64,000 bases of DNA from Curtobacterium pusillum (GTDB lineage: Bacteria > Actinomycetota > Actinomycetes > Actinomycetales > Microbacteriaceae), in contig CP018783.1 of NCBI GenBank assembly GCA_002025645.1, positions 1,426,001 through 1,490,000 on the forward strand, in the 5' to 3' direction. Shown piece after piece: positions 1-64,000 of this stretch. Numbering within the stretch: the stretch's first letter is position 1; every line of letters begins with the position of its first letter. A program made the position numbers and the translations under genes. A model generated the notes under the pieces. It did no database searches, was not told the DNA's origin, and was given only the letters and a program-made list of their open reading frames with translations.

Positions 1-2
1 CC

Positions 3-587
3 GCGGTGCTGACCGTGTTCTTCGCGTCGATGGCGGCGTTCGCGCTGTCGCGGCTCGTGTTCCGCGGTCGGAACATCGCGTTCCTGCTCATCATCCTCGG
101 GATCATGATCCCGACGCAGGTGCTGATCATCCCGATCTTCCAGGAACTCAACGCCGTCGGGCTGCTCAACACCTACTGGTCGGTGATCTTCCCGCAGGTG
201 CCCGCCGTGATCGCGGTGTTCATCTTCAAGCAGTTCTTCGACGGGATCCCGAAGGAACTCGAGGAGGCCGCCCGCATCGACGGTGCCAGCATCTGGAAGG
301 TCTACTGGTCGGTCATCCTGCCGCTGTCCCGTCCGGTCATCGCGGCCGTCACGATCCTGACGTTCGTCGGGGTGTGGAACAACCTGCTGCTGCCGCTGTT
401 CGTGCTGTCCAACCCGGACCTCATGACGATCCCGGTGGGACTCGCCACGGTCCAGGGCAGCTTCGGTCAGCGCTACGCGGACATCCAGGCCGGGGCGATC
501 CTGGCGGCGTTGCCGCTGATCATCCTCTACCTGATCTTCCAGCGGCAGATCGTGGAGGGTGTGACCGGGTCCGGCCTCAAGGGCTGA
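3..587 (+). CDS. Carbohydrate ABC transporter permease, MalG type (5' end outside window)
   Basis: Inner-membrane subunit of a binding-protein-dependent sugar importer. Only the last ~194 codons are visible; the frame is open to the window edge, so the gene starts upstream, and family members are usually 270-300 residues. The EAA loop that docks on the ATPase is clear (EEAARIDGASIW, about residue 86 of the visible part), with hydrophobic segments before and after it and a short Lys-Gly C-terminus typical of the family. Substrate cannot be told from this subunit; the binding protein and partner permease should lie upstream. A long palindrome begins 15 nt after the stop. Confidence 0.9.
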   Translation, partial: AVLTVFFASMAAFALSRLVFRGRNIAFLLIILGIMIPTQVLIIPIFQELNAVGLLNTYWSVIFPQVPAVIAVFIFKQFFDGIPKELEEAARIDGASIWKVYWSVILPLSRPVIAAVTILTFVGVWNNLLLPLFVLSNPDLMTIPVGLATVQGSFGQRYADIQAGAILAALPLIILYLIFQRQIVEGVTGSGLKG

Positions 588-601
588 CGCGACCCCACAT
601 C

Positions 602-643
602 GGACTGGAGGCGCGGTGCCAGCTGGCACCGCGCCTCCAGTCC
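602..643 (+). terminator. Perfect 42-bp palindrome, terminator-like (family member 1)
   Basis: Arms GGACTGGAGGCGCGGTGCC and its exact complement flank AGCT. It lies just past the sugar permease stop codon and is preceded by GACGCGACC overlapping the stop. There is no T-run, so if it terminates transcription it does so as a U-less hairpin of the kind proposed in high-GC actinobacteria. Related palindromes occur near 5924, 15908, 20927, 22915, 38228 and 53848. Confidence 0.7.
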
Positions 644-696
644 GTCTGTGGTCTGGTCCGCCCCCGCCTGCCGGAAGTGCGCGCTCCTGGTGGAAT

Positions 697-960
697 CGGG
701 CGTACCCGGTCGGAAGTTTCGTGGCGGTACGCCCGTTCCAACCGGGTATCGCACGCGCTATGGGAAAGAACGGGCATACCCGGCGGCGTCGGCGGTACCG
801 GGCGGAACGGCGGTACCGGGCGGAACGGCGGTGCCCAGCGGAACCGGGCGTACCTGCCGGAATCGGGCATACCTGCCGGGATCGGGCGTACCTGGCGCGA
901 AGTTTCGTGGCGGTACGCCCGGAAACGCCAGGTATCGCCCGCGCTTTGGGAAAGAACGGG
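697..960. repeat. Two 78-nt hairpin repeats separated by 18-nt and 19-nt tandem repeats
   Basis: This fills most of the 383-bp gap between the sugar permease and the siderophore-interacting protein. Copies A (697-774) and B (883-960) share a 22-nt identical core (713-734 and 899-920) and the same tail GGGAAAGAACGGG. Each can form an outer stem: TACCCGGT with ACCGGGTA in A, TACCTGGCG with CGCCAGGTA in B. The two differences are compensated on both sides. A competing inner stem, GGGCGTAC with GTACGCCC, is present in both. Between them lie three 18-nt units (791-844) and two 19-nt units (845-882) that read into copy B. No convincing protein is encoded. Function unknown. Confidence 0.8.
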
Positions 961-970
961 CTGCGAACGG

Positions 971-1798
971 TCAGGCGGAGACGGACTCGCGTGCCTCGTG
1001 CTTCCAGAACCCGGAGAACGTGATGCGGGACTTCGGCAGGCCGGCACGGTGCAGGTGCCGACGCCCCTCGGTCGCGAGCGTCGACTCCCCCACGACGAAC
1101 GCGTACCCGCGGTCGTCGGCCGGCACGTACCGCTGCAGTTCGGCGAGCGCCGCCCGACCGGGCACGGTGTGCTCGGTCTCGGCGCGGACGATCCACGTCA
1201 CGGTGACCCCGTCCGGGACGTCGAGGTCGCGGACGTCCCCGGCGGTGGGGACCTCCTGGATGATGCGGCCGACGGTGTCCCGCGGCAGTGCGGCCGCGAT
1301 GCCGACGACGCCGGGCAGGCCCGTCTCCTCGGCGGCGATGACGACCTCGCTCGTGCCCTCGGGGACGTCGAAGATGCAGCCCTGGTCGAGCATCGCCAGC
1401 TCGTCACCCGGGCGGGCGGCGCAGGCCCAGATCGCGGCGCGGCCCTCGGGTTCGCCGTCGGCTCCGGTGTGCACGACGAAGTCGATGTCCATCTCGCGCG
1501 ACTCGGCGCGGAACTCGGCGACGGTGTAGTTCGCGCAGTGCGGTCGGACGTCCTCGGGGATCGCGAGGAACGTCGGCCACCACTTCTTGCCGTCGAGGTC
1601 CGGCATCCGGAAGGCGTCCTGGTCGGGGCGCTGGACGAACAGCCGGAACCAGTGGTCGAAGCCGAGGTAGCCGAACTCGGCGAGGTCGTCCCCGGTCACC
1701 GTGACGCGCTGCATCGACGGCGTCGTGCGCTCGCTCCGGAGGACACGAGCACGGAAGAGCCGGGGGTTCTCGGGCAGGAGCCGCGGGGTCTTCGCCAT
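971..1798 (-). CDS. Siderophore-interacting protein (flavin-dependent ferric-siderophore reductase)
   Basis: 275 residues, the usual size for the SIP family, which releases iron from imported siderophores by flavin-dependent reduction in the cytoplasm. The N-terminal half matches the FAD-binding barrel (MQRVTVTGDD near residue 29; DIDFVVHTGADG near 104), and the C-terminus ends in the typical FSGFWKHE stretch. The start codon touches an iron box (1798-1816) shared with the divergent permease genes. A TAGCCT -10 inside the box ends 6 nt before the ATG, predicting a leaderless, iron-repressed transcript. Its partner genes are the FecCD/ATPase/lipoprotein set at 1818-5909. Confidence 0.9.
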   Translation of the reverse strand: MAKTPRLLPENPRLFRARVLRSERTTPSMQRVTVTGDDLAEFGYLGFDHWFRLFVQRPDQDAFRMPDLDGKKWWPTFLAIPEDVRPHCANYTVAEFRAESREMDIDFVVHTGADGEPEGRAAIWACAARPGDELAMLDQGCIFDVPEGTSEVVIAAEETGLPGVVGIAAALPRDTVGRIIQEVPTAGDVRDLDVPDGVTVTWIVRAETEHTVPGRAALAELQRYVPADDRGYAFVVGESTLATEGRRHLHRAGLPKSRITFSGFWKHEARESVSA

Positions 1799-1816
1799 GA
1801 GGCAAGGCTAACCTAA
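1798..1816. promoter_or_regulatory. IdeR/DtxR-type iron box between divergent SIP and permease genes
   Basis: Read on the minus strand the site is TTAGGTTAGCCTTGCCTCA. The first half matches the DtxR/IdeR consensus (TTAGGTTAGSCTAACCTAA) exactly; the second half is partly degenerate. It overlaps the SIP start codon and ends 1 nt before the first permease ATG, so one bound repressor could silence both directions. Confidence 0.85.
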
Positions 1817-1817
1817 G

Positions 1818-2906
1818 ATGATCTCCGTGCCAGCCCCCACCCCTGCCCTGGCTTCCGCTCCGGATGCCCGCGCCGTCGACCTGACGGATGCCCTCGGCGT
1901 CCACCGAGCCGCCGTCCGTCGCCGTGTCCTCGTGATCGTCGGCCTCCTCGTGGTGCTCGTCGCGGTCGCGGTCGCGAGCATGCTCCTCGGCAGCAACCGG
2001 ATCGGTGTCGACCGGGTCCTCGACGGCCTCACCCGCACCGGGAGCAGCACCGACGAGGCGATCGTCTGGGGCTCCCGGATCCCCCGCACGTTCATCGGTG
2101 CCGCCGTCGGCGCGGCCCTCGGCATCGCCGGACTCCTCATGCAGGGCCACACCCGGAACCCGCTCGCCGACCCCGGTCTGTTCGGTGTCTCGTCGGGTGC
2201 GGGGCTCGCGGTCGTCATCGGCGTGTACGTCTTCGGCGTGACGAGCACCGGCGCGACCGTCTGGTTCGCCCTCGCCGGGGCCGTCGTCGCGAGCGTCGTC
2301 GTGTTCTCCGTGACGATCGCCGGCAGCGGGACGGCGAGCCCGGTCCCGCTGGCCCTCGCCGGTGCCGCGGTCTCGGCACTGCTCGGCGCGCTGACGTCCT
2401 TCGTCGTGCTCACCGACCAGGACTCCCTCGACGCCTACCGGCTCTGGGTGGTCGGATCGCTCGCCGCCCGGCAGCTCGACGTGCTCGGGGCCGTGTGGCC
2501 GTTCCTCGCCGCCGGCCTCGTGCTCGCCGTGCTGAACGTGCGTGCCCTCGACGCGCTCGGCCTCGGTACCGACCTCGCGAAGGGCCTCGGCGAGAACATC
2601 GTCGTCGCGCGGCTCGTCGGGCTCGGCGGGATCACGCTCCTCGCCGCCGGGGCGACCGCCGCCGCGGGGCCGATCGGCTTCGTCGGACTGACCGTCCCGC
2701 ACGTCGCCCGCGCCCTCGTCGGCACCGGACACCGCTGGACACTGCCCGTGTCCGCACTGGTCGGGGCCTCGCTCGTGCTGCTCGCCGACGTGGTGGGCCG
2801 GCTCGTCGGCGGGTTCGCCGAGGTCGAGGTCGGCATCGTCCTGGCCGTCATCGGCGGACCGGTGTTCGTCGCGGTCGCCCGTCGCCGATCGTTGGTGTCG
2901 CTGTGA
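1818..2906 (+). CDS. Iron-siderophore ABC transporter permease, FecCD family (first)
   Basis: About 362 residues with roughly nine membrane segments, starting with a strong helix near residue 35. The family signature around GLLMQGHTRNPLADPG and GVSSGAG is near residue 110, and the PIGFVGLTVPHVAR stretch that contacts the ATPase is near 290. It pairs with the next gene to form the membrane channel. The ATG at 1818 directly abuts the iron box; a GTG at 1827 is an alternative if transcription starts just past the box. The stop overlaps the next start (GTGA at 2903), so translation is coupled. Confidence 0.9.
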   Translation: MISVPAPTPALASAPDARAVDLTDALGVHRAAVRRRVLVIVGLLVVLVAVAVASMLLGSNRIGVDRVLDGLTRTGSSTDEAIVWGSRIPRTFIGAAVGAALGIAGLLMQGHTRNPLADPGLFGVSSGAGLAVVIGVYVFGVTSTGATVWFALAGAVVASVVVFSVTIAGSGTASPVPLALAGAAVSALLGALTSFVVLTDQDSLDAYRLWVVGSLAARQLDVLGAVWPFLAAGLVLAVLNVRALDALGLGTDLAKGLGENIVVARLVGLGGITLLAAGATAAAGPIGFVGLTVPHVARALVGTGHRWTLPVSALVGASLVLLADVVGRLVGGFAEVEVGIVLAVIGGPVFVAVARRRSLVSL

Positions 2907-4033
2907 GCGCGGCTGGCACCGGCGCGGCAGGCACGGGCGCCGCCCGCTCCGACGCGAGCCCGATCGCGGCCCACACCGCCCCCGGCCGCCGTGGCGTCGT
3001 CGTCGGCCCCGTCGGCCTCGCCTGGCGCCCCCTCGTCTTCTGGTACACGGTCGCGGCACTCGGCACCGCCGTGCTGCTCGTCGTCCTCGGCGTCGCGATC
3101 GGCTCGACGTGGATCACCCCCGTGACGGTCGTGCGGTCCCTGCTCGGGTTGGAGACCGGCCCGGACGCGTTCATCGTCGAGAACCTCCGCCTGCCGCGCG
3201 TGCTCACCGGCGCCCTCGTCGGCCTCACCCTCGGGGTGGCCGGAGCCCTGACGCAGACCTTCACGCGCAACCCGCTCGGCACGCCGGACATCATCGGCGT
3301 GACCTCGGGAGCGAGTGTCGGCGCCGTGGCCGCGATCGTGCTCGGCGGTGGCACGTACTCGGTGTCCGCGATCGTCCTCGGCGGCGGGATCCCGATCGCT
3401 GCGACCATCGGTGCGCTGGTCGCCGCCGTCGCGGTGTACGGCCTCGGCTGGCGGGGTGGCGTGCAGAGCTACCGGCTCGTCCTCGTCGGCATCGGCGTGA
3501 GCGCGACGCTCGACGCCGTCACCAGCTACCTGCTCGTCCGCGCGAAGATCACCGCAGCCGCGGCCGCGTCGCAGTGGCTCGTCGGCAGCCTCAGCAGCAC
3601 GTCGTGGACCACGGTGTGGCCGTTGCTCGTCGTCGCCGCGGTCGCGGTCCCGCTCGCCCTGGCGACCAGCGCGGCGCTCGGCATCGGGCAGCTCGGGGAC
3701 GAGGTGGCGACCGGCGTGGGCCTGGCCGTCCAGCGCCACCGGCTCGTCGTGATCGCGCTCGCGGTCGTCCTCACCGCCGCTGCCGTCGCCGCCGCTGGTC
3801 CGGTCGGGTTCGTGGCGTTCGTGGTGCCGCAGATCGGGCTCCGGCTCGCCGGGACGAACCGTCCGCCGCTCCTGCTCGCGGGAGCGCTCGGCGCCGTGCT
3901 CGTCCTCGCCGCCGACCTGCTGGCACGTTCGGCGTTCCCGTGGCAGGTGCCCGTCGGCATCGTCACGACCGTCGTCGGCGCCCCGTACCTGATCTGGCTG
4001 CTCGTCCGTCACCGCAAGGAGATGTCCCGATGA
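2903..4033 (+). CDS. Iron-siderophore ABC transporter permease, FecCD family (second)
   Basis: About 376 residues. The GTG at 2903 overlaps the upstream stop by 4 nt and was chosen over upstream in-frame codons inside the preceding gene. After a ~35-residue Ala/Gly-rich cytoplasmic leader come about nine membrane helices with the FecCD signature (TQTFTRNPLGTPDIIG, near residue 115) and a PVGFVAFVVPQIGLR coupling segment near 300. It forms a heterodimeric channel with the upstream permease, powered by the ATPase whose ATG overlaps this stop (ATGA at 4030). Confidence 0.9.
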   Translation: MSAAGTGAAGTGAARSDASPIAAHTAPGRRGVVVGPVGLAWRPLVFWYTVAALGTAVLLVVLGVAIGSTWITPVTVVRSLLGLETGPDAFIVENLRLPRVLTGALVGLTLGVAGALTQTFTRNPLGTPDIIGVTSGASVGAVAAIVLGGGTYSVSAIVLGGGIPIAATIGALVAAVAVYGLGWRGGVQSYRLVLVGIGVSATLDAVTSYLLVRAKITAAAAASQWLVGSLSSTSWTTVWPLLVVAAVAVPLALATSAALGIGQLGDEVATGVGLAVQRHRLVVIALAVVLTAAAVAAAGPVGFVAFVVPQIGLRLAGTNRPPLLLAGALGAVLVLAADLLARSAFPWQVPVGIVTTVVGAPYLIWLLVRHRKEMSR

Positions 4034-4869
4034 ACAACGTCCCCGTCCTCGAGGCCCGCGGCCTGTCCGTCGGCTACGACCGCCACCCGGTGCTCGCCGA
4101 CCTGGACCTCCGGATCGAACGCGGCACCGTGACGACGTTCCTCGGTGCGAACGGCTGCGGCAAGTCCACCCTGCTCAAGGCGTTCGGCCGGGTGCTCAAG
4201 CCACAGGCCGGCGAAGTCCACCTCGACGGTGTCCCGATCCGCAGCGAGCCGAACCGCGCGGTCGCCCGGAAGCTCGCGATCCTGCCGCAGTCCCCGGTCG
4301 CCCCGGCGGGTACGAGCGTGCTCGACCTGGTGATGCGCGGCCGGAACCCGCACCAGTCCTGGGCGAAGCCGTGGACGGCGGACGACGCCGACGTCGCCGA
4401 GCAGGCCATCGCCGCGACCGGGCTCACCGAGGTCGCGCACCGTGACGTCGCGAGTCTGTCCGGCGGCCAGCGGCAGCGCGCCTGGATCGCCCTGGTCGTC
4501 GCGCAGCAGGCGGAGACGCTGTTGCTCGACGAACCGACGACCTACCTCGACCTCGCGCACCAGCTCGAGGTCCTCCGACTCGTCCGACGTCTCAACCGCG
4601 AGCAGGGGTCGACCGTCGTGATGGTCCTGCACGACCTGTCCCTCGCCGCGCGCTACTCGGACCGGCTCGTGGTGCTGCACGAGGGCGGGGTCGCCGCGGA
4701 CGGTACTCCGGCGGACGTCCTGACCCCTGAGCTCCTGGAGCGCGCGTTCGGACTGCACGCCCGGGTCGTCGCGGACCCGGTGACCGGCGCGCCGATGATC
4801 GTCCCCGAAGCGGACGAGCACGACGTCATCCACGACCGAGAACTGGCGAGTGCGGCGCACTTAGGTTAG
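4030..4869 (+). CDS. Iron-siderophore ABC transporter ATP-binding protein, FepC type
   Basis: 279 residues. Walker A is GANGCGKS (39-46), the ABC signature is LSGGQRQR (near 142), Walker B with the catalytic Glu is LLLDEPTT (near 161) and the switch histidine is in LHDLSLA (near 200). This is the standard FecE/FepC/FhuC layout. The ATG overlaps the upstream permease stop, so three transporter genes are translationally coupled. The last codons and the stop lie inside the iron box that controls the downstream lipoprotein gene, so the lipoprotein gene has its own iron-controlled promoter. Confidence 0.92.
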   Translation: MNNVPVLEARGLSVGYDRHPVLADLDLRIERGTVTTFLGANGCGKSTLLKAFGRVLKPQAGEVHLDGVPIRSEPNRAVARKLAILPQSPVAPAGTSVLDLVMRGRNPHQSWAKPWTADDADVAEQAIAATGLTEVAHRDVASLSGGQRQRAWIALVVAQQAETLLLDEPTTYLDLAHQLEVLRLVRRLNREQGSTVVMVLHDLSLAARYSDRLVVLHEGGVAADGTPADVLTPELLERAFGLHARVVADPVTGAPMIVPEADEHDVIHDRELASAAHLG

Positions 4870-4879
4870 CCTCTCCTAA
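4861..4879 (+). promoter_or_regulatory. IdeR/DtxR-type iron box before the binding-protein gene
   Basis: TTAGGTTAGCCTCTCCTAA matches the 19-bp DtxR/IdeR consensus at nearly every position and is the best of the three boxes in the window. It overlaps the ATPase stop codon and ends 1 nt before the lipoprotein GTG. An embedded TAGCCT (4867-4872) is a good TANNNT -10 element for a leaderless transcript. Confidence 0.9.
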
Positions 4880-4880
4880 C

Positions 4881-5909
4881 GTGAAGATCCCCCGCCGCGG
4901 CTCCCTCCGTGCCGCCCTCGTGACCTCCGTGGCCGTCTCGGCCCTCCTCCTCGCCGGCTGCTCCAGCACGAGCAGCTCGAACGGCTCCGACTCCGCCGGC
5001 AGCGGCAGCACCGCCGCCTCCGACGGCGCCTGGTCGTACAAGGACGCCACCGGCGCGACCGTCAAGGTCGACCACACCCCGAAGCGCGTCGTCGTGCTCA
5101 ACGACATCGCGCTCTCGTTCATCGAGTACGGCCTGCAGCCCGTCGGGACCTTCGGCCAGCTCACGATGGCGAAGGACGCCCGCTTCACGGGCCTCGACAC
5201 GGACGGCGTCACGCAGCTCGGCGAGGCCTACGGCGACATCGACCTCGAGCAGCTCGCAGCGCTCAAGCCCGACCTCGTCGTGACCTCGGTCTACCCGACC
5301 GACGAGAAGGGCACGCTCGACACGACGCAGCCCGGGTACGGATTCAAGGACATGGAGCAGCAGAAGCAGATCCAGGCCATCGCTCCCGTCGTGCAGGTGA
5401 AGTGGGGCGGCAAGGGCGAGGACGTCATCGAGAAGATCGCCGACCTGGCGGAGTCGCTCGGCGCGAAGGAGTCCACGGTCGACAAGGCCGAGAAGCGCTT
5501 CGACACCGCGGCCGACGAGCTCGAGAAGGTCGCGAAGGACAAGGACCTCTCGGTGGTGTCGATGTACGCCGACGGCGACGGTGCGTACGTCACCCGACCG
5601 ACCGACGAACCGACGCTCCAGATGTACTCGTCGTTCGGCGTCGACTTCGTGAACCCGAAGCCGAAGGGCTTCTACTGGGGCATCTACTCGTGGGAGAACG
5701 CCGGCCAGATCACCGGCGACGTGATCCTGCTGTCGCAGCAGGGCTACCAGGTCGCGGACCTCGAGAAGCAGCCGACCTTCGCGGACAACGCCGCCCTGCA
5801 GGCGGGTCAGGTCCACAGCTGGACCTTCCCGGCGCTCGACTACGCGTCGCAGGCCGACTACATGCAGAAGATGGCGGGCTGGCTCGAGGACAGCAAGAAG
5901 CTGTCGTAG
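4881..5909 (+). CDS. Iron-siderophore ABC transporter substrate-binding lipoprotein
   Basis: 342 residues. A short basic N-terminus, a hydrophobic stretch and the lipobox LLAGC (Cys27) mark an exported lipoprotein anchored to the outer face of the membrane. The rest is a class III binding-protein fold: the usual PKRVVVLNDIALSFIEYG entry segment near residue 70, a central helix and a second lobe. It captures ferric siderophores for the FecCD channel encoded upstream. No siderophore biosynthesis gene is visible nearby, so import of siderophores made elsewhere is possible. The GTG start directly follows the iron box. A 44-bp palindrome follows the stop. Confidence 0.9.
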   Translation: MKIPRRGSLRAALVTSVAVSALLLAGCSSTSSSNGSDSAGSGSTAASDGAWSYKDATGATVKVDHTPKRVVVLNDIALSFIEYGLQPVGTFGQLTMAKDARFTGLDTDGVTQLGEAYGDIDLEQLAALKPDLVVTSVYPTDEKGTLDTTQPGYGFKDMEQQKQIQAIAPVVQVKWGGKGEDVIEKIADLAESLGAKESTVDKAEKRFDTAADELEKVAKDKDLSVVSMYADGDGAYVTRPTDEPTLQMYSSFGVDFVNPKPKGFYWGIYSWENAGQITGDVILLSQQGYQVADLEKQPTFADNAALQAGQVHSWTFPALDYASQADYMQKMAGWLEDSKKLS

Positions 5910-5923
5910 ACGCAACCGACCAG

Positions 5924-5967
5924 CGGACGGGAGGCACGGTGCCAGCTGGCACCGTGCCTCCCGTCCG
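5924..5967. terminator. Perfect 44-bp palindrome between convergent genes (family member 2)
   Basis: Arms CGGACGGGAGGCACGGTGCC and its complement flank AGCT. Compared with the palindrome at 602, T-to-G and G-to-A changes in the left arm are each matched on the right, so pairing is kept. GACGCAACC overlaps the lipoprotein stop just upstream. It lies between the convergent lipoprotein and penicillin-binding protein genes and could serve both strands. Confidence 0.75.
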
Positions 5968-5989
5968 TCATCTGGTCACGTCCAGAGCG

Positions 5990-8041
5990 TCAGCCGGCCG
6001 GCAGAGCCGCGTTCACCCCCGTCTGCGCCTGCCGCCAGACCGCGGCACGCGTGCCGGCGTAGGTGCCCTCGCCGCTCGAGTAGTGCCGCAGGTTCGTCTT
6101 GCCGCCGTCCGTGTTGCCCTGCCAGTAGGCAGTCACCGCGCGCTTCGTCCCGCCGACGAGCCAGATCTGGTCCGCGGCGTCGGTGGTACCGGTCTTGCCG
6201 AACAGCGTGGCGCCGTCCGGGGTCTGGCCACCGCTCGCGGTGCCGCCCCGGAACGCGCCCTGCATCACCTCGAACGCGGTCGACGCCACCGTGGCCGAGA
6301 CGGCCCGCCGGCACGTCTTCGGCTGCCCGCCGAGCTGCTTGCCGTTGCGGTCGGTCACCTGGTCGACGACCACCGGCGCGCAGTACACCCCGCCGTTTGC
6401 GATGCCGGCGTAGGCGGCTGCCATCGTGAGCGGGGCGATGCTCGTCGTGCCGAGCACGGCCGCCGGGTTCGCGGGCAGATCGCCGCCGCGAGCCGGATGC
6501 ACCCCGAGGCTCGCGGCCACGTCGCGGATGTCACACAGGTCGAGCTGCGCGGCCATGGACGCGTACGCCGCGTTCACCGACTGCGCCGTGGCAGCACGCA
6601 CCGTGTAGGGGCCGGACTGGCCCGGTGAGTCGTTCTTCGGGTCCCAGAACGCGTTGATGGTCTGCCCGCACTGGGTCCAGGTGCTCTGCGCGTGCCGCGT
6701 GCCGTTCACGACCGCGTCGGGGCTCTTCCCCGCAGCGAGCCACGCCAGCAGCGTGAACATCTTGTACGTCGACCCGACCTGGAAGCCGCTCGATCCTCCG
6801 TACGCGTGGTCGGTCGCGTAGTTGAGCGAGGTCGCGGTGGCCGGTGCACGGTCGGAGCGGTCGTAGTCCGTGTTCTGTGCCATCGTCAGGACGCGTCCGG
6901 TGCCGGCCTCCACCGTGTCGAGGGTCGCACCGAGGGCGAACCGGGACTCGGACGCCGGGTCGTACCGGTCGAGCAGGTCCTTCTGCTGCCCGTTCAGGTC
7001 GAGGTCGAGCGTCGTCTGGATCCGGTAGCCGCCCTTCCGCCACGCGTCCTCGCGGCGTTCCTCGGTCGGGCCGAGCTGCGGCAGCTCCTGCGCCACCCGC
7101 ACCGCGTGGTCGCAGAAGAACTCCGCTCCGCGGGCGACCGCCTCGCACCCCTGCTGCGGCGCGGTGATGCGGACGTAGTCGGCCGGCTTCGACGCGAGCG
7201 CCTCGGTCAGCTCGGCCCGGGTCAGGTGCCCCTGGTCGTGCATCGAGCGGAGGATGACGTCGCGACGGGCGACGTTGTCGTCGTAGTGCGACGGCGTCGA
7301 GAGGTCGCGGCGTTCCGGCCACTGGACGATCGCGATCAGGGACGCCGCCTCGGCCGGGCTGAGGTCGGTGGCGTCCTTGCCGTAGTAGTGCTGCGCGGCC
7401 GACTGCACGCCGTACGTCTGGTCGCCGAAGTAGGCGATGTTGAGGTAGGCCGTCAGGATCTCCTGTTTCGAGTACTCCTTCGCGAGTCCGATCGCGAGCT
7501 TCATCTCGGCGAGCTTCCGCTTCGCGGACCGTTTGGTCGCCTCCTTGTAGCCCGCGTCGCGCTCCGCCTCGGTGGGGAGCTCGCTCGCCTGCTGGATCTT
7601 GATGTTCCGCACGAGCTGCATCGTCAGCGTCGAACCACCGGAGCCGCCCTTGCCGCCGGCGGCGATGACGCTCACGAGCGACCGGACCATGCTCGTCGCG
7701 TCCACTCCGCCGGTCTCGTAGAAGCGCTTGTCCTCGCCGTCGACGGCCGCGTGCTCGAGGGTGTCGCTGATCTGGTCGAGGGTGAGTTCCTGCCGGTTCT
7801 GCGCCCACACGTTCGCCAGGTGCACGGGCTGCCCGCCGCGGTACGCCCAGATCTCGTTGCGCTGCGGGAGGTCCCCGATCTCGATGTACTCGGGCATGGA
7901 GTCGAACACCCCGATCGCCGAGCTCGTCCCCACTCCCGCGACCGCGAGCACCGGCGTCACGCCGACCCCGACCAGCAACCCGGCGAGCACACTGCCACCC
8001 ACGAAGCCGAACACGGCTCCCCCTGCACGTCTGAACGTCAT
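5990..8041 (-). CDS. Class A penicillin-binding protein (transglycosylase/transpeptidase)
   Basis: 683 residues: a membrane anchor (10-40), a GT51 transglycosylase domain with its catalytic Glu in GEDKRF (102-107) and the GGSTLTMQLVRN motif (135-146), then a transpeptidase domain with SxxK in GSTYKMF (near 415), SxN in QSVNAAY (near 480) and FGKTGTT (near 620). It polymerises and cross-links peptidoglycan outside the membrane. In the first GT51 motif the usual His of EDxxFxxHxG is Thr (EDKRFYETGG). It stands alone, ends next to the palindrome at 5924, and shows no obvious SD or TANNNT element just upstream. Confidence 0.92.
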   Translation of the reverse strand: MTFRRAGGAVFGFVGGSVLAGLLVGVGVTPVLAVAGVGTSSAIGVFDSMPEYIEIGDLPQRNEIWAYRGGQPVHLANVWAQNRQELTLDQISDTLEHAAVDGEDKRFYETGGVDATSMVRSLVSVIAAGGKGGSGGSTLTMQLVRNIKIQQASELPTEAERDAGYKEATKRSAKRKLAEMKLAIGLAKEYSKQEILTAYLNIAYFGDQTYGVQSAAQHYYGKDATDLSPAEAASLIAIVQWPERRDLSTPSHYDDNVARRDVILRSMHDQGHLTRAELTEALASKPADYVRITAPQQGCEAVARGAEFFCDHAVRVAQELPQLGPTEERREDAWRKGGYRIQTTLDLDLNGQQKDLLDRYDPASESRFALGATLDTVEAGTGRVLTMAQNTDYDRSDRAPATATSLNYATDHAYGGSSGFQVGSTYKMFTLLAWLAAGKSPDAVVNGTRHAQSTWTQCGQTINAFWDPKNDSPGQSGPYTVRAATAQSVNAAYASMAAQLDLCDIRDVAASLGVHPARGGDLPANPAAVLGTTSIAPLTMAAAYAGIANGGVYCAPVVVDQVTDRNGKQLGGQPKTCRRAVSATVASTAFEVMQGAFRGGTASGGQTPDGATLFGKTGTTDAADQIWLVGGTKRAVTAYWQGNTDGGKTNLRHYSSGEGTYAGTRAAVWRQAQTGVNAALPAG

Positions 8042-8136
8042 GGCCGGAGCGTCCCAGCCGTCCTCGGACGACCGCCGGGACTTCGCCGGAGAAGTCCGAC
8101 ACGTCGACTGGGAAAGCGCCGAGGCGGTACGGATCG

Positions 8137-8793
8137 TTACGAAGGGCGAGCCAGCCCGTGCTCGTACGCGAAGATCACCGCGTGCACCCGGTCCCGCAGG
8201 CCGAGCTTCGCGAGGACCCGACCGACGTGCGTCTTCACCGTCGACTCGCTGGTGTGCAGCGCAGCGGCGATCTCCTGGTTCGACAGTCCACCGGCGATCG
8301 CGAGCAGCACGTCCCGCTCCCGGGGTGTCAACACCGACGCCGCGTCTCCCCCGCCGTCGTCCGGGTCGGGCAGCCGGGTGCCGAAGAGCTCGAGCATCCG
8401 CTGCGTGACCCGCGGCGACACGACCGCCTCGCCCGACGCCACCGCCCGGACCGCGTCGAGCAACTGCGCCGAGCTGATGTCCTTGAGCAGGAAGCCGCTC
8501 GCCCCGGCACGGAGCCCGCCGAACGCGTACTCGTCGAGGTCGAACGTCGTGAGGACGAGCACCCGAGTGTCGGGCACCTGCTCCACGATCGCCGCCGTCG
8601 CCGTGACCCCGTCCACCCGCGGCATCCGGACGTCCATGAGCACCACGTCCGGGTGGCGGGCGCGGGCGAGTTGGACACCGGCTGCGCCGTCCTCGGCCTC
8701 CCCCACGACCTCGATGTCGGGCTGTGCCTCGAGCAGCAGCCGGAACCCGGTCCGGATGAGCTGCTGGTCGTCGACGATCGCGACGCGGATCAT
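8137..8793 (-). CDS. Response regulator, NarL/LuxR family
   Basis: 218 residues. The receiver domain has the acidic pair in VDDQ (8-9), phospho-acceptor Asp54 in VLMDVRMP and a Lys in LLKD near 105. The C-terminal LuxR-type HTH (about 147-205) has the RERDVLLAIAGGLSN and STVKTHVGRVLAKL segments. Its ATG overlaps the stop of the histidine kinase gene upstream (ATGA), so the pair is co-translated. The linked ABC-2 exporter (10055-11826) is its likely target, as in many actinobacterial drug- or peptide-responsive systems. Confidence 0.93.
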   Translation of the reverse strand: MIRVAIVDDQQLIRTGFRLLLEAQPDIEVVGEAEDGAAGVQLARARHPDVVLMDVRMPRVDGVTATAAIVEQVPDTRVLVLTTFDLDEYAFGGLRAGASGFLLKDISSAQLLDAVRAVASGEAVVSPRVTQRMLELFGTRLPDPDDGGGDAASVLTPRERDVLLAIAGGLSNQEIAAALHTSESTVKTHVGRVLAKLGLRDRVHAVIFAYEHGLARPS

Positions 8794-10058
8794 GCGGTCA
8801 CCTTCCTGACCGGGATCGAGGCCCGGACCTCCCAGCCGCCGTCGGGACGGGGACCGGCGCCGACGCTGCCGTCGAGCGCGTGCACCCGTTCACGGATGCC
8901 GATGAGTCCGCGGCCGGCACCGATGGAAGTGTCGGGGGCGGAGCGGCGTCCGTCGTCGGCGACCAGGACGACGACGCTGTCCGTGGTCGACGTCACGACC
9001 GCCGAGACGGCGCGGGCGTCGGGGGCGTACCGAACGGCGTTCGTGAGCGACTCCTGCACGATCCGGTACACGGCGAGCTGGAGGGCGTCGTCGTCCGGCG
9101 GGGCACCGACGAGCTCGAGCGTGACGGGGGTGCCGAGCGTCCGGAAGCCGTCGACGAGCTGCGGGAGGTCCCGGATCGCGGGCTGGGGTGCATGTGGCGC
9201 CGGCGTGTTCGGCTGAGCCCCGGTGTCCCCGTCGTTCAGCACCCCGAGCATCCGCCGCATGTCGGTCATCGCGCTGCGGCCCACCTCGGCGACGCCGTGC
9301 ATGGCGGCCGCCGACGGCTCCGTGGCCGGGAGCCCGGCGGCGGCCCCCTCGGCCAACCGGACCATCACCGTCACCGAGTGCGACACGATGTCGTGCATCT
9401 CGCGGGCGATCCTCGCGCGCTCCGCCGCAGCGGCGAGCCGGGCCTGCTGGTCCCGTTCCCGAGCGAGTTGGCGTGCTCGCTCGATCAACGCCTCGGTGTA
9501 GCGCCGCCGGTCCCCGGTGGTCGTACCGATCAGGACCGCGATCACGAGGAACGCGGGGAGTGCCGGCGCGAAGACCTCGCCGAGGCCACCCGATCCCGGC
9601 GCGACGACCCACACCCGCACCGCGGTTGCGGCGGCTCCGAGCACCGACGCGACGGCGATGCTCCACCAGCCGGCCGCCCGGGACCACCAGACGCACGCGG
9701 CGAAGGCGGCGAAGAGCATCGGCGAGTACCCGGCCTCGGTCCACGCCATCGCGACGACCGACACGAGGCCGGCCACCACGGTGATCTGCGGCCGGGTCCG
9801 GCGGAACGGGATGCCCGACACCGCGATGGCCACCAGGACCAGGACGATGAGGGTGTTCGCGACAGACTCGTCCGCGCGCCACACCCCGCCGATCGCGAAC
9901 GCGAACTCGGGGCCACCCCAGAACAGGATGAGCAGGGCGTCCGCGACGCGCGGGTGTCCGGCCCACAGGCGTCGGATCGGGCCGGGCGGGACGGGCAGCG
10001 TGACGTCCCCGGCGCCGTCGAGGGCGCCGGGGACGGGTGCGGTCCGGGGACCGGTCAC
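8790..10058 (-). CDS. Sensor histidine kinase, NarL-partner type (HisKA_3)
   Basis: 422 residues from the GTG at 10058, which overlaps the stop of the ABC-2 permease by 4 nt. The N-terminal half has about five or six membrane helices (40-180) with very short external loops, so the signal is probably sensed within or near the membrane. The dimerisation helix holds phospho-acceptor His222 in REMHDIVSHSV. The C-terminal HATPase domain ends with GRGLIGIRERV. It phosphorylates the regulator encoded immediately downstream. Confidence 0.92.
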   Translation of the reverse strand: MTGPRTAPVPGALDGAGDVTLPVPPGPIRRLWAGHPRVADALLILFWGGPEFAFAIGGVWRADESVANTLIVLVLVAIAVSGIPFRRTRPQITVVAGLVSVVAMAWTEAGYSPMLFAAFAACVWWSRAAGWWSIAVASVLGAAATAVRVWVVAPGSGGLGEVFAPALPAFLVIAVLIGTTTGDRRRYTEALIERARQLARERDQQARLAAAAERARIAREMHDIVSHSVTVMVRLAEGAAAGLPATEPSAAAMHGVAEVGRSAMTDMRRMLGVLNDGDTGAQPNTPAPHAPQPAIRDLPQLVDGFRTLGTPVTLELVGAPPDDDALQLAVYRIVQESLTNAVRYAPDARAVSAVVTSTTDSVVVLVADDGRRSAPDTSIGAGRGLIGIRERVHALDGSVGAGPRPDGGWEVRASIPVRKVTA

Positions 10059-10918
10059 GCGTCCCGCTTGTTGGCCAGGACGAGGGCGGTCACCATCGCG
10101 ACGACCACCCACGCCGCCAGCACCGCGAATCCACTCCACCCGCCCAAGGCTAGGACGCCGTCGTGCCATCCGGACGTGTCCTCCGTGCCGAACTGCATCA
10201 GCGGCTGTCCGGCGTTCTGCGGGAGCACGTTGTTCACCGTGCCGAGCCACTTCGCGTTCGTGAAGCCCTGGATGAGCTGCACGATCACCGGGGCGACGAG
10301 CATGAGGCCGAGCACACTGGCGATCGCCCCCGCGGTGGACCGCAGGATGATGCCCACCGCGAAGGCGAGCAGGCCGATGAGCGTCAGGTAGACGGATGCT
10401 CCGAGCAACGGCATCGCGACGCCGCCGTCGAGCGACGCCTCGACGCCGTTGGCGTTGGCGATCGGCATCGTGATGAACGCCGTCGCCCACACGCTGACCG
10501 CGCTGGCGACGAAGACACTCGCGGCCAGGACGACCCCCTTCGCGGCGAGCGCCTCCCACCGCCGGGGCACTGCGGCGAAGGTCGACCGGATCATGCCGGT
10601 GCCGTACTCGCCGGTGACGACGAGGGCGCCGATCACCGCGACGACGAGGACCGAGATCGTCGCGCCGCTCGTGCTGTACTGCACGAGCGCGTTGCGGGCG
10701 GCGTCGCCGGTGAGCGTCTTCCCGTCGGTGTTCGCCAACGAAGCCAGCAGGACCCCGATGCCGATCGGCAGCAGGATGAGGACGAGGTAGCTCCAGATCG
10801 TCGAGCGGAGCGACCGCAGTTTGACCCACTCGGAGTGCAGGACCCCGGAGAACCGCAGGCGGACGTCGTCGTGGTGGACGGTGGTGCGCGGCCGTTCGGC
10901 CGTCAGGGTGGCGCTCAT
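10055..10918 (-). CDS. ABC-2 type transporter permease
   Basis: 287 residues with about six membrane helices. The N-terminal segment VLHSEWVKLRSLRSTIWS is the amphipathic entry typical of ABC-2 exporters such as those for antibiotics or lantibiotics. The ATG overlaps the ATPase stop and its own stop overlaps the kinase start, so ATPase, permease, kinase and regulator form one coupled operon. Substrate unknown; the arrangement suggests self-protection against a membrane-active compound (inference). Confidence 0.88.
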   Translation of the reverse strand: MSATLTAERPRTTVHHDDVRLRFSGVLHSEWVKLRSLRSTIWSYLVLILLPIGIGVLLASLANTDGKTLTGDAARNALVQYSTSGATISVLVVAVIGALVVTGEYGTGMIRSTFAAVPRRWEALAAKGVVLAASVFVASAVSVWATAFITMPIANANGVEASLDGGVAMPLLGASVYLTLIGLLAFAVGIILRSTAGAIASVLGLMLVAPVIVQLIQGFTNAKWLGTVNNVLPQNAGQPLMQFGTEDTSGWHDGVLALGGWSGFAVLAAWVVVAMVTALVLANKRDA

Positions 10919-11826
10919 CGGGCGACCTCCGATCGGTACTCGACCTCGTCGTGCGTCAGCTCGAGGTAGGCCTGTTCGAGGCTCGCCACGGTCGAGGCGA
11001 GCTGGTGCAGGACGATGCCGGACGCCGCAGCGGCCTCACCGATCTGCTCGGCGCCGAGGCCGCGGACGCGCAGGCCGCCGCCGTCCTCGTACGCGATCGC
11101 GACGTCCGGGCCGGCGATGGCCGTCATGAGCCGATCCGGTTCGGGCGTGCGCACCGACACCGACCGTTCGGTAGACGAGGCCACGAGGTCGGCGAGGTCC
11201 GTGTCGGCCAGCACCCGCCCGCGACCCATCACGACGATGCGGTCCGCCGTCAGCGCCATCTCGCTCATGAGGTGGCTGGAGATGAACACCGCGCGCCCCT
11301 CGGCGGCCAGGCTCCGGGCGAGCTGTCGCACCCACACGACACCCTCGGGGTCGAGGCCGTTGACCGGCTCGTCGAGGATCAGGGTCTGCGGGTCGCCGAG
11401 CAGTGCCGCCGCGATGCCGAGGCGCTGCCCCATGCCGAGGGAGAACCCGCCGACGCGCTTCTTCGCGACGTTCTCCAGCCCGGTCATCCCGATGACCTCC
11501 TCCACCCGCGACTTCGGGATGCGGTGGGTGACGGCCAGGGCGAGGAGGTGGTCGTACGCGCTGCGGCCCTTGTGCACGGCCTTCGCCTCGAGCAGGGCAC
11601 CCACGCGGCGCAGCGGGTCGCGGAGCTCGCGGTACGGACGGCCGTCGACCACGGCGCTGCCGGACGTCGGGCTGTCCAGGCCCATCACCGCGCGCATCGT
11701 GGTGGACTTCCCGGCGCCGTTCGGCCCGAGGAACCCGGTGACGACACCGGGCCGGACGGTGAACGACACGTCGTCGACGGCGGTCTTCTCGCCGTAGCGC
11801 TTCGTCAGGTTCTGGATCTCGATCAT
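10915..11826 (-). CDS. ABC transporter ATP-binding protein (drug/lantibiotic export type)
   Basis: 303 residues. Walker A is GPNGAGKS (34-41), the signature is FSLGMGQRLG (near 130) and Walker B is LILDEPVNGLDPEG (near 152). The C-terminal extension is typical of the CcmA/BcrA-like group. It is first in the four-gene operon. A TAGCGT -10 (11833-11838, minus strand) ends 6 nt before the ATG, predicting a leaderless mRNA. The palindrome at 11895 lies about 60 nt upstream and could bind the operon's own response regulator (inference). Confidence 0.92.
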   Translation of the reverse strand: MIEIQNLTKRYGEKTAVDDVSFTVRPGVVTGFLGPNGAGKSTTMRAVMGLDSPTSGSAVVDGRPYRELRDPLRRVGALLEAKAVHKGRSAYDHLLALAVTHRIPKSRVEEVIGMTGLENVAKKRVGGFSLGMGQRLGIAAALLGDPQTLILDEPVNGLDPEGVVWVRQLARSLAAEGRAVFISSHLMSEMALTADRIVVMGRGRVLADTDLADLVASSTERSVSVRTPEPDRLMTAIAGPDVAIAYEDGGGLRVRGLGAEQIGEAAAASGIVLHQLASTVASLEQAYLELTHDEVEYRSEVAR

Positions 11827-11894
11827 GCGGCAACGCTACGAATCCTGACCCCTCGCCCACATCGCCGCCAGCGCCCATCTTCCGGAGCCGCACG

Positions 11895-11912
11895 TGGTAC
11901 CCCGGTACCACC
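11895..11912. promoter_or_regulatory. 18-bp palindrome, candidate operator between exporter operon and hydrolase
   Basis: GTGGTACC-CC-GGTACCAC is a perfect inverted repeat in the divergent intergenic region, about 57 nt from the exporter operon's predicted transcription start and 37 nt before the hydrolase -10. Dimeric LuxR-type regulators bind such dyads. No direct evidence links it to the regulator encoded at 8137. Confidence 0.5.
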
Positions 11913-11960
11913 TGGCCGGCGCGCGGCACGGCCCGGAGGCTGCGCGGATACGCTCGACGG

Positions 11961-12953
11961 ATGGCGGACTCCGGGTGGCACGAGGACGTCCTCGGGGCGC
12001 CGTTCGAACGCCTCGAACTCCCGCTCGGCGAGGACTCCGAGGGCCCGGTCGTCGCGACCCTGGTCCGCCGTCGCCGGTCCCCCGCCGACCTCCTGCTGCA
12101 CGCGCACGGCCCGCTGCACGGTGTCGACGTCCTGTACGTGCACGGCTGGTCGGACTACTTCTTCCAGGTCGAGCTCGCCGACCGGGTCGAACGGCTCGGG
12201 GCACGGTTCCACGCCCTCGACCTCCGCAAGTACGGTCGCAGTCTCCGGCCGCACCAGACACCGGGGAACGTCGACGACCTCGCCACGTACGACCAGGACA
12301 TCGGCGCCGCCCTCGACGCGATCGCCGCCGAGCACCACGGCGACTCCCGCCGGCGGCTGGTGCCGATGGGGCACTCGACCGGCGGGCTCACCCTGTCCCT
12401 GTGGGCGGCACGGCACCCGGAGCGCGTCGACGGCCTCATCCTGAACAGCCCGTGGCTCGAGTTCCAGGCGAGCACGGTCGGCCGGGCACTCGTGGCACCG
12501 GTGATCAAGCTCGGAGCGCGGCGGAACCCGCTCGCCCCGATGCCGGCCGTCGACCCGGGCTTCTACACCCGGACGGTGTCCGCCGCGGGCGAGGGATCGT
12601 GGACCTACGACCAGCAGTGGCGGCCCGACCGGGGCTTCCCGCTGCACCCGGGCTGGCTCGCCGCGGTGTTCGACGGCCAGGCCACCGTCGAGGCCGGCCT
12701 CGGCCTTGAGGTCCCGGTGCTCGTGATGCTCAGCGACAAGAGCATGCTGCAGCCCCGGTGGGACGACGGGATGGCCCGGGCCGACGTCGCCCTCAACGTC
12801 GACGTCGTCGCGCACCGCGCCCTGTCCCTCGGCAGCGAGGTCACGGTCCGCCGGCTGCACGGGGCCGTGCACGACGTCGTGCTGTCGACGCCCGACGTGC
12901 GCGAACACGCCTACGAGTCGATCGACCGGTGGGCCAGGTCCCTGCAGCGCTGA
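11961..12953 (+). CDS. Alpha/beta hydrolase (monoacylglycerol lipase-like)
   Basis: 330 residues with an alpha/beta hydrolase core. The oxyanion-side HGWSDYF is near residue 61, the nucleophile elbow GHSTGG carries Ser139, an acidic residue follows in VLVMLSDKS (near 260) and the His is in LHGAVHDV (near 302). The segment RFHALDLRKYGRS resembles serine lipases and lysophospholipases. Substrate not known. A TACGCT -10 (11949-11954) lies 6 nt before the ATG, predicting a leaderless transcript. The next gene has its own -10, so the two may not be an operon. Confidence 0.82.
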   Translation: MADSGWHEDVLGAPFERLELPLGEDSEGPVVATLVRRRRSPADLLLHAHGPLHGVDVLYVHGWSDYFFQVELADRVERLGARFHALDLRKYGRSLRPHQTPGNVDDLATYDQDIGAALDAIAAEHHGDSRRRLVPMGHSTGGLTLSLWAARHPERVDGLILNSPWLEFQASTVGRALVAPVIKLGARRNPLAPMPAVDPGFYTRTVSAAGEGSWTYDQQWRPDRGFPLHPGWLAAVFDGQATVEAGLGLEVPVLVMLSDKSMLQPRWDDGMARADVALNVDVVAHRALSLGSEVTVRRLHGAVHDVVLSTPDVREHAYESIDRWARSLQR

Positions 12954-12978
12954 CTCGTCGGCCGTTACCCTGAGCGCC

Positions 12979-13353
12979 ATGACCGCATCGTTCAACCACA
13001 CGATCATCGCGGCGAAGGAGCCCGCGGTGTCCGCGGCGTTCTTCGTCGACCTCCTCGAGGCAGCCGAGGCTCCGTCCTGGGGCCCGTTCACCAACCTGCA
13101 ACTCCCCGACGGCGTGCTCCTGCAGTTCGCCGCTCCCCCGATCGACTTCCCGCCGCAGCACTACGCGTTCCTGCTCGACGACGAGCACTTCGACCGCGCA
13201 TACGCTCGGATCACCGCCGAGGGCCGCGAGCACTGGGCCGACCCGCAGCGCCAGCGCCCGGGCGAGACGAACACCGAGCACGACGGCCGTGGTGTCTACC
13301 TCCTCGATCCCTCCGGCCACTACATCGAGCTGCTCACGAGGCCGTACCTGTGA
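12979..13353 (+). CDS. VOC family (glyoxalase/bleomycin-resistance-like) protein
   Basis: 124 residues, one VOC domain with two beta-alpha-beta-beta-beta modules. It begins with FNHTIIAAKEPAVSAAFFVDLL and ends with GVYLLDPSGHYIELLTR, the usual final strand carrying the Glu metal ligand. Such proteins dimerise and bind a metal or small hydrophobic compound; the substrate cannot be told. A TACCCT -10 ends 7 nt before the ATG (leaderless). The stop overlaps the GNAT start by 4 nt, so these two genes are coupled. Confidence 0.85.
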   Translation: MTASFNHTIIAAKEPAVSAAFFVDLLEAAEAPSWGPFTNLQLPDGVLLQFAAPPIDFPPQHYAFLLDDEHFDRAYARITAEGREHWADPQRQRPGETNTEHDGRGVYLLDPSGHYIELLTRPYL

Positions 13354-13919
13354 CGATCACCCTCGCCCGGCTCGACCCGACCAGCGCCGACCGTGCGGAC
13401 CTCGTCGCGTTCCTGACCGGCGAGGACTTCCCGTTCCACGTTCGCCGCACGATCGCCCGCGCGGACGCCGAGGCCGCGATCGACGCCGGCGCCTACCGCG
13501 ACTACGAGCACGACACCTACTGGCTGGAGCACGACGAACTCGGACGCATCGGCATCGTCCGACTCGAGGACCTCGCCGATCCCGTCCCGCTCTTCGACCT
13601 GCGCATCGCCGGGCGGTTCCGCGGCCAGGGCCTCGGCGTGCCTGCGTTGCAGGCGACGACCGACCACGTGTTCCGCACGATGGGCGACGTCACACGCTTC
13701 GAGGGACAGACGCGGGAGGACAACGTCGCGATGCGCCGTGTCTTCGTCCGCGCGGGCTGGGTGAAGGAAGCGCACTACCGCGAAGCGTGGCCGGTCGAGG
13801 GCGCCCGTCCCGTCGCGTCGGTCGCGTACGGGATGCTCCGCCGCGACTGGGAATCGGGCACGGTGACGCCCGTCCCGTGGGACGACGACGTCATCGCGAG
13901 CAGCGAGCGGGGTCGCTGA
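13350..13919 (+). CDS. GNAT family N-acetyltransferase (RimJ/RimL-like)
   Basis: 189 residues. The acetyl-CoA loop is RFRGQGLGVPALQA (near residue 90), followed by a helix and TREDNVAMRRVFVRAGW, the classic 'neighbour residue' segment of RimJ/RimL-type acetyltransferases. It transfers an acetyl group to an amine on a protein or small molecule; the substrate is unknown. The GTG start overlaps the VOC stop. The 3' end runs into a decayed region (13920-14281). Confidence 0.85.
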   Translation: MTITLARLDPTSADRADLVAFLTGEDFPFHVRRTIARADAEAAIDAGAYRDYEHDTYWLEHDELGRIGIVRLEDLADPVPLFDLRIAGRFRGQGLGVPALQATTDHVFRTMGDVTRFEGQTREDNVAMRRVFVRAGWVKEAHYREAWPVEGARPVASVAYGMLRRDWESGTVTPVPWDDDVIASSERGR

Positions 13920-14007
13920 GGCACCGGCCTGGAGGCACGGGTCGTCTCCGCCACGCGGCGAACGTCGACAGGCGCGAACCGCCCGAGGCATCCGACCCGT
14001 GAGAGCG

Positions 14008-14121
14008 TCACTTCGGGCTGATGGTCACTGCGTACGAGGCGGCGCCGTTCCCGGCGGCGTCGACGGCGGTGACCCGCACCATGTTGTTCCCAGAGGGCAG
14101 GCCGGTGAGGGTGAGCGGGAC
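14008..14121 (-). pseudogene. C-terminal remnant of a secreted Ig-like/fibronectin-type surface protein
   Basis: The minus strand encodes about 37 residues ending at a TGA: LTLTGLPSGNNMVRVTAVD followed by AAGNGAASYAVTISPK. This looks like the last strands of a bacterial Ig-like or FN3 domain from an exported repeat protein. Nothing recognisable continues upstream of 14121; the frame stays open but changes character and runs antisense to a TetR-like fragment. I read it as what remains after a deletion that removed the body of the gene. Confidence 0.55.
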
Positions 14122-14272
14122 CCTCGGGATCATGCTCTTCGCCACCGTCCACGGACTGATCGACGCCGACGCATCCGGTCGACTCCGCGCGCGCACCGGA
14201 TGGTCCGACATCAGCGCCGGCATGGACTTCGTCCTCGACCTCATCGCCCACGCGAACATCCCCGACAGCTGA
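14122..14272 (+). pseudogene. C-terminal remnant of a TetR-family regulator
   Basis: About 50 residues ending at the stop near 14270: GTLGIMLFATVHGLIDADAS, then GRLRARTGW and a helix ending FVLDLIAHANIPDS. The LFATVHGL segment is the typical dimer-face helix of the TetR C-terminal domain. No HTH or N-terminal part is present upstream. Together with the opposite-strand remnant it looks like a divergent gene pair whose 5' halves were lost in one deletion at about 14120. Confidence 0.55.
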
Positions 14273-14281
14273 AGCGCCGCG

Positions 14282-14665
14282 TCAGGGTGTCGTCACCGGT
14301 GGCTGGATCAGATCCCACGGCATGCCGGCCGGATCCTCGAAGACCGCGACGGTGCCGTACGGCTCGTGCCGGGGTAGCTCGCGGAACCGAGCGCCGGCGG
14401 CCACGAGTCGCTCGTGCGTGGCCGCGAAGTCGTCGGTCTCGAGGAAGAACGCCACGTCGCCTCCGGCCTGCTGCCCGACCGCGTCCGCCTCGGCAACGAC
14501 CAGGACGAACCCCGCGCCACCCTGCGGAGGCCCGACCACGACTCGACGCCAACCACTCTCGAACGTCTCGTCCTGGCGGACGGTGAAGCCGAGGCCGTTC
14601 GTGAAGAACCGGACCGCGTCATCCACGTCTCGCACCAGGTAGGTGACGTTCTGCAACCGGATCAT
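14282..14665 (-). CDS. VOC family protein (glyoxalase-like)
   Basis: 127 residues, single VOC domain. The N-terminus LQNVTYLVRDVDDAVRFFTNGLGF and the closing strand PYGTVAVFEDPAGMPWDLIQP are characteristic; the final Glu-type ligand position is occupied by Asp in WDLI. Substrate unknown. A TAGTGT -10 (minus strand, 14672-14677) ends 6 nt before the ATG, predicting a leaderless mRNA. It lies beside a second VOC gene on the same strand but the two sequences are not close copies. Confidence 0.85.
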   Translation of the reverse strand: MIRLQNVTYLVRDVDDAVRFFTNGLGFTVRQDETFESGWRRVVVGPPQGGAGFVLVVAEADAVGQQAGGDVAFFLETDDFAATHERLVAAGARFRELPRHEPYGTVAVFEDPAGMPWDLIQPPVTTP

Positions 14666-14711
14666 GCAGTCACACTATGCGCGCGGCCGCTCGGACGACG
14701 CGGGGCGCGGG

Positions 14712-15083
14712 TCAGACCGGACGGCTGAACAGGTTCACCAGGTTCCCGTCCGGGTCCCGGAACAGCGTCGACCGATTGCCCCACGGCATCGTGGACGGCG
14801 GCAGCACGACGTCGTCGAGCCCCTCACGGAGCCGTTCGAACGCAGCGTCGACGTCCTCCACGAGGAACTCGACGATGACGCTCCCGTTCGACGCCGCGGT
14901 CGGCGCGGCGTCCCCGAGCATCCCGACGGTCGCAGGCGTCCCGAGCGCCAGGACGGCTCCACCGGTCACGATCTCCGCGAACACCGGCGCCGGCCGCCGC
15001 GCGGCGGTCCCGGTGACCCGTTCGTAGAACGACACCATCCCGTCCAGGTCCTCGGTGATGATCCGGATCGATGCGAACTCCAT
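14712..15083 (-). CDS. VOC family protein (lactoylglutathione lyase-like)
   Basis: 123 residues from the ATG at 15083, which has a GGGAAGG SD about 6 nt upstream; the open frame extends further up but only into non-VOC sequence. The fold is clear: FASIRIITEDLDGMVSFYE at the start and RSTLFRDPDGNLVNLFSRP at the end, with Asn where many family members have Glu. Unlike its VOC neighbours it has a leadered start. The WYL regulator gene lies 94 bp upstream in the same direction, so shared transcription is possible. Confidence 0.85.
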   Translation of the reverse strand: MEFASIRIITEDLDGMVSFYERVTGTAARRPAPVFAEIVTGGAVLALGTPATVGMLGDAAPTAASNGSVIVEFLVEDVDAAFERLREGLDDVVLPPSTMPWGNRSTLFRDPDGNLVNLFSRPV

Positions 15084-15177
15084 GGTGTGCCTTCCCGGGC
15101 GGCCTCGGTGACCGCCCGGGTCGAGCATCCTCGCCCGGCGCGACACCGTCCTGTCGGTGTTTCCCGGTTCGGTCGGG

Positions 15178-15873
15178 TCAGTCGCCGAGGACGGGTCGGA
15201 GCACCCCGTGCGGGATGTCGAGTTCCTCGACCCGGACCACTCGTGGCGGGGCGGCCTCGTCGGTCTCCTCGACGGCGAGGACCCGGTCGCCGCGGAACGC
15301 CCGGACGCCGTCGCGCAGCCGGCACCAAGCGACGAGGTACCAGTCCTCGCCCTTGCCGATGTACCCGAGCGGCTCGACTGTCCGCTCGGACTCGGCTCCG
15401 GCACGGTCGCGGTAGCGCATCCGCACGACGCGGCCCCGGGTGAGCGCTGCCGCCAGCGCCGTCGGTGCGGGCACCCGGTCACCGGCCTCGAGCAGGTGGA
15501 CCCGGCCGGCGAGCCGTGCCGTTCGTCGGGCATCGTCCTCGGTGAGGACCGCTGTGACCTTCCGGGCAGCGTTCCGGGCGGCTTCGCGGAACGGGCTGTT
15601 CCCGAGGGTCGCGAGTCCGATCGCCACGGCGAGGGCCTCCTCGACCGTGAACCCGAGCGGCGGGAGCGTGGCACGCGCGTCGATCGTGTAGCCGCCCGTG
15701 CGTCCCGGTTCGGCCCAGATCGGGACCCCGGCCTCCTGCAGCGAGAGGAGGTCGCGCTCGACCGTGCGTGTGCTGACGCCGAAGTCCTCGGCGAGCCGAC
15801 GTGCGCTCCGGCGCGCAGGCGCGGCGGCACGCAGCGCCTCGACGAGCGCGTACAGGCGGTCGGTCCGGTTCAC
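15178..15873 (-). CDS. WYL-domain transcriptional regulator (YafY/DeoR-like HTH)
   Basis: 231 residues. An N-terminal winged HTH (about 5-55) holds RRLAEDFGVSTRTVERDLLS, followed by the wing EPGRTGGYTID. The WYL ligand-sensing domain spans about 130-205, with RMRYRDRAGAESERTVEPLG and DWYLVAWC. These regulators often control stress, repair or sugar genes in response to an unidentified ligand. The neighbouring VOC gene is the nearest possible target. A TAGGGT -10 (15880-15885) ends 6 nt before the GTG, predicting a leaderless transcript. Confidence 0.88.
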   Translation of the reverse strand: MNRTDRLYALVEALRAAAPARRSARRLAEDFGVSTRTVERDLLSLQEAGVPIWAEPGRTGGYTIDARATLPPLGFTVEEALAVAIGLATLGNSPFREAARNAARKVTAVLTEDDARRTARLAGRVHLLEAGDRVPAPTALAAALTRGRVVRMRYRDRAGAESERTVEPLGYIGKGEDWYLVAWCRLRDGVRAFRGDRVLAVEETDEAAPPRVVRVEELDIPHGVLRPVLGD

Positions 15874-15907
15874 GACGCGACCCTAGCGCCCTGGACGCGG
15901 CAACTGA

Positions 15908-15951
15908 CGGACTGGAGGCGCGGTGCCAGCTGACACCGCGCCTCCAGTCCG
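15908..15951 (-). terminator. Near-perfect 44-bp palindrome after the mannitol dehydrogenase-type gene (family member 3)
   Basis: Arms CGGACTGGAGGCGCGGTGCC and complement around AGCT, with one mismatch (GAC for GGC). Read in the direction of the gene it follows, the order is stop codon, GACGCGACC, palindrome, the same order as at 602 and 5924 although the gene here is on the minus strand. Confidence 0.7.
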
Positions 15952-15966
15952 ATCGTCGGTCGCGTC

Positions 15967-17448
15967 TCAGGAACGCGACAGGCGCGTCACCGTCGCGTGC
16001 GCACCCTCGGTGATGAGCCCATCGAGGGCGTCGCGGTACGCCGCGACGAAGCGCTCGTCGTCGACGAGGTCTCCGAAGACCTGCCGGTTCGCGATGAAGG
16101 CGAGCCGGTCGTCGCGCTGCGTCTTCGCGATCGCCGTGAGCTGATCGGCCAGGCGGTCGACGACGGTGATCGGCTCGCCGGACTCGTCGGTGCCCTCGGC
16201 GTACCGCGCCCAGGACGCCACGATCCCGGCGGACAGCGTGACGGGCCCACCGGACGCGAGGTTCTCGCGGACGACGGGCAGCAGCCACTTCGGGATGCGG
16301 TCGCTCGACTCGGCGCAGAGGCGTGCGAGCGTGTCGCGGACCTCGGGGTTCTGGAAGCGCTCGATGAGCGTGGACTTGTAGTCCTCCAGGTCGATGCCGG
16401 GGACGGGCGTGAGCGTCGGTGTGCCTTCCTCGTCCATGTATCGGCGCAGGAAGGTCGCGATCGCCGGGTCCTGTGTGGCCTCGTGGGCGTAGCGGTAGCC
16501 GGAGAGGTACCCGAAGTAGCAGAGGCCCTGGTGCGACGCGTTGAGCAACCGGAGCTTCATGAGCTCGTACGGTTCGACGTCGTCGACGAGCTGCACGTCG
16601 GCCTGTTCGTACGGCGGGCGTCCGGCCGGGTGGTCGTCCTCGAGCACCCACTGGAAGAAGGGCTCGGCGACGACGGGCCAGGCGTCCTCGATGCCGAGTT
16701 CGTCCCGCACCCAGGCACGGTCCTCGTCGGCGGTGACCGGGGTGATCCGGTCCACCATCGAGTTCGGGAACGAGACGTGCTCGTCCATCCAGTCGGCGAA
16801 CGCGGGGTCCTGCAGGCGGGCGTAGGCGGTGAACATGTCGCGCGCCACGTGGCCGTTGCCCTGGATGTTGTCGCACGACATCACCGTGAACGGCTCCTGC
16901 CCGCGGTCACGGCGTCGGCGGAGTGCTTCGACGACGAGCCCGAACACGGTGCGCGGCGGCGCGTCACCCCGCAGGTCGGCAGCGACGCCCGGCTCGTCGG
17001 CGACGAACTCGCCCGTCACGTGGTCGAAGTTGTAGCCGCCCTCGGTGATGGTCAGGCTGACGATCTTCGTGTCCGGGTGCGCCATCTTCTCGACGACGGC
17101 GTCCGGGTCGTCGACGGCGAGCAGGTAGTCGACGATGCTGCCGATGACGCGGGACTCCCGGGTGCCGTCCGGGTGCTTGAGGACGAGCGTGTACAGGCCG
17201 CCCTGCTCGGCCATCGCGGTCGCCATCCGACGGTCCTGCTCGAGCACGCCGACGCCGCAGATGCCGTAGTCGCGGGCCTCGCCCTGCTGCAGGAGCCGAT
17301 CGACCACCATCGCCTGGTGGGCTCGGTGGAAGCCACCCACACCGAAGTGGACGATGCCGGCGGTGATCCCGTCGCGGTCGTAGGTCGGGACGGCGACACC
17401 GCTCGCGGCGATCTCGTCGAGGGTCTCCGGGGACAGGCGGACGGGCAT
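15967..17448 (-). CDS. Mannitol dehydrogenase family oxidoreductase (mannitol 2-dehydrogenase or fructuronate reductase)
   Basis: 493 residues from the ATG at 17448, which has AAGGAG 7 nt upstream. The N-terminal Rossmann domain has HFGVGGFHRAHQAMVVD (about 37-53). The C-terminal domain carries the polyol dehydrogenase motif MKLRLLNASHQG with the catalytic Lys and Asn (near 306). The family interconverts polyols and keto-sugars with NAD(H), cytoplasmic and metal-independent. DNIQGNGHVARDMF matches mannitol 2-dehydrogenases well, but fructuronate reductase is hard to exclude. It stands alone, divergent from the TetR/MMPL pair. Confidence 0.88.
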   Translation of the reverse strand: MPVRLSPETLDEIAASGVAVPTYDRDGITAGIVHFGVGGFHRAHQAMVVDRLLQQGEARDYGICGVGVLEQDRRMATAMAEQGGLYTLVLKHPDGTRESRVIGSIVDYLLAVDDPDAVVEKMAHPDTKIVSLTITEGGYNFDHVTGEFVADEPGVAADLRGDAPPRTVFGLVVEALRRRRDRGQEPFTVMSCDNIQGNGHVARDMFTAYARLQDPAFADWMDEHVSFPNSMVDRITPVTADEDRAWVRDELGIEDAWPVVAEPFFQWVLEDDHPAGRPPYEQADVQLVDDVEPYELMKLRLLNASHQGLCYFGYLSGYRYAHEATQDPAIATFLRRYMDEEGTPTLTPVPGIDLEDYKSTLIERFQNPEVRDTLARLCAESSDRIPKWLLPVVRENLASGGPVTLSAGIVASWARYAEGTDESGEPITVVDRLADQLTAIAKTQRDDRLAFIANRQVFGDLVDDERFVAAYRDALDGLITEGAHATVTRLSRS

Positions 17449-17578
17449 CGGGTACTCCTTCGTACGGCGGACGTGCTCGGCCCAGTCAACCACGCACAGA
17501 TGTGCTGCACATCGTTTCTGAGTGAGGAGAGCGCTCCGGGGTACGAACCTGAGGATGCACTCCTACTCGTTGCACCGA

Positions 17579-17592
17579 GTGCATCGATGCAC
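17579..17592. promoter_or_regulatory. 14-bp perfect palindrome, candidate TetR operator
   Basis: GTGCATCGATGCAC lies between a TTGCAC -35-like hexamer (17570-17575) and a TAGTGT -10-like hexamer (17594-17599) with 18-nt spacing. A dimer bound here would block the TetR/MMPL promoter, as in classic TetR autoregulation. It could also affect the divergent mannitol dehydrogenase-type gene. Confidence 0.6.
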
Positions 17593-17606
17593 CTAGTGTG
17601 CTCATC

Positions 17607-18245
17607 GTGACCCTGTCGATCGACCGCCGTGCTGCCCTGAAGGCGAAGCACCGAGCGGCGATCCTGCAGGCAGCGCGCGACCTCGTCGAGGAGCGCGGCG
17701 GCCGCGGGTTCAGCGTCGACGACCTGGCATCGCGGGCGGACATCGCGCGCCGGACGGTCTTCAATCACTTCGGGTCCCTCGACGAGGTCCTGCTGGCCGT
17801 GTGCGAGCAGGAGCTCTCGGTCATCATCGACCGGTTCCTGGCCGACATGGCGAAGACCCCGGTCGGCGACGGCAGCCGGGCCTCGATGTTCGACGAACTC
17901 GAGTCGGCGGCCCGCGGCGCAGACCTGGCTCCAGCCATCGCCGGCATGTACCGGATCCTCGGGGACCCCGGCAAGGACGACCCGAAGGCAGCCGTCCTCA
18001 CCCAGACCGCGTTCGCCCGGGTCACCGAGCGCCTCCGCGAAGAGGTCGCCCGGCGCCACCCGGCCGCCGACTCCCTCGACGCCGCCCTGCTCGTCGAGTC
18101 CCTGATGAGCGGGATCGTCGTCATCGCCGAGCACTGGCTCACGACGACCGGCCCCCGACTCGACCAGGACGCGCTCGACGCCTGGGACGCCCTGCTCGCC
18201 CGCCTCGTGCACAGCGTCCGCAGCGGCTACATGCCCACCGACTGA
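17607..18245 (+). CDS. TetR/AcrR family transcriptional regulator
   Basis: About 212 residues. The HTH is GFSVDDLASRADIARRTVFN followed by HFGSLDEVL (about 34-62); the C-terminal helical domain is ligand-binding. The GTG at 17607 lies 7 nt after a TAGTGT -10 element and would be leaderless; a GTG at 17598 in the same frame is an alternative but overlaps that -10. The MMPL exporter follows 74 nt downstream, so the pair resembles a repressor with its drug or lipid exporter. Confidence 0.88.
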   Translation: MTLSIDRRAALKAKHRAAILQAARDLVEERGGRGFSVDDLASRADIARRTVFNHFGSLDEVLLAVCEQELSVIIDRFLADMAKTPVGDGSRASMFDELESAARGADLAPAIAGMYRILGDPGKDDPKAAVLTQTAFARVTERLREEVARRHPAADSLDAALLVESLMSGIVVIAEHWLTTTGPRLDQDALDAWDALLARLVHSVRSGYMPTD

Positions 18246-18319
18246 CTCCACCTCCAGGGGTTCACCGGCGCACCCCACCTCCTCCACAGCACCTGACACG
18301 AAAGGAACGGGGCAACCGC

Positions 18320-20914
18320 ATGGCCGGTCTCCTCTACCGTCTCGGACGGTTCTCCGCACGACGCCACTGGCTCGTGATCATCGCCTGGGTGGTGATCATG
18401 GGCATCGCCGGCGTCACGTACACGCTCTTCGCCGGGACGATCTCGTCGTCCATCACCATCCCGAACACCAAGACCAGTCAGGTGCAGGACGAGCTGGCCG
18501 ACAAGTTCCCGTCCGCGAACGGCGGCAACGGGACGATCGTCTTCGAGACGAAGAACGGCAAGGCGTTCACCGACACGCAGAAGTCCGACGTCGCGGACTT
18601 CCTGAAGGGCATCGAGAAGCTCGACGGGGTCAAGGGCGCCACCAGCGGCTTCGACACCCAGAAGCAGCTCGACGACGGCCGCCAGAAGATCACCGACGGT
18701 CAGGCGCAGATCGCCGACCAGGAGTCGCAGATCACCGACGGCCAGACGCAGATCGACTCCGGGAAGCAGCAGATCGCCGCTGCCCAGAAGCAGCTCGACG
18801 CGCAGAAGCAGCAGGTGGCCGCCCTCACCGGTGCCGCCCAGAGCGCCGCGCAGGCGCAGCTCGACGCCGCCCAGCAGCAACTCGACGCGCAGCAGCAGAC
18901 GATCGACGCATCGCAGCAGAAGCTCGACGACGGCAAGACCAAGCTCGCCGACGCGAAGCAGACGCTCGACGAGAACGCGCGACTGCTCGACCTGTCGAAG
19001 GACATCCGGTTCGTGTCGTCGAACGGCAGCGCCGTCATCGGCACCGTGCAGTTCACGAAGTCGACGTTCGAGGTCCCCGCGGACACCAAGACCGCGATCG
19101 CCGACAAGGCTGACGACGCCGACATCAGCGGCGTGAGCGTGTACGTCTCGAACGACATCGCGCAGGGCGTCCCGTCGATCCTCGGCCCCGGTGAGATCGG
19201 CGGCGTGATCATCGCCGCGATCGTGCTGTTCCTCATGCTCCGCACGATCATCGGCGCCGCCGTGCCGCTCGTCAGCGCCGTCCTCGGCGTCGGGGTGGCC
19301 TCGCTCGCCGCCCTGTCGTTCTCGAGCCTCGTCGAGTTCATCTCGGTGACGCCGGTGCTGGGGGTGATGCTGGGCCTGGCGGTCGGCATCGACTACTCGT
19401 TGTTCATCCTGAACCGACACCGGACCCAGCTGAAGCAGGGCATGCAGGTGCACGAGTCGATCGGGCTCGCGAACGGCACCTCCGGCAACGCCGTGGTCTT
19501 CGCGGGTGCGACCGTCATCGTCGCCCTGCTCGCGCTGAACATCACGGGCATCCCGTTCCTCGGCCTGATGGGCACCGTCGGCGCGGTCGCGGTGTTCTTC
19601 GCGATCCTCATCGCCACGTCCTTCACCCCGGCGCTGCTGTCGCTCATCGGCATGCGGATCCTCCGGAAGAAGGAGCGCGCGAAGATCGGCAACACCGACT
19701 CGACGCGGGTGCCGAACAAGCCGATGTCGACCTGGCGCGCGGTCATCACGCTCGTCGCCGGCGTCGCGGTCCTCGGCACGATCGCCCTGCCCGCCACGCA
19801 GATGCGCCTCGGCCTGCCGACCGGTGCGTCCGAGTCGGTCGACTCCAGCCAGTACAAGGCGTACAAGGCGCTCGACGAGGAGTTCGGCGCCGGCCAGAAC
19901 GGTCCGCTCCTGGTCGTGGCGACCCTGCCGAAGGCGATCAGCAAGGACGACGTCACCGCGACCGAGGTCACGATCGGCGAAGCCCTGGCGAAGAACGACG
20001 ACGTCAAGGCCGTCCTGCCGATCGGTGGCTCCAAGGACCGTGACATCATCGCGTTCCAGGTGAAGCCCGCGGGCGGCCCGGACAGTGTCTCCACCGAGAC
20101 GCTCGTGAAGGACCTCCGTGCGCAGGACGTCACCGTCGACGGCGGGAAGGCCACGCTCGGCGTCGCCGGCAACGCCTCGGCGAACATCGACGTGTCCGAG
20201 AAGCTCGCGGACGTCCTGCCGCTCTACCTGGTGGTGGTCGTCGGCCTGTCGCTGATCATCCTCATCATCGTGTTCCGGTCGTTCCTCGTGCCGATCACCG
20301 CGACGGCGGGCTTCATCCTGTCGGTGATGGCGTCGTTCGGTGGCCTGACCGCGATCTACCAGTGGGGTTGGCTCGGCAGCGTGTTCGGGGTGCACGACCC
20401 CGCACCGATCCTGAGCTTCCTGCCCATCATCGAGATCGGCATCCTGTTCGGACTCGCGATGGACTACCAGCTGTTCCTGGTGTCCGGCATGCGTGAGGCC
20501 TACGCCCACGGAGCCTCGGCGAAGGTGGCGGTCCAGCGCGGCCTGCACGCCGGTCGCGCCGTGGTCACAGCAGCTGCGATCATCATGATCTCGGTCTTCG
20601 CGGGCTTCATCTTCTCGGACTCCTCCACGATCAAGCCGATCGGGTTCGGCCTGGCGTTCGGTGTCCTGGTGGACGCGTTCGTCGTCCGGATGCTGCTCAT
20701 CCCGGCCGCGATGCACCTGCTCGGCAAGAGCGCCTGGTGGTTCCCGAAGTGGCTCGACCGGATCGTGCCGGACGTCGACGTGGAGGGCGCGAAGCTCGAG
20801 CGGTCGCACCCGGTCGCCGGGCACGAGAGCACCCACACCGGGTCGCACGCGCTGCCCGTGGAGCCGGACGCGCACGCGCACGAGTCGGGGCACCCGCCGG
20901 CGCACCGCGCGTAG
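18320..20914 (+). CDS. MMPL/RND family transporter with a long coiled-coil insert
   Basis: 864 residues from the ATG at 18320 (AAAGGAA SD 12 nt upstream). TM1 is near 25-47. The first extracytoplasmic region contains a Gln/Asp-rich heptad stretch (about 110-228) with repeats such as DGQAQIADQE and DAQKQQVAAL, predicted as a long coiled coil. TM bundles follow near 290-460 and 630-830, each with the MMPL Asp-Tyr pair (GIDYSLFILNRHR near 355, AMDYQLFLVSGMREA near 714). The coiled coil is as in HpnN/YdfJ-like actinobacterial exporters and may reach across the wall. The C-terminal tail is His-rich. Exports lipids or drugs; regulated by the TetR upstream (inference). Confidence 0.9.
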   Translation: MAGLLYRLGRFSARRHWLVIIAWVVIMGIAGVTYTLFAGTISSSITIPNTKTSQVQDELADKFPSANGGNGTIVFETKNGKAFTDTQKSDVADFLKGIEKLDGVKGATSGFDTQKQLDDGRQKITDGQAQIADQESQITDGQTQIDSGKQQIAAAQKQLDAQKQQVAALTGAAQSAAQAQLDAAQQQLDAQQQTIDASQQKLDDGKTKLADAKQTLDENARLLDLSKDIRFVSSNGSAVIGTVQFTKSTFEVPADTKTAIADKADDADISGVSVYVSNDIAQGVPSILGPGEIGGVIIAAIVLFLMLRTIIGAAVPLVSAVLGVGVASLAALSFSSLVEFISVTPVLGVMLGLAVGIDYSLFILNRHRTQLKQGMQVHESIGLANGTSGNAVVFAGATVIVALLALNITGIPFLGLMGTVGAVAVFFAILIATSFTPALLSLIGMRILRKKERAKIGNTDSTRVPNKPMSTWRAVITLVAGVAVLGTIALPATQMRLGLPTGASESVDSSQYKAYKALDEEFGAGQNGPLLVVATLPKAISKDDVTATEVTIGEALAKNDDVKAVLPIGGSKDRDIIAFQVKPAGGPDSVSTETLVKDLRAQDVTVDGGKATLGVAGNASANIDVSEKLADVLPLYLVVVVGLSLIILIIVFRSFLVPITATAGFILSVMASFGGLTAIYQWGWLGSVFGVHDPAPILSFLPIIEIGILFGLAMDYQLFLVSGMREAYAHGASAKVAVQRGLHAGRAVVTAAAIIMISVFAGFIFSDSSTIKPIGFGLAFGVLVDAFVVRMLLIPAAMHLLGKSAWWFPKWLDRIVPDVDVEGAKLERSHPVAGHESTHTGSHALPVEPDAHAHESGHPPAHRA

Positions 20915-20926
20915 TCGACGCACCCA

Positions 20927-20974
20927 GCCTGGAGGCGCGGGTCGACCCTCATGGGTCGGCCCCCGCCTCCAGGC
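20927..20974 (+). terminator. Palindrome after the MMPL gene (family member 4)
   Basis: Outer arms GCCTGGAGGCG and complement pair well; inner arms around GGGTC and GACCC are imperfect. GACGCACCC precedes it directly after the MMPL stop. It separates the exporter from the downstream MarR gene on the same strand. Confidence 0.65.
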
Positions 20975-21040
20975 GGTTGCGGCACACCCCCGCGCGATCG
21001 CGCGCCGCGACGTTTCGTGGGCGAACGGTATGGTGGGCGG

Positions 21041-21484
21041 ATGACCGAGACCGACGTCGACCCGCTCGCCCTCGACCGGCAGCTCTGCTTCGCGCTGGCG
21101 GCGACCAGCCGGAGCGTCATCGGGCTCTACCGCGACCTTCTCGACCCCATGGGCCTCACCCACCCGCAGTACCTCGTGATGCTCGCGCTGTGGGAACGCG
21201 ACCCCCGCTCGGTCCGCGAGATCGCCCGCGAACTGCGGCTCGACTCCGCCACCCTGAGTCCACTGCTCAAGCGGCTCGAGGCCTCCGGCTACGTCCGACG
21301 CTCGCGCAGCGCCGCCGACGAACGCCAGCTCGAGGTCTCGCTGACCACGGCCGGCCGGGCACTCCGCGACCGCGCCCGAGCAGTCCCCCTCGCGGTGGCC
21401 GACCGGCTCGGCTGGCCCCTGGCGCGACTCGAGGCCCTCAAGGACGAGCTCACCGAGCTCCTCGAACGCGTCGACACCGTGTGA
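21041..21484 (+). CDS. MarR family regulator resembling OhrR (organic peroxide sensor)
   Basis: 147 residues. The N-terminus LDRQLCFALAATSRSVIGLY keeps the single Cys of OhrR that reacts with organic peroxides, followed by MGLTHPQYLVMLALWE and the wHTH ELRLDSATLSPLLKRLE. That lineup matches OhrR better than general MarR proteins. No ohr peroxidase gene is visible nearby; the closest targets are the small zinc-ribbon-like gene and the old yellow enzyme downstream. A TATGGT -10 (21029-21034) ends 6 nt before the ATG (leaderless). CGCGCGATCGCGCG, a perfect palindrome, lies at 20991-21004. Confidence 0.85.
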   Translation: MTETDVDPLALDRQLCFALAATSRSVIGLYRDLLDPMGLTHPQYLVMLALWERDPRSVREIARELRLDSATLSPLLKRLEASGYVRRSRSAADERQLEVSLTTAGRALRDRARAVPLAVADRLGWPLARLEALKDELTELLERVDTV

Positions 21485-21508
21485 TCCGGAGCCATTCGTG
21501 GCACAATG

Positions 21509-21522
21509 GTTCGTGCACGAAC
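21509..21522. promoter_or_regulatory. 14-bp perfect palindrome upstream of small gene, candidate operator
   Basis: GTTCGTGCACGAAC lies 14 nt before the GTG of the small gene at 21536 and just after an ACAATG-like -10. It is a plausible site for the MarR/OhrR-like protein encoded immediately upstream. It differs from the GC-only palindrome before the regulator gene itself, so the assignment is tentative. Confidence 0.45.
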
Positions 21523-21535
21523 GAAAGGACGGACC

Positions 21536-21748
21536 GTGGGTCGCTTCGGACAGTGGTACGAACGGTGGAACAGCACGCTCATCGCCAAGATGGGGCCGTC
21601 CCAGATCGGCGCCGGACACCCCGAGGGCGTCGACGACCGCACGATCGACCGCGGCTGCCCGATCTGCGGCCAGCCCCTCTCGCTGCACCAGGTGATCCGC
21701 CCCGAGGGGCAGGTGCGCTCGTCGACGCTCGTCTGCCCGCGACCCTGA
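21536..21748 (+). CDS. Small protein with CPxCG zinc-knuckle-like motif, function unknown
   Basis: 70 residues. The GTG at 21536 follows GAAAGGA with 6-nt spacing; longer in-frame starts lack an SD. The N-terminal half is charged (RFGQWYERWNSTLIAKMGPS). Then come CPICGQPLSLHQ and a final VCPRP, giving three Cys and a His that could bind zinc. I do not recognise the family. Codon use is normal for the region. It lies between the OhrR-like regulator and an old yellow enzyme and may share their regulation. Confidence 0.6.
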   Translation: MGRFGQWYERWNSTLIAKMGPSQIGAGHPEGVDDRTIDRGCPICGQPLSLHQVIRPEGQVRSSTLVCPRP

Positions 21749-21800
21749 CGATCCCCTGCGCGCGGGAATTGCACCGCGCAACACGTCGTTCCAGCCGGGC

Positions 21801-22895
21801 GTGAAGCTCTTCGAACCCGCCGACTTCGGCGCACTCCCCCTGTCGAACCGCATCGTCATGGCCCCGCTCACCCGCGTGCGCGCCGGCGAGCACGGTGTCC
21901 CGAACGACCTGCTCGTCGAGCACTACGCGCAGCGCGCCGGACTCGGCCTGATCGTCACCGAGGGCACCTGGCCCGTGCAGGAGGGCCGCTCGTACCCCGG
22001 CCAGCCCGGCATCGAGACCGAGGAGCAGATCGCCGGCTGGCGTCGGGTCGCCGACGCCGTGCACGCCGCCGGCGGCACCATCGTCATGCAGCTCATGCAC
22101 GGCGGCCGCGTCTCGCACACGGACATCTCGCAGACCCCGCGGATCGTCGCCCCCTCGGCCCTGGCTGCACCCGGCCAGACCCACCTCGCCGACGGGTCGA
22201 AGGTCGACATGCCGGTCCCCCACGAACTGACGACCGACGAGGTCCAGGAAGCCGTCCAGGGCTTCGTCCAGGCCGCACGCAACGCCGTCGCCGCTGGACT
22301 CGACGGCGTCCAGGTGCACGGTGCCAACGGGTACCTCGTGCACGAGTTCACCTCGACCGCGTCGAACACCCGAACCGACCAGTACGGCGGCTCGCCCGAG
22401 AACCGCGCCCGCTTCGCGATCGAGGTCACCACCGCCGTCGCCGAGGCCATCGGCGCCGACCGCACCGGCATCCGGCTCTCCCCCGAGCACGGCATCCAGG
22501 GCGTCATCGAGGACGACCCGGCCGACGTCCGTGCCGTCTACACCGCCATCGCCGAGGGGCTGGCGCCGCTCGGACTCGCCTTCGTCGACGTCCTGCACGC
22601 CGAGCCGACGGGCGACCTCGTGCAGCACATCCGCCGCACCGTGCGGGCGCCGTTCATCGCCAACTCCGGCTTCAGTGCGCTGACCACCCGCGACGAGGCT
22701 CTCGCCCTCGTCGAGGACGGCCACGCGGACGCCGTCGGGGTCGGTCGCGCCGCGATCGCCAACCCGGACCTCGCCCACCGCTGGGAGCACGACACGGAAC
22801 TCAACGAGCCGCGTCCGGAGCTGTTCTACGGCCAGGGCGCCGAGGGCTACACCGACTACCCGACGCTGGCCGAGCTGCGCGAGCGGGTCGCGTAG
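21801..22895 (+). CDS. Alkene reductase, old yellow enzyme family (NemA/OYE-like)
   Basis: 364 residues forming an FMN-binding TIM barrel. It starts LFEPADFGALPLSNRIVMAP, then LMHGGRVSH near 99 (flavin contact), HGANGYLVHEFTS near 174 (the His-x-x-Asn pair binding the substrate carbonyl or nitro oxygen), a Tyr in TDQYGGSPENRARF as proton donor near 194, and ANSGF near 287. It reduces activated C=C bonds or nitro compounds with NAD(P)H in the cytoplasm. Position after an OhrR-like regulator fits an electrophile or peroxide response (inference). The start is GTG without a strong SD. Confidence 0.92.
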   Translation: MKLFEPADFGALPLSNRIVMAPLTRVRAGEHGVPNDLLVEHYAQRAGLGLIVTEGTWPVQEGRSYPGQPGIETEEQIAGWRRVADAVHAAGGTIVMQLMHGGRVSHTDISQTPRIVAPSALAAPGQTHLADGSKVDMPVPHELTTDEVQEAVQGFVQAARNAVAAGLDGVQVHGANGYLVHEFTSTASNTRTDQYGGSPENRARFAIEVTTAVAEAIGADRTGIRLSPEHGIQGVIEDDPADVRAVYTAIAEGLAPLGLAFVDVLHAEPTGDLVQHIRRTVRAPFIANSGFSALTTRDEALALVEDGHADAVGVGRAAIANPDLAHRWEHDTELNEPRPELFYGQGAEGYTDYPTLAELRERVA

Positions 22896-22914
22896 TCGAC
22901 GCAACCGCCTGATC

Positions 22915-22954
22915 GACGGGAGGCGCGGTGTCAGCTGGCGCCGCGCCTCCCGTC
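22915..22954. terminator. Palindrome between convergent genes (family member 5)
   Basis: GACGGGAGGCGCGGTGTC-AGCT-GGCGCCGCGCCTCCCGTC, with one G-T wobble-type change in the arms. It follows GACGCAACC after the old yellow enzyme stop. The opposite-strand nucleotidyltransferase gene ends inside the loop (stop at 22931-22933), so its last codons are part of one arm. Confidence 0.7.
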
Positions 22955-23539
22955 TGTGGAGAGACCGCTCGCAGTCGGACGATCGCGGTCGGTGCCGTCC
23001 CAGAGGTCCGTGCAGTCGACCGGCGCCACGCCCGCTCGCCGCAACCACAGACCCGCACGACGGTCCCCCGGGTCCGCCGCGACCGCCGAGACGAGCGATG
23101 CCCGGTGCGCCGATCCGGCGAGCACGGGGTGTCCCGGTCGGTCCCCGAAGACCGCGCGACGGAGCGTCGTCGGGCGGCCGCCGTCGCCGAGCACCCGCCG
23201 GACGGCGGCCGCGGGGAGTCCGGGCAGGTCGACGAGGGAGACACAGGCCGCCGCAGATCCGGTGACCGCGGCGAGCCCGGCGACGAGGGACGCGCCCGGG
23301 CCCGCGGCCCAGTCCTCGGCGACGACGACGGACACGCCGTCCCGTCGGGGAAGGAGCGGCCGCGCACGCTCCGCCGCGGCGCCGAGGACGACGACGACCC
23401 GGTCGCAACCGCCGTCGAGGAGGGCGTCGACACCGACGTGCAGCCACGGGGTGCCGTCTGCGTCGGTGATGAGCGCCTTCGGCCGGCCCATCCGCGTACC
23501 GGCGCCGGCGGCGAGCAGGACGCCGACCGCCTCGGTCAC
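22931..23539 (-). CDS. MobA/MocA-like nucleotidyltransferase (molybdenum cofactor)
   Basis: 202 residues. LLAAGAGTRMGRPKAL (about 8-23) is the NTP-binding signature of MobA-type transferases; LVDLPGLP near 110 supplies the metal-binding Asp. Next to xanthine dehydrogenase genes the likely job is attaching CMP (MocA) or GMP (MobA) to molybdopterin for that enzyme; which one cannot be told. The GTG overlaps the uricase stop (GTGA), so it is translationally coupled to uricase. The 3' end runs into the palindrome at 22915, which fixes the last residues (DGRRGAS). Confidence 0.8.
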   Translation of the reverse strand: MTEAVGVLLAAGAGTRMGRPKALITDADGTPWLHVGVDALLDGGCDRVVVVLGAAAERARPLLPRRDGVSVVVAEDWAAGPGASLVAGLAAVTGSAAACVSLVDLPGLPAAAVRRVLGDGGRPTTLRRAVFGDRPGHPVLAGSAHRASLVSAVAADPGDRRAGLWLRRAGVAPVDCTDLWDGTDRDRPTASGLSTDGRRGAS

Positions 23540-24480
23540 ACGAACGCCGGGACCGACTGCCACGCGGCCGGTGCCTCGGCGACGCCGTCCCGCGCGACGG
23601 TCCCGGAGATCAGGCCGTAGGGGCGGTCGGCGGCGTAGAACACCTCGCCGGGGTTGTCCAGACCGAACGGCGCGAGGTCGACCAGGAAGTGGTGCTTGTT
23701 CGGCATCGAGAACCGGACCTCGGCGATCTCGGGGAACGCCTCGATCGCCGTGCGGCCCATCGCGAACAGGGTCTGCTGCAGCGCCAGGGAGTGCAGGTCG
23801 GCGAAGGTCGCGAGCATCCGGTCGAGGACCCCGGCGTACAGCGCGTCGTAGTCGATGCCAGCGGCCACGGCCTCGGGCGTGTACCGCCAGCGTGCCGTCA
23901 CCGAGGTCGCGAGGATCCGGTCGTCGGTCTCCGCGAGCGTCGTGTAGCCGTCGCGGGGGAACCCGTGGAACTCGCTGCCCGTCGACTTCAGGACCGTGAG
24001 GTCGGTGACCCCGGCGAGCACGTGCACGTCGTCGCCGTCGACCTGCACCACGGCCGTGCGGGTGCCGCGACCGGCCCGGACGAACGAGTGGTCGTGCTCC
24101 CGGCCGTCGACGACGATCCGCTCCCACGTGTGCTGCTCGGCGGACAGGGTCGAACCGTCGTACCAGTCGAAGGCGGTGCTGAAGTGCCGGCCGAGTCGCA
24201 GGAGGAAGTCCTCCGGCGTCCCCACCCCGTGCGCCTTCGCGAAGGCGTAGACCGTGTTCTTCTGCGTGTCCGTCGCGACGACCTTGGCGTTGTCGCCCTC
24301 GGTGTACGAGTCGGCGAGCGCCGCGCCGCGCAACTGGGTCGTGACGGTCAGGTCCTCGATCTCGTGCCGGTCGGTGTCGCGTGTGACCCGGACGAGCCGG
24401 ACCTCGGCCTTGCCGTACTGGTTCGCACCGAGGTGGACGGTCGTGGTGGTGGGGACTGGCTGCACGTCGGTGATCTCCAT
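23536..24480 (-). CDS. Urate oxidase (uricase)
   Basis: 314 residues, normal for bacterial uricase of the two-T-fold type. LGANQYGKAEVRLVRV near 18 carries the catalytic Lys, SYTEGDNAKVVATDTQKNTVY near 58 holds the Thr of the charge-relay pair, and MPNKHHFLVDLAPFG near 268 is the classic second signature. It oxidises urate to 5-hydroxyisourate without cofactor. With xanthine dehydrogenase and the 8-oxoguanine deaminase-like protein, it receives urate from both routes. Genes for the later steps to allantoin are not in the window. A region with in-phase GlnR-like half-sites lies upstream (24504-24530). Confidence 0.95.
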   Translation of the reverse strand: MEITDVQPVPTTTTVHLGANQYGKAEVRLVRVTRDTDRHEIEDLTVTTQLRGAALADSYTEGDNAKVVATDTQKNTVYAFAKAHGVGTPEDFLLRLGRHFSTAFDWYDGSTLSAEQHTWERIVVDGREHDHSFVRAGRGTRTAVVQVDGDDVHVLAGVTDLTVLKSTGSEFHGFPRDGYTTLAETDDRILATSVTARWRYTPEAVAAGIDYDALYAGVLDRMLATFADLHSLALQQTLFAMGRTAIEAFPEIAEVRFSMPNKHHFLVDLAPFGLDNPGEVFYAADRPYGLISGTVARDGVAEAPAAWQSVPAFV

Positions 24481-24558
24481 GGAGGCGACGATGACACCCG
24501 TGTGTTTCGGCGGTGGGTCGAACAGGTCACGAGCTCCGTCAGCGGCCGCGGCCCGGTC

Positions 24559-24596
24559 GTGACGCACCCGTCGAACGCCCGTAACCACACGGAAAC
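24559..24596 (+). promoter_or_regulatory. GlnR-type nitrogen box upstream of xanthine dehydrogenase genes
   Basis: GTAAC-CACACG-GAAAC (24581-24596) fits the actinobacterial GlnR pattern GTnAC-n6-GAAAC exactly, with a further GTGAC at 24559-24563, two 11-bp turns upstream. It lies in the 284-bp divergent gap between uricase (minus) and the FAD subunit gene (plus). Weaker half-sites at 24504 (GTTTC) and 24526 (GTCAC), also in 11-bp phase, face the uricase gene. The rest of the gap shows no clear gene. Confidence 0.75.
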
Positions 24597-24764
24597 ACCC
24601 GTTCCATAACGTTGCCGCCACGACGCACCCGATCGAGGAGGGCCCCGTGGCGCACACATCCGCACCCCGGCAGTCCTCGGCGTGGAACCGCGGGATGATC
24701 GCGCACGGACGACGGTCCGACGGCGCCATCGACACCCGTTCCCCCATCCCGATCGGACCCTGCA

Positions 24765-25583
24765 ATGGACCTCGTCTCCGTCCGCACCGTGCGGACACCG
24801 TCGCACCGCGACGACCTCTCCTTCGGTCCCGGTGAGCAGCCGCTCGCCGGCGGCACCTGGCTGTACTCGGAGGAGCAGCCCGGCCTGACCGGGCTCGTCG
24901 ACCTCACCGCACTGGGGTGGCGCGACACCGAGCAGACCCCGGACGGGCTCCGGATCGCGGCGACGTGCACGATCGCCTCGTTGCGTCGTGTGGTCCCCCG
25001 GGACGACTGGGCCGCCTGGCCGCTCGTCGACCGGTGCGCCAACGCGCTGCTCGCGTCGTTCAAGGTGTGGAACCAGGCGACCGTCGGCGGCAACGTCGCG
25101 GTCGCGTTGCCGGCGGGGGCGATCACCGCGCTGCTCGTGACGCTCGACGCGGTCGCAGAGGTCTGGACCCCGGGCGGCGGGGAGCGCCGGGTCCCGGTGG
25201 CGGAACTGGTCACCGGGCCGCGGACGACCGACCTCGCGCCGGGTGAGGTCATCCGGGCGTTCGACGTGCCACGAGCGGCTCTCGAAGCACGCACCGGGTT
25301 CCGCCGCGTGTCCCTCAGCCCGCACGGCCGGACCGGCGCGCTCGTCACGGCGCGGTGGTCGGCGTCGGGATTCGTCCTCGTCGTGACCGGGGCGACGCCG
25401 CGTCCGCTCGTGCTCCGCCACCCCGGAGTCCCGACCGCCGCGGAGGTCGACGCACGGCTGGAGGCCCACGACGCCTGGTACGACGACCCGCACGGCTCCC
25501 CCGACTGGCGGCGCGCGGTGACCCGGCGGTTCGCGGCGGAGCTCGTCGCCGAGGCGCTCGGGACGACGGGCGGTGCGGCATGA
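24765..25583 (+). CDS. Xanthine dehydrogenase FAD-binding subunit (CoxM/XdhB-like)
   Basis: 272 residues. LAGGTWLYSEEQPGLTGLVD (near 28) and WNQATVGGNVAVALPAGAIT (near 101) are the two FAD-binding stretches of the CO dehydrogenase/xanthine dehydrogenase flavoprotein family. This subunit passes electrons from the Fe-S clusters to NAD+. Its stop overlaps the ATG of the fused Fe-S/molybdenum subunit (ATGA at 25580). The start has only a weak SD; a GAGGAGGG further up belongs to another frame. Expression probably responds to nitrogen through the upstream GlnR-like box. Confidence 0.88.
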   Translation: MDLVSVRTVRTPSHRDDLSFGPGEQPLAGGTWLYSEEQPGLTGLVDLTALGWRDTEQTPDGLRIAATCTIASLRRVVPRDDWAAWPLVDRCANALLASFKVWNQATVGGNVAVALPAGAITALLVTLDAVAEVWTPGGGERRVPVAELVTGPRTTDLAPGEVIRAFDVPRAALEARTGFRRVSLSPHGRTGALVTARWSASGFVLVVTGATPRPLVLRHPGVPTAAEVDARLEAHDAWYDDPHGSPDWRRAVTRRFAAELVAEALGTTGGAA

Positions 25584-28357
25584 GGTTCGAGGTCGACGGC
25601 GCGACGGTGGACGCCGAACCGCAGCCCGGTCAGGTCCTCCGCACCCTGCTCCGCGAGCACGGTGTGACGTCGGTGAAGAAGGGCTGCGACGCGGGCGACT
25701 GCGGCGCGTGCTCGGTGCTCGTCGACGGTGTGCCGGTCCACTCCTGCATCACGCCGGCGCACCGGATGGCGGGGCGTGCGGTCACCACGGCGGCGGGGCT
25801 CGGCACGCCGGAGGACCCGCACCCCGTGCAGCGCGCGTTCGCCGAGGCCCCGGGCTTCCAGTGCGGCTTCTGCACCGCCGGCTGGGTCGTCACGGCGTCC
25901 ACGCTCGACGAGGACGCCCTGGCCGACCGGCACCGCACGTTGAAGGGCAACCTCTGCCGGTGCACCGGGTACCGGGCGATCGAGGACGCCCTGGACGGGG
26001 TCGCGAACACGTCGTGCGCACCGGCCGGTCAGGCGATCGGCACGTCGGTCGCCGCTCCTGCCGCGATGGCGATCGTGACCGGGCGCGAGGAGTACACGCT
26101 CGACGTGCGGCGCACGGAGCGGCTGCTGCACCTCGCGGTCCTCGGCAGCCCGCACCCGCACGCCCGCATCGTGTCGATCGACACGGCGGAGGCCGAAGCC
26201 CTGCCGGGTGTGCACGCCGTCCTCACCCACCGGGACGACCCCGGCGTGCTGTTCTCCACGGGTCGGCACGAGTCGCGCCTGGACGACCCGGACGACACCC
26301 GGGTGCTCGACCGGGTGCTCCGTTTCCGCGGGCAGCGCGTCGCCGCCGTCGTCGCGGACAGTGTCCGGATCGCCGAGCAGGCCTGCGCCCTCGTGCGGGT
26401 GCGGTACGAGGTGCTGCCGAGCGTGCACGACCCGGACGCGGCCCGTGCCGCCGGGGCACCGCTCCTGCACGGCGACAAGACGACGGAGGAGCACCGGATC
26501 GCCGAGCCGGGGCGCAACGTGGTCGCCGCCCTGCACGGTGAGACGGGCGACGTCGACGGGGCCCTGGCGACCGCCGCGGCCATCGTTGAGGGCACCTGGA
26601 CGACGGGCCGTGTCTCGCACGCCGCGCTCGAGACGCACGCGACCCGCGGGTCCCTCGACCCGGACGGACGGCTCGTGCTCCGGACCGCGACGCAGGTGCC
26701 GTTCCTGGTGCGGGACGAGATCGCGCACGTGTTCGGTCTCGACCCGAGCCGTGTCCGTGTGGTCGCGAAGCGCGTCGGAGGTGGGTTCGGTGGCAAGCAG
26801 GAGCTGCTGACCGAGGACCTGGTCACCCTCGCGGTGCTGCGGACCGGTCGCGCGGTGCAGTACGAGTTCAGTCGCCGCGACGAGTTCACGATCGCCCCGA
26901 CCCGGCACCCGATGCGTGTGCGGGTCCGGCTCGGCGCCGACGCCGACGGGCACCTGACCGCGCTGCACGTCGACCAGACGATGGACACCGGCGCGTACGG
27001 CAACCACGGGATCGGTGTCATGTTCCACTCCGTCAGCGAGTCCGTCGCCGTCTACCGGTGCCCCTCGAAGCGCGTGGACGCGGAGTCGGTGTACACGAAC
27101 AACCTGCCGTCCGGGGCGTTCCGCGGGTACGGGCTCGGCCAGGTCGTGTTCGCGATCGAGTCCGCCATGGACGAGCTCGCCCGGGAGCTCGGCATCGACC
27201 CGCTCGACCTGCGGCGGCAGAACGTCGTGGTCCCCGGCGACCCCCTCGTGGTCACGGACCCGGACGAGCAGGACGACCTGCGCTGGGAGGGCAGTTACGG
27301 ACTCGACCAGTGCATCGACCTGGTGGAGGACGCCCTCCGCGCGCCGGTGCCCGAGGTCCCCCGGATGGACGGTCCGCCGTTGGACGACTCCGACGACTGG
27401 GCGTACGGCACCGGGGTCGCCCTCGCGGCGATCGCGACCATGCCCCCGCGCGGGCACCACGCGCACGTGTCGGTCGAGGCCACGGCGGAGGGCCGCTACC
27501 GCATCGGTGTCGGCACGGCCGAGTTCGGCAACGGGACCACGACGGTGCACACGCAGCTCGTCGCCACCGCCCTGGGCACCACCACGGACCGGGTCGACGT
27601 GCACCAGTCCGACACCGACGCAGCCCGGCACGACACCGGGGCGTTCGGGTCCGCCGGGGTCGTGGTCGCCGGCAAGGCCCTGTACGCCGCGGCGCAGGCG
27701 CTGCGCGACGACATGACCGGGCGCGCCCTCGGGATCGTCGCCGCCCGGACACCCCGGACCGCGTCGGGGCCGCTCGGGCCGGCGGTCTCGGTCGAGCCCG
27801 ACGGCGTCCGGATCGGCGAGGAGCTCGTCGGGCACGCCGAGTTGCTCGCCGACGGTCCGCTCGTGGCGCACGGCAGCCACGACGGCACGCCACGGTCGCT
27901 CGCGTTCACCGTGCACGGAGTGAGGGTGGCGGTGCACCGGCCGACGGGCGAGGTCCGCGTGCTGCACAGCGTGCAGGCGGTGGACGCCGGCACCGTCCTG
28001 AACCCGGAGCAGCTCCGCGGCCAGGTGGAGGGCGGCGCTGCGCAGGCGATCGGCTCGACGCTGTACGAGGAGGTCGTACTGGACGAGACCGGTCGGGTGA
28101 CGACCGACGCGTTCCGGGCGTACCGGGTGCCGAAGATCTCCGACGTGCCCCGCACCGAAGTCCGCTTCGCCGACACCCACGACCCGCTCGGCCCCCTCGG
28201 GGCGAAGTCGATGAGCGAGGCGCCGTACAACCCGGTCGCGCCAGCCGTCGCGAACGCGGTGCGCGACGCCGTCGGCGTGCGCCCCCACCGGTTGCCGATG
28301 ACGCGCGACCGGGTCTGGGCGATGCTCCAGGACGCGACCGACGCCGGGGGTGCGTGA
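25580..28357 (+). CDS. Xanthine dehydrogenase, fused [2Fe-2S] and molybdopterin-binding subunits
   Basis: 925 residues joining two modules that are separate in many bacteria. Residues 1-155 are the two-cluster Fe-S domain: plant-type ligands Cys36, Cys41, Cys44 and Cys56, then QCGFC and LCRCTGYR. From about 160 the molybdenum domain follows with VGGGFGGKQE (near 400), AFRGYG (near 513) and a catalytic-Glu region GAKSMSEAPYNPVAP (near 874). It hydroxylates hypoxanthine or xanthine to urate with the FAD subunit encoded upstream; another purine or aldehyde is possible. The XdhC-type maturation factor starts at its stop codon. The fusion keeps all ligands and shows no frameshift. Confidence 0.9.
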   Translation: MRFEVDGATVDAEPQPGQVLRTLLREHGVTSVKKGCDAGDCGACSVLVDGVPVHSCITPAHRMAGRAVTTAAGLGTPEDPHPVQRAFAEAPGFQCGFCTAGWVVTASTLDEDALADRHRTLKGNLCRCTGYRAIEDALDGVANTSCAPAGQAIGTSVAAPAAMAIVTGREEYTLDVRRTERLLHLAVLGSPHPHARIVSIDTAEAEALPGVHAVLTHRDDPGVLFSTGRHESRLDDPDDTRVLDRVLRFRGQRVAAVVADSVRIAEQACALVRVRYEVLPSVHDPDAARAAGAPLLHGDKTTEEHRIAEPGRNVVAALHGETGDVDGALATAAAIVEGTWTTGRVSHAALETHATRGSLDPDGRLVLRTATQVPFLVRDEIAHVFGLDPSRVRVVAKRVGGGFGGKQELLTEDLVTLAVLRTGRAVQYEFSRRDEFTIAPTRHPMRVRVRLGADADGHLTALHVDQTMDTGAYGNHGIGVMFHSVSESVAVYRCPSKRVDAESVYTNNLPSGAFRGYGLGQVVFAIESAMDELARELGIDPLDLRRQNVVVPGDPLVVTDPDEQDDLRWEGSYGLDQCIDLVEDALRAPVPEVPRMDGPPLDDSDDWAYGTGVALAAIATMPPRGHHAHVSVEATAEGRYRIGVGTAEFGNGTTTVHTQLVATALGTTTDRVDVHQSDTDAARHDTGAFGSAGVVVAGKALYAAAQALRDDMTGRALGIVAARTPRTASGPLGPAVSVEPDGVRIGEELVGHAELLADGPLVAHGSHDGTPRSLAFTVHGVRVAVHRPTGEVRVLHSVQAVDAGTVLNPEQLRGQVEGGAAQAIGSTLYEEVVLDETGRVTTDAFRAYRVPKISDVPRTEVRFADTHDPLGPLGAKSMSEAPYNPVAPAVANAVRDAVGVRPHRLPMTRDRVWAMLQDATDAGGA

Positions 28358-29349
28358 TGTTCGAACTGGCACCGCGCCTCCTGGCCGCCCTCGACGCGGG
28401 GGACCCCGTGGTCGTCGCGACGGCCGTCGCGATGACGGACAGCGCACCGACCGGCGTCGGCTCGTCGATGGCCGTCCTCCCCGGCGGACAGGTCGTCGGC
28501 ACCATCTCCGGCGGGTGCGTCGAGGGCGCGCTGTTCGACACCGCGGAACAGGTCCTCGAGACCGGCGAGGCGGTGCTCGAACGCTTCGGGTTCGACGACG
28601 ACCCGGACGACGGAGACGCGATCTGGGCTCCGGCGCTCCGCTGCGGCGGTCGCGTCGAGGTCATGGTCCGTCGCGTCCGTCCCGACGACGCCGACGTCGT
28701 GGACGCGCTCCGACGCGCGGCGTCCGGGATGCCGACGTCACTCGGTCTCTCGCTCGACCCCCCGACGCTCGGCGCGGTCGTGCACGTCCCCGACGGCTGC
28801 CGCGGTCGCGTCTTCGTGGAACGTGCGGACGTCCGGCCACGGTGCATCGTGGTGGGCGCCGTCGAGTTCGCCGTGGCCCTGACGAACGCGGCCGCGGTGC
28901 TCGGCTACGCCGTGACGGTCGTCGACCCGCGCCCGGTGTTCCTGACCGACGAGCGGTTCCCGGCCGCCGACGAACGCATCGTGGGCTGGCCGACACGCGT
29001 GCTCGAGGCGCTGCCGGTGGACGCGACGACGGCCGTCGTGGTGCTCTCGCACGACGACCGGTTCGACGCCGCCGTGATCGACTCCGCACTCCGACGGGGC
29101 GCCGGGTACGTGGGGGCGATGGGCTCCCGCGCGACGAACGCGCGCCGGACGGAGGAGCTCCGGGCGCTCGGCACACCGGACACCGACCGGCTGCGGTCCC
29201 CGATCGGGCTCGACATCGGTGCGTCGACGCCGGCCGAGATGGCGGTGGCGATCATGGCCGAGGTGATCGCGGTGCGGACTGGTGCTGGTGGCGGTGCGCT
29301 CGTCGACGGATCCGGTCCCATCCACCGCCGCGCGGTGGCGGCGGGCTGA
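28357..29349 (+). CDS. XdhC/CoxI family molybdenum cofactor sulfuration/insertion factor
   Basis: 330 residues from the ATG that overlaps the upstream stop by 1 nt. The XdhC_CoxI N-domain has SMAVLPGGQVVGTISGGCVE (near 40) with the conserved Cys. The C-terminal Rossmann domain has HDDRFDAAVIDSALRRGAGY and VGAMGSRATNARR near 233. These proteins bind molybdenum cofactor, protect it and pass it in sulfurated form to xanthine dehydrogenase-type enzymes. Its place as last gene of the operon fits that role. Confidence 0.9.
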   Translation: MFELAPRLLAALDAGDPVVVATAVAMTDSAPTGVGSSMAVLPGGQVVGTISGGCVEGALFDTAEQVLETGEAVLERFGFDDDPDDGDAIWAPALRCGGRVEVMVRRVRPDDADVVDALRRAASGMPTSLGLSLDPPTLGAVVHVPDGCRGRVFVERADVRPRCIVVGAVEFAVALTNAAAVLGYAVTVVDPRPVFLTDERFPAADERIVGWPTRVLEALPVDATTAVVVLSHDDRFDAAVIDSALRRGAGYVGAMGSRATNARRTEELRALGTPDTDRLRSPIGLDIGASTPAEMAVAIMAEVIAVRTGAGGGALVDGSGPIHRRAVAAG

Positions 29350-29367
29350 GCGGCACGGGCGCGCGCG

Positions 29368-30666
29368 TCAGGCGACCGCCGGCGTCCGCGCCAGCCGCTC
29401 CGCGAGCCGTGCCGCGAGCTCGTGCTCGTCCGCCTCGACGAGCACACCGTCCCGCACCACCACGCGCCCGCCCACCACGACGTGCCGCGGTCGCCGACCT
29501 GGCGACGCCCAGAGCAGCCCCGCGACGGGGTCGGCGACGCCGGCGTCCGCCACCCCGGAGACGTCCCACACGCACAGGTCCCCCGCGCTCCCGGCGCCGA
29601 GGTGCCCGAGCTCCGGCCGACCGAGCCCCGCCGCGGACCCCTCCGTCGCTGCGCCGAGCACCTGGCGCGCCGGCAGCTGGGGACCGACGAGCGCCGACAC
29701 CTGCATCGCGAGCCGGGCGTCCGCGAGCAGGTGCCCGGCGTCGTTGCTGCCGCCGCCGCTCGTGCCGAGACCGACCGGCACCCCTGCCGCGAGGAGCTCG
29801 GCGACGGGCGCGACGCCCCACCCCATCGGCACGTCGCACCCGGGGGCGTGCGTCGCGGTCACGCCGGCCGCGGCGAGCCGGGCGATCTCGTCGTGGGTGA
29901 CGTCGCAGAGGTGCGCGATCGTGACGTCCGGCGCGAGCCACCCCCACTCCTCGAGCAGGTCGAGCGGACGACGGCCGTAGCGCTCGAGTGCGATCGCGGT
30001 GTCGACCTGTTCGTTGGCCTGGGTCCGCCGGCGGAGCCCGTACCGGGCCGCCACCTCGCCGAGTGCGCGGAAGGTCGCCTCGCCGTCGGAGTGCACGCCC
30101 GCCGGACCGACGGCGACCTGGAGCCTGCCGTCCGGGTCCACACCGCCGACTGCGTCGTCGTGCAGCAGCCGCGACGCGATCGCGTCCGCCGAGGCCGCGG
30201 CGCGGTCCGGGTCGTCCCGTGCCGAACCACGGACGAAGACGAGCCGACCGCCGAGACCGCGGACCGCGCCCACGGTGGCCGCCGCGAGCGCGACGGTGTC
30301 GTCCGCGGTCGCGTCCGCGGGCCAGTTCAGGTGGTGGTCGGCGATGGTCGTGACGCCGGACAGGAGGCCCTCCGCGGCTCCGGCGGACGCGGCCAGTGCG
30401 TAGAGCTCAGGATCGTGCCCCACCCGGGCGTACGCCGCGGCCATCGCGGGGAGCCAGTCCGCCATCGGCATGCCGCGGGTCCCGGGCAGGGTGCGGAACG
30501 CGGTCTGCAGGAGGTGGTGGTGCGCGTTCACGAGGCCTGCGGTCACGACGCAGCCGGACGCGTCGAGGGTGGTGGCGAGGTCGCTGCCGTCGTCGACGAC
30601 GACGTCGCCCTCCCGTTCGGTCCGGGGGTCGACGAGGACGCGGAGGGCACCGGTGACGGTCAGCAT
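29368..30666 (-). CDS. Amidohydrolase, probable 8-oxoguanine deaminase
   Basis: 432 residues of the ATZ/TRZ amidohydrolase type. Metal ligands: HHH in VNAHHHLLQTAF near 60, His in the TQANEQVD/AHLCDV region near 225-260, and an Asp within GTSGGGSNDAGH near 306. VNAHHHLLQT together with the SNDAGHLL segment points to 8-oxoguanine deaminase, which yields urate, the substrate of the uricase in this cluster; other aminohydrolases are not excluded. A GTCAC-n6-GAAAC box (30690-30705) lies 24 nt upstream, facing this gene, and a TAGAAA -10-like element lies 7 nt before the ATG. Confidence 0.8.
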   Translation of the reverse strand: MLTVTGALRVLVDPRTEREGDVVVDDGSDLATTLDASGCVVTAGLVNAHHHLLQTAFRTLPGTRGMPMADWLPAMAAAYARVGHDPELYALAASAGAAEGLLSGVTTIADHHLNWPADATADDTVALAAATVGAVRGLGGRLVFVRGSARDDPDRAAASADAIASRLLHDDAVGGVDPDGRLQVAVGPAGVHSDGEATFRALGEVAARYGLRRRTQANEQVDTAIALERYGRRPLDLLEEWGWLAPDVTIAHLCDVTHDEIARLAAAGVTATHAPGCDVPMGWGVAPVAELLAAGVPVGLGTSGGGSNDAGHLLADARLAMQVSALVGPQLPARQVLGAATEGSAAGLGRPELGHLGAGSAGDLCVWDVSGVADAGVADPVAGLLWASPGRRPRHVVVGGRVVVRDGVLVEADEHELAARLAERLARTPAVA

Positions 30667-30689
30667 GGTGGTGTTTCTAGCAGTCCCCT

Positions 30690-30705
30690 GTTTCCGGCCC
30701 GTGAC
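30690..30705 (-). promoter_or_regulatory. GlnR-type nitrogen box facing the deaminase gene
   Basis: On the minus strand the site reads GTCAC-GGGCCG-GAAAC, an exact match to GTnAC-n6-GAAAC. It is 24 nt from the deaminase start, close for an activator, so it may act with a further half-site or as a repressor site. A separate forward box lies at 30773. Confidence 0.7.
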
Positions 30706-30772
30706 GGGGCGGGGCACGGACGACGCACCTGCTCGGTCCCGGCGTTCCAGGTCCCTCGGCCGGCACCGCGGG

Positions 30773-30799
30773 GTAACCGGGCGGAAACACCCGGGGAAC
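30773..30799 (+). promoter_or_regulatory. GlnR-type nitrogen box facing the amidohydrolase gene at 30822
   Basis: GTAAC-CGGGCG-GAAAC followed after 6 nt by GGAAC: three half-sites in 11-bp phase. It ends 10 nt before a TAGGTT -10 element (30810-30815), the usual place for a GlnR site activating transcription. Confidence 0.75.
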
Positions 30800-30821
30800 A
30801 CGCCGACCGTAGGTTCGCCCC

Positions 30822-32219
30822 ATGACGCAGACCCTGATCCGCGCCGGATGGGTGCTCACCGCAGCACCCGACGGCGCCGCCACGCCCGCCGCGATCCGCG
30901 ACGGAGCCGTGCTCCTCGACGGTGACCGGATCGCCGCGGTCGGCACGTACGCCGACCTCGCCGCCGCCCACCCGGACGCACCGGTGCGCGGCGGTGCCTA
31001 CGACATCGTCACGCCCGGTTTCGTGAACACCCACGGCCACTTCAGCGAGGGCCTCATCACCGGGATCGGTTCGCAGTACACGCTGTGGGAGTGGCTCACG
31101 GCGTTGATCGGGCGTGTCAACCCGGTGATGACCCGGGACAAGGCCTACGCGGGCACGGTGCTGCAGGGCATCCAGCTGCTCCGGAGCGGGGTGACGACGG
31201 CGAACGACATGTTCTGCGCCGACCCGGTGCCGGACGAGCCGGCGACGCCCGGTGTGGTGCAGGCGCTCGAGGACCTCGGGCTGCGCGGGGTCGTGTCGTT
31301 CGGCTCCGGCGACGTCGACCGCCACTTCGGCGCGACGCCGATCCTGGAGGAGTTCGAGGCCCTGCGCGAGGCGGCCGCCGCCAGCCGGTACAGCACGTTC
31401 CGGGTCGGCGTCTCGTCGATCGGGCGGTACACGGACGACACCTGGCAGGAGCACGTCGACTACGCGGTCGCCGGCGGCCACGGCGTGCACGTGCACTTCC
31501 ACGAGGTGCGCGAGGAGGTCACCGCGGCTCGGCAGCGCACCGGACGGACGGCCATCGGGCACGCCGAGGCGACGGGCATGTTCCAGGTCCCGGTGATCGC
31601 AGCCCACAGCGTCTGGGTGGACCGCGAGGACCGGGAACGGTACGCGGCCAACGGCGTCGGCGTGGCCCACAACCCGGTCGCGAACGGGATCCTCGCCAGT
31701 GGCATCGCCCCGATCGCGGAACTCCGAGCGCTGGGCGTCCCGGTCGGCATCGGGGTCGACGGCCCGGCGTCGAACGACTCCCAGGACTTCCTGCAGGCGA
31801 TGAAGACGGCTGCGCTGCTCGCCCGGGTGCGTGACCTGCAGGCCACCGCGATGAGCGCCCGCGAAGCATTCGAGATGGGCACGATCGGCGGCGCCCGAGC
31901 CCTGCGCATGGAGGACGAGATCGGCTCGCTGGAGCCGGGCAAGCGCGCGGACCTGGTCGTCCTCGACGGCGACTCCCCGACCCTCGCCAACGTCCACGAC
32001 CCCTACCAGGCGGTGGTCTTCGTCGCCGGCAGCCGCGAGGTCCGTGACGTCTGGGTGGACGGCGAGCTGAGCGTCGCGGACGGCGACGTCACCCGGGTGG
32101 ACGTGCGTGAGGCGGTCGAACGAGCACGTCCGCTCGCCCGGCGACTCGTGGCCGAAGCGGGGCTGGAGCGCCTGTCCGTCCTCACCGGCGGCGCGCTCGA
32201 CGGCACCGAGCGTCCGTAG
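30822..32219 (+). CDS. Amidohydrolase of the ATZ/TRZ (guanine/triazine aminohydrolase) family
   Basis: 465 residues. Metal and catalytic residues are visible: HGH in NTHGHFSEG near 69, HVHFHEVREEV near 225, AHSVW near 260 and Asp in GVDGPASNDSQDF near 311. It should remove an amino group or other leaving group from a nitrogen heterocycle in the cytoplasm; guanine and S-adenosylhomocysteine-type substrates are possible but I cannot choose. It opens with a TAGGTT -10 6 nt before the ATG (leaderless) directly behind a GlnR-type box, so it is likely induced under nitrogen limitation. Confidence 0.85.
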   Translation: MTQTLIRAGWVLTAAPDGAATPAAIRDGAVLLDGDRIAAVGTYADLAAAHPDAPVRGGAYDIVTPGFVNTHGHFSEGLITGIGSQYTLWEWLTALIGRVNPVMTRDKAYAGTVLQGIQLLRSGVTTANDMFCADPVPDEPATPGVVQALEDLGLRGVVSFGSGDVDRHFGATPILEEFEALREAAAASRYSTFRVGVSSIGRYTDDTWQEHVDYAVAGGHGVHVHFHEVREEVTAARQRTGRTAIGHAEATGMFQVPVIAAHSVWVDREDRERYAANGVGVAHNPVANGILASGIAPIAELRALGVPVGIGVDGPASNDSQDFLQAMKTAALLARVRDLQATAMSAREAFEMGTIGGARALRMEDEIGSLEPGKRADLVVLDGDSPTLANVHDPYQAVVFVAGSREVRDVWVDGELSVADGDVTRVDVREAVERARPLARRLVAEAGLERLSVLTGGALDGTERP

Positions 32220-32228
32220 TCCCGCCGG

Positions 32229-33182
32229 TCAGAGCTCCAGCACCAGCCGCGGGCAACCGCGCCGGGCGCGGGACACGCAGACCATCATGGTGCGGTCGTC
32301 GGCCTGCTCCTCCGGGCTGAGCACGGTGTCCCGGTGCTCGACCGAGCCCTCGAGGACGGGGGTCTCGCAGGTGCCGCACGTGCCTTCCCGGCAGGACGAG
32401 AGCACGAAGGCACCGGCGTCCTCCGCGACCTCGAGCAGGGTCCGGTCGGCGGGGACCGTCACGGTGACGCCGGTGACCGCGAGCTCGACCTCGAACGCCT
32501 CGCCGGGGGCGTCCACGTCCGCGGCGGGCTCGAAGCGCTCGACGCGGACGCTGCCCGCCGGCCAGTGCGCGGCAGCGGCCTCGACCGCGTCCATGAGCCC
32601 GCGCGGCCCGCAGCAGTACACGACCGCGTCGCGCGGTGCGGCGAGGAGCGCGTCGACGTCGAGCCGGACGCCCTCGTCGGCCGCGGCCACCACGACCCGG
32701 TCGGGGTGCGCGGCGACGAGCTCGTGCACGAACGCCATGCGGTCGCGGGACCGTCCCGCGTAGTGGAGCTCCCACGGGGTGCCGGCGCGTTCGGCGGCGG
32801 CGATCATCGACCGGATCGGCGTGATCCCGATGCCCCCGGCGACGAAGACCGCGGGGCGCGCCGGGTCGTGGCCGAAGTGGTTCCGCGGTCCGGCCACCAC
32901 GACCTCGTCGCCGACCGCCAGACCCTCGTGCACGGCGACCGATCCGCCGCGGCCGTCGGGCTCGCGGAGCACGGCGATGCGCCAGTGCCCGCCGGCCGTC
33001 GTCGTGACGAGCGAGTACTGCCGCTCGGTCCCGGGGAAGACCTCGAGGTCGACGTGCGCTCCGGGTTCCCAGTCCGGCAGCGCCGGACCATCGACCGGGG
33101 CCAGGTCGAGTGCGACGACCTCGGTGGCCACCTGGTGGCGAGCGGCGACGCGCAGCCGCCGACGCTCCGGCACGGCGCTCAC
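32229..33182 (-). CDS. Ferredoxin-type oxidoreductase (phthalate dioxygenase reductase/VanB-like), no oxygenase nearby
   Basis: 317 residues. A flavin domain (ERQYSLVTT near 70), an NAD domain (FVAGGIGITPIRSMI near 122, YCCGPRGLMDAV near 200) and a C-terminal [2Fe-2S] domain with SSCREGTCGTCETPV plus a distal Cys (VCVSRARRGC). This is the layout of PDR/VanB reductases that feed Rieske oxygenases. No oxygenase gene is in the window. HpxE in the purine-using hpx cluster of Klebsiella is a related reductase, which suggests a role in purine or heterocycle oxidation (inference). The GTG overlaps the stop of the XRE-cupin gene. Confidence 0.85.
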   Translation of the reverse strand: MSAVPERRRLRVAARHQVATEVVALDLAPVDGPALPDWEPGAHVDLEVFPGTERQYSLVTTTAGGHWRIAVLREPDGRGGSVAVHEGLAVGDEVVVAGPRNHFGHDPARPAVFVAGGIGITPIRSMIAAAERAGTPWELHYAGRSRDRMAFVHELVAAHPDRVVVAAADEGVRLDVDALLAAPRDAVVYCCGPRGLMDAVEAAAAHWPAGSVRVERFEPAADVDAPGEAFEVELAVTGVTVTVPADRTLLEVAEDAGAFVLSSCREGTCGTCETPVLEGSVEHRDTVLSPEEQADDRTMMVCVSRARRGCPRLVLEL

Positions 33183-33796
33183 GCGATCGCTCCGGCGCGC
33201 GGGGTCTCCTTGACCACGATCATGTGGAAGCGGGTGCCGTCCGCACTGCACCACCGGTGGCCGGTGCCGCCGCGGTAGTACGCCGAGTCGCCCGGACCGA
33301 GGTCGAGTGGTCCCTGTCCGCGCAGGTCGAGGTGCACACGGCCGGCGAGCACGGTGAGGAACTCGTCCTCGTGGTGCTCGAAGTACTCGCCCAGGTCCGT
33401 GTTGTCGCCGACCCACTCCAGCGGCTCGAAGGCGTGCGGGCCGGCGTGCACGAGCAGCCGGGCCTCGCCGCTCGAGAACGGTCCGCGGGCACCCTCGCCG
33501 GCACGGATCACCTCGGGCAGGCGGACGTCGCGCTCCGGTCGCTCCGGGGCACCGGCGGCGAGCAGTTCGACCTGGGTCGTCCCGAGCGCCGCGGCGATCT
33601 TCTCGAGGGACACCATGCTGGCGCGCGAGTGCCCGCGCTCGACCTGGCTGAGGAACGGGTGCGACAGACCGGTCAGCTCGGCGACCTGCACGAGCGTCAG
33701 TCGTGCGGCGCGTCGGCGGGCACGGATGTGCTCACCGATCCGCTGGGTCTGGTCGTCGACGACGCGGTCAGTCTCGGTGGTGGTGCCGGTGCTCAC
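33179..33796 (-). CDS. XRE-family regulator with C-terminal cupin sensor domain
   Basis: 205 residues. The GTG at 33796 has AGGAG 5 nt upstream. An N-terminal HTH (about 20-75) has LTLVQVAELTGLSHPFLSQV. A cupin domain (about 110-195) has EYFEHHEDEFLTVLAGRVHL and GTGHRWCSADG with His/Glu ligands. Such regulators bind small metabolites and control adjacent catabolic or transport genes. It diverges from the amidohydrolase/ABC cluster at 33984 and is coupled to the orphan reductase. The inverted repeat at 33939 is a candidate binding site. Confidence 0.88.
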   Translation of the reverse strand: MSTGTTTETDRVVDDQTQRIGEHIRARRRAARLTLVQVAELTGLSHPFLSQVERGHSRASMVSLEKIAAALGTTQVELLAAGAPERPERDVRLPEVIRAGEGARGPFSSGEARLLVHAGPHAFEPLEWVGDNTDLGEYFEHHEDEFLTVLAGRVHLDLRGQGPLDLGPGDSAYYRGGTGHRWCSADGTRFHMIVVKETPRAGAIA

Positions 33797-33890
33797 GCGC
33801 GCTCCTCTCGTCCTCGGTGGGGCCGTCCCGACCGGTCGGCCGGAACACTCGTTCCCGCTCCCGGTCGCGTCGGGGCGGGCGTCACACACG

Positions 33891-33917
33891 GCAACCGCCT
33901 CGAAACGAGAGGGAAAC
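33891..33917 (+). promoter_or_regulatory. GlnR-like nitrogen box upstream of the amidohydrolase/ABC cluster
   Basis: GCAAC-CGCCTC-GAAAC-GAGAGG-GAAAC: three half-sites in 11-bp phase; the first deviates at one position (GC for GT). It is followed by a TAGCAT -10-like element (33928-33933). It is weaker than the boxes at 24581 and 30773 but in the expected place. Confidence 0.6.
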
Positions 33918-33938
33918 ACTGCCGCCCTAGCATCGGAG

Positions 33939-33957
33939 ATGTTGATGCGATCAACAT
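33939..33957. promoter_or_regulatory. 19-bp inverted repeat, candidate operator for the amidohydrolase/ABC cluster
   Basis: ATGTTGAT-GCG-ATCAACAT has perfect 8-bp arms. It begins about 6 nt after the putative -10 (33928-33933), so it would cover the transcription start, as a repressor site would. The divergent XRE-cupin protein is the obvious candidate binder. Its A/T-rich make-up is striking in this GC-rich region. Confidence 0.65.
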
Positions 33958-33983
33958 TCTCACACACGATCGAGAGGCTCCGG

Positions 33984-35261
33984 ATGGACTCGTCAGTGCC
34001 CCGCCCGATCGCCCTCCTGCGCTCCGCGCTGCTGCCGGACGGCCGCTCCGTCGACGTCGCGATCGACGGCGCGACCGTCTCGGCCGTGGCACCGGCCGGC
34101 ACCCTCACGGCCCCGGCGGACGAGACGATCGACCTCGGCGGCCGGCTGCTCCTGACCGCACCGGCAGAACCGCACGCCCACCTCGACAAGGCCCTCAGCG
34201 CCGACGCCATCCGGCCGCCGCTCGGGGACCTCGGCGCCGCGATCGCCTCGTGGACAGCGCACGCGACGACCATGACCGTCGAGGACATCGCCGACCGGGC
34301 CCGGACCGCCGCGCTCACGCTGCTCGCCGCCGGCACCACGGCCGTCCGGAGCCACGTCGACGTCCTCAGCGGCCGGCACAGCGCGGCCGACCGGCCCGCC
34401 ACCACGGAGCAGGCCCTGCGCGGCGCCCGTGCCCTCGTGCAGGTCCGCGACGAACTCGCGGGCCTGATGGACATCGAGCTCGTCGCCCTCGCCGGTCCGC
34501 TCGCCCCCGACGAGCACGTCGAGGCGGTGCTCGACCTCGGCGTGGACCTCGTCGGCGGCGCCCCGCACCTCGCCGAGGACCCCCTCGCCGACGTCGACCG
34601 ACTCCTCGCCATCGCCCGGCGACGGGGCCTCGGGGTCGACCTGCACGCCGACGAGAGCCTCGACGGCCCGGTGACCCTCGACCACTACGCCCGGGCGTCC
34701 CGCTCGCTGCGGCGGGACCGGCAGTACTCCGCCGGGCACTGCGTCCGGCTCGGCACCCTGGGGCCGGAGCGACTCGCCGAGGTCGTCGCCGACGTCGCCG
34801 CAGCCGACCTCGGGGTGATCACGCTCCCGATCACGAACCTGTACCTGCAGGGCTGGCAGCACCCCGTCGCGACGCCGCGGGGACTGACCGCCATCCAGGC
34901 GCTCCTCGACGCCGGCGTCCGCGTCGCCGCCGGCGCGGACAACGTCCGCGACCCCTTCAACCCGGTCGGCCGGAGCGACGCCTTCGAGACCGCGTCGCTG
35001 CTCGTCTCCGCCGGCCACGTGACGCCGGACCAGGCGTACGCGATGGTGAGCGACACCGCCCGGAGCGTGATGGGCCTCCCGGCCGCCGGTCCCGTCCCGG
35101 GGCGGCGCGCCGACCTGCTCGCCGTTGCCGCGACGAGCGTCACCGACGCCGTCGCGAACGCCCCCGCCGACCGCATCGTCCTGTCCCGCGGGCGGCTCGT
35201 CGCCCGCACCGAGGTGCGACGGACCGTCGCCGCGCCGGCCACGGCCGCCGTCCCCGCCTGA
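33984..35261 (+). CDS. Amidohydrolase, cytosine deaminase-like (CodA group)
   Basis: 425 residues from the ATG at 33984 (GAGAGG SD). PHAHLDKALS near 60 gives the HxH metal motif with the Asp-Lys typical of cytosine deaminase-like amidohydrolases; VRSHVDV near 118, DLHADES near 219 and AGADNVRDPFNP near 317 continue the active site (the latter carrying the conserved Asp). It should act on a cyclic amide or amino-heterocycle; the exact substrate is not known. It heads a same-strand run with an ABC importer, oxidase and creatininase-like gene, behind a GlnR-like box and a palindromic operator. Confidence 0.82.
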   Translation: MDSSVPRPIALLRSALLPDGRSVDVAIDGATVSAVAPAGTLTAPADETIDLGGRLLLTAPAEPHAHLDKALSADAIRPPLGDLGAAIASWTAHATTMTVEDIADRARTAALTLLAAGTTAVRSHVDVLSGRHSAADRPATTEQALRGARALVQVRDELAGLMDIELVALAGPLAPDEHVEAVLDLGVDLVGGAPHLAEDPLADVDRLLAIARRRGLGVDLHADESLDGPVTLDHYARASRSLRRDRQYSAGHCVRLGTLGPERLAEVVADVAAADLGVITLPITNLYLQGWQHPVATPRGLTAIQALLDAGVRVAAGADNVRDPFNPVGRSDAFETASLLVSAGHVTPDQAYAMVSDTARSVMGLPAAGPVPGRRADLLAVAATSVTDAVANAPADRIVLSRGRLVARTEVRRTVAAPATAAVPA

Positions 35262-35298
35262 CCCCACCGCCCGCCCGCACCGAGAACCCGAGGTGATC

Positions 35299-36066
35299 GT
35301 GACCACCACCGCCCCGCCACCCGTCGCCACGACGGACACGCTGCTCGACTTCCGCAACGTCGAGATGACCTTCCCGAACGGCACCATCGCCCTGCAGGGC
35401 GTCGACCTCACCGTGGACCGCGGCCAGTTCGTCTCGGTCGTCGGCCCGTCCGGCTGCGGCAAGTCCACGCTGCTCCGCATCGCCTCCGGCCTCGAGACCG
35501 CGTCGGACGGGTCGGCCGGTGTCGCGGCCGACCGCATCGGCTACGTCTTCCAGGACGCCACGCTCCTGCCCTGGCGCACCGTCCAGGGCAACGTCGAGCT
35601 GCTCGCCGAGCTCGGACACGTGTCGAAGGCCGAGCGAGCAGCCAAGGCCGCCCACGCCATCGACCTCGTCGGCCTGAACGGCTTCGAGACGAACCTGCCG
35701 AAGCAGCTCTCCGGCGGCATGCGGATGCGTGTGTCACTCGCCCGGTCGCTCACGCTCGACCCGGAGCTCTTCCTGTTCGACGAGCCGTTCGGCGCCCTCG
35801 ACGAGATCACCCGCGAACGCCTCAACGACGAGCTCCTCCGGCTCTTCGTCGAGCAGCAGTTCGCCGGGCTCTTCATCACCCACTCGGTCTCCGAAGCCGT
35901 CTACCTGTCCACCGAGGTGATCGTCATGTCCGGACGCCCCGGCAGCATCGTCGGCCGGTTCGACGTGCCGTTCCCGATGCCCCGCGACCCCGACATCCGC
36001 TTCACCCCCGAGTTCGCCGAGCTGGTCGGCGAGGTCTCGCACGCGCTCCGGGAAGGACACCGCTGA
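35299..36066 (+). CDS. ABC transporter ATP-binding protein, nitrate/sulfonate/taurine (SsuB/TauB) type
   Basis: 255 residues from the GTG at 35299, preceded by GAGG 5 nt upstream; a GTG 6 nt earlier is possible. Walker A is GPSGCGKS (near 49), the signature is LSGGMRMRVSLARSL (near 139), Walker B is LFLFDEPFGALDEIT (near 159). VFQDATLLPWRTVQGNV is the Q-loop segment typical of this importer type. It powers the permease and binding protein that follow. Its stop overlaps the permease start by 1 nt. Confidence 0.9.
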   Translation: MTTTAPPPVATTDTLLDFRNVEMTFPNGTIALQGVDLTVDRGQFVSVVGPSGCGKSTLLRIASGLETASDGSAGVAADRIGYVFQDATLLPWRTVQGNVELLAELGHVSKAERAAKAAHAIDLVGLNGFETNLPKQLSGGMRMRVSLARSLTLDPELFLFDEPFGALDEITRERLNDELLRLFVEQQFAGLFITHSVSEAVYLSTEVIVMSGRPGSIVGRFDVPFPMPRDPDIRFTPEFAELVGEVSHALREGHR

Positions 36067-36935
36067 TGGTCACCCTGCAGGAGGCCGCCGAGACCCGCGC
36101 GGTCCGGGCCGCCGCCCGTCGCGCCGCTCCTCGGACCCGGCGCGGCATCGCCTGGTGGCAGCCCGTCGTCGTCCTCGCCGTGCTCGTCGGCATCTGGTAC
36201 GCGGCCGCCGCCTACTACGACCACGTCCGTGGCCTGGCGTTCCTCGTGCCGTACCCGCACCTCGTGGCGAAGGCGATCGTCGCGCCGACCATGCCGGACG
36301 GGTCGCCGTCCACGTTCGGCTCGGACCTCTGGTCCGCCCTCGGACGCACCACCGTCGTCTCGCTCACCGGCCTCGGCTTCGCGATCGTGATCGGCGTCGT
36401 CTGGGCGATGGCGATGGCGCAGGCGAAGTGGCTCGAGAACTCGCTGTACCCGTACGCCGTGGTGCTGCAGTGCGTGCCGATCCTCGCCCTCGTGCCGCTC
36501 ATCGGTGCCCTGTTCGGCTACGAGTTCGTCAGCCGCGTGATCGTCACCGTGATGATCGCGCTGTTCCCGATGGTGTCGAACACGCTGTTCGGGCTGCAGT
36601 CCGCCGACCGCGCGCAACGTGAGCTGTTCGAGCTGCAGCGCGCCGGCCGGTTCGCCCAGCTCGTCAAGCTGCAGTTCCCCGCCGCGCTGCCGTCGATCTT
36701 CGTCGGCCTGCGCACCTCCGCCGGGCTGAGCGTCATCGGCGCGATCGTCGGCGACCAGTTCTTCCAACGCGGCAACCCCGGGCTCGGCGTCCTCATCCAG
36801 GTCACGGCCTCGCGCCTGATGGGCCCCGAGCTGTACGCGACGATCCTGATCGCCTCGCTCTACGGCGTCGCCGTCTTCCTCGTGTTCGGACTGATCGGCC
36901 GTCTGGCCGTCGGTCGCTGGCACGACTTCAGCTGA
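36066..36935 (+). CDS. ABC transporter permease, nitrate/sulfonate/taurine (SsuC/TauC) type
   Basis: 289 residues, about six membrane helices; the first (about 35-55) follows a basic cytoplasmic leader. The EAA loop lies near 177-195 (DRAQRELFELQRAGRFAQLV, LQFPAALP) and is followed by LRTSAGLSVIGAIVGDQFFQ. It makes the channel for the importer encoded with 35299 and 37004. The ATG overlaps the ATPase stop by 1 nt, so the two are coupled. Confidence 0.9.
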   Translation: MVTLQEAAETRAVRAAARRAAPRTRRGIAWWQPVVVLAVLVGIWYAAAAYYDHVRGLAFLVPYPHLVAKAIVAPTMPDGSPSTFGSDLWSALGRTTVVSLTGLGFAIVIGVVWAMAMAQAKWLENSLYPYAVVLQCVPILALVPLIGALFGYEFVSRVIVTVMIALFPMVSNTLFGLQSADRAQRELFELQRAGRFAQLVKLQFPAALPSIFVGLRTSAGLSVIGAIVGDQFFQRGNPGLGVLIQVTASRLMGPELYATILIASLYGVAVFLVFGLIGRLAVGRWHDFS

Positions 36936-37003
36936 CCATCCCTCCCCGTACCCACCCCTTCCCACCACAGCACCACGAGACCCGCACCACGAACGGAGCC
37001 TCC

Positions 37004-38191
37004 ATGCGCACCACCTCCCGCCTCGGCGTCGCCACGGCCGCCTTCGCCGCCACCGCCATCGCCCTGACCGGCTGCTCGGCCGGCTCGGCCGGCAGCACCG
37101 GCACGACCGCCGCGACCTCGACGACCGCTTCCGGGCCGAAGGTCGACCTTTCCAGCGCGTGCCCCGCGACCGTCGTCGTCCAGACCGACTGGAACCCCGA
37201 GGGTGAGCACGGCCACCTGTACCAGATGCTCGGCCCGAACCCGTCGATCGACGCTTCCGGCAAGACCGTCACGGGCGACCTCTACGCCAACGGCAAGAGC
37301 ACCGGCGTCAAGCTCGAGATCCGTGCCGGCGGCCCGGCGATCGGCTACACCAAGGTCGCGTCGCAGATGTACCAGGACAAGGACATCACCCTCGGGTACA
37401 TGTCCACCGACGAGCAGGTGCAGTTCTCCGGCAACCTGCCCACCACGGCGGTGTTCGCCGAGAACGACCAGTCCCCGATGTCGATCATGTGGGACCCGAA
37501 GACGTACCCGAAGGTCGACAACATCGAGAGCCTCGGCAAGGCCCTCGAGAAGAACGACGGCGTCGTGCGCTACTTCAACGGTGCGGCGTACATGACCTAC
37601 CTGGAGCAGTCCGGCATCCTGCCGAAGAAGGTCCTCGACGGCAGCTACGACGGCACCCCGTCGAAGTTCGTGTCCGCGGGCGGCAAGGACGCGCAGCAGG
37701 GCTTCGCGACCGCCGAACCGTACATCTACCAGAACCAGGTCGCGGCCTGGGGCAAGAAGGTCGACTACGCGCTCGTCTCGAGCACCGGGTGGAACCCCTA
37801 CCCCGAGGCGATGTCCGTCCGCACCGGCGACCTGACCAAGCTCGAGCCGTGCCTGAAGAAGCTCGTGCCGGTCATGCAGCAGGCCGACGTGGACTACCTG
37901 AAGTCGCCCGGTGCCACGAACGACCTCATCACGAAGCTCGTGCAGCAGTACAACAACGGCTGGACCTACGACTCGAAGGTCGGCGCGTTCGCCGCGGCCC
38001 AGATGGTGAAGCTCGGTCTCGCGAAGGACACCGACGGCTACATCGGGTCGATGGACGAGCAGCGCATGCAGGACTTCATCGAGAAGGCGACCCCCGTGTT
38101 CGCCGGCACCGGTGACGTCAAGAGCGGCCTGAAGCCCTCCGACCTGTACACGAACGAGTTCCTCGACAAGTCCATCGGTCTGGGCAACTGA
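37004..38191 (+). CDS. ABC transporter substrate-binding lipoprotein, NMT1/THI5-like
   Basis: 395 residues. The lipobox LTGC (Cys near 25) follows a signal segment. An NMT1-like fold then starts with ATVVVQTDWNPEGEHGHLYQ, a segment that in thiamine-pyrimidine and sulfonate binders contacts the ligand. The protein is longer than simple taurine binders. The ligand is unknown; THI5/NMT1 relatives bind pyrimidines, nitrate or sulfonates, and the linked amidohydrolase and GlnR-like box favour a nitrogen compound. The gene starts 68 nt after the permease stop. A palindrome follows. Confidence 0.85.
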   Translation: MRTTSRLGVATAAFAATAIALTGCSAGSAGSTGTTAATSTTASGPKVDLSSACPATVVVQTDWNPEGEHGHLYQMLGPNPSIDASGKTVTGDLYANGKSTGVKLEIRAGGPAIGYTKVASQMYQDKDITLGYMSTDEQVQFSGNLPTTAVFAENDQSPMSIMWDPKTYPKVDNIESLGKALEKNDGVVRYFNGAAYMTYLEQSGILPKKVLDGSYDGTPSKFVSAGGKDAQQGFATAEPYIYQNQVAAWGKKVDYALVSSTGWNPYPEAMSVRTGDLTKLEPCLKKLVPVMQQADVDYLKSPGATNDLITKLVQQYNNGWTYDSKVGAFAAAQMVKLGLAKDTDGYIGSMDEQRMQDFIEKATPVFAGTGDVKSGLKPSDLYTNEFLDKSIGLGN

Positions 38192-38227
38192 CACCGGTCG
38201 GCTCGCGTCGTCCGCGGGCCGACCACC

Positions 38228-38277
38228 CACCGGACGGGAGGCACGGTGCACCACCGCCCCGCGCCTCCCGTCCGGTG
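38228..38277 (+). terminator. Palindrome between binding-protein and oxidase genes (family member 6)
   Basis: Outer arms CACCGGACGGGAGGC and complement enclose a 20-nt loop region with a weaker inner pair (CGGTG/CACCG). GACGCRACC is not conserved before it. It separates the abundant binding protein from the downstream enzymes and may lower their expression. Confidence 0.6.
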
Positions 38278-38308
38278 TCTCCGCACCACCCACATCCCAG
38301 GAGTGAGC

Positions 38309-39682
38309 ATGACCACCGTCACCCCCGTCTCCCCCACCGCCGTCGAGGCGCTGCGCGCCGAGCTCGTCGCCCTGCTCGGCGAGCGCGGCGTGAGCGCCGA
38401 CGAGCGCACCCGGGCCCGCGCCTCCGTCGACGAGGCGACCATGAGCCCCATCCTCAGCGAGCAGCTGCCGCTCGGCCTCGCCGACCTGGTGGCGTCGCCG
38501 GCCTCCGCCGACGACATCGCCGCCGCCCTGCGGGTCGCCGTCCGGCACGGCGTCCCCGTCACCACCCGTGGCAAGGGCACCGGCAACTACGGCCAGGGCA
38601 TCCCGCTGCACGGCGGACTCGTCCTGGACACGTCCCGGGCACGCGCCGTCGTCGAGGTCGGCGACGGTTGGATCACCGCCGAGGCGGGCGCGTCCATGGT
38701 CGCCCTGGAGCAGGCGGCCGCGGCCACGGGCCAGCAGCTCTGGATGTACCCGTCCACCGCGCAGTCGACCATCGGCGGTTTCCTGTCCGGGGGTTCCGGC
38801 GGCACCGGGTCGATCGCACACGGGTCGAACTGGCAGGGCTTCGTCACGGCGCTCGACGTCGCACTCCCCGGCGCCGACGAGCTGCTGCACGTCGAGGGCG
38901 ACGAGGCGCAGCCGTTCGTGCACACCTACGGCACCGCCGGCGTCATCGCCCGCGCCACCGTCCGGCTCGAACCCCTGCAGGAGTGGCGCGCGGTCTACGC
39001 GGCGTTCCCGACCTTCGAGGACGCGCTCGTCGCGGTCCGCACGCTGCGCGGACTCGACCCGGTGCCGCGCCTGGTGAGCGCCGACCGCGCCGAGGTCGCC
39101 GCGACGCTGCCGTCCGACCTCGCGATCCCCGACGACCGCGCGAGCCTCCGGGCGATCATCGACGACGCCGTGCTCGACGAGGCACGTGCACGCATCGAGG
39201 CTGCCGGCGGCGAGGTCCTGGACGTCCGCGAGGGGCTCCAGCAGACCACGAAGGTGTCGATGCTGTCGTACAACCACCCGATCTGGTGGCTGAAGCGGAA
39301 CACGGCGGACACCGAGTACTTCCACGTCGAGGTCGGCGGCGAGGCGCTCATCGACAGGATCGCCGAGGTCGAGGCCGTCTACCCGGGCGGCATGCTCCAC
39401 ATCGAGGCCGCGCACATCGGCCCGATCGGGATGCTCACCGCGCCGTACACCGGGGCAGAGGACGTCTACGCCGGCTACCCGGTGCTCCGCGAGCTCGGCG
39501 TCCGGGTGCACAGCCCCCACCAGTACTACGTCGACCACGGGGTGGAGGAGCTCGTCGCGCTGAAGCAGCGCACCGACCCCGCCGGACTGCTGAACCCCGG
39601 GCACGTCATCGACCCGTCGCTCGTGGTCAGCGGTGGCTCCACCGCGTCCGCGCAGCCCATCGTGCCGGGGTTCGGGAAGTGA
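38309..39682 (+). CDS. FAD-linked oxidase (GlcD/BBE-like)
   Basis: 457 residues from the ATG at 38309 (CAGGAGT SD). The PCMH-type FAD domain has VTTRGKGTGNYGQGIPLHGG near 92 and TIGGFLSGGSGGTGSIAHGS near 155; the C-terminal FAD-oxidase domain ends HQYYVDHGVEEL then LLNPGHVI, the usual closing segment. It oxidises a hydroxyl or similar group using FAD. The stop overlaps the creatininase-family start (GTGA), so they act together. Substrate unknown; it is likely a product of the imported compound. Confidence 0.85.
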   Translation: MTTVTPVSPTAVEALRAELVALLGERGVSADERTRARASVDEATMSPILSEQLPLGLADLVASPASADDIAAALRVAVRHGVPVTTRGKGTGNYGQGIPLHGGLVLDTSRARAVVEVGDGWITAEAGASMVALEQAAAATGQQLWMYPSTAQSTIGGFLSGGSGGTGSIAHGSNWQGFVTALDVALPGADELLHVEGDEAQPFVHTYGTAGVIARATVRLEPLQEWRAVYAAFPTFEDALVAVRTLRGLDPVPRLVSADRAEVAATLPSDLAIPDDRASLRAIIDDAVLDEARARIEAAGGEVLDVREGLQQTTKVSMLSYNHPIWWLKRNTADTEYFHVEVGGEALIDRIAEVEAVYPGGMLHIEAAHIGPIGMLTAPYTGAEDVYAGYPVLRELGVRVHSPHQYYVDHGVEELVALKQRTDPAGLLNPGHVIDPSLVVSGGSTASAQPIVPGFGK

Positions 39683-40512
39683 GCGCCGTGGGTACCGTGC
39701 GCTCGCGTCGGCTCGCGGAGCTGTCGGGGCCCGCCGTCGCTGCCGGGTTCGGGCCGGACACGATCGTCGTCCAGCCGACCGGCGCCGTCGAGCACCACGG
39801 TCCGCACCTGCCGCTCCTCACCGACCACCTCCTCGCCGAGCACATCGGCGGCGCCGCCGTCGAAAAGGCCGCTGCCGAGGGCCTCGACGTGTGGCAGCTC
39901 CCGACACTGTCGTTCACGAAGTCCGACGAGCACAGCTGGGCTCCAGGCACCGTGTGGCTCGACGCCGACACGATGTTCGACACCGCAGTGCAGATCGGTC
40001 GCGCCGTCGCCCTCACCGGAGCCGGCACCCTGGTGTTCGCCAACGGGCACGGCGGCAACGTCGCCCTGCTGCAGGTCGCGCTCCGGGAGATCCGGAAGCG
40101 CTACGGGCTGAAGACCTTCCTCATGCCGACCCTCGCCCGCGTACCGGGCCCGGACGGCGAGGACGCGGACGAGCTCGGGCTCGGGATCCACGGCGGTGCG
40201 GCAGAGACGTCGATGATCCTGCACCTGCGCCCCGACCTGGTCGACATGTCGCTCGCGGAGCGCTGGGTGCCGGAGCACATCGCCGGCTTCGAGAAGATCG
40301 CGTTCAACGGCGGCCCGGTGTCGTTCGGGTGGCTGTCCGACGACTTCGGGACCCCCGGGGTCGTCGGTGACGCCAGCCGAGCGTCGGCGTCGTACGGTGC
40401 GGCCCTGTGGGAGCACTCCGTCGCCGAGGCCGTGGCGTCCCTGCACGAGATCGCACGGTTCGACCCGGCGGTGGCTCGTCCGCTGCCCGTCGCCACCACC
40501 GCGGTCTCGTGA
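39679..40512 (+). CDS. Creatininase-family amidohydrolase
   Basis: 277 residues from the GTG at 39679. Metal ligands as in creatininase: Glu and His in VQPTGAVEHHGPHLPL (about 28-43), Asp in LPLLTDH near 45, and a downstream acidic ligand in IHGGAAETSMILHL near 173; VFANGHGGN near 115 is diagnostic. Members open cyclic amides such as creatinine, or hydrolyse pyrimidine formamides, with divalent metals. Together with the CodA-like enzyme it argues for a cyclic nitrogen compound. The stop overlaps the next start (GTGA). Confidence 0.85.
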   Translation: MSAVGTVRSRRLAELSGPAVAAGFGPDTIVVQPTGAVEHHGPHLPLLTDHLLAEHIGGAAVEKAAAEGLDVWQLPTLSFTKSDEHSWAPGTVWLDADTMFDTAVQIGRAVALTGAGTLVFANGHGGNVALLQVALREIRKRYGLKTFLMPTLARVPGPDGEDADELGLGIHGGAAETSMILHLRPDLVDMSLAERWVPEHIAGFEKIAFNGGPVSFGWLSDDFGTPGVVGDASRASASYGAALWEHSVAEAVASLHEIARFDPAVARPLPVATTAVS

Positions 40513-40554
40513 CCGTGCCGTCGGGGCACGGTCTCGTGACCGTGCCGTCGGGGC
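40505..40554 (+). repeat. 27-bp tandem duplication across the PNPOx start
   Basis: TCTCGTGACCGTGCCGTCGG is followed by a second near-copy 27 bp later (40532). It repeats the GTGA overlap and the first nine codons (VTVPSGHGL, VTVPSGPDA), leaving two equivalent GTG starts at 40509 and 40536. Confidence 0.8.
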
Positions 40555-41153
40555 CGGACGCGGTCGACCAGGAAGCGCCGGCCCCGGCGGACCCCCTCGC
40601 GCTGGCCGCCGCCTGGCTCCCCTCCGCGGCCGACGGACCGGGTCCGACCATGACGCTCTCCACCGTCGGCCTCGACGGCTACCCCGACGCCCGCACGGTG
40701 CTGCTCTCGCTCTTCGACGGGGAGCGCCTGCACTTCCACACCGACGCCCGCAGCCGCAAGGTCGCCGAGCTCGCCGCGCTCCCCCGCGCCGCCGTCACCC
40801 TGCACTGGCCGGAGGACGCCCGCCAGCTCGTCGTGGTCGGCGACGTGGCAGCGGCCACCGACCGGGAAGCACGGCTCGCCTACGTGGCCAGGTCGCGGTA
40901 CCTGCAGGTGCTGGCGTGGGTCAACGACCACGCTGCCGCCGCGGACACACCGGACCGGCGCCGCGAGGTCTGGGCGGCGTTCGACCGCGAGTGGGAGGGC
41001 ACCGACCTGCAGCCGCCGAGCACGTGGGCGGGGTTCGCACTCACCCCGGTGCGGATGGTGTTCTGGCGCGGGGCGACGGACGCGGCGAGCAACCGGGTCG
41101 CGTACGAGCGGCGCACGGACGGTTCGTGGTCGACGGAGTCGTGGCCGGGGTGA
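40509..41153 (+). CDS. Pyridoxamine 5'-phosphate oxidase-like flavoprotein (PNPOx family)
   Basis: About 214 residues. The split-barrel PNPOx core has MTLSTVGLDGYPDARTVLLS near 45, FHTDARSRKVAELAALPRAA near 73 and a C-terminal VRMVFWRG near 183; that is the FMN-binding profile. The C-terminus lacks the exact PLP-binding RxxxR tail I would expect of true PdxH, so another flavin job is possible, perhaps linked to the oxidase. The N-terminus has a duplicated nine-residue unit. It is translationally coupled to the creatininase-family gene. Confidence 0.75.
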   Translation: MTVPSGHGLVTVPSGPDAVDQEAPAPADPLALAAAWLPSAADGPGPTMTLSTVGLDGYPDARTVLLSLFDGERLHFHTDARSRKVAELAALPRAAVTLHWPEDARQLVVVGDVAAATDREARLAYVARSRYLQVLAWVNDHAAAADTPDRRREVWAAFDREWEGTDLQPPSTWAGFALTPVRMVFWRGATDAASNRVAYERRTDGSWSTESWPG

Positions 41154-41174
41154 TCGACGCGATCGAGACGTCCC

Positions 41175-41264
41175 GACACACACGCCCCGATCCGGGGACC
41201 CTCGAACACTCCGACGTACATCGCGCTCGTCGACGTGAAGTACGGCGCCGCCACGATCTTCTGA
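41175..41264 (+). pseudogene. Possible C-terminal gene fragment in the gap before the teichoic-acid gene
   Basis: In the 220-bp gap after the PNPOx gene, the frame ending at TGA 41262-41264 encodes THAPIRGPSNTPTYIALVDV then KYGAATIF, with third positions almost all G or C as in real genes here. No start or upstream domain is attached. I read it as the tail of a lost gene; the protein family is not recognised. The rest of the gap holds the leader of the next gene (TAGACT -10 at about 41328). Confidence 0.4.
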
Positions 41265-41373
41265 TCACTCGCCCCCGAGGTGCGCTCTGCGTGCCTCGGA
41301 GGCTTTCGTCGTTTCAGGGGACTCGTAGACTGTCTCGGCGGTGCGCCCGAGCGCCGCTCACGAAAGGACTCCC

Positions 41374-44079
41374 GTGCCCGACTCCCGCGCCGACGCGGCC
41401 TCCCCGTTCCTGATCTCAGCGGTGATCGCGACGTACAACGTCGCCCGTTACCTCCCGCCCCTACTCGAGTCGATCGAGCAGCAGACGTACGGATCGCGGA
41501 ACGTGCAGTTCGTGTTCGTTGACGACGGTTCGACCGATGACAGCCTCGCGATCCTGCGAGCGTGGGCGGAGGGCCGCGAGGACCACGTCATCGTCCTGAC
41601 GCAGCCGAACGCGTGGGTCGCTGAGGCGCGGAACGCCGGGCTTGCCGTCGCGACCGGGGAGTGGGTCACCTTCACGGACCCCGACGATGTCCTGGACCCG
41701 GGGTACTTCTTCGAGGTCGACAAGTTCATCCGATACCACGGCCACCGCCGCGAGGTGACGATCCTCGCCGCGCACCAGATGCGCCTCCTCGAGTCCGGCG
41801 AGGTGCTCGACAACCACCCGCAGCGGTACAAGTTCGCGCTCGGATCCCGGGTCGTGAACCTCGATGCCGAGCCGGTCATCCAGCTCAGCGTCAACTCGTC
41901 GTTCGTACGCCGGGACCTCGTCGAGGAGCACGGGCTGCGCTTCGACGGCCGGGTTCGTCCGAACTTCGAGGACGGCCACTTCCTCGCCCGGTACATGCTT
42001 CTGACCGGCACGGAGCACCTCGCGGTCATGGCGTCAGCGAAGTACCTCTACCGGGTGCGTGGAGACGGATCGTCGCTGTTGGAGAGCAGCTTCCGATCGC
42101 GCGAGAAGTACGTGTCCGTCCTCCGGTACGGCTACCTCGACCTGCTCGAGACCGCGGAGACACACGGCGGGGTGCCGCGGTGGCTCGAGAACACAGTGCT
42201 GTACGACCTGTTCTGGTACTTCAAGGAGCAGCAGGCGATCCACTCGCTGACGGCTTCGGCGCCAGCCGACGTGTTCGACGAGTTCCACGAGCTCGTCCGT
42301 GAGATCCGGTCGCACATCGCCGACGATGCGATCCGCAGCTTCGACATGATGGGTCTGTCGTTTGCTGTTCGGGAGACGATCCTGCGGGCGTACACCGAGG
42401 AACGCATCCGGCACGACTACGTGATCCTGCGCCACGTTGACGAGTCCCGGCAGCTGGTGAAGATCTCGTACTGGTTCTCGGGAGAGGTCCCGGACGAGCG
42501 GATCAGGCTGGATGGAGCCGACATCGAGCCGGTCCACGAGACCGTGCAGGACTACACGTTCTACGGGCGTGTGACCGTGCGTCAGAGGCACCTGTGGTTG
42601 AAGCGAGGCATGAGGCTGACGATCAGCTTGGACGATGTCCCGCAGCAGGTGACTCGCTGGGAGCAGCAGGGCAACCCGGAGGGTCTCACCGCGAAGCAGA
42701 TCGATCCGCGCATCGCCGGCCAGCGCCGCGAGACTCGCGAGCGGTTCGACCCTCGTGGGGACACGCTGAAGCAGCGTGTGCGAAAGCAGCTCGGGGACTG
42801 GCGCCGGCGGCAGGCGAAGAAGCTGAGCCGCGTGGGCCTCTACGACGAGCGGCTCGAGCTGGTGCTGCGGAGCAAGTCCGTCCGGGAGCGGTTTGCGCAC
42901 GCGTGGGTGTTCATGGACCGGGACACGGACGCGAACGACAACGCCGAGCACCTGTACCGACACGTCGCGAAGCACCACCCGGAGATCAACGCGTGGTTCG
43001 TGCTGCGGAAGGAGTCGAAGGACTGGCCGCGGTTGGAGGCTGAGGGCTTCCGGCTGGTGGAGTACGGCTCCTGGGATTGGAACCTCCTCATCCGACACGC
43101 CGACCATCTCGCGTCGTCGCACGCGGACGCGTACGTGAACCAGCCGTTGGACCAGCGTCGCTATGGGCGGCCACGGTTCAAGTACACGTTCCTGCAGCAC
43201 GGCGTAACCCAGGACGACATCTCCCGCTGGTTGAACTGGAAGCGCATCGACGTGTTCGTGACGACGACGCCGGCGGAGCACGAGTCGATCGCTGGCCACG
43301 GGCCGTACGCGTTCTCGGAGCATGAGGTGTTCCGCACGTCGATGCCGCGGTACGACCGGCTGTGGGAGAAGCGCCAGGCAGTCGCGGCCAGTGAGCGAGA
43401 CACGATCCTTGTGATGCCGACGTGGCGTGAAACGCTGCTGAGCAAGCGCATCGGCAACTCTAACGAGCGAGGGAAGATCGCGAACTTCGCCCAGACGGAT
43501 TATGCGCGGCAGTTGACGGCTCTTCTGTCGTCGCCGCGGCTGCGTGAGCTCGCCGAGCGCACGGGTCAGAAGCTGGCGTTCATGCCGCACCCGAACATGC
43601 GGCCGTACCTCGGGGACTTCGACCTGCCCGATTACGTGCAGGTGTGGAGCTTCGACACGCACCCGATTCAGGACATCCTGTCGAGGACGAGCGCATTCGT
43701 GACGGACTACTCGTCGCTCGCGTTCGACGTCGGGTTCCTCGACATCCCGATGGTCTACTTCCAGTTCGACGCTGCGTCGTTCTTCGAGGGCACTCACCTT
43801 CGCCGGCGGGGCTACTTCGACTACCAGCGCGATGGGTACGGTCCGGTCGAGTCCGAGGCGGGTGCCGTGGCCGAGCAGCTCGTCGCGATGGGTAACCGTG
43901 GGTACCTGTCGGAAGAGACGTACCGGCAACGGAGCGCGGAAGCGTTCCCGGACCGGGGGCGGGGTTCGGCGGCTGAGCGGGTCGTCGAGGCCATGTACTC
44001 CGTCGACAGCAAGCCGACGCCGGCACCGGTTGGGTTGCACGAGCCGAGTCCAGCTGTTGAGGAGAGCGTTTCCCGCTAA
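41374..44079 (+). CDS. Bifunctional GT2 glycosyltransferase / CDP-glycerol glycerophosphotransferase (TagF-like)
   Basis: 901 residues from the GTG at 41374 with GAAAGGA 5 nt upstream. Residues 10-240 are a family-2 glycosyltransferase: VIATYNVARYLPPLLESIE, VFVDDGSTDDS and the DxD region TFTDPDDVL. The C-terminal part (about 545-880) is a TagB/TagF domain with FLQHGVTQDDISRW (near 605), PTWRETLL, FMPHPNMRPYL and TDYSSLAFDVGFLDIPMVYF (near 776). It likely builds a wall teichoic-acid-type glycerol-phosphate polymer at the inner membrane face. Codon use is more relaxed (more T/A at third positions) than in neighbours, a hint of transfer. Confidence 0.88.
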   Translation: MPDSRADAASPFLISAVIATYNVARYLPPLLESIEQQTYGSRNVQFVFVDDGSTDDSLAILRAWAEGREDHVIVLTQPNAWVAEARNAGLAVATGEWVTFTDPDDVLDPGYFFEVDKFIRYHGHRREVTILAAHQMRLLESGEVLDNHPQRYKFALGSRVVNLDAEPVIQLSVNSSFVRRDLVEEHGLRFDGRVRPNFEDGHFLARYMLLTGTEHLAVMASAKYLYRVRGDGSSLLESSFRSREKYVSVLRYGYLDLLETAETHGGVPRWLENTVLYDLFWYFKEQQAIHSLTASAPADVFDEFHELVREIRSHIADDAIRSFDMMGLSFAVRETILRAYTEERIRHDYVILRHVDESRQLVKISYWFSGEVPDERIRLDGADIEPVHETVQDYTFYGRVTVRQRHLWLKRGMRLTISLDDVPQQVTRWEQQGNPEGLTAKQIDPRIAGQRRETRERFDPRGDTLKQRVRKQLGDWRRRQAKKLSRVGLYDERLELVLRSKSVRERFAHAWVFMDRDTDANDNAEHLYRHVAKHHPEINAWFVLRKESKDWPRLEAEGFRLVEYGSWDWNLLIRHADHLASSHADAYVNQPLDQRRYGRPRFKYTFLQHGVTQDDISRWLNWKRIDVFVTTTPAEHESIAGHGPYAFSEHEVFRTSMPRYDRLWEKRQAVAASERDTILVMPTWRETLLSKRIGNSNERGKIANFAQTDYARQLTALLSSPRLRELAERTGQKLAFMPHPNMRPYLGDFDLPDYVQVWSFDTHPIQDILSRTSAFVTDYSSLAFDVGFLDIPMVYFQFDAASFFEGTHLRRRGYFDYQRDGYGPVESEAGAVAEQLVAMGNRGYLSEETYRQRSAEAFPDRGRGSAAERVVEAMYSVDSKPTPAPVGLHEPSPAVEESVSR

Positions 44080-44083
44080 TTGC

Positions 44084-44119
44084 GAAGGGCCCCGCACCGT
44101 TCCTGGTGCGGGGCCCTTC
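44084..44119. terminator. Strong bidirectional hairpin between convergent glycosyltransferase genes
   Basis: Perfect 15-bp stem (GAAGGGCCCCGCACC and complement) with loop GTTCCT, followed by TTCCGG on the plus strand. It belongs to a different family from the GGAGGC palindromes and resembles a classic intrinsic terminator. Confidence 0.9.
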
Positions 44120-44131
44120 TTCCGGGTGCTG

Positions 44132-45826
44132 CTACTTAGTCGGCTCCGCGATCTCGCCGAGGAGCGATTCGAGCGCGTCACCGTTCCGGTTGTAGTCGAA
44201 CTCCCACGGGGATTGGAACGCCTTGTTCGAGAAGCCACCGCGGGGGTGCTTGATGTCCGAGGGGGACCAGAAGTAGTGGATTGCGTCGGCGGTCGAGGAG
44301 GCGAACAGCTGCTCGTTACGCGCCGTGTAGGACTCGTGGGTCAGCAGGATCACGTTCTTGATCCTGTCGTTGAAGAGCATGTTGAACATGCCGGACCCGG
44401 AGAACCCGCCGATGTTTTCGGCATTGGCGAAGACGTTCACCTGTTCCTCAAAGGGCAGCGCTTCCGGGTAGACGATCTCGAACCCGTGCTCGGCGAAGGT
44501 GAGCTCGACGTCCTCGACGTTGCGGCATGACCGGTTGCCGGGGACGTGTTTGCGGGAGATGAAGACGTTCTTCGGGCGGGTCTCGTCGTACGTCACGAGG
44601 CCGTCCCGCAGTCGCCCCCAAACCTCGAGGATCCGGGGGTGGAAGTGGTACCAGGCGGCGTTCTGCCAGAGCAGGGAGGGGGACGCGAAGGTGTTGACCC
44701 GGACGTTGCGGGTCTCCCAGCGGATGTCTTCTTCCGGGATGCCGTACGCGTGGAACAGGGCGCGTTCGAACCGGGGCTCGTAGTCCTCGTGGGGGATCCG
44801 GTACAGGACCTTGATGTCTGGGTAGGCCGCTTTAGCTGCGTCCCATCCCCAGAGCTTCGGGATGGTCTCGGTCATGACGTGGCCGAAGTGGCCGGGGATC
44901 GATGACGAGAGGTCGTAGTACTGGCCCTCGAGCGGGTAGGAGCGCCGCTCCGCGCCGTCGATGACGGCGTACTCGTGGTTGAGACTCGCCATCTTCTCGT
45001 TCGGGACGTTGCTCACGCGGGGGTGGCGGAACGACGGCGGGAGGATCGTCTTGTCAGCGTAGGCGAGCATGTGAGATGCGGCGACGACGGGCCCGTGGTA
45101 GACGCGGTTGCTGATCGGGTTGTACTTGATCGTCGGGTTGAACATCCGCATCTGCGCGCCGTGCTGGTGCGTCTTGAGGCGGGTCTCGTACACGCCGCCG
45201 TCGATCTCCTCGAGGATCTCGATCGAGAGGTCGGGGTTCCGGGTGGGGAGCACAGCGTCGACGCTCTCCTCCTTGAGCTTCAACCAGTGGTCATTGCCCT
45301 TGCCGGTGATCGTGTAGCCGTACGACTCGATCGAGATTCCCGCTGCGGCCTGCAGTGCTCGTGCTTCGGAAAGCGGCTTTCGGTCGGCAGTCAGCGTCGC
45401 GATGCCGACCTCCCACGCGGTCTCGACGTAGTCTTTCGGGCTGACGTAGTAGCCACCGCGGCTGAGGGTGAAGAAGAATTTCTGCCACCGGTTCATCCGG
45501 TCAAGGAGGTTGGTGGCGGCTTCGTCGATGATCGCGGCGAGGGGCGGCAGCGCAGTCAGGTGGCTGAGGATCGCATCGAGGTTGGTGATGGCCTCGTACT
45601 TGGCGCCGTCGACGTGGGGGAGGACGTCGTTCTCTGTGATGACGTGGAGTCGACCGTGGAACGCCTCACGCCAGTGGGCGAGCGTCTCGGGGGTACGAGG
45701 TCCTGCGAAGAGGACGATCGGGCCGCCGATCTCGCGCATGCTGTCGGCATGCTCAGCGATGAACCGCTCTATCTCGCTGGGACGACGCAGCCAGTTGACA
45801 GGGTTGAGGACGCCCGCTGTAGCCAT
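44132..45826 (-). CDS. Glycosyltransferase family 61 (DUF563-like) protein
   Basis: 564 residues. The C-terminal half fits GT61: YYDLSSSIPGHFGHVMTETI near 300, VFISRKHVPGNRSCRNVEDV near 420, and SGSGMFNMLFNDRIKNVILL near 485. The N-terminal ~190 residues are not recognised. It probably adds a sugar to a surface polymer together with the TagF-like protein encoded convergently. A TAGCCT -10 (45834-45839, minus strand) ends 7 nt before the ATG (leaderless). Codon use is also relaxed here. Confidence 0.8.
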   Translation of the reverse strand: MATAGVLNPVNWLRRPSEIERFIAEHADSMREIGGPIVLFAGPRTPETLAHWREAFHGRLHVITENDVLPHVDGAKYEAITNLDAILSHLTALPPLAAIIDEAATNLLDRMNRWQKFFFTLSRGGYYVSPKDYVETAWEVGIATLTADRKPLSEARALQAAAGISIESYGYTITGKGNDHWLKLKEESVDAVLPTRNPDLSIEILEEIDGGVYETRLKTHQHGAQMRMFNPTIKYNPISNRVYHGPVVAASHMLAYADKTILPPSFRHPRVSNVPNEKMASLNHEYAVIDGAERRSYPLEGQYYDLSSSIPGHFGHVMTETIPKLWGWDAAKAAYPDIKVLYRIPHEDYEPRFERALFHAYGIPEEDIRWETRNVRVNTFASPSLLWQNAAWYHFHPRILEVWGRLRDGLVTYDETRPKNVFISRKHVPGNRSCRNVEDVELTFAEHGFEIVYPEALPFEEQVNVFANAENIGGFSGSGMFNMLFNDRIKNVILLTHESYTARNEQLFASSTADAIHYFWSPSDIKHPRGGFSNKAFQSPWEFDYNRNGDALESLLGEIAEPTK

Positions 45827-45899
45827 GCTCAGGAGGCTATCTCACCTTTGCGGCAACTCAGGGAGCGAGCGGCCACGCTGCGCGCGTCGGACTGAAGCG

Positions 45900-46139
45900 C
45901 TACTTGTGCGGGTTTGCGGATCGCGCGAACGCCGGGAGCGCTTCCCTCGCGTAGTGCGAGCCAATCATGTAGCCGTCCTCCCAGGATGATCGATCGAATC
46001 CTGGGTCGGCGTCAGGCGCGGTCTGTTCGGCGGGAACGAAGTTCCGGCCTTGAGGGTCCATGGCAGCAGCCTCGTCGGCGTTGACGATGTCGTTGTAGCC
46101 GGCGTCCCAGCCGTCGTCCCAGGTGCTCTTCGCGCTCAC
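45900..46139 (-). CDS. Small protein with two WxDG motifs, function unknown
   Basis: 79 residues, no recognised family. TWDDGWDAGYNDI (near 6) and SWEDGYMIGSHYA (near 52) are two copies of a [ST]W[DE]DG[WY]xxG motif about 45 residues apart, so the protein may be an internal duplication. It is acidic and lacks a signal peptide. A TAGAAT -10 (46146-46151) ends 6 nt before the GTG, a good sign of a real, leaderless gene. It lies with two other small genes between the glycosyltransferases and tRNA-Arg. Confidence 0.65.
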   Translation of the reverse strand: MSAKSTWDDGWDAGYNDIVNADEAAAMDPQGRNFVPAEQTAPDADPGFDRSSWEDGYMIGSHYAREALPAFARSANPHK

Positions 46140-46148
46140 CGCTGCATT

Positions 46149-46403
46149 CTACGGTCGGGCCCGGACGGCGTCCCGCCACGCCCAGGCGCAGTCAGCAGCC
46201 TGGTCGAACCTCCACTCGACGAGCACGGCGCGTTCGGTGTGCGCCAGAACGCGTGCCTCGACCTCGAGGATGCGGTCGCGGAACTGTACCCGGGCCAGGA
46301 CCGGGTCCGGCGTGAGGAGGTCGACCTCAGGGCCGCCGCGGACCAGCTCGGGCAGCGAGTACGCCGGCGCGAGTGTCCACCGGTCGCGTCGTCGACGTGC
46401 CAT
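46149..46403 (-). CDS. Small protein of unknown function (84 aa, possible paralogue of the 46443 gene)
   Basis: 84 residues. The N-terminus is basic (MARRRRDRW); the C-terminal half VQFRDRILEVEARVLAHTER then AVLVEWRFDQA looks like beta strands. It lines up loosely with the next gene (VQF/LQF, then A-V-x-V-E). No known domain. The ATG directly abuts an AAGG, so translation initiation is unclear; a leaderless start is possible. Real gene status is moderate. Confidence 0.5.
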   Translation of the reverse strand: MARRRRDRWTLAPAYSLPELVRGGPEVDLLTPDPVLARVQFRDRILEVEARVLAHTERAVLVEWRFDQAADCAWAWRDAVRARP

Positions 46404-46442
46404 CCTTCGCGTCGGGGTGCGAGCTTGCGCGTGGTGACGGTG

Positions 46443-46697
46443 TCACGCGGGGGCCCATGCCCGCTGCAGGCGGCCCTGCCAGGCGATCTCGACGTAGACG
46501 GCGACGTCGGACCGCGCGACGGCGACCGCCTTGACCTTCTCGAGTTCGCCGATCTGGTCGAACTGCAGGTGGGAGATCCATACCGGCTGCCGTGGATCGA
46601 CGGGCTCGAGGCGGCCGATGACGTCGAGAGGCAGTGACTCGGCTGCGTAGATCGGGACGTCCTGGTGCTCGGGCGGCGCCCACCTGTTCTCGGGCAT
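46443..46697 (-). CDS. Small protein of unknown function (84 aa, next to tRNA-Arg)
   Basis: 84 residues. VWISHLQFDQIGELEKVKAV followed by DVAVYVEIAWQGRLQRAWAPA is strand-rich, with several aromatic residues. It is the same length as the gene at 46149 and distantly similar in its second half, so the two may be old duplicates. The longer frame upstream is not used: it runs antisense through the tRNA. No family recognised. Confidence 0.5.
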   Translation of the reverse strand: MPENRWAPPEHQDVPIYAAESLPLDVIGRLEPVDPRQPVWISHLQFDQIGELEKVKAVAVARSDVAVYVEIAWQGRLQRAWAPA

Positions 46698-46732
46698 GCC
46701 GAGATGCTCGCACCTGCCCCTGACACGACGAA

Positions 46733-46770
46733 TCCCCCGGCGATCCCACTTGATGGGATGCACCGGGGGA
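46733..46770 (-). terminator. Hairpin downstream of tRNA-Arg
   Basis: TCCCCCGG pairs with CCGGGGGA around an inner ATCCCA/TGGGAT stem. It begins 22 nt past the 3' end of the tRNA on its strand and is followed there by ATTCG, a weak T-tail. It probably ends the tRNA transcript. Confidence 0.7.
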
Positions 46771-46791
46771 TGCAATCGGTTCGGTGTTCCG

Positions 46792-46864
46792 TGCGCTCGA
46801 AGGGACTCGAACCCCCAACCTTCTGATCCGTAGTCAGATGCTCTATCCATTGAGCTACGAGCGC
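46792..46864 (-). tRNA. tRNA-Arg (anticodon ACG)
   Basis: 73 nt. The acceptor stem GCGCTCG pairs with CGAGCGC, the D arm has GCTC-AATGGAT-GAGC character, the anticodon stem TCTGA/TCAGA encloses CTACGGA (anticodon ACG, wobble base read as inosine), and the T loop is TTCGAGT. CCA is not encoded. Arg CGN codons are abundant in this genome. tRNA 3' ends are common integration sites; no integrase or attachment repeat is visible beside this one. Confidence 0.95.
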
Positions 46865-46957
46865 AGGTGGCCTTGCGGCCGTGGAAGACTCTACAACAGG
46901 TGCCGCCCCGACGCCAATCGAGCCGGGCGCAGCACGACCGTCCGGCGTGTCGCCCGC

Positions 46958-47743
46958 TCAGAGCCCGCCGAGCTCCTCGTCGAACACCTCGGCGAGGAAG
47001 ACCTCGAGCGCCTGCCAGGACCGACGGTCCGCACGCGCCTGGTACTGCGCCCCGTGGTCCGGCGCGTCGGTGCCGGGCACCGCGAACGCGTGCATCGCCC
47101 CGGCGTACGTGACGACCTGCCAGTCGACGTGCGGCGCACCGCGCATCTCGTCCTGCCACGCCGCGACCTTCTCGTCCGGCACGACGGGGTCGGACGCCCC
47201 GGTGAGGACGAGGAGCTTCGCGCGGATCGCGTCGGCGTCGGACGGGTCGTGGGCGAGCAGGTTGCCGTGGAACGACACCGCCCCGACGACGTCGGCCCCG
47301 GTACGGGCGAGCTCCAGTGCCGCCGAGCCACCGAAGCAGTAGCCCATCACGACGATGCGTGAGTGGTCCACGTCGGGATCCGCGCGCAGCCGGTCCAGGC
47401 CGGCCTGGGTCCTCGCCCGCATGAGTGGGAGGTCCTGGTAGAACGAGCCCGCGACCTGCCCGGCGGTGTCGTCCCCCGGGCGCACGCCTTCGCCGTAGAC
47501 GTCCGCGCCGAACGCGACGTACCCGAGCCGGGCGAGCATCGTGACGCGCGCCTCGACGTGCTCGTTGACACCGTGCCAGTCGTGCACGACCAGCACGGCC
47601 GGGCGTGGGCCGGCGATCGCGGCGTCCTTCGCGAGGACGCCGAGCAACGCGGTGCCCTCGTGGTCGTAGCGCACCGGCTCGACACGGATGTCGGCTCCGG
47701 CGGGTTCGGGAACGGTCTGCAGGACGTCGTCGATCGTGGTCAC
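46958..47743 (-). CDS. Dienelactone hydrolase family protein
   Basis: 261 residues. The alpha/beta hydrolase fold has the nucleophile Cys in VVMGYCFGGSAAL near 133, Asp in LTGASDPVVPDE near 180 and His in AGAMHAFAVPG near 215, the DLH triad. PAVLVVHDWHGVNEHVEARV near 49 is the typical oxyanion strand. It hydrolyses lactones or short esters; a house-keeping or catabolic role is open. A TAACGT -10 (47751-47756) ends 7 nt before the GTG (leaderless). Confidence 0.9.
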   Translation of the reverse strand: MTTIDDVLQTVPEPAGADIRVEPVRYDHEGTALLGVLAKDAAIAGPRPAVLVVHDWHGVNEHVEARVTMLARLGYVAFGADVYGEGVRPGDDTAGQVAGSFYQDLPLMRARTQAGLDRLRADPDVDHSRIVVMGYCFGGSAALELARTGADVVGAVSFHGNLLAHDPSDADAIRAKLLVLTGASDPVVPDEKVAAWQDEMRGAPHVDWQVVTYAGAMHAFAVPGTDAPDHGAQYQARADRRSWQALEVFLAEVFDEELGGL

Positions 47744-47770
47744 TTGGAGGACGTTACGCGGCGGTGCTCG

Positions 47771-49195
47771 TCACGCGTCGATGTTGTCCCAGGACCCGGG
47801 TCCTGCCGAGCCGGCTGCGTACTCGTCGAGCGGGGTCCTCCCGTCGCGCCAGGCCTGCAGGAACGGCTCGACGACCTTCCAGCCCTGCACGGCACTGTCG
47901 CCCCGGACGGACAGCGTGGCGTCGCCCTCGAGCACGCCGGCGAGGACCTCGCCGTAGGCGCTCAGCCGACCGGGGTTGAAGGTCGTCTCGAGCGTGGTGT
48001 GGTCGATCGTGTACGGGTCGCCGGGACCGTTGACGTTGAGCTCGAGCTGCATCTCGTCGGGGGCGATCCAGATGCGCAGCCGGTCGGGACGCTGCGCGCC
48101 GGTGAGGCCGACGGGGACGTGCGGCGAGGCCTTGAACGTGATGACGATCTCGCGCCGCTGCTCCGCGAGCGCCTTCCCAGAGCGCAGGGTAAACGGCACA
48201 CCGGCCCAGCGCCAGTTCGCGATCTCCAGGGTGAGCTGCGCGAGGGTCTCGGTGCCGAGCGACGGGTCGACCCCGTCCTCGTCGGCGTAGCTCGGCAGCT
48301 TCCGCTCCCCCACGGAACCCGCCGTGTAGCGAGCGCGCTTGCCCGCGGCGACGACGTCACCGCGCCACGGTCGGACAGCACGCAGCACGAGTTCCTTCTG
48401 GGTTCGGAGGTCGTCGGCGTCGATCGACGCCGGTGCCTCCATCGCGACCACGGCCATCACCTGCAGGAGGTGGCTCTGGATCATGTCGACGAGCGCCCCG
48501 GCCTTGTCGTAGTACCGGGCGCGTCCTTCCAGGCCGAGGGTCTCGTCGTAGACGATGTCGACGCGCTCGACGTGCGCGCTCGAGAGCAACGGCTCGACGA
48601 TGCGGTTCGCGAAGCGGAGGCCGAGCAGGTTGAGGACCGTGGATCGCCCGAGGAAGTGGTCGACGCGGTGGATGCGCTCCTCGGGCAGGAACGAGTGCAG
48701 CAGGTCGTTCAGCGCCTCGGCACTCGCCGCGTCGGTCCCGAACGGCTTCTCGAGCGCCAGGCGGGTCCCGGCGGGCAGGTCGATGCCCTTGAGCACGGCG
48801 CAGCTCTTCTCGGTCACGGCGGGCGGCAGGGCGAAGTAGATCGCCGGGTCGTGCTCGCAGTCGCCGAGCAGGGCGCGCAGGTCGTCGGCGTCGGTGACGT
48901 CGGCCTTCCGGTACGACGAGACCTCGATGACGTCCACGAGCCGCTTGCTCAGCCGCTCACCACCGTCCTTCGCACCCTCGTCCTCCTCGTTCTTCGACGC
49001 CTGCGCGTTCTCGAAGGACTCGCGGACCTGCGCCTTCCAGTCGGCGTCCGAGATGTCCTCCACGCCGGCACCGACGAGCTGGACGTCCCAGTCCTCCTTG
49101 ACCTCGAGCAGGGTGGCGAGGCCGGGCAGCAGCAGGCGCTTGGACAGGTCGCCACTGGCACCGAGGATGAGCAGGGAGGTCTGGAGGCTCGACAT
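47771..49195 (-). CDS. Glucose-6-phosphate dehydrogenase family protein, divergent
   Basis: 474 residues from the ATG at 49195; an ATG at 49213 would add six residues. The NADP domain begins LLILGASGDLSKRLLLPGLA and has ALEKPFGTD near 135. The substrate motif RIDHYLGKE appears as RVDHFLGRS near 176: the strictly conserved catalytic-site Lys is Arg. The domain after it (LRFANRIVEPLLSSAHVERV) is normal. The protein may be a paralogue with another sugar phosphate as substrate. It lies divergent from two sugar-modifying genes. Confidence 0.85.
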   Translation of the reverse strand: MSSLQTSLLILGASGDLSKRLLLPGLATLLEVKEDWDVQLVGAGVEDISDADWKAQVRESFENAQASKNEEDEGAKDGGERLSKRLVDVIEVSSYRKADVTDADDLRALLGDCEHDPAIYFALPPAVTEKSCAVLKGIDLPAGTRLALEKPFGTDAASAEALNDLLHSFLPEERIHRVDHFLGRSTVLNLLGLRFANRIVEPLLSSAHVERVDIVYDETLGLEGRARYYDKAGALVDMIQSHLLQVMAVVAMEAPASIDADDLRTQKELVLRAVRPWRGDVVAAGKRARYTAGSVGERKLPSYADEDGVDPSLGTETLAQLTLEIANWRWAGVPFTLRSGKALAEQRREIVITFKASPHVPVGLTGAQRPDRLRIWIAPDEMQLELNVNGPGDPYTIDHTTLETTFNPGRLSAYGEVLAGVLEGDATLSVRGDSAVQGWKVVEPFLQAWRDGRTPLDEYAAGSAGPGSWDNIDA

Positions 49196-49276
49196 GCCCC
49201 AGAACGTACTCATGCGTTCCGGCGCACGGCCGGGAGACGCCGATACGGTGGGACCAGTTCGGCGCGAGGGAGCACC

Positions 49277-50446
49277 ATGAGCAGTGGGTACGGAGGGCGA
49301 CGCCTGCGCGTCGCCGTGGTCGGGACCGGCATGATCGCCGGGGTCCACGCACGGGCCGCTCGCGCGGCCGGAGCAGAGGTCCTCGGAGTGCTCGGCAGGA
49401 ACCAGGCGAGGTCCGAGCAGGTGGCCGCGCAGCTCGACCTCCCCCGCGGGTACGCCTCCCTCGACGAGGTGATCGCGGACGCACCCGACGTCGTGCACAT
49501 CTGCACGCCCAACGACCAGCACCACCCGCAGGCCCTGGCGGTGATCCGCGCCGGCATCAACGTCGTGTGCGAGAAGCCGCTCGCGATCGACGCCGCACAG
49601 GCCGCCGAGCTCGTGGAGGCGGCGCAGGAGGCCGGCGTCGTCGCGACGGTGCCGTTCGTGTACCGCTACCACCCAATCATCCGCGAGATCCGGGGCCGCA
49701 TCGCCGACGGCGACCTCGGCCGCGTGCTCGCCGTGCACGGGCACTACCTGCAGGACTGGATGCTCGACGAGGACGCGTCGTCGTGGCGGGTCGACGCCGG
49801 GTCGGGCGGGCTCTCCCGGGCGTTCGCCGACATCGGCTCGCACTGGTGCGACCTCGTCGAGTTCGTCACCGGCGACCCGTTCGCCTCGGTCTCCGCCGCG
49901 ACCGACGTCGTCTACCCCACCCGACCGGCTGCCTCCGGCCCCTCGTTCTCGGGCTCCCCCGACCCCGACCCCGTCGCGGACGCCTCGCAGCGAGCCGAGG
50001 TCACGACGGAGGACACCGCGGTCGCCACGTTCCGCACCGGCACCGGTCGGATCGGCAACGTCGTCATCTCGCAAGTGTCGGCCGGGCGGAAGAACCGGCT
50101 GTGGTTCGAGGTGGACGGCACCCGCGGCTCGGCGGCGTTCGACCAGGAGCAGCCCGAGTCGGCGTGGTTCGGCAACGAGCGCGGCGCGCAGATCGTCGTC
50201 CGCGACCCGGCACTCGGCGTGCCGGACCAGCGGCGGCTGGCGCTCGTGCCGTCCGGTCACCCGCAGGGCTACCTCGACGCGTTCGCCGCGTTCGTCGCCG
50301 ACACGTACGCCGCCGTGCGGAGCGGATCCGACCCCGCCGGGTGGCCCGAGGGGCTGCCGACCTTCGCCGACGGGGCACGCTCGGCACGCATCATCGACGC
50401 CGTGATCGGCAGCGCAGCCGACGGCACGTGGAAGGAGATCCGATGA
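49277..50446 (+). CDS. Gfo/Idh/MocA family oxidoreductase
   Basis: 389 residues from the ATG at 49277 (GAGGGAG SD; TACGGT -10 at 49244). The NAD domain begins RVAVVGTGMIAGVHARAARA and has CEKPLAID near 97; FVYRYHPIIREIR near 130 and GGLSRAFADIGSHWCDLVEF near 173 line the active site (Asp and His). It oxidises or reduces a sugar, inositol or amino-sugar. The stop overlaps the isomerase start (ATGA), so both act on one pathway, likely sugar catabolism. Confidence 0.9.
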   Translation: MSSGYGGRRLRVAVVGTGMIAGVHARAARAAGAEVLGVLGRNQARSEQVAAQLDLPRGYASLDEVIADAPDVVHICTPNDQHHPQALAVIRAGINVVCEKPLAIDAAQAAELVEAAQEAGVVATVPFVYRYHPIIREIRGRIADGDLGRVLAVHGHYLQDWMLDEDASSWRVDAGSGGLSRAFADIGSHWCDLVEFVTGDPFASVSAATDVVYPTRPAASGPSFSGSPDPDPVADASQRAEVTTEDTAVATFRTGTGRIGNVVISQVSAGRKNRLWFEVDGTRGSAAFDQEQPESAWFGNERGAQIVVRDPALGVPDQRRLALVPSGHPQGYLDAFAAFVADTYAAVRSGSDPAGWPEGLPTFADGARSARIIDAVIGSAADGTWKEIR

Positions 50447-51366
50447 AGCTCGGGATGCTGACCGCCTGCCTGCCCGGGTGGTCGCTCGACCGCATCGCCG
50501 CGTTCGCCCAGCAGCAGGGGTACGAGCGCCTGGAGGTCGGCGTCTGGCCGGGCACCGGCGGCCGAGACTTCGAGGCGGCGCACCTGCCCGTGGCCGCCTT
50601 CACGGACGACGACGCCCAGGCCACGCGGGAGCTGCTGGACCGCACCGGGCTCGAGATCTCGGCGTTCGCGTACTACGAGAACAACCTGCACCAGGACCTC
50701 GAGCGCCGGGCCGAGATCAAGGAGCACCTGTTGCACGCGGTCGACGCCGCACAGCTCCTCGGGGTGCCGTACGTCGGTACGTTCGTCGGTCGCGACAACA
50801 GCAAGTCGGTGCGCGACAACATGCGCCTGGGCGACCAGGTCCTGCCGGAGCTCGTGGACTACGCCGGGGAACGCGGCGTGCGGCTCATCATCGAGAACTG
50901 CGTCATGGAGGGCTGGCACCCGGACGGCTACCCGGGCAACCTCGCCTACTCCCCCGAACTCTGGGACTGGGTCACGGGGCTCGGCTTCGGACTGAACTGG
51001 GACCCGTCACACCTGACCTGGATCGGCATCGACCCACTCGAGACGATCCTGCCGTTCGCCGAGCACATCGTGCACGCACAGGCGAAGGACCTCGAACTCT
51101 TCCCGGCGAAGCGCGACCAGTACGGGTTCTTCGGCAAGGTCGACAAGGGCGACGACCCGTGGGACATGGGCTGGTGGCGCTTCCGGGTTCCCGGACGCGG
51201 GGTCGTGGACTGGCCGCACGTGGTCGACCGGCTCTACGAGGCGGGCTTCGACGGCACGCTGAGCGTCGAGCACGAGGACCCGCTCTGGGGCGGTACCGAC
51301 GACAAGGTCCTCGAGGGGCTTCGGATCGCCCACCGCACCCTGCGGCCGCTCATCGCCGAGGAGTGA
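50443..51366 (+). CDS. Sugar phosphate isomerase/epimerase (xylose isomerase-like TIM barrel)
   Basis: 307 residues. TIM barrel with metal ligands typical of the AP endonuclease 2/IolE group: Glu in RLIIENCVMEG near 150, Asp-His in LNWDPSHLTW near 187, His in IVHAQAKDLE near 209 and a final Glu in TLSVEHEDPLW near 273. It likely interconverts keto- and aldo-sugars or dehydrates inosose. Coupled to the Gfo/Idh/MocA gene. A GC-rich hairpin ends the operon. Confidence 0.88.
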   Translation: MKLGMLTACLPGWSLDRIAAFAQQQGYERLEVGVWPGTGGRDFEAAHLPVAAFTDDDAQATRELLDRTGLEISAFAYYENNLHQDLERRAEIKEHLLHAVDAAQLLGVPYVGTFVGRDNSKSVRDNMRLGDQVLPELVDYAGERGVRLIIENCVMEGWHPDGYPGNLAYSPELWDWVTGLGFGLNWDPSHLTWIGIDPLETILPFAEHIVHAQAKDLELFPAKRDQYGFFGKVDKGDDPWDMGWWRFRVPGRGVVDWPHVVDRLYEAGFDGTLSVEHEDPLWGGTDDKVLEGLRIAHRTLRPLIAEE

Positions 51367-51372
51367 CCACCG

Positions 51373-51409
51373 CGCACGGTGCGAGGCACGCGCGGCCGCG
51401 CACCGTGCG
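51373..51409 (+). terminator. Hairpin after the sugar isomerase gene
   Basis: CGCACGGTGCG and its complement CGCACCGTGCG form an 11-bp stem around a 15-nt loop, 6 nt past the stop. It lacks a T-run, like the other terminators here. Confidence 0.7.
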
Positions 51410-51416
51410 ACGCCGC

Positions 51417-51450
51417 CGTGTTGCGTGTGTGAACAACACGTGACGTGTTG
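51417..51450. promoter_or_regulatory. Dyad CAACACG-TGA-CGTGTTG plus upstream half-site, candidate operator
   Basis: A perfect 7-bp inverted repeat (51434-51450) with an extra CGTGTTG at 51417-51423, 17 bp upstream of the dyad's left arm. It lies 48 nt before the 5'-nucleotidase ATG and 35 nt before its TAGGTT -10. Regulator unknown; it does not resemble the phosphate box GTTCACC. Confidence 0.55.
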
Positions 51451-51498
51451 CGGCACGCCCTGGCGCGCCGGCTGTGCGGTTTCATAGGTTCTTGGGCG

Positions 51499-53841
51499 AT
51501 GAACGCTCACACCTCCCCGCGCCGACGACGGCGCCTCGTCGGCAGCGCAGCACTCGCCACCGCCGGCGTGCTCGTCGCCCTGTCCGTCCCGTCCGCCGCC
51601 CTCGCCGCCGAGGGCGACACCACGATCGACATCCTCGACGTGAACGACTTCCACGGCCGCATCGAGTCCGAGGGCACCGCAGCCGACAAGGCCGCCGGCG
51701 CTGCGAAGCTCGCCGGCATCGTGCAGTCGTACCGCGAGGCCAACCCGAACACGATCTTCGCGAGCGTCGGCGACAACGTCGGCGCCTCGACCTTCACGTC
51801 GCTCATCCAGCAGGACGCGCCCACGATCGACGCCCTCAACGCGATGGACCTCGACGTCAGCGCGATCGGCAACCACGAGCTCGACAAGGGCCAGAGCGAC
51901 CTCACCGGCCGCATCGAGGACCGCGCCGACTGGCAGTACGTGTCCGCGAACATCGTGAAGAAGGGCACGACCGACCCAGCGTTCACCCCGTTCAAGGTGG
52001 TCGAGAAGGGCGGCGTCAAGGTCGGCTTCATCGGTGCCACGACGGAGGACCTCATCCCCGGCCTCGTCAGCCCCGGCGGCGTCGAGGGCCTCGCGATGGC
52101 CCCGATCGTCAGCCAGGTGAACCGCTACGCGACCGACCTCACCGACGGCAAGCCGGAGAACGGCGAGGCCGACGTCCTCGTGCTGCTCGTGCACGAGGGC
52201 GCCACCACCGGCGCGATCGCGGACGCCACCGGCACGGGAGCCTTTGGCAAGATCACCGCCGGCGTCTCGTCGAAGGTCTCCGCGATCATGTCCGCGCACA
52301 CCCACGCCACGTACAACCACTCGATCGCCGGCCCGGACGGCAAGGAGCGCCCGGTGATCCAGACCGGCTCGTACGGCGTGAACTACGGCCACCTGCGCCT
52401 CACGGTCGGTGCGGACAAGAAGCTGACCGGCATCACCTCCGAGGTGAAGTCGATCAACGCCGAGACGACGGTCCCCGCCAACCAGACGTCGGTGGACGCG
52501 GTCACCGGGATCGTCACCGCGGCGAAGGCCGTGGCCGACGTGAAGGGCAGCGAGAAGCTCGGTGAGATCACCGGCGACCTGCGCCGCGCCGTCCAGTCCG
52601 ACCGCGTCACCGAGAACCGCGGTGGCGAGTCGGCGCTCGGCAACTCCATCGCCGAGGTCCAGCGCGCCGCGACCGAACGGAACGGCTCGCAGGTCGCCTT
52701 CATGAACCCGGGCGGCCTCCGCACCGACATGCTCTACAAGTCGAGCGGAGCGGGCGACCCCGACGGCACCGTCACCTACAAGGAGGCGGCCCTCGTCCAG
52801 CCGTTCGCGAACACCCTCGTCACCGAGGACATGACCGGGCAGCAGATCAAGGACGCACTCGAGCAGCAGTGGCAGCCCGACGGCCTCGAGCGACCGTTCC
52901 TCAAGCTCGGCGTCTCGAACGGCTTCGCCTACACCTACGACCCGTCGAAGGGCCGCGGCGAGCGCATCACGGCGATGACCCTCCACGGAGAGCCGATCGC
53001 CCTCACGGACTCGCTCAAGGTCACGGTCAACTCGTTCCTGTCGACCGGTGGCGACAACTTCGCCGCCTTCGCGACCGGCACGAACAAGGCCGACTCGGGC
53101 CAGGTGGACCTGCAGGCACAGGTGGACTACTTCACCACCAACCCGAAGGTCACCCCACCGATCGACCAGCGTGCCGTCGGTGTGACGGTCACCCCGACCC
53201 CCGAGGGCGGCTTCCAGCCCGGTGACGAGGTCTCGGTGCGGCTCTCCTCGCTCGTGTTCTCGAGCGACGACCCCGCGAAGGCCGGCACGGTCTCGATCGC
53301 CGCGGGTGACGGCGAGCCCCTCGCCACCGCCGACGTCGACCCGACCGTGATCGACAAGACCGACGAGCAGGGCACCGCGACACTGACCTTCCGGGTGCCC
53401 GGAGCGACCACGAACCCGGTCGCTGCCGCTGCTCGTGCGTTCGCCACGACGACCCTCGCCGCCGCGGTCACGCCGGCCGCCACGACGGACGAGCCGCTCG
53501 TCGTCTCGCTGCCGAACGGGCAGACGATCACCCTCGCGGTGACGATCCCCGTCGCCGCGGTCGTCGACCCGACCGACCCCACGGACCCGACCGACCCCGG
53601 CACGCCGGGCACCCCGGGTGCGGGCGGCGGTGACGACGGCGCTGCTGGTGTCGACACCGACGGCGACGGCGTCGTGGACGGCACCGTCCCGGCGAACGCC
53701 GGCGGAGCACTCGCCTACACAGGTGCCGAGATCGCGGCACCGGCCATCGCGGCGGGCATCCTGCTCCTCGCGGGCCTCGTTGCGCTGGTGCTCGTGCGCC
53801 GGAACCGAGCACGTCGCGACGCGACCGTCCCGACGGACTGA
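51499..53841 (+). CDS. Cell-wall-anchored 5'-nucleotidase/2',3'-cyclic phosphodiesterase, UshA-like
   Basis: 780 residues from the ATG at 51499 (TAGGTT -10 8 nt upstream). Signal peptide about 1-37, ending ALAAEG. The calcineurin-like domain has ILDVNDFHGR near 44, GDNVGAST near 93, GNHELDKG near 125 and SAHTHATYNH near 270. The C-terminal nucleotidase domain contains NPGGLRTDMLY near 404. Then come an Ig-like stretch, a Pro-Thr-Asp linker, LAYTGAE near 740, a membrane helix and a basic tail: an LAXTG signal for class E sortase. It recovers phosphate and nucleosides from nucleotides outside the cell, which could feed the purine salvage genes. Confidence 0.92.
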   Translation: MNAHTSPRRRRRLVGSAALATAGVLVALSVPSAALAAEGDTTIDILDVNDFHGRIESEGTAADKAAGAAKLAGIVQSYREANPNTIFASVGDNVGASTFTSLIQQDAPTIDALNAMDLDVSAIGNHELDKGQSDLTGRIEDRADWQYVSANIVKKGTTDPAFTPFKVVEKGGVKVGFIGATTEDLIPGLVSPGGVEGLAMAPIVSQVNRYATDLTDGKPENGEADVLVLLVHEGATTGAIADATGTGAFGKITAGVSSKVSAIMSAHTHATYNHSIAGPDGKERPVIQTGSYGVNYGHLRLTVGADKKLTGITSEVKSINAETTVPANQTSVDAVTGIVTAAKAVADVKGSEKLGEITGDLRRAVQSDRVTENRGGESALGNSIAEVQRAATERNGSQVAFMNPGGLRTDMLYKSSGAGDPDGTVTYKEAALVQPFANTLVTEDMTGQQIKDALEQQWQPDGLERPFLKLGVSNGFAYTYDPSKGRGERITAMTLHGEPIALTDSLKVTVNSFLSTGGDNFAAFATGTNKADSGQVDLQAQVDYFTTNPKVTPPIDQRAVGVTVTPTPEGGFQPGDEVSVRLSSLVFSSDDPAKAGTVSIAAGDGEPLATADVDPTVIDKTDEQGTATLTFRVPGATTNPVAAAARAFATTTLAAAVTPAATTDEPLVVSLPNGQTITLAVTIPVAAVVDPTDPTDPTDPGTPGTPGAGGGDDGAAGVDTDGDGVVDGTVPANAGGALAYTGAEIAAPAIAAGILLLAGLVALVLVRRNRARRDATVPTD

Positions 53842-53847
53842 ACCGGC

Positions 53848-53913
53848 GCCTCCAGGCAGGGAACGGGCCGTCTCACCGTGGTGGGACGGCCCGTTCCCGT
53901 CCGCAGTGGAGGC
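53848..53913. terminator. Nested palindrome between convergent nucleotidase and EfeB genes (family member 7)
   Basis: Inner stem GGGAACGGGCCGTC with its complement (53859-53872 and 53885-53898); outer GCCTCCA pairs with TGGAGGC. The outer arms are the shared GGAGGC core of the family with an inserted inner stem. The remaining ~230 bp up to the EfeB stop show no gene. Confidence 0.7.
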
Positions 53914-54142
53914 ACGGTGCCGGTCCGCCGCGTCGGCCCGCTCCCGCAGGTGGACCAGCAGGCTGTCCCATCACGGTACTTCCCTGCGGTTCCGGCGATC
54001 TGCGGGGTACGCTCTGCCTGTCGCATCGCGACGCGTCGCGCTGGGTCGCCTCTCAGCCCGGACGGTGGTTCCGCCCGGGGGACTCCGCGACGCGGGTGCT
54101 CTCCGTCTCCAGGGAAACGACGGAGGGCACCCACTCACCGTC

Positions 54143-55420
54143 TCAGCGGAAGAGCTGCTCGCCGATGTACGAGCCCTTGCGGGGCGCGGGCGGCACCGCG
54201 AAGACCGCGGACCCGATGTGCGAGATGTACTCGTTCAGACGGTCCGAGGCGCCGAGCTTCCGCTGGAGCGTCGTGAAGTGCTCCGGGTCGTTCATGTACG
54301 CCGTGAAGAGCAGGCCGGCGTCGAGCTGCCCGAACTGGTTCAGGCCGTCCGTGTAGTTGTACGGGCGCCGGAGGATCTTCACGCCACCGTTCGCCTCGTG
54401 TGCGGCGAGGGCGATGTGCGACGTCGGGTCGATCTTCGTCTCGCCGCCCTTGTGCACAGCAGCGAAGTCCGGGGTGGTGTGCTCGGAGCCTCCGGAGAGC
54501 GGTGCGCCCTCGATCTTCGTCCGACCGAACACCCGCTGCTGGTCGCTGACGACGTCGGCGTCCCAGATCTCGATGTTCATCCGGATCTTGCGGGCCACCT
54601 GGTACGTGCCGCCACGCATCCAGTCCGCACCGTCACCGGCGTCGTCGATCCACACGAAGCGGTCGTAGTCCTCGTCGGTGGTGATGTTGCGGGTGCCGTC
54701 CTTGAATCCCATGAGGTTCCGCGGCGTCGCCTGGCTCGGCCCCGCCGAGGCACGGCCGAAGCCGAGCACGGTCCACCGGACGGTCGCGGTCCCCCTGGCC
54801 ATCCGGGCGAGGTCGCGGACGGCGTGGTACGCCACCTGCGGGTCGTCGGCGCAGGCCTGCAGGGAGAGGTCGCCGCCGGTGAGGCCCTCGTCGAGGTTGT
54901 CGCTCGGCAGGGTCGGGATCGCGGCGAGGTGCGCCGGCTTCTTCGACGCGAGCCCGAAGCGTTCGTCGAAGATCCCCGGGCCGAGTCCGACCGTCACGGT
55001 GAGGGACGCAGGGCCGAGGTCGAGCGCCTCCCCCGTGTCCGCGCCGACGCCGTCGCCGTGCGCGGGTTCGACACTGCCGACGGTCTTGCCCGCCTGCAGC
55101 TGCGCGATCGACGCCGACCAGCGGGCGAGCAGCACCTGCAGGTCCGTCGCCACGCTCGACGACACGTCGAACGTCATGAACACGCAGTACCGCTGGGGTG
55201 CGGTCTGCACGCCGCCCTGGGGCTGCCGCGCGGCAGTCGCGTAGAACGGGTGGCTCTGCGAGAGGTCGATCGACTCGTCGCCGTTCGTCGCCGCGGTGAA
55301 CGGGTTCACCCCGGTCGCGGCGGTGGCTCCGGCGATCCCGGCCGCCGCCCCGACGCCGGCGCCGGCTGCGGCGACACCGGCGCCGAACAGCCCGCGCCGG
55401 GAGACGGGTGGGATCGTCAC
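54143..55420 (-). CDS. efeB: Dyp-type heme peroxidase EfeB (deferrochelatase), Tat-exported
   Basis: 425 residues from the GTG at 55420, which overlaps the EfeO stop. A twin-arginine signal SRRGLFGAG is followed by a hydrophobic Ala/Gly stretch (about 5-35). NLMGFKDGTRN near 240 is the GxxDG motif with the catalytic Asp; the heme-ligand His and distal Arg are in the C-terminal half. EfeB works outside the membrane, folded with heme before export, and oxidises iron for the EfeUO importer or extracts iron from heme. Confidence 0.93.
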   Translation of the reverse strand: MTIPPVSRRGLFGAGVAAAGAGVGAAAGIAGATAATGVNPFTAATNGDESIDLSQSHPFYATAARQPQGGVQTAPQRYCVFMTFDVSSSVATDLQVLLARWSASIAQLQAGKTVGSVEPAHGDGVGADTGEALDLGPASLTVTVGLGPGIFDERFGLASKKPAHLAAIPTLPSDNLDEGLTGGDLSLQACADDPQVAYHAVRDLARMARGTATVRWTVLGFGRASAGPSQATPRNLMGFKDGTRNITTDEDYDRFVWIDDAGDGADWMRGGTYQVARKIRMNIEIWDADVVSDQQRVFGRTKIEGAPLSGGSEHTTPDFAAVHKGGETKIDPTSHIALAAHEANGGVKILRRPYNYTDGLNQFGQLDAGLLFTAYMNDPEHFTTLQRKLGASDRLNEYISHIGSAVFAVPPAPRKGSYIGEQLFR

Positions 55421-56640
55421 GCGGTGGCGACCTTCTCGGCGAGGCGGGACAGCGGGTCCTGCAGCGCCTGGACCTGCTGCGAGATCGTGTTCGCGTCGGA
55501 GGCCTTGGTCGCCGCGTCCCACGTGTCGAACCCGCCGAGGTCGTCCGCGTTGCGGTAGTCGTCCATGAGCGTGTTCGTCGCGTCGAACTGCTTCGCGATC
55601 TGCTTCGTCAGCGTCGGGTCGAGCTTCGTCAGGCCCGGCTTGAGGTAGGCGAAGGCCTGTCGTGCGCCCTCGACGTTCGCGGCGAGGTCGACGAGGTCGA
55701 TGTGGCTGTACGCCTCTTCCTCACCGGTGACCTTGTTCGACTGGACCTCCTCGAGCAGGCCGGCTGCGCCGTTGGCGAGGTCCTCCGGCTTGTAGTCGAG
55801 CGTCGGCACGAGCTTCGCCAGGAGCTCGACGTTCTCGGTGAGCGACGCGGCGGTCTTCTTCGTCGTGTCGGTGATCGCTCCGGCCTGGAACAGGTCCTTC
55901 TCGACCGCGTGGAAGCCGCTCCAACCGACGGCGTCGTCGAGGTTCGACGCGCGCATGTCGATGAGGTAGTCGAGGTTGCCGGCGTTGTCGGTGGCCTTGA
56001 AGCCCTTCTTGACGAAGCCGTCGACGTCGCTCTCGACGTGCTCGTAGAACGGGCGGGCGTTCGCGTAGTCGGTCTTCGCCGCGGCGAGGTCGCCCTTGTC
56101 GACGTCGGCCTGCAGCTGCTTCACGGCGGTGACCATGTCGGTGACCTGGCCGTCGACGTACTCGGCGTAGCCCTTGGTGCCCTCGTCGAGCAGGGTCGCG
56201 GCGCTGCTGTTCGCCGTCGAGGTCACCTTGCCGGTGACGGTGAAGTCCGTCAGCTCTTTGGTCGCGCCGGGGCAGTACACCTGGTACTTCCCGCCGGTGA
56301 GCGTCGCGGTGAACCGCACGGCGTCGAGACCGGGCGCGAGGTTCTCCTTCTCGCCGAGGATGCGCTGGTCCTGCAGCAGCTCGACCTCGGTGATGGCGGT
56401 CGACGACTCGTTCTTCACGGTGAACGTGACCGGGCCGGCCGGGACCTTCGTCTCGGAGACGGCGCACTTGTCGGATCCGTCGTTCGTCAGCGTGACGGAG
56501 ACCCGGGAGACCTTGCCGGAGCTGCTCGCGTCGTCGCTCGCCGACGTCGACGAGTTCGCGCACCCGGTGAGGGCGAGGGCGGTGACGACGCCGAGGGCGC
56601 CCAGGGCGATCAGGGGGCGGGCTGTCCTAGCGGAGGGCAT
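55417..56640 (-). CDS. efeO: Iron uptake system lipoprotein EfeO (cupredoxin plus M75 peptidase-like domain)
   Basis: 407 residues. Lipobox LTGC (Cys near 26). An N-terminal cupredoxin-like domain (about 40-135) ends with YQVYCPGATKELTDF; the M75 imelysin domain follows with the HxxE metal motif in GWSGFHAVEKDLF near 240. It binds and presents iron to EfeU. Its start overlaps EfeU's end by 14 bp and its stop overlaps EfeB's start, so the three genes are one coupled operon. Confidence 0.93.
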   Translation of the reverse strand: MPSARTARPLIALGALGVVTALALTGCANSSTSASDDASSSGKVSRVSVTLTNDGSDKCAVSETKVPAGPVTFTVKNESSTAITEVELLQDQRILGEKENLAPGLDAVRFTATLTGGKYQVYCPGATKELTDFTVTGKVTSTANSSAATLLDEGTKGYAEYVDGQVTDMVTAVKQLQADVDKGDLAAAKTDYANARPFYEHVESDVDGFVKKGFKATDNAGNLDYLIDMRASNLDDAVGWSGFHAVEKDLFQAGAITDTTKKTAASLTENVELLAKLVPTLDYKPEDLANGAAGLLEEVQSNKVTGEEEAYSHIDLVDLAANVEGARQAFAYLKPGLTKLDPTLTKQIAKQFDATNTLMDDYRNADDLGGFDTWDAATKASDANTISQQVQALQDPLSRLAEKVATA

Positions 56641-58216
56641 ACTCGGTGCTCCTTGTGGGGTCGTCCGCGGGTGGGCCGCGCGACGGGTCGGTTTCGGGGG
56701 TGGTGGTCGTGGGCTCGGGCCGGTGTCGTCGGTCGCGCAGCGCGAGCAGCGCCTGGGCAGCGGCGGCCACGCCGAGGGCGATCGGCAGCCAGGCCTTCCA
56801 GAGCAGCAGCTCGGCACTGCGGGTGTCCGCGGCCGCCACGGCGGCAGCGGATCGCTGGACGGTCGCGTTCGGGACGGACCACACGGTCCGGTCCAGCGTG
56901 GTGGTGCGAGCGGACGGGAGGCCCCCACCGCTCAGCGTGAGCACCGTGCGTTCCGCGCGACTCGCGTCCAGGACCCCACCACGGACGGTCCACAGGCTCA
57001 CGGTGTCACGGACGGACCAGCGTGCGGTGAAGGGACCCGGGTTGGTCGAGGGCGAGATCCCGACGGGGACGCGGCCGAACAGGTCGACGAGGTCGTCGAG
57101 CGTCAGGCTCGTCGGCCGCTGCGCGGCCGTGGCGTCCTCGGTCAGCCGCCAGCGGTCCGCGGTCACGCCCGCGCGGGTGACGCGACGGTGGGCCGATGCC
57201 GGCAACGCGAGTCGCGCCTCCTGGCCGGATCCGCTGGTGCGGAGGACGCCCGTCGCACCGTCGACGGACGCCGTGACGGACGTGGCGTCGCCGGTGACGG
57301 CGGTGGTGCGTGGGAGGTCCGCACCACCGGTCGGGACGGCGATCGCGAGCGCCGCGGCCGCGACGGCGAGGACACCGGCGATGCCGAACCGCACGGCGGG
57401 GACGCGCGCGCGGGACGGACGCCAGGCGCGGGGCCACAGCGAGATCGCGAGGACCGGGACGACGTAGAGGACCCAGCCGAGGACCTCGATGACGCGCGGG
57501 TCCGGCGGGATGCCGAGGACGCCGGTGACGAGGGCGCCCTGCACGGACCCGTTCGGGGCGAGCCAGCTCAGGTCGACGGTGCGCTGCTGCCCGATGACGA
57601 TCCAGCCGGCCTCGTGCGCACGGCGGAGCACGGTCAGCACGAGGCCGCCCGCGACGAACACCAGGAAGACCCCGGTGCCGGTGAAGAACTTCGACAGGTT
57701 CAGCCGGACGCCGCCGGTGTAGATGCCGTACCCGATGACCACGGCGCCGGCGATGCCGATGACCGCGCCGAGCGCCGCGAGTCCGGTGTCCGACGAGGCC
57801 TGGAACGTGGCGAGCAGGAAGACGGCGGTCTCGAAGCCCTCCTTGAGGACGGCCAGGAAGGCCATGCCGGCGAGGGCCCAGGCGGTGCCCCGGCCGAGGG
57901 CCTCCGTCGCGCTGGCTTCGAGTTCCTTCGTGAGTGTGCGCGCGTGCGTGCGCATCCAGACGATCATCCCCGTGACGAAGACGACGGCGACGATGCCGAT
58001 GATCGCCTCCATGCCCTCCTGCTGCGCCTGCGGCAGGGCCCGCTCCACGACCTGCAGTCCGAAGCCGACGGCGACGCTGAGCACGACGGCCACACCGACG
58101 CCGAGCCACATGGGGGCGAGGGGGACGCGGTTGCGACGCAGGAACGCGGCGATGATGCCGACGATGAGCGTCGCTTCGAGGCCTTCGCGGAGGCCGATGA
58201 CGAGAGTGGCGAGCAT
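56627..58216 (-). CDS. efeU: Iron permease EfeU (FTR1 family) with a C-terminal extracellular extension
   Basis: 529 residues, about twice the E. coli EfeU length. The N-terminal 285 residues hold seven membrane helices with both REGLE-type iron motifs: LREGLEATL near 9 and KEGFETAVF near 126. After an eighth helix (about 275-300) a ~190-residue beta-rich extracellular region follows, then another helix near 480 and a short cytoplasmic tail. The extension may dock EfeO. The ATG is 3 nt from an iron box (58220-58238), whose TAGCCT -10 is 10 nt upstream, so iron scarcity should turn the operon on. Confidence 0.92.
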   Translation of the reverse strand: MLATLVIGLREGLEATLIVGIIAAFLRRNRVPLAPMWLGVGVAVVLSVAVGFGLQVVERALPQAQQEGMEAIIGIVAVVFVTGMIVWMRTHARTLTKELEASATEALGRGTAWALAGMAFLAVLKEGFETAVFLLATFQASSDTGLAALGAVIGIAGAVVIGYGIYTGGVRLNLSKFFTGTGVFLVFVAGGLVLTVLRRAHEAGWIVIGQQRTVDLSWLAPNGSVQGALVTGVLGIPPDPRVIEVLGWVLYVVPVLAISLWPRAWRPSRARVPAVRFGIAGVLAVAAAALAIAVPTGGADLPRTTAVTGDATSVTASVDGATGVLRTSGSGQEARLALPASAHRRVTRAGVTADRWRLTEDATAAQRPTSLTLDDLVDLFGRVPVGISPSTNPGPFTARWSVRDTVSLWTVRGGVLDASRAERTVLTLSGGGLPSARTTTLDRTVWSVPNATVQRSAAAVAAADTRSAELLLWKAWLPIALGVAAAAQALLALRDRRHRPEPTTTTPETDPSRGPPADDPTRSTEYALR

Positions 58217-58219
58217 GAC

Positions 58220-58238
58220 GAAGGTGAGGCTAACCTAA
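58220..58238 (-). promoter_or_regulatory. IdeR/DtxR-type iron box before efeUOB
   Basis: On the minus strand TTAGGTTAGCCTCACCTTC: the first 12 positions fit the consensus exactly, the second half partly. It contains the same TAGCCT -10 element seen in the two siderophore-cluster boxes. Confidence 0.85.
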
Positions 58239-58276
58239 CCGCCGCCCGACCCGCCACTCCCCGCGGGTGATGTTTG

Positions 58277-59068
58277 ATGGTTCTCATGAACCTGCTGTCC
58301 GTCGACGACCTGGCGTCGGTCACGAACGTGCTCGACCTGGCGGGTGTCTTCGCGTCCGCGCTGCTCGGCGGATCGCTCGCCCGCACCATGGACTTCGACC
58401 TCTTCGGGTTCCTGGTCGTCGGGTTCGTCTCCGGGCTCGGCGGCGGCATGCTCCGCGACACCCTGCTGCAGAACGGACCACCGGTCGCCCTCGTCGACCC
58501 GCTGTACGTGCCCGTCGCCATCGCCGGCGCGCTCATCGCGTTCCTCGTGTCGTTCTCCGAGCTGACCTGGGACCGGCTGTTCACCGTGCTCGACGCCGCC
58601 GTGATCGGCTTCTGGTCGGTGGTCGGCGTGCAACGCACCTTCGACGCCGGACTCGACTGGCCGGCCGCGATCATCATGGGCACCATCACGGCGGTTGGCG
58701 GCGGCGCGATGCGGGACCTCCTGCTCCGCCGCGTCCCCGCGGTGTTCGGCGGCAACGCGCTCTACGCCACCGTGGCGGTCGCCGCGTCGGCGGTGATGGT
58801 GATCGCCTCGCACCTCGGATCGCCGTCCATCGGGATCGTCGCCGCGATCGTGCTGTCGCTCGTCCTGCGGTGGGGTGCCGTCCGGTGGGGCTGGGGCCTG
58901 CCGAACGGCCGCGACTGGCAGCCGAAGTCCACCCTCGGGTCGCTCCTGCAGCGCGGCCGGAAGCTCCGTCCCGACGCGATCCGGCTGCTCCGGCGGCCTG
59001 GTCGGCGGTCCGGCGCGGGGAGCGTGCACCACGAGAACGAGTCTGGCGCCGACTCCTCCGGTGATTGA
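58277..59068 (+). CDS. TRIC-like/UPF0126 family membrane protein
   Basis: 263 residues. Two UPF0126 repeats of three helices each: FVSGLGGGMLRDTLLQ (near 55) and TITAVGGGAMRDLLLRR (near 140) share the GGGxxRDxLL motif, the mark of prokaryotic TRIC cation channels and related glycine-type transporters. The charged C-terminal tail (about 205-263) is cytoplasmic. The ATG at 58277 was used; one at 58286 is possible. It is divergent from efeU but not visibly controlled by the iron box. Confidence 0.85.
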   Translation: MVLMNLLSVDDLASVTNVLDLAGVFASALLGGSLARTMDFDLFGFLVVGFVSGLGGGMLRDTLLQNGPPVALVDPLYVPVAIAGALIAFLVSFSELTWDRLFTVLDAAVIGFWSVVGVQRTFDAGLDWPAAIIMGTITAVGGGAMRDLLLRRVPAVFGGNALYATVAVAASAVMVIASHLGSPSIGIVAAIVLSLVLRWGAVRWGWGLPNGRDWQPKSTLGSLLQRGRKLRPDAIRLLRRPGRRSGAGSVHHENESGADSSGD

Positions 59069-59343
59069 GGGGTGTCATCTGTCGGTGCTCCGGCGTACGA
59101 TCAGTACCGCCGGGTATCGAACCGGCGCACGTCGTCCGATCCAGCACCGACGCGACCCGAACGCGGCGGTTCGAACGGACGTGTGGATGGGGGCTTCGCT
59201 GATGCCGCGCGGGATCAGACGCGCGGCGCGGCAGGTCTCCGACCGCAGCACACCTGCACCAGAATGGCCGTGACCCACCACCACGCCAGCCCGCCGAAGC
59301 CGGACCCGACGGACCGCGACGGGCTCCGTCGAACCAGGAACCG
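59069..59343. other. Intergenic region without recognised features
   Basis: A 275-bp gap. Short open frames on both strands lack family resemblance, SD sequences and TANNNT elements at the right spacing. No palindrome of the GGAGGC family is present. It probably holds the promoter of the TetR gene at 59344. Confidence 0.5.
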
Positions 59344-59958
59344 ATGAGCGACGACGCTTCCGTCCCCGCCTCCCCCAGCCCGCGCACGCCCCGGGCGGAG
59401 GTCCGCGAACGCCTGCTCGTCGCGGGCGCCGCCGTCTTCGCCGAGCAGGGCGTGCACGAGGCCCGGCTCGACGACGTCGCCGCGCGCGCCGGGTTCAGCA
59501 AGGGCGCCGTCTACTCGAACTTCTCGTCGAAGGAGGACCTGCTCGCGCAGGTCATGCAGCGCGCGACGAACCTGGTCCTCGGATCGCTGCGGGAACTCGT
59601 CCGCGCGGACATCGCCGCCGTCGACATCGGGGACGTCGTCCGGGCCGCGTTCGGCCGGCACGACCAGGGGCCGCAGTTCGCGCTCCTGTCCGAGTTCCGC
59701 GGCTACGCGATCCGGCACCCGGAGTTCCTGCCCGAGTTCGTCCGGCAGCGCCGCGAGTTGCAGGACGGCGTGCTCGAGCTCGTGCAGCTGTGGTTCGGCG
59801 CGCACCCGGAGATCGACCCGGGGATGCCGCTCGAGGACTTCGCCACGGTGCTCATCGGTGCGAACGTGGGCATCGTGTTCGACGCCGAGGCGCTGCCCGG
59901 GGTGAACCCGGGCGAGGTCGTGGCGGCCCTCGTCGAGGCGGTCATCCGCCGGCGCTGA
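59344..59958 (+). CDS. TetR/AcrR family transcriptional regulator
   Basis: 204 residues. HTH at about 20-65: VFAEQGVHEARLDDVAARAG then FSKGAVYSNFSSKEDL. The C-terminal helical domain follows with VLIGANVGIVFD near 178. A 10-residue Ser/Pro N-terminal leader precedes the HTH. Nearby genes give no obvious target: the TRIC-like gene is upstream on the same strand and the transglutaminase operon converges from the right. Confidence 0.88.
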   Translation: MSDDASVPASPSPRTPRAEVRERLLVAGAAVFAEQGVHEARLDDVAARAGFSKGAVYSNFSSKEDLLAQVMQRATNLVLGSLRELVRADIAAVDIGDVVRAAFGRHDQGPQFALLSEFRGYAIRHPEFLPEFVRQRRELQDGVLELVQLWFGAHPEIDPGMPLEDFATVLIGANVGIVFDAEALPGVNPGEVVAALVEAVIRRR

Positions 59959-59980
59959 CGCGGGACGCGCGGCGCCGGGG

Positions 59981-62338
59981 CTACGCCGGGCGGCGCGTGC
60001 GACGACCCTCGTGGGACCACGCCGACGACGGCAGCAGGCTCGGCGGGAGCACGCGCGACCGCACCACCCGGGCACCGGAGACCGAGGCGTCGAGGGCGAC
60101 CCGTGCCTCCTGGACGGCGATGAGCAGCGCGTCGGCGTCCACCACTGCCGCACCCCCGTCGGCGAAGCGTTCCCGGTCGACCGCGTCCACCACCGCGTCG
60201 AGGTGCGGGAGCACCGCCGCCGGCAACGACGGCCGGAGCCGACCGAGCACCGCCCGCGCCGTCCGGGCGGCCGCAGCGGCGTCACCCGGTGGTGCGAGCC
60301 CGGGCGCGTACCCGTGGTCGGCGACGTCGTCGAGGACCTCGCGCCAGGCGTTCACCGCCGGCGCACGACCGGACCGGATCGCCCCGAGCCGGGAGCGTCG
60401 TCGGGCGGCCCGCACGACGGCGGGCGAGACGAGGAGTGCGAGCGCCAGCACGATGCCGACCCCCAGTCCGAGCGGCCCGTTCCCGCCACCGGTCGAACCG
60501 GCCGCACCGGGTGCTGCGGAGGCCGAGGGCGTCGGCGTGGCCGAGGACTCTGCCGGAGCCGACTGTCCCGGAGCCGGCAGCGGCGTCTCGGGAGCGGCTG
60601 CCGAGGGTGTCGACGTGGCCTCGGTCGAGGACTGCGCGGCCTGGTCGGAGTCCGGGGTCGGCTCGAACGCCACCCAGCCGGCGCCCTTGATGTACAGCTC
60701 GGGCCACGAGTGCAACTGCCGGTTCGACACCGTGTACTCGCCGTTGGCCTGGGTCGCCCCGGCCCGGTACCCGACCGCGATGCGCGAGGGGATGCCGAGC
60801 GTGCGGGCCATCACCGCCATCGCCGAGGAGAAGTGCACGCAGTAGCCCTCGCGGACCTGCAGGAACTTGGCGACGACGTCCATGCTGTCGCCGTCGTAGC
60901 CCTGCTCGACGGGCGCCGTCTCGGAGTACGTGAACAGGTCGCTGCGGAACCACTGCTCGAGTGCCCGGGCCTCCTGGTAGTCGGAGCCCGCGCTGCCGGC
61001 CACGCGTTGGGCCGTGCTGGCGATGCTCTTCGGCAGGTCCTTCGGCAGCGCCCGGTCCGTCCGGAGCTGGTTCGCCGAGGGCGTCGCGTACCCGCGGCCG
61101 TCGGCACGACCGAGCAGCCCGGACGCGGCGATCGCGTCGAGGTACTCCCCCGACCACGTCGAGGCGCCGTAGACCTCGTAGGTGGAGCCACGGGGCGTCG
61201 CCGGCCCCGTGGAGCGCACCGTGCTGGACTCCCCCATCCACCGCCACTGCGACAGGTCGAGGTTGGTCGACCGCGACTCGATCGAGACCGCGCCCGACGG
61301 CACCGGGAGGTAGTTGCTGGACAGGCCGGTGATGCGCACGGTGACGTCCCCGCGCGTCGACAGTCGCGGGTTCACGCCGACGGCCCACTGCTGCTGGTCG
61401 GCGGAGTCGGACTTGCTGGCGTCGGTGGTCGTCGGCACCCAGTCACCGGTCCCGAACTCGTCGAGATCGGCGAGCTTGAGGTACTCCGGCTGCCCGTCCG
61501 ACGACCGGTACCGGAACACCTCGAGTTCGTTCGGCTGCCGGAGGTCCTTGCCGAGGTTCAACAGCGTGCCGGGACGTCCGGGCTGCACGGGCGACTGGAT
61601 CGCTCCGGTCACGCCGGACAACCAGCTGGCGTTGAGCGGCACGATCGCGGGCAGCCCCACGGCGACCACGAGACCGATCGCGCCGACGACCGCCGCAGGG
61701 AGGGCGCGCTGGACCGGCCGGACCGAGAGCCACAGCAGCGCGAGGAACGCGATCGCGGTGGCGATGACGAGCCCGGGGGCGGCCGGGACACCCGTGACGA
61801 TACCCGGCACGATGAGGATGACGAGGGCGGGCGCGGCGGCGAGTGCCGTGGTCGGGGCGACGGCCGCGAGGAACAGGGACACCCCGGCGACCCACCCGAT
61901 CGCGACGGTCACGATGAGCCGGATGGAGTCGGACTGCGGCAGGGGCGCGGGGTTCAGTCGGATGGCCGCGAGCGTCTCGCCGAGGGCGCCGTCCTTGTCG
62001 AGCCACCCGAGCGGCTGGATGTCGTTGACGACTGCGGCCGCGCACGAGCAGACGACGAGCGCGGCGACGAGCGCGACGAACCGCACGCCGGGAGCACGGC
62101 GGCGGACGGCGAGCATCGTGCCGACGAGCACGGCGGCGACCAGGACTCCGGAGACCCACCACGCCACACCCTGCACGAGCGGACGCATGGCGAGGGCCGC
62201 GATGAGGACGGGCACCGGGGCGAGCGCGACCACCCACGGGTTCGGGGAGTCGGGGCGGTCCTGCCGCGCCGACGCGCGGTCGCTGTCCGCGCGTGCGGAC
62301 GATGGAGGCGCCGCCGGGCGGGTCGAGACGCCGCTCAC
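59981..62338 (-). CDS. Transglutaminase-like domain membrane protein (TgpA-like)
   Basis: 785 residues. About six N-terminal helices (30-225), then an extracytoplasmic region with a papain-like transglutaminase core: Cys in REGYCVHFSSAMAVMARTLG near 499, His in SNRQLHSWPELYI near 540 and Asp in FEPTPD near 555. A Ser/Ala/Pro linker precedes a further helix near 615 and a C-terminal DUF4129-like cytoplasmic region. Partner of DUF58 and MoxR proteins in a conserved bacterial operon of unclear role, perhaps protein assembly at the envelope. The GTG overlaps the DUF58 stop. Confidence 0.9.
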   Translation of the reverse strand: MSGVSTRPAAPPSSARADSDRASARQDRPDSPNPWVVALAPVPVLIAALAMRPLVQGVAWWVSGVLVAAVLVGTMLAVRRRAPGVRFVALVAALVVCSCAAAVVNDIQPLGWLDKDGALGETLAAIRLNPAPLPQSDSIRLIVTVAIGWVAGVSLFLAAVAPTTALAAAPALVILIVPGIVTGVPAAPGLVIATAIAFLALLWLSVRPVQRALPAAVVGAIGLVVAVGLPAIVPLNASWLSGVTGAIQSPVQPGRPGTLLNLGKDLRQPNELEVFRYRSSDGQPEYLKLADLDEFGTGDWVPTTTDASKSDSADQQQWAVGVNPRLSTRGDVTVRITGLSSNYLPVPSGAVSIESRSTNLDLSQWRWMGESSTVRSTGPATPRGSTYEVYGASTWSGEYLDAIAASGLLGRADGRGYATPSANQLRTDRALPKDLPKSIASTAQRVAGSAGSDYQEARALEQWFRSDLFTYSETAPVEQGYDGDSMDVVAKFLQVREGYCVHFSSAMAVMARTLGIPSRIAVGYRAGATQANGEYTVSNRQLHSWPELYIKGAGWVAFEPTPDSDQAAQSSTEATSTPSAAAPETPLPAPGQSAPAESSATPTPSASAAPGAAGSTGGGNGPLGLGVGIVLALALLVSPAVVRAARRRSRLGAIRSGRAPAVNAWREVLDDVADHGYAPGLAPPGDAAAAARTARAVLGRLRPSLPAAVLPHLDAVVDAVDRERFADGGAAVVDADALLIAVQEARVALDASVSGARVVRSRVLPPSLLPSSAWSHEGRRTRRPA

Positions 62339-63666
62339 CGGAGGCTCCCGGGGGCGTGCGCGCCGGCGACGGGGACCACGAGCGTCCGCCAGCCGCCGCG
62401 GTCCAGGATGCCGCGCACCACCGGGTCGGGCGGCACGATGGTCGCCAGGATGCCGCGGCTCGACCCGGTCGTCGCGGAGACGAGTTCGGCGGCCTGCTCG
62501 GCCGTGCAGTGCCCGGTGACGACCGCGGTCATGCCGTGGACGTCGCGTCCGCGCACGTCGGGCAGGACCTCGGTGACCTCACGCGCATCGGAACGGACCC
62601 GCACGTCGGCGAGCCCGACCAGCACGTCGGTCAGGCCACCGGCGTCGCCCGCGTGCCGGGTGCTGCCGGCCGGGCCGTCGCTGACGAGCAGGACGCGGGA
62701 CGTCCGGGCGGCGAGGGCCCGCGCTACGCTGGCGGCCACGACGACCGCGTGCTCGAAGGCCGCGTCGCCGCCGAGGTCGGAGAGCTCAGCGAGGTCGTCG
62801 CGACCGAGCCGCTGGTACGACTCGCGTCGGACGTCGAGGGCGATGACGGCCTCCGGCGGCTGGGCCTGCGTGGTCTGCCGGACGTGGAGCTCCCCGCGCC
62901 GTGCGCTCTGGGCCCAGTGCACGCGTCGGATCGGGTCGCCGGGGCGGTAGGGCCGCAGTTCGCTGTCGTCCGCCGACCCACCCTGGCCGACCCGGCCCTC
63001 GTCCGCGGAGACGGCACCGGCGAGCGCTCCCGTCTCGATCGCACCGAGCGGTGTCGTCGCCGGGACGACCACGACCTCTTCCGCGGGGACCACGGGGCGG
63101 TCGATCCGGAGCAGGCCGAACGGGTCCTCCACCCGGATCGTGACGGGCCCGACGAGGCTCCGACCACGGTGCATCGCCAGGGCCTCGACGTCGAGGACGG
63201 CCGGCGGCACGTTCGGTCCGACGGCCGCGTACGTCTCGGCGGTGGACACGCTCACGAGGCCGTCGTCGAGCTGCTCGCGCACGAGCAGCGTCGACCGCGG
63301 ACCGATCGGCAGGCTCGTGCCACGGAGCGTGATGCGCTCCCGGTAGACCTCGCCGACCTGGACGATCGCGCGTGCCGTGCCCCGACTGCCGCGCAGTGGA
63401 GCGGCCACGACGAACGCCATCACGACGCCGAGCACCACGAGGACGAGCAGGAGCAACCCGGCCGACACCGCCACGCTCGTGGTGCCGACGAGGCCTCCGC
63501 CGACGAGTCCGATGCCGACGGCGATGACGGTCCACCCGCGGCCCGTCGGCCGCGGGAACGGCGTCCGCCGCAGCAGTGCGAGCCCCCGGCGGCCGTAGCG
63601 TGCCGCCGTCGAGCGCGCGGCACCGGCACGCAGGGCGAACGACGACGGTGCCGAGGGACCGGACAT
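62335..63666 (-). CDS. DUF58 domain-containing protein
   Basis: 443 residues. Two N-terminal helices (about 45-90), an extracellular beta region, then the DUF58 core YRPGDPIRRVHWAQSARRGE near 236, followed by a VWA-like fold (VIALDVRRESY near 270). It accompanies MoxR ATPases, probably as a scaffold for a metal-dependent complex. The ATG overlaps the MoxR stop by 1 nt and its stop overlaps the transglutaminase start, so the three genes are coupled. Confidence 0.9.
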   Translation of the reverse strand: MSGPSAPSSFALRAGAARSTAARYGRRGLALLRRTPFPRPTGRGWTVIAVGIGLVGGGLVGTTSVAVSAGLLLLVLVVLGVVMAFVVAAPLRGSRGTARAIVQVGEVYRERITLRGTSLPIGPRSTLLVREQLDDGLVSVSTAETYAAVGPNVPPAVLDVEALAMHRGRSLVGPVTIRVEDPFGLLRIDRPVVPAEEVVVVPATTPLGAIETGALAGAVSADEGRVGQGGSADDSELRPYRPGDPIRRVHWAQSARRGELHVRQTTQAQPPEAVIALDVRRESYQRLGRDDLAELSDLGGDAAFEHAVVVAASVARALAARTSRVLLVSDGPAGSTRHAGDAGGLTDVLVGLADVRVRSDAREVTEVLPDVRGRDVHGMTAVVTGHCTAEQAAELVSATTGSSRGILATIVPPDPVVRGILDRGGWRTLVVPVAGAHAPGSLR

Positions 63667-64000
63667 CAGGAGCGGACGGGTGTGGCAGTGAAGGGCACGG
63701 CGGTGTCGGACACGATGCGCACCACGATCTCGCGGACGGTGTCGTCGCCGGTGCCCCCGAGGCCGCGGGCGACCGGGACGAGTCGGTGGGCGAGGATGAC
63801 CGGCGCGAGCACCGCGACGTCGTCCGGGGTGACGAACGGCCGACCGAGCAGCGCGGCGTGGGCGCGGGCGGCCTGGGCGAGGTGCAGCGTGGCACGCGGG
63901 CTCGCGCCGAGCACGATGTCCGGGTGCGTGCGGGTGGCCCGGACGATCGCGACGATGTACGCCTCGACGTCGGGAGCGATGTGCACGGTGCGCACGGAGT
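63666..64000 (-). CDS. MoxR-family AAA ATPase, C-terminal part (runs off the window)
   Basis: About 111 residues of the C-terminal lid domain are visible: VEAYIVAIVRATRTHPDIVL then GASPRATLHLAQAARAHAAL and LGRPFVTPDDVAVLAPVILAHR, the classic MoxR end. The Walker motifs and N-terminus lie beyond position 64000. MoxR proteins act as chaperone-like ATPases for cofactor insertion or complex assembly. Confidence 0.9.
   Translation of the reverse strand, partial: SVRTVHIAPDVEAYIVAIVRATRTHPDIVLGASPRATLHLAQAARAHAALLGRPFVTPDDVAVLAPVILAHRLVPVARGLGGTGDDTVREIVVRIVSDTAVPFTATPVRS

What the first reader, a model, noticed from the sequence alone, without database searches (positions are those of the whole stretch)
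697..960. Paired 78-nt hairpin repeats with compensating base changes and competing stems
Copies A (697-774) and B (883-960) differ at two paired positions of the outer stem (TACCCGGT/ACCGGGTA against TACCTGGCG/CGCCAGGTA), with both partners changed so pairing is kept. A second stem (GGGCGTAC/GTACGCCC), identical in both, overlaps the first and cannot form with it. Short tandem units join the copies. This is the pattern of a selected RNA or DNA structure, not of random repeats. It sits 10 bp past the stop of an iron-regulated gene. I know of no named element like it.
Basis: seen in the sequence. Interest (0 to 1): 0.72.

Follow-up and report, generated by a model that had tools for sequence, protein, structure and literature searches.

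The report
Curtobacterium dispersed intergenic hairpin repeat
The two hairpin repeats are neighbouring copies of a short, modular DNA repeat scattered about fifty times through this Curtobacterium chromosome, mostly just after genes; they are probably a non-coding selfish or mobile sequence rather than a special RNA switch for the iron gene beside them.

Summary
The two copies are real. They are tandem members of a dispersed, modular palindromic repeat: 47 full-length copies kept from 80 matches in this genome, and matches in 49 of 66 genomes of the genus, taken to be Curtobacterium from record titles. In a family draw, 8 of 398 genomes and 1 of 85 genera match. The core is 75 nt: a 39-nt palindrome (H2) and a head (H1), followed by one to about six decaying 19-nt units that repeat one palindrome arm. 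Of 127 placed copies, 67 lie between convergent genes, 58 in tandem gaps (28:30, no strand preference), 2 in divergent gaps, none inside genes. Orthologous sites are filled, empty or hold another class. No Y1/RAYT transposase domain in 66 genomes. Best reading: a lineage-specific REP/BOX-like DNA repeat with an unknown mobiliser.

The parts
697..735 (+). Copy A, main palindrome H2 (39 nt); its arms are inverted 19-nt units; distal part of the stem disrupted
736..771 (+). Copy A, head region with weak hairpin H1 (742-767), ending GGGAAAGAAC
659..696 (+). Copy A, decaying 19-nt units (about 678-696 and 659-677)
   Evidence: (row 1426697+)
772..882 (+). Array of six 18-19-nt units belonging to copy B, running from B's palindrome to the head of A
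   Evidence: (row 1426883+), split by eye; part of it is family D2
883..921 (+). Copy B, main palindrome H2 (39 nt)
922..957 (+). Copy B, head region with weak hairpin H1 (928-953); 13 nt from the stop codon of the neighbouring gene
601..644 (.). Separate perfect palindrome P (22-nt arms), found at this locus in 26 of 30 genomes, own included; a neighbour, not part of the 75-nt element
971..1798 (-). Gene for a siderophore-interacting protein; its 3' end faces the element
3..587 (+). 3' part of an ABC transporter permease gene converging on the same spacer

Best explanation
A and B are a local tandem duplicate of a Curtobacterium-specific, non-coding, dispersed palindromic repeat of REP/BOX-like kind. 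Shown: one core module (head H1 plus 39-nt palindrome H2) followed by a directional array of 19-nt units; many copies per genome; intergenic, near stop codons, on either strand; presence, absence, array length and sequence class vary at orthologous sites; the arms of H2 stay complementary while their sequence changes between classes. Inferred: the element acts as DNA. A trans-acting enzyme that is not a Y1/RAYT transposase recognises the palindrome and spreads copies. Unequal recombination or slippage between the units then expands, shrinks and homogenises arrays in place, and selection removes copies that fall in genes or promoters. The matched changes in A and B would come from the sharing of one unit class within an element, not from selection on an RNA switch.
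For: Own genome: 47 full-length copies, all on the 3.97-Mb contig (33 of 80 rows dropped by hand, 32 opposite-strand readings and 1 partial match; 150 of 4052 candidates were scored, so this is a lower bound). Genus: matches in 49 of 66 genomes with either model. Family: 8 of 398 genomes, all 8 in the window's genus; 1 of 85 genera. Named records: 46 of 47 stretches with an exact palindrome come from records titled Curtobacterium. Four sequence classes share one register: GI 79, GII 28, R 26, RG 6 of 139 copies, by a crude letter rule (stricter GII 24). H2 pairing over all 139: 0.852 observed, 0.765 with arms swapped, 0 of 2000 swaps as high; within class R 0.821 against 0.780, 3 of 2000. Covariation score 0.217 against 0.139 shuffled for H1 and H2 together. 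Placement: 67 convergent, 58 tandem (28 with, 30 against transcription), 2 divergent, 0 inside genes, of 127 placed. Units decay outward: mean identity to the arm 0.71-0.72 at the first place, 0.41-0.60 at the second, about 0.25-0.30 at the fifth, against background 0.29. Seven same-locus pairs of one class are 83-96% alike, other pairs of a class 73-85% on average. Orthologous sites: SIP locus 19 of 30 with the element or a remnant; PhzF locus 22 of 42, truncated copies included (by eye).
Against: No mobiliser was found. Within GI, GII and RG, H2 as a whole shows no significant covariation, so the pairing signal rests largely on a few class changes. The two empty-site comparisons read (G029 against G024/G025; G059 against G032/G053) give differences of about 150-160 nt without a clear target-site duplication, and deletion cannot be told from insertion. 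The SIP site is occupied in many species, so there is long persistence as well as turnover. G024 and G025 share eight loci paired (97.7-99.2% alike), so recent movement is not shown. Three same-locus pairs are of mixed class and only 61-65% alike, so not every pair is a fresh duplicate.
Confidence: 0.66

Rival explanations
1. Host-selected 3'-end structure: the palindrome acts as a bidirectional, U-less transcription terminator or insulator between converging transcripts, and is kept or replaced by another hairpin when lost.
For: 67 of 127 placed copies lie between convergent genes and 2 of 127 in divergent gaps. H2 complementarity is kept between classes. At the PhzF site 5 of 42 genomes carry unrelated long hairpins in the same spacer (G010, G018, G030, G031, G046).
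Against: 11 of 42 PhzF sites have only a 22-75-nt spacer in its place (by eye), and 17 of 66 genomes have no match at the thresholds used. No T-run terminator in 540-1020. At the SIP site a different palindrome, P, is the steadily kept one (26 of 30), and 36 of 47 copies have a P-like arm within 300 nt.
Confidence: 0.2
2. Selected RNA (or ssDNA) switch with two mutually exclusive stems.
For: The two stems do overlap in A and B. Over all classes the outer-stem columns covary (score 0.276 against 0.200 shuffled, 0 of 500; 0.495 paired against 0.461, 2 of 2000). Folded alone, A and B prefer the outer stem. In the 17 copies most like A and B the outer stem pairs at 0.735, more than H2 as a whole at 0.654.
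Against: Within each class the outer stem shows no covariation (GI, GII, R, RG), nor in stricter subsets. The between-class signal fits units of one class repeated 19 nt apart. No strand preference in tandem gaps (28:30). No Rfam match above a gathering score in 1-2400.
Confidence: 0.07
3. Classical MITE of a DDE-type insertion sequence with terminal inverted repeats.
For: Short, non-coding, dispersed, hairpin-forming.
Against: No terminal inverted repeat or target-site duplication could be defined at the two empty sites read. IS110-type transposase domain in only 8 of 66 genomes and none in this one; other transposase families were not searched.
Confidence: 0.07

Closest known systems
REP/BIME elements with RAYT (TnpA-REP)
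   Same: Intergenic palindromes of 20-50 nt in high copy, often paired or arrayed (PMC8266576, PMC3733652, passages read).
   Different: No GTAG or CGTC tag beside the palindrome (by eye). No Y1 transposase domain in 66 genomes. Directional 19-nt unit array.
Untagged REP-like families (named in PMC3733652 for M. tuberculosis, D. radiodurans, Bordetellae, Brucellae, cyanobacteria)
   Same: Palindromic repeats without a conserved terminal tag (passage read).
   Different: Those families were not compared in sequence here. The word beginnings 'actinobacteri' and 'clavibacter' do not occur in that paper's main text.
BOX elements of Streptococcus pneumoniae
   Same: Modular: fixed end modules with a variable number of tandem middle units; structured; many copies; uneven between species (PMC3049150, passages read).
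   Different: Here units follow the hairpin on one side and repeat one arm of it. No sequence relation was tested. BOX has terminal inverted repeats and target-site duplications, not seen here.
SPRITE repeats of S. pneumoniae
   Same: Hairpin repeats enriched near the 3' ends of genes (PMC3049150, passages read).
   Different: SPRITE has a U-rich tract like an intrinsic terminator; none in 540-1020 here.

Membership tests
RAYT-linked REP element | Palindrome of 20-50 nt, high copy, intergenic | tested here: met
   39-nt palindrome; 47 copies; 0 of 127 placed copies inside genes
RAYT-linked REP element | Conserved GTAG (or CGTC) tetranucleotide at the edge of the palindrome | tested here: not met
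   By eye, no such conserved tag beside H2 in 47 copies with flanks or 64 aligned copies; GTAG occurs inside the stem of class R
RAYT-linked REP element | Y1 (HUH) transposase gene in the genome | tested here: not met
   PF01797: 0 of 66 genus genomes; control rings in 5 of 14 known genomes
BOX-like modular repeat | Fixed modules plus a variable number of tandem units | tested here: met
   Head + H2 + decaying 19-nt units
BOX-like modular repeat | Terminal inverted repeats and target-site duplication | tested here: inconclusive
   Two empty-site comparisons gave no clear duplication or ends
BOX-like modular repeat | Sequence homology to boxA/boxB/boxC | not tested
   No BOX sequence was compared
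Intrinsic terminator | Stem followed by a T-run | tested here: not met
   0 sites in 540-1020, both strands; other copies not scanned
Known structured RNA (Rfam 15) | Match above the gathering score | tested here: not met
   8 hits in 1-2400, all below gathering scores, none overlapping A or B
MITE of a resident insertion sequence | Ends shared with a resident transposon | not tested

The most novel reading that the evidence does not exclude
A palindromic repeat family that spreads and rewrites itself without any Y1 transposase: an unknown process copies the hairpin module and replaces both arms together, so that one site switches from class G to class R (G000 against its relative G019) with pairing intact, and adds units next to the hairpin while old units decay outward. 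That would be a RAYT-independent route for REP-like repeats.
Probability: 0.3. Interest if true: 0.65.

Novelty: new member of a known kind. Interest (0 to 1): 0.42.

Why it matters
How REP-like repeats without a RAYT spread is open: PMC3733652 says that CGTC repeats seem to lack a dedicated transposase and that untagged families need study (passages read). This family is abundant (38 of 49 carrier genomes show 22 or more matches, opposite-strand readings included), patchy (49 of 66), seen in one of 85 genera drawn, and has filled and empty orthologous sites, so that gain, loss and arm rewriting can be measured. It also warns that compensating changes between two paralogous repeats need not mean a selected RNA fold.

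Tried and rejected
Coding or peptide reading: two long frames across the spacer (648-1529 +, 577-1047 -) have no Pfam match. Rfam: no family above its gathering score. Composite transposon: opposite-facing copies 6.8 kb apart in G016 flank an ABC sugar operon with an alpha-mannosidase-like gene (functions named from memory; no transposase recognised by eye). IS110 as mobiliser: 8 of 66 genomes, none here. Plasmids and phages: no match to one 121-nt query of class GI. H-type pseudoknot between the two stems: considered and dropped on geometry, not computed. Early counts on 17 copies showed no covariation for H2; the signal appeared only when several classes were put together, so much of it rests on a few class changes. 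Over all classes that stem does covary, which I assign to unit sharing. The class rule put four GI-like copies into GII; leaving them out gives 24 copies and the same result for the outer stem. Literature: the listings showed no description of such a family in Curtobacterium; Curtobacterium genome notes that matched 'palindromic' words (PMC4698388, PMC5054313, PMC7953303) were seen only as listings and abstract beginnings, and the library lacks most subscription papers.

Full report
What is there. The spacer 588-970 lies between the converging 3' ends of an ABC permease gene (3-587, +) and a siderophore-interacting protein gene (971-1798, -). It holds a perfect 22+22-nt palindrome P (601-644) and two copies, A and B, of a longer repeat that match over 109 nt at 80%.

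It is a dispersed family. A DNA search of the window's own genome found more copies. Seventeen copies, A and B among them (aligned), gave model R1, which lists 80 matches in the genome at E up to 1 (150 of 4052 candidates scored). By hand I dropped 33 rows, 32 opposite-strand readings of the same palindromes and one partial match, and kept 47 full-length copies. All lie on the 3.97-Mb contig. In head-first view each reads: head of 36 nt with a weak hairpin H1, then a 39-nt palindrome H2, then one to about six 19-nt units that repeat the right arm of H2 in the same direction. Units lose similarity outward: mean identity to the arm 0.71-0.72 at the first place, 0.41-0.60 at the second, about 0.25-0.30 at the fifth, against a background of 0.29. 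The units at 772-882 are those of B. Where the H2 arm letters and unit letters differ between copies they tend to differ together: class G uses GGGCGTACCTGG, class R uses GCGCGTAGGAGG, and RG is intermediate.

Which stem is conserved. I aligned 64 copies without a gap (all were chosen as 75-nt matches, while some matches of other lengths exist). H2 has pairs that swap wholesale, for example G-C 30 and C-G 30 of 64 at columns 3/37; cells with both sides changed number 144 against 88 in shuffles, for H1 and H2 together. On 139 copies, H2 pairs at 0.852, against 0.765 when the arms are swapped between copies (0 of 2000). Inside class R the gain is small but present (0.821 against 0.780, 3 of 2000); inside GI, GII and RG it is not significant for the whole stem (170, 631 and 1911 of 2000). 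GII was set by a two-letter rule that took in four GI-like copies. Without them (24 copies) the outer stem gives 0.750 against 0.747, and in the 17 copies most like A and B 0.735 against 0.726; H2 shows no covariation in those subsets either, and as a whole pairs less (0.654) than the outer stem in the 17, because its distal part is broken there. Across all classes the outer stem does covary. The reason visible in the letters is that the partner stretch in the head of R and GII copies is itself a 19-nt-spaced copy of the unit, so it changes class with the rest. H1 is largely conserved but does not covary.

Where copies sit. With a simple codon-usage gene finder trained on the window I placed 47 copies of this genome and 80 of 89 copies from other genomes (9 lacked a called gene on one side; SIP-locus copies left out; some of these copies are orthologues of each other). 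Of 127: 67 convergent, 58 tandem, 2 divergent, none inside genes. In tandem gaps 28 face with transcription and 30 against it. In the window, gaps of 60 bp or more are 14 tandem, 3 convergent and 7 divergent. An orientation-blind, promoter-avoiding element fits DNA better than a sense-strand RNA.

Distribution. The genus search finds matches in 49 of 66 genomes with R1 (E up to 0.001) and 49 of 66 with a broader model R2 (E up to 1e-5); match counts include opposite-strand readings and the filters are strict, so weak copies are missed. In the family draw, 8 of 398 genomes match, all 8 in the window's genus; 1 of 85 genera (12 candidates scored per genome, 370 rows without a match not listed). 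An exact pattern of the palindrome in named genomes hits 47 stretches, 46 in records titled Curtobacterium and one in a 3.2-kb contig titled Cellulosimicrobium MAG, which may be mis-binned. On a tree of 30 genomes built from the SIP gene and its upstream 1.5 kb, the 4 genomes without matches need 4 changes at the least.

Orthologous sites. At the SIP locus, read by eye in 30 genomes, own included (first 520 nt after the gene), 19 hold the element or a remnant and 11 do not; three of the 11 (G030, G031, G040) have another gene next and no P, so they are not strictly comparable. The close relative G019 has a class R copy where G000 has class GII. Arrays differ strongly in length (G007, G008, G016 have several heads). 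GII copies recur at this locus in G003, G007, G008, G016, G047 and G054, so the subfamily has persisted there. At the PhzF site (44 genomes taken, own included, 2 unresolved), by eye 22 of 42 hold the element or a truncated copy, 11 have only 22-75 nt, 5 carry unrelated long hairpins and 4 hold other sequence. G029 against G024/G025 gives one site with and without a copy, a difference of about 150 nt with no clear duplication. G024 and G025 share eight loci paired at 97.7-99.2% identity; two of the loci taken from them found no partner there, but not all their copies were held.

Mobiliser. Y1 transposase domain: 0 of 66 genomes, while the control search rings in 5 of 14 known genomes. IS110 domain: 8 of 66, none here. 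Other families were not tested.

Neighbour P. In 36 of 47 copies a P-like arm lies within 300 nt (one mismatch allowed), and in 13 the P right arm starts 22-25 nt before the head, 7 of them at exactly 23. A rough control is 6 of 58 window stop codons with both arms within 300 nt downstream; the two measures are not identical. P also occurs alone in the window (5924-5967, 15908-15951). At the SIP locus P is present in 26 of 30 genomes, own included, with arm changes that are mostly matched (17 to 22 of 22 pairs kept), so P, not the finding's element, looks like the constrained 3' structure at this spot.

Judgement. Shown: an abundant, modular palindromic repeat, found in one genus only in these searches (apart from the one oddly titled contig), whose H2 stem keeps complementarity between classes. 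Inferred: DNA-level spread by an unknown factor, plus local unit duplication and homogenisation. The nearest kinds are untagged REP-like repeats and, in layout, BOX elements. It is a new family of a known kind rather than a new riboswitch-like element.

Noticed in passing
601-644, 5924-5967, 15908-15951, 38228-38277: A second dispersed palindrome family P (CGGACTGGAGGCGCGGTGCC...), without a T-run at 601-644; at the SIP locus it is present in 26 of 30 genomes, own included, with mostly matched changes in the two arms.
   Followed up: partly
L256, L258, L274 and L260, L265 (PhzF site): Two further long hairpins, GGTGAGCAGAAGATGTCGGGTC... and CAGGTTCCGGACACAGCA... (letters vary slightly), stand in the same spacer in genomes that lack the element there.
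   Followed up: no
L087: A 3171-bp contig titled Cellulosimicrobium MAG carries a perfect Curtobacterium-type palindrome, possibly a binning error.
   Followed up: no
L148, L149, L151, L153, L154 downstream of the SIP gene: In G022, G004, G026, G006 and G027 what looks like an extra gene (VOC-like, named from memory, not searched) lies right after the SIP gene; in G022, G004 and G006 the element follows that gene instead (by eye).
   Followed up: no
G000:C2: None of the 47 copies lies on the second contig of about 0.57 Mb, where about six would be expected by length.
   Followed up: no
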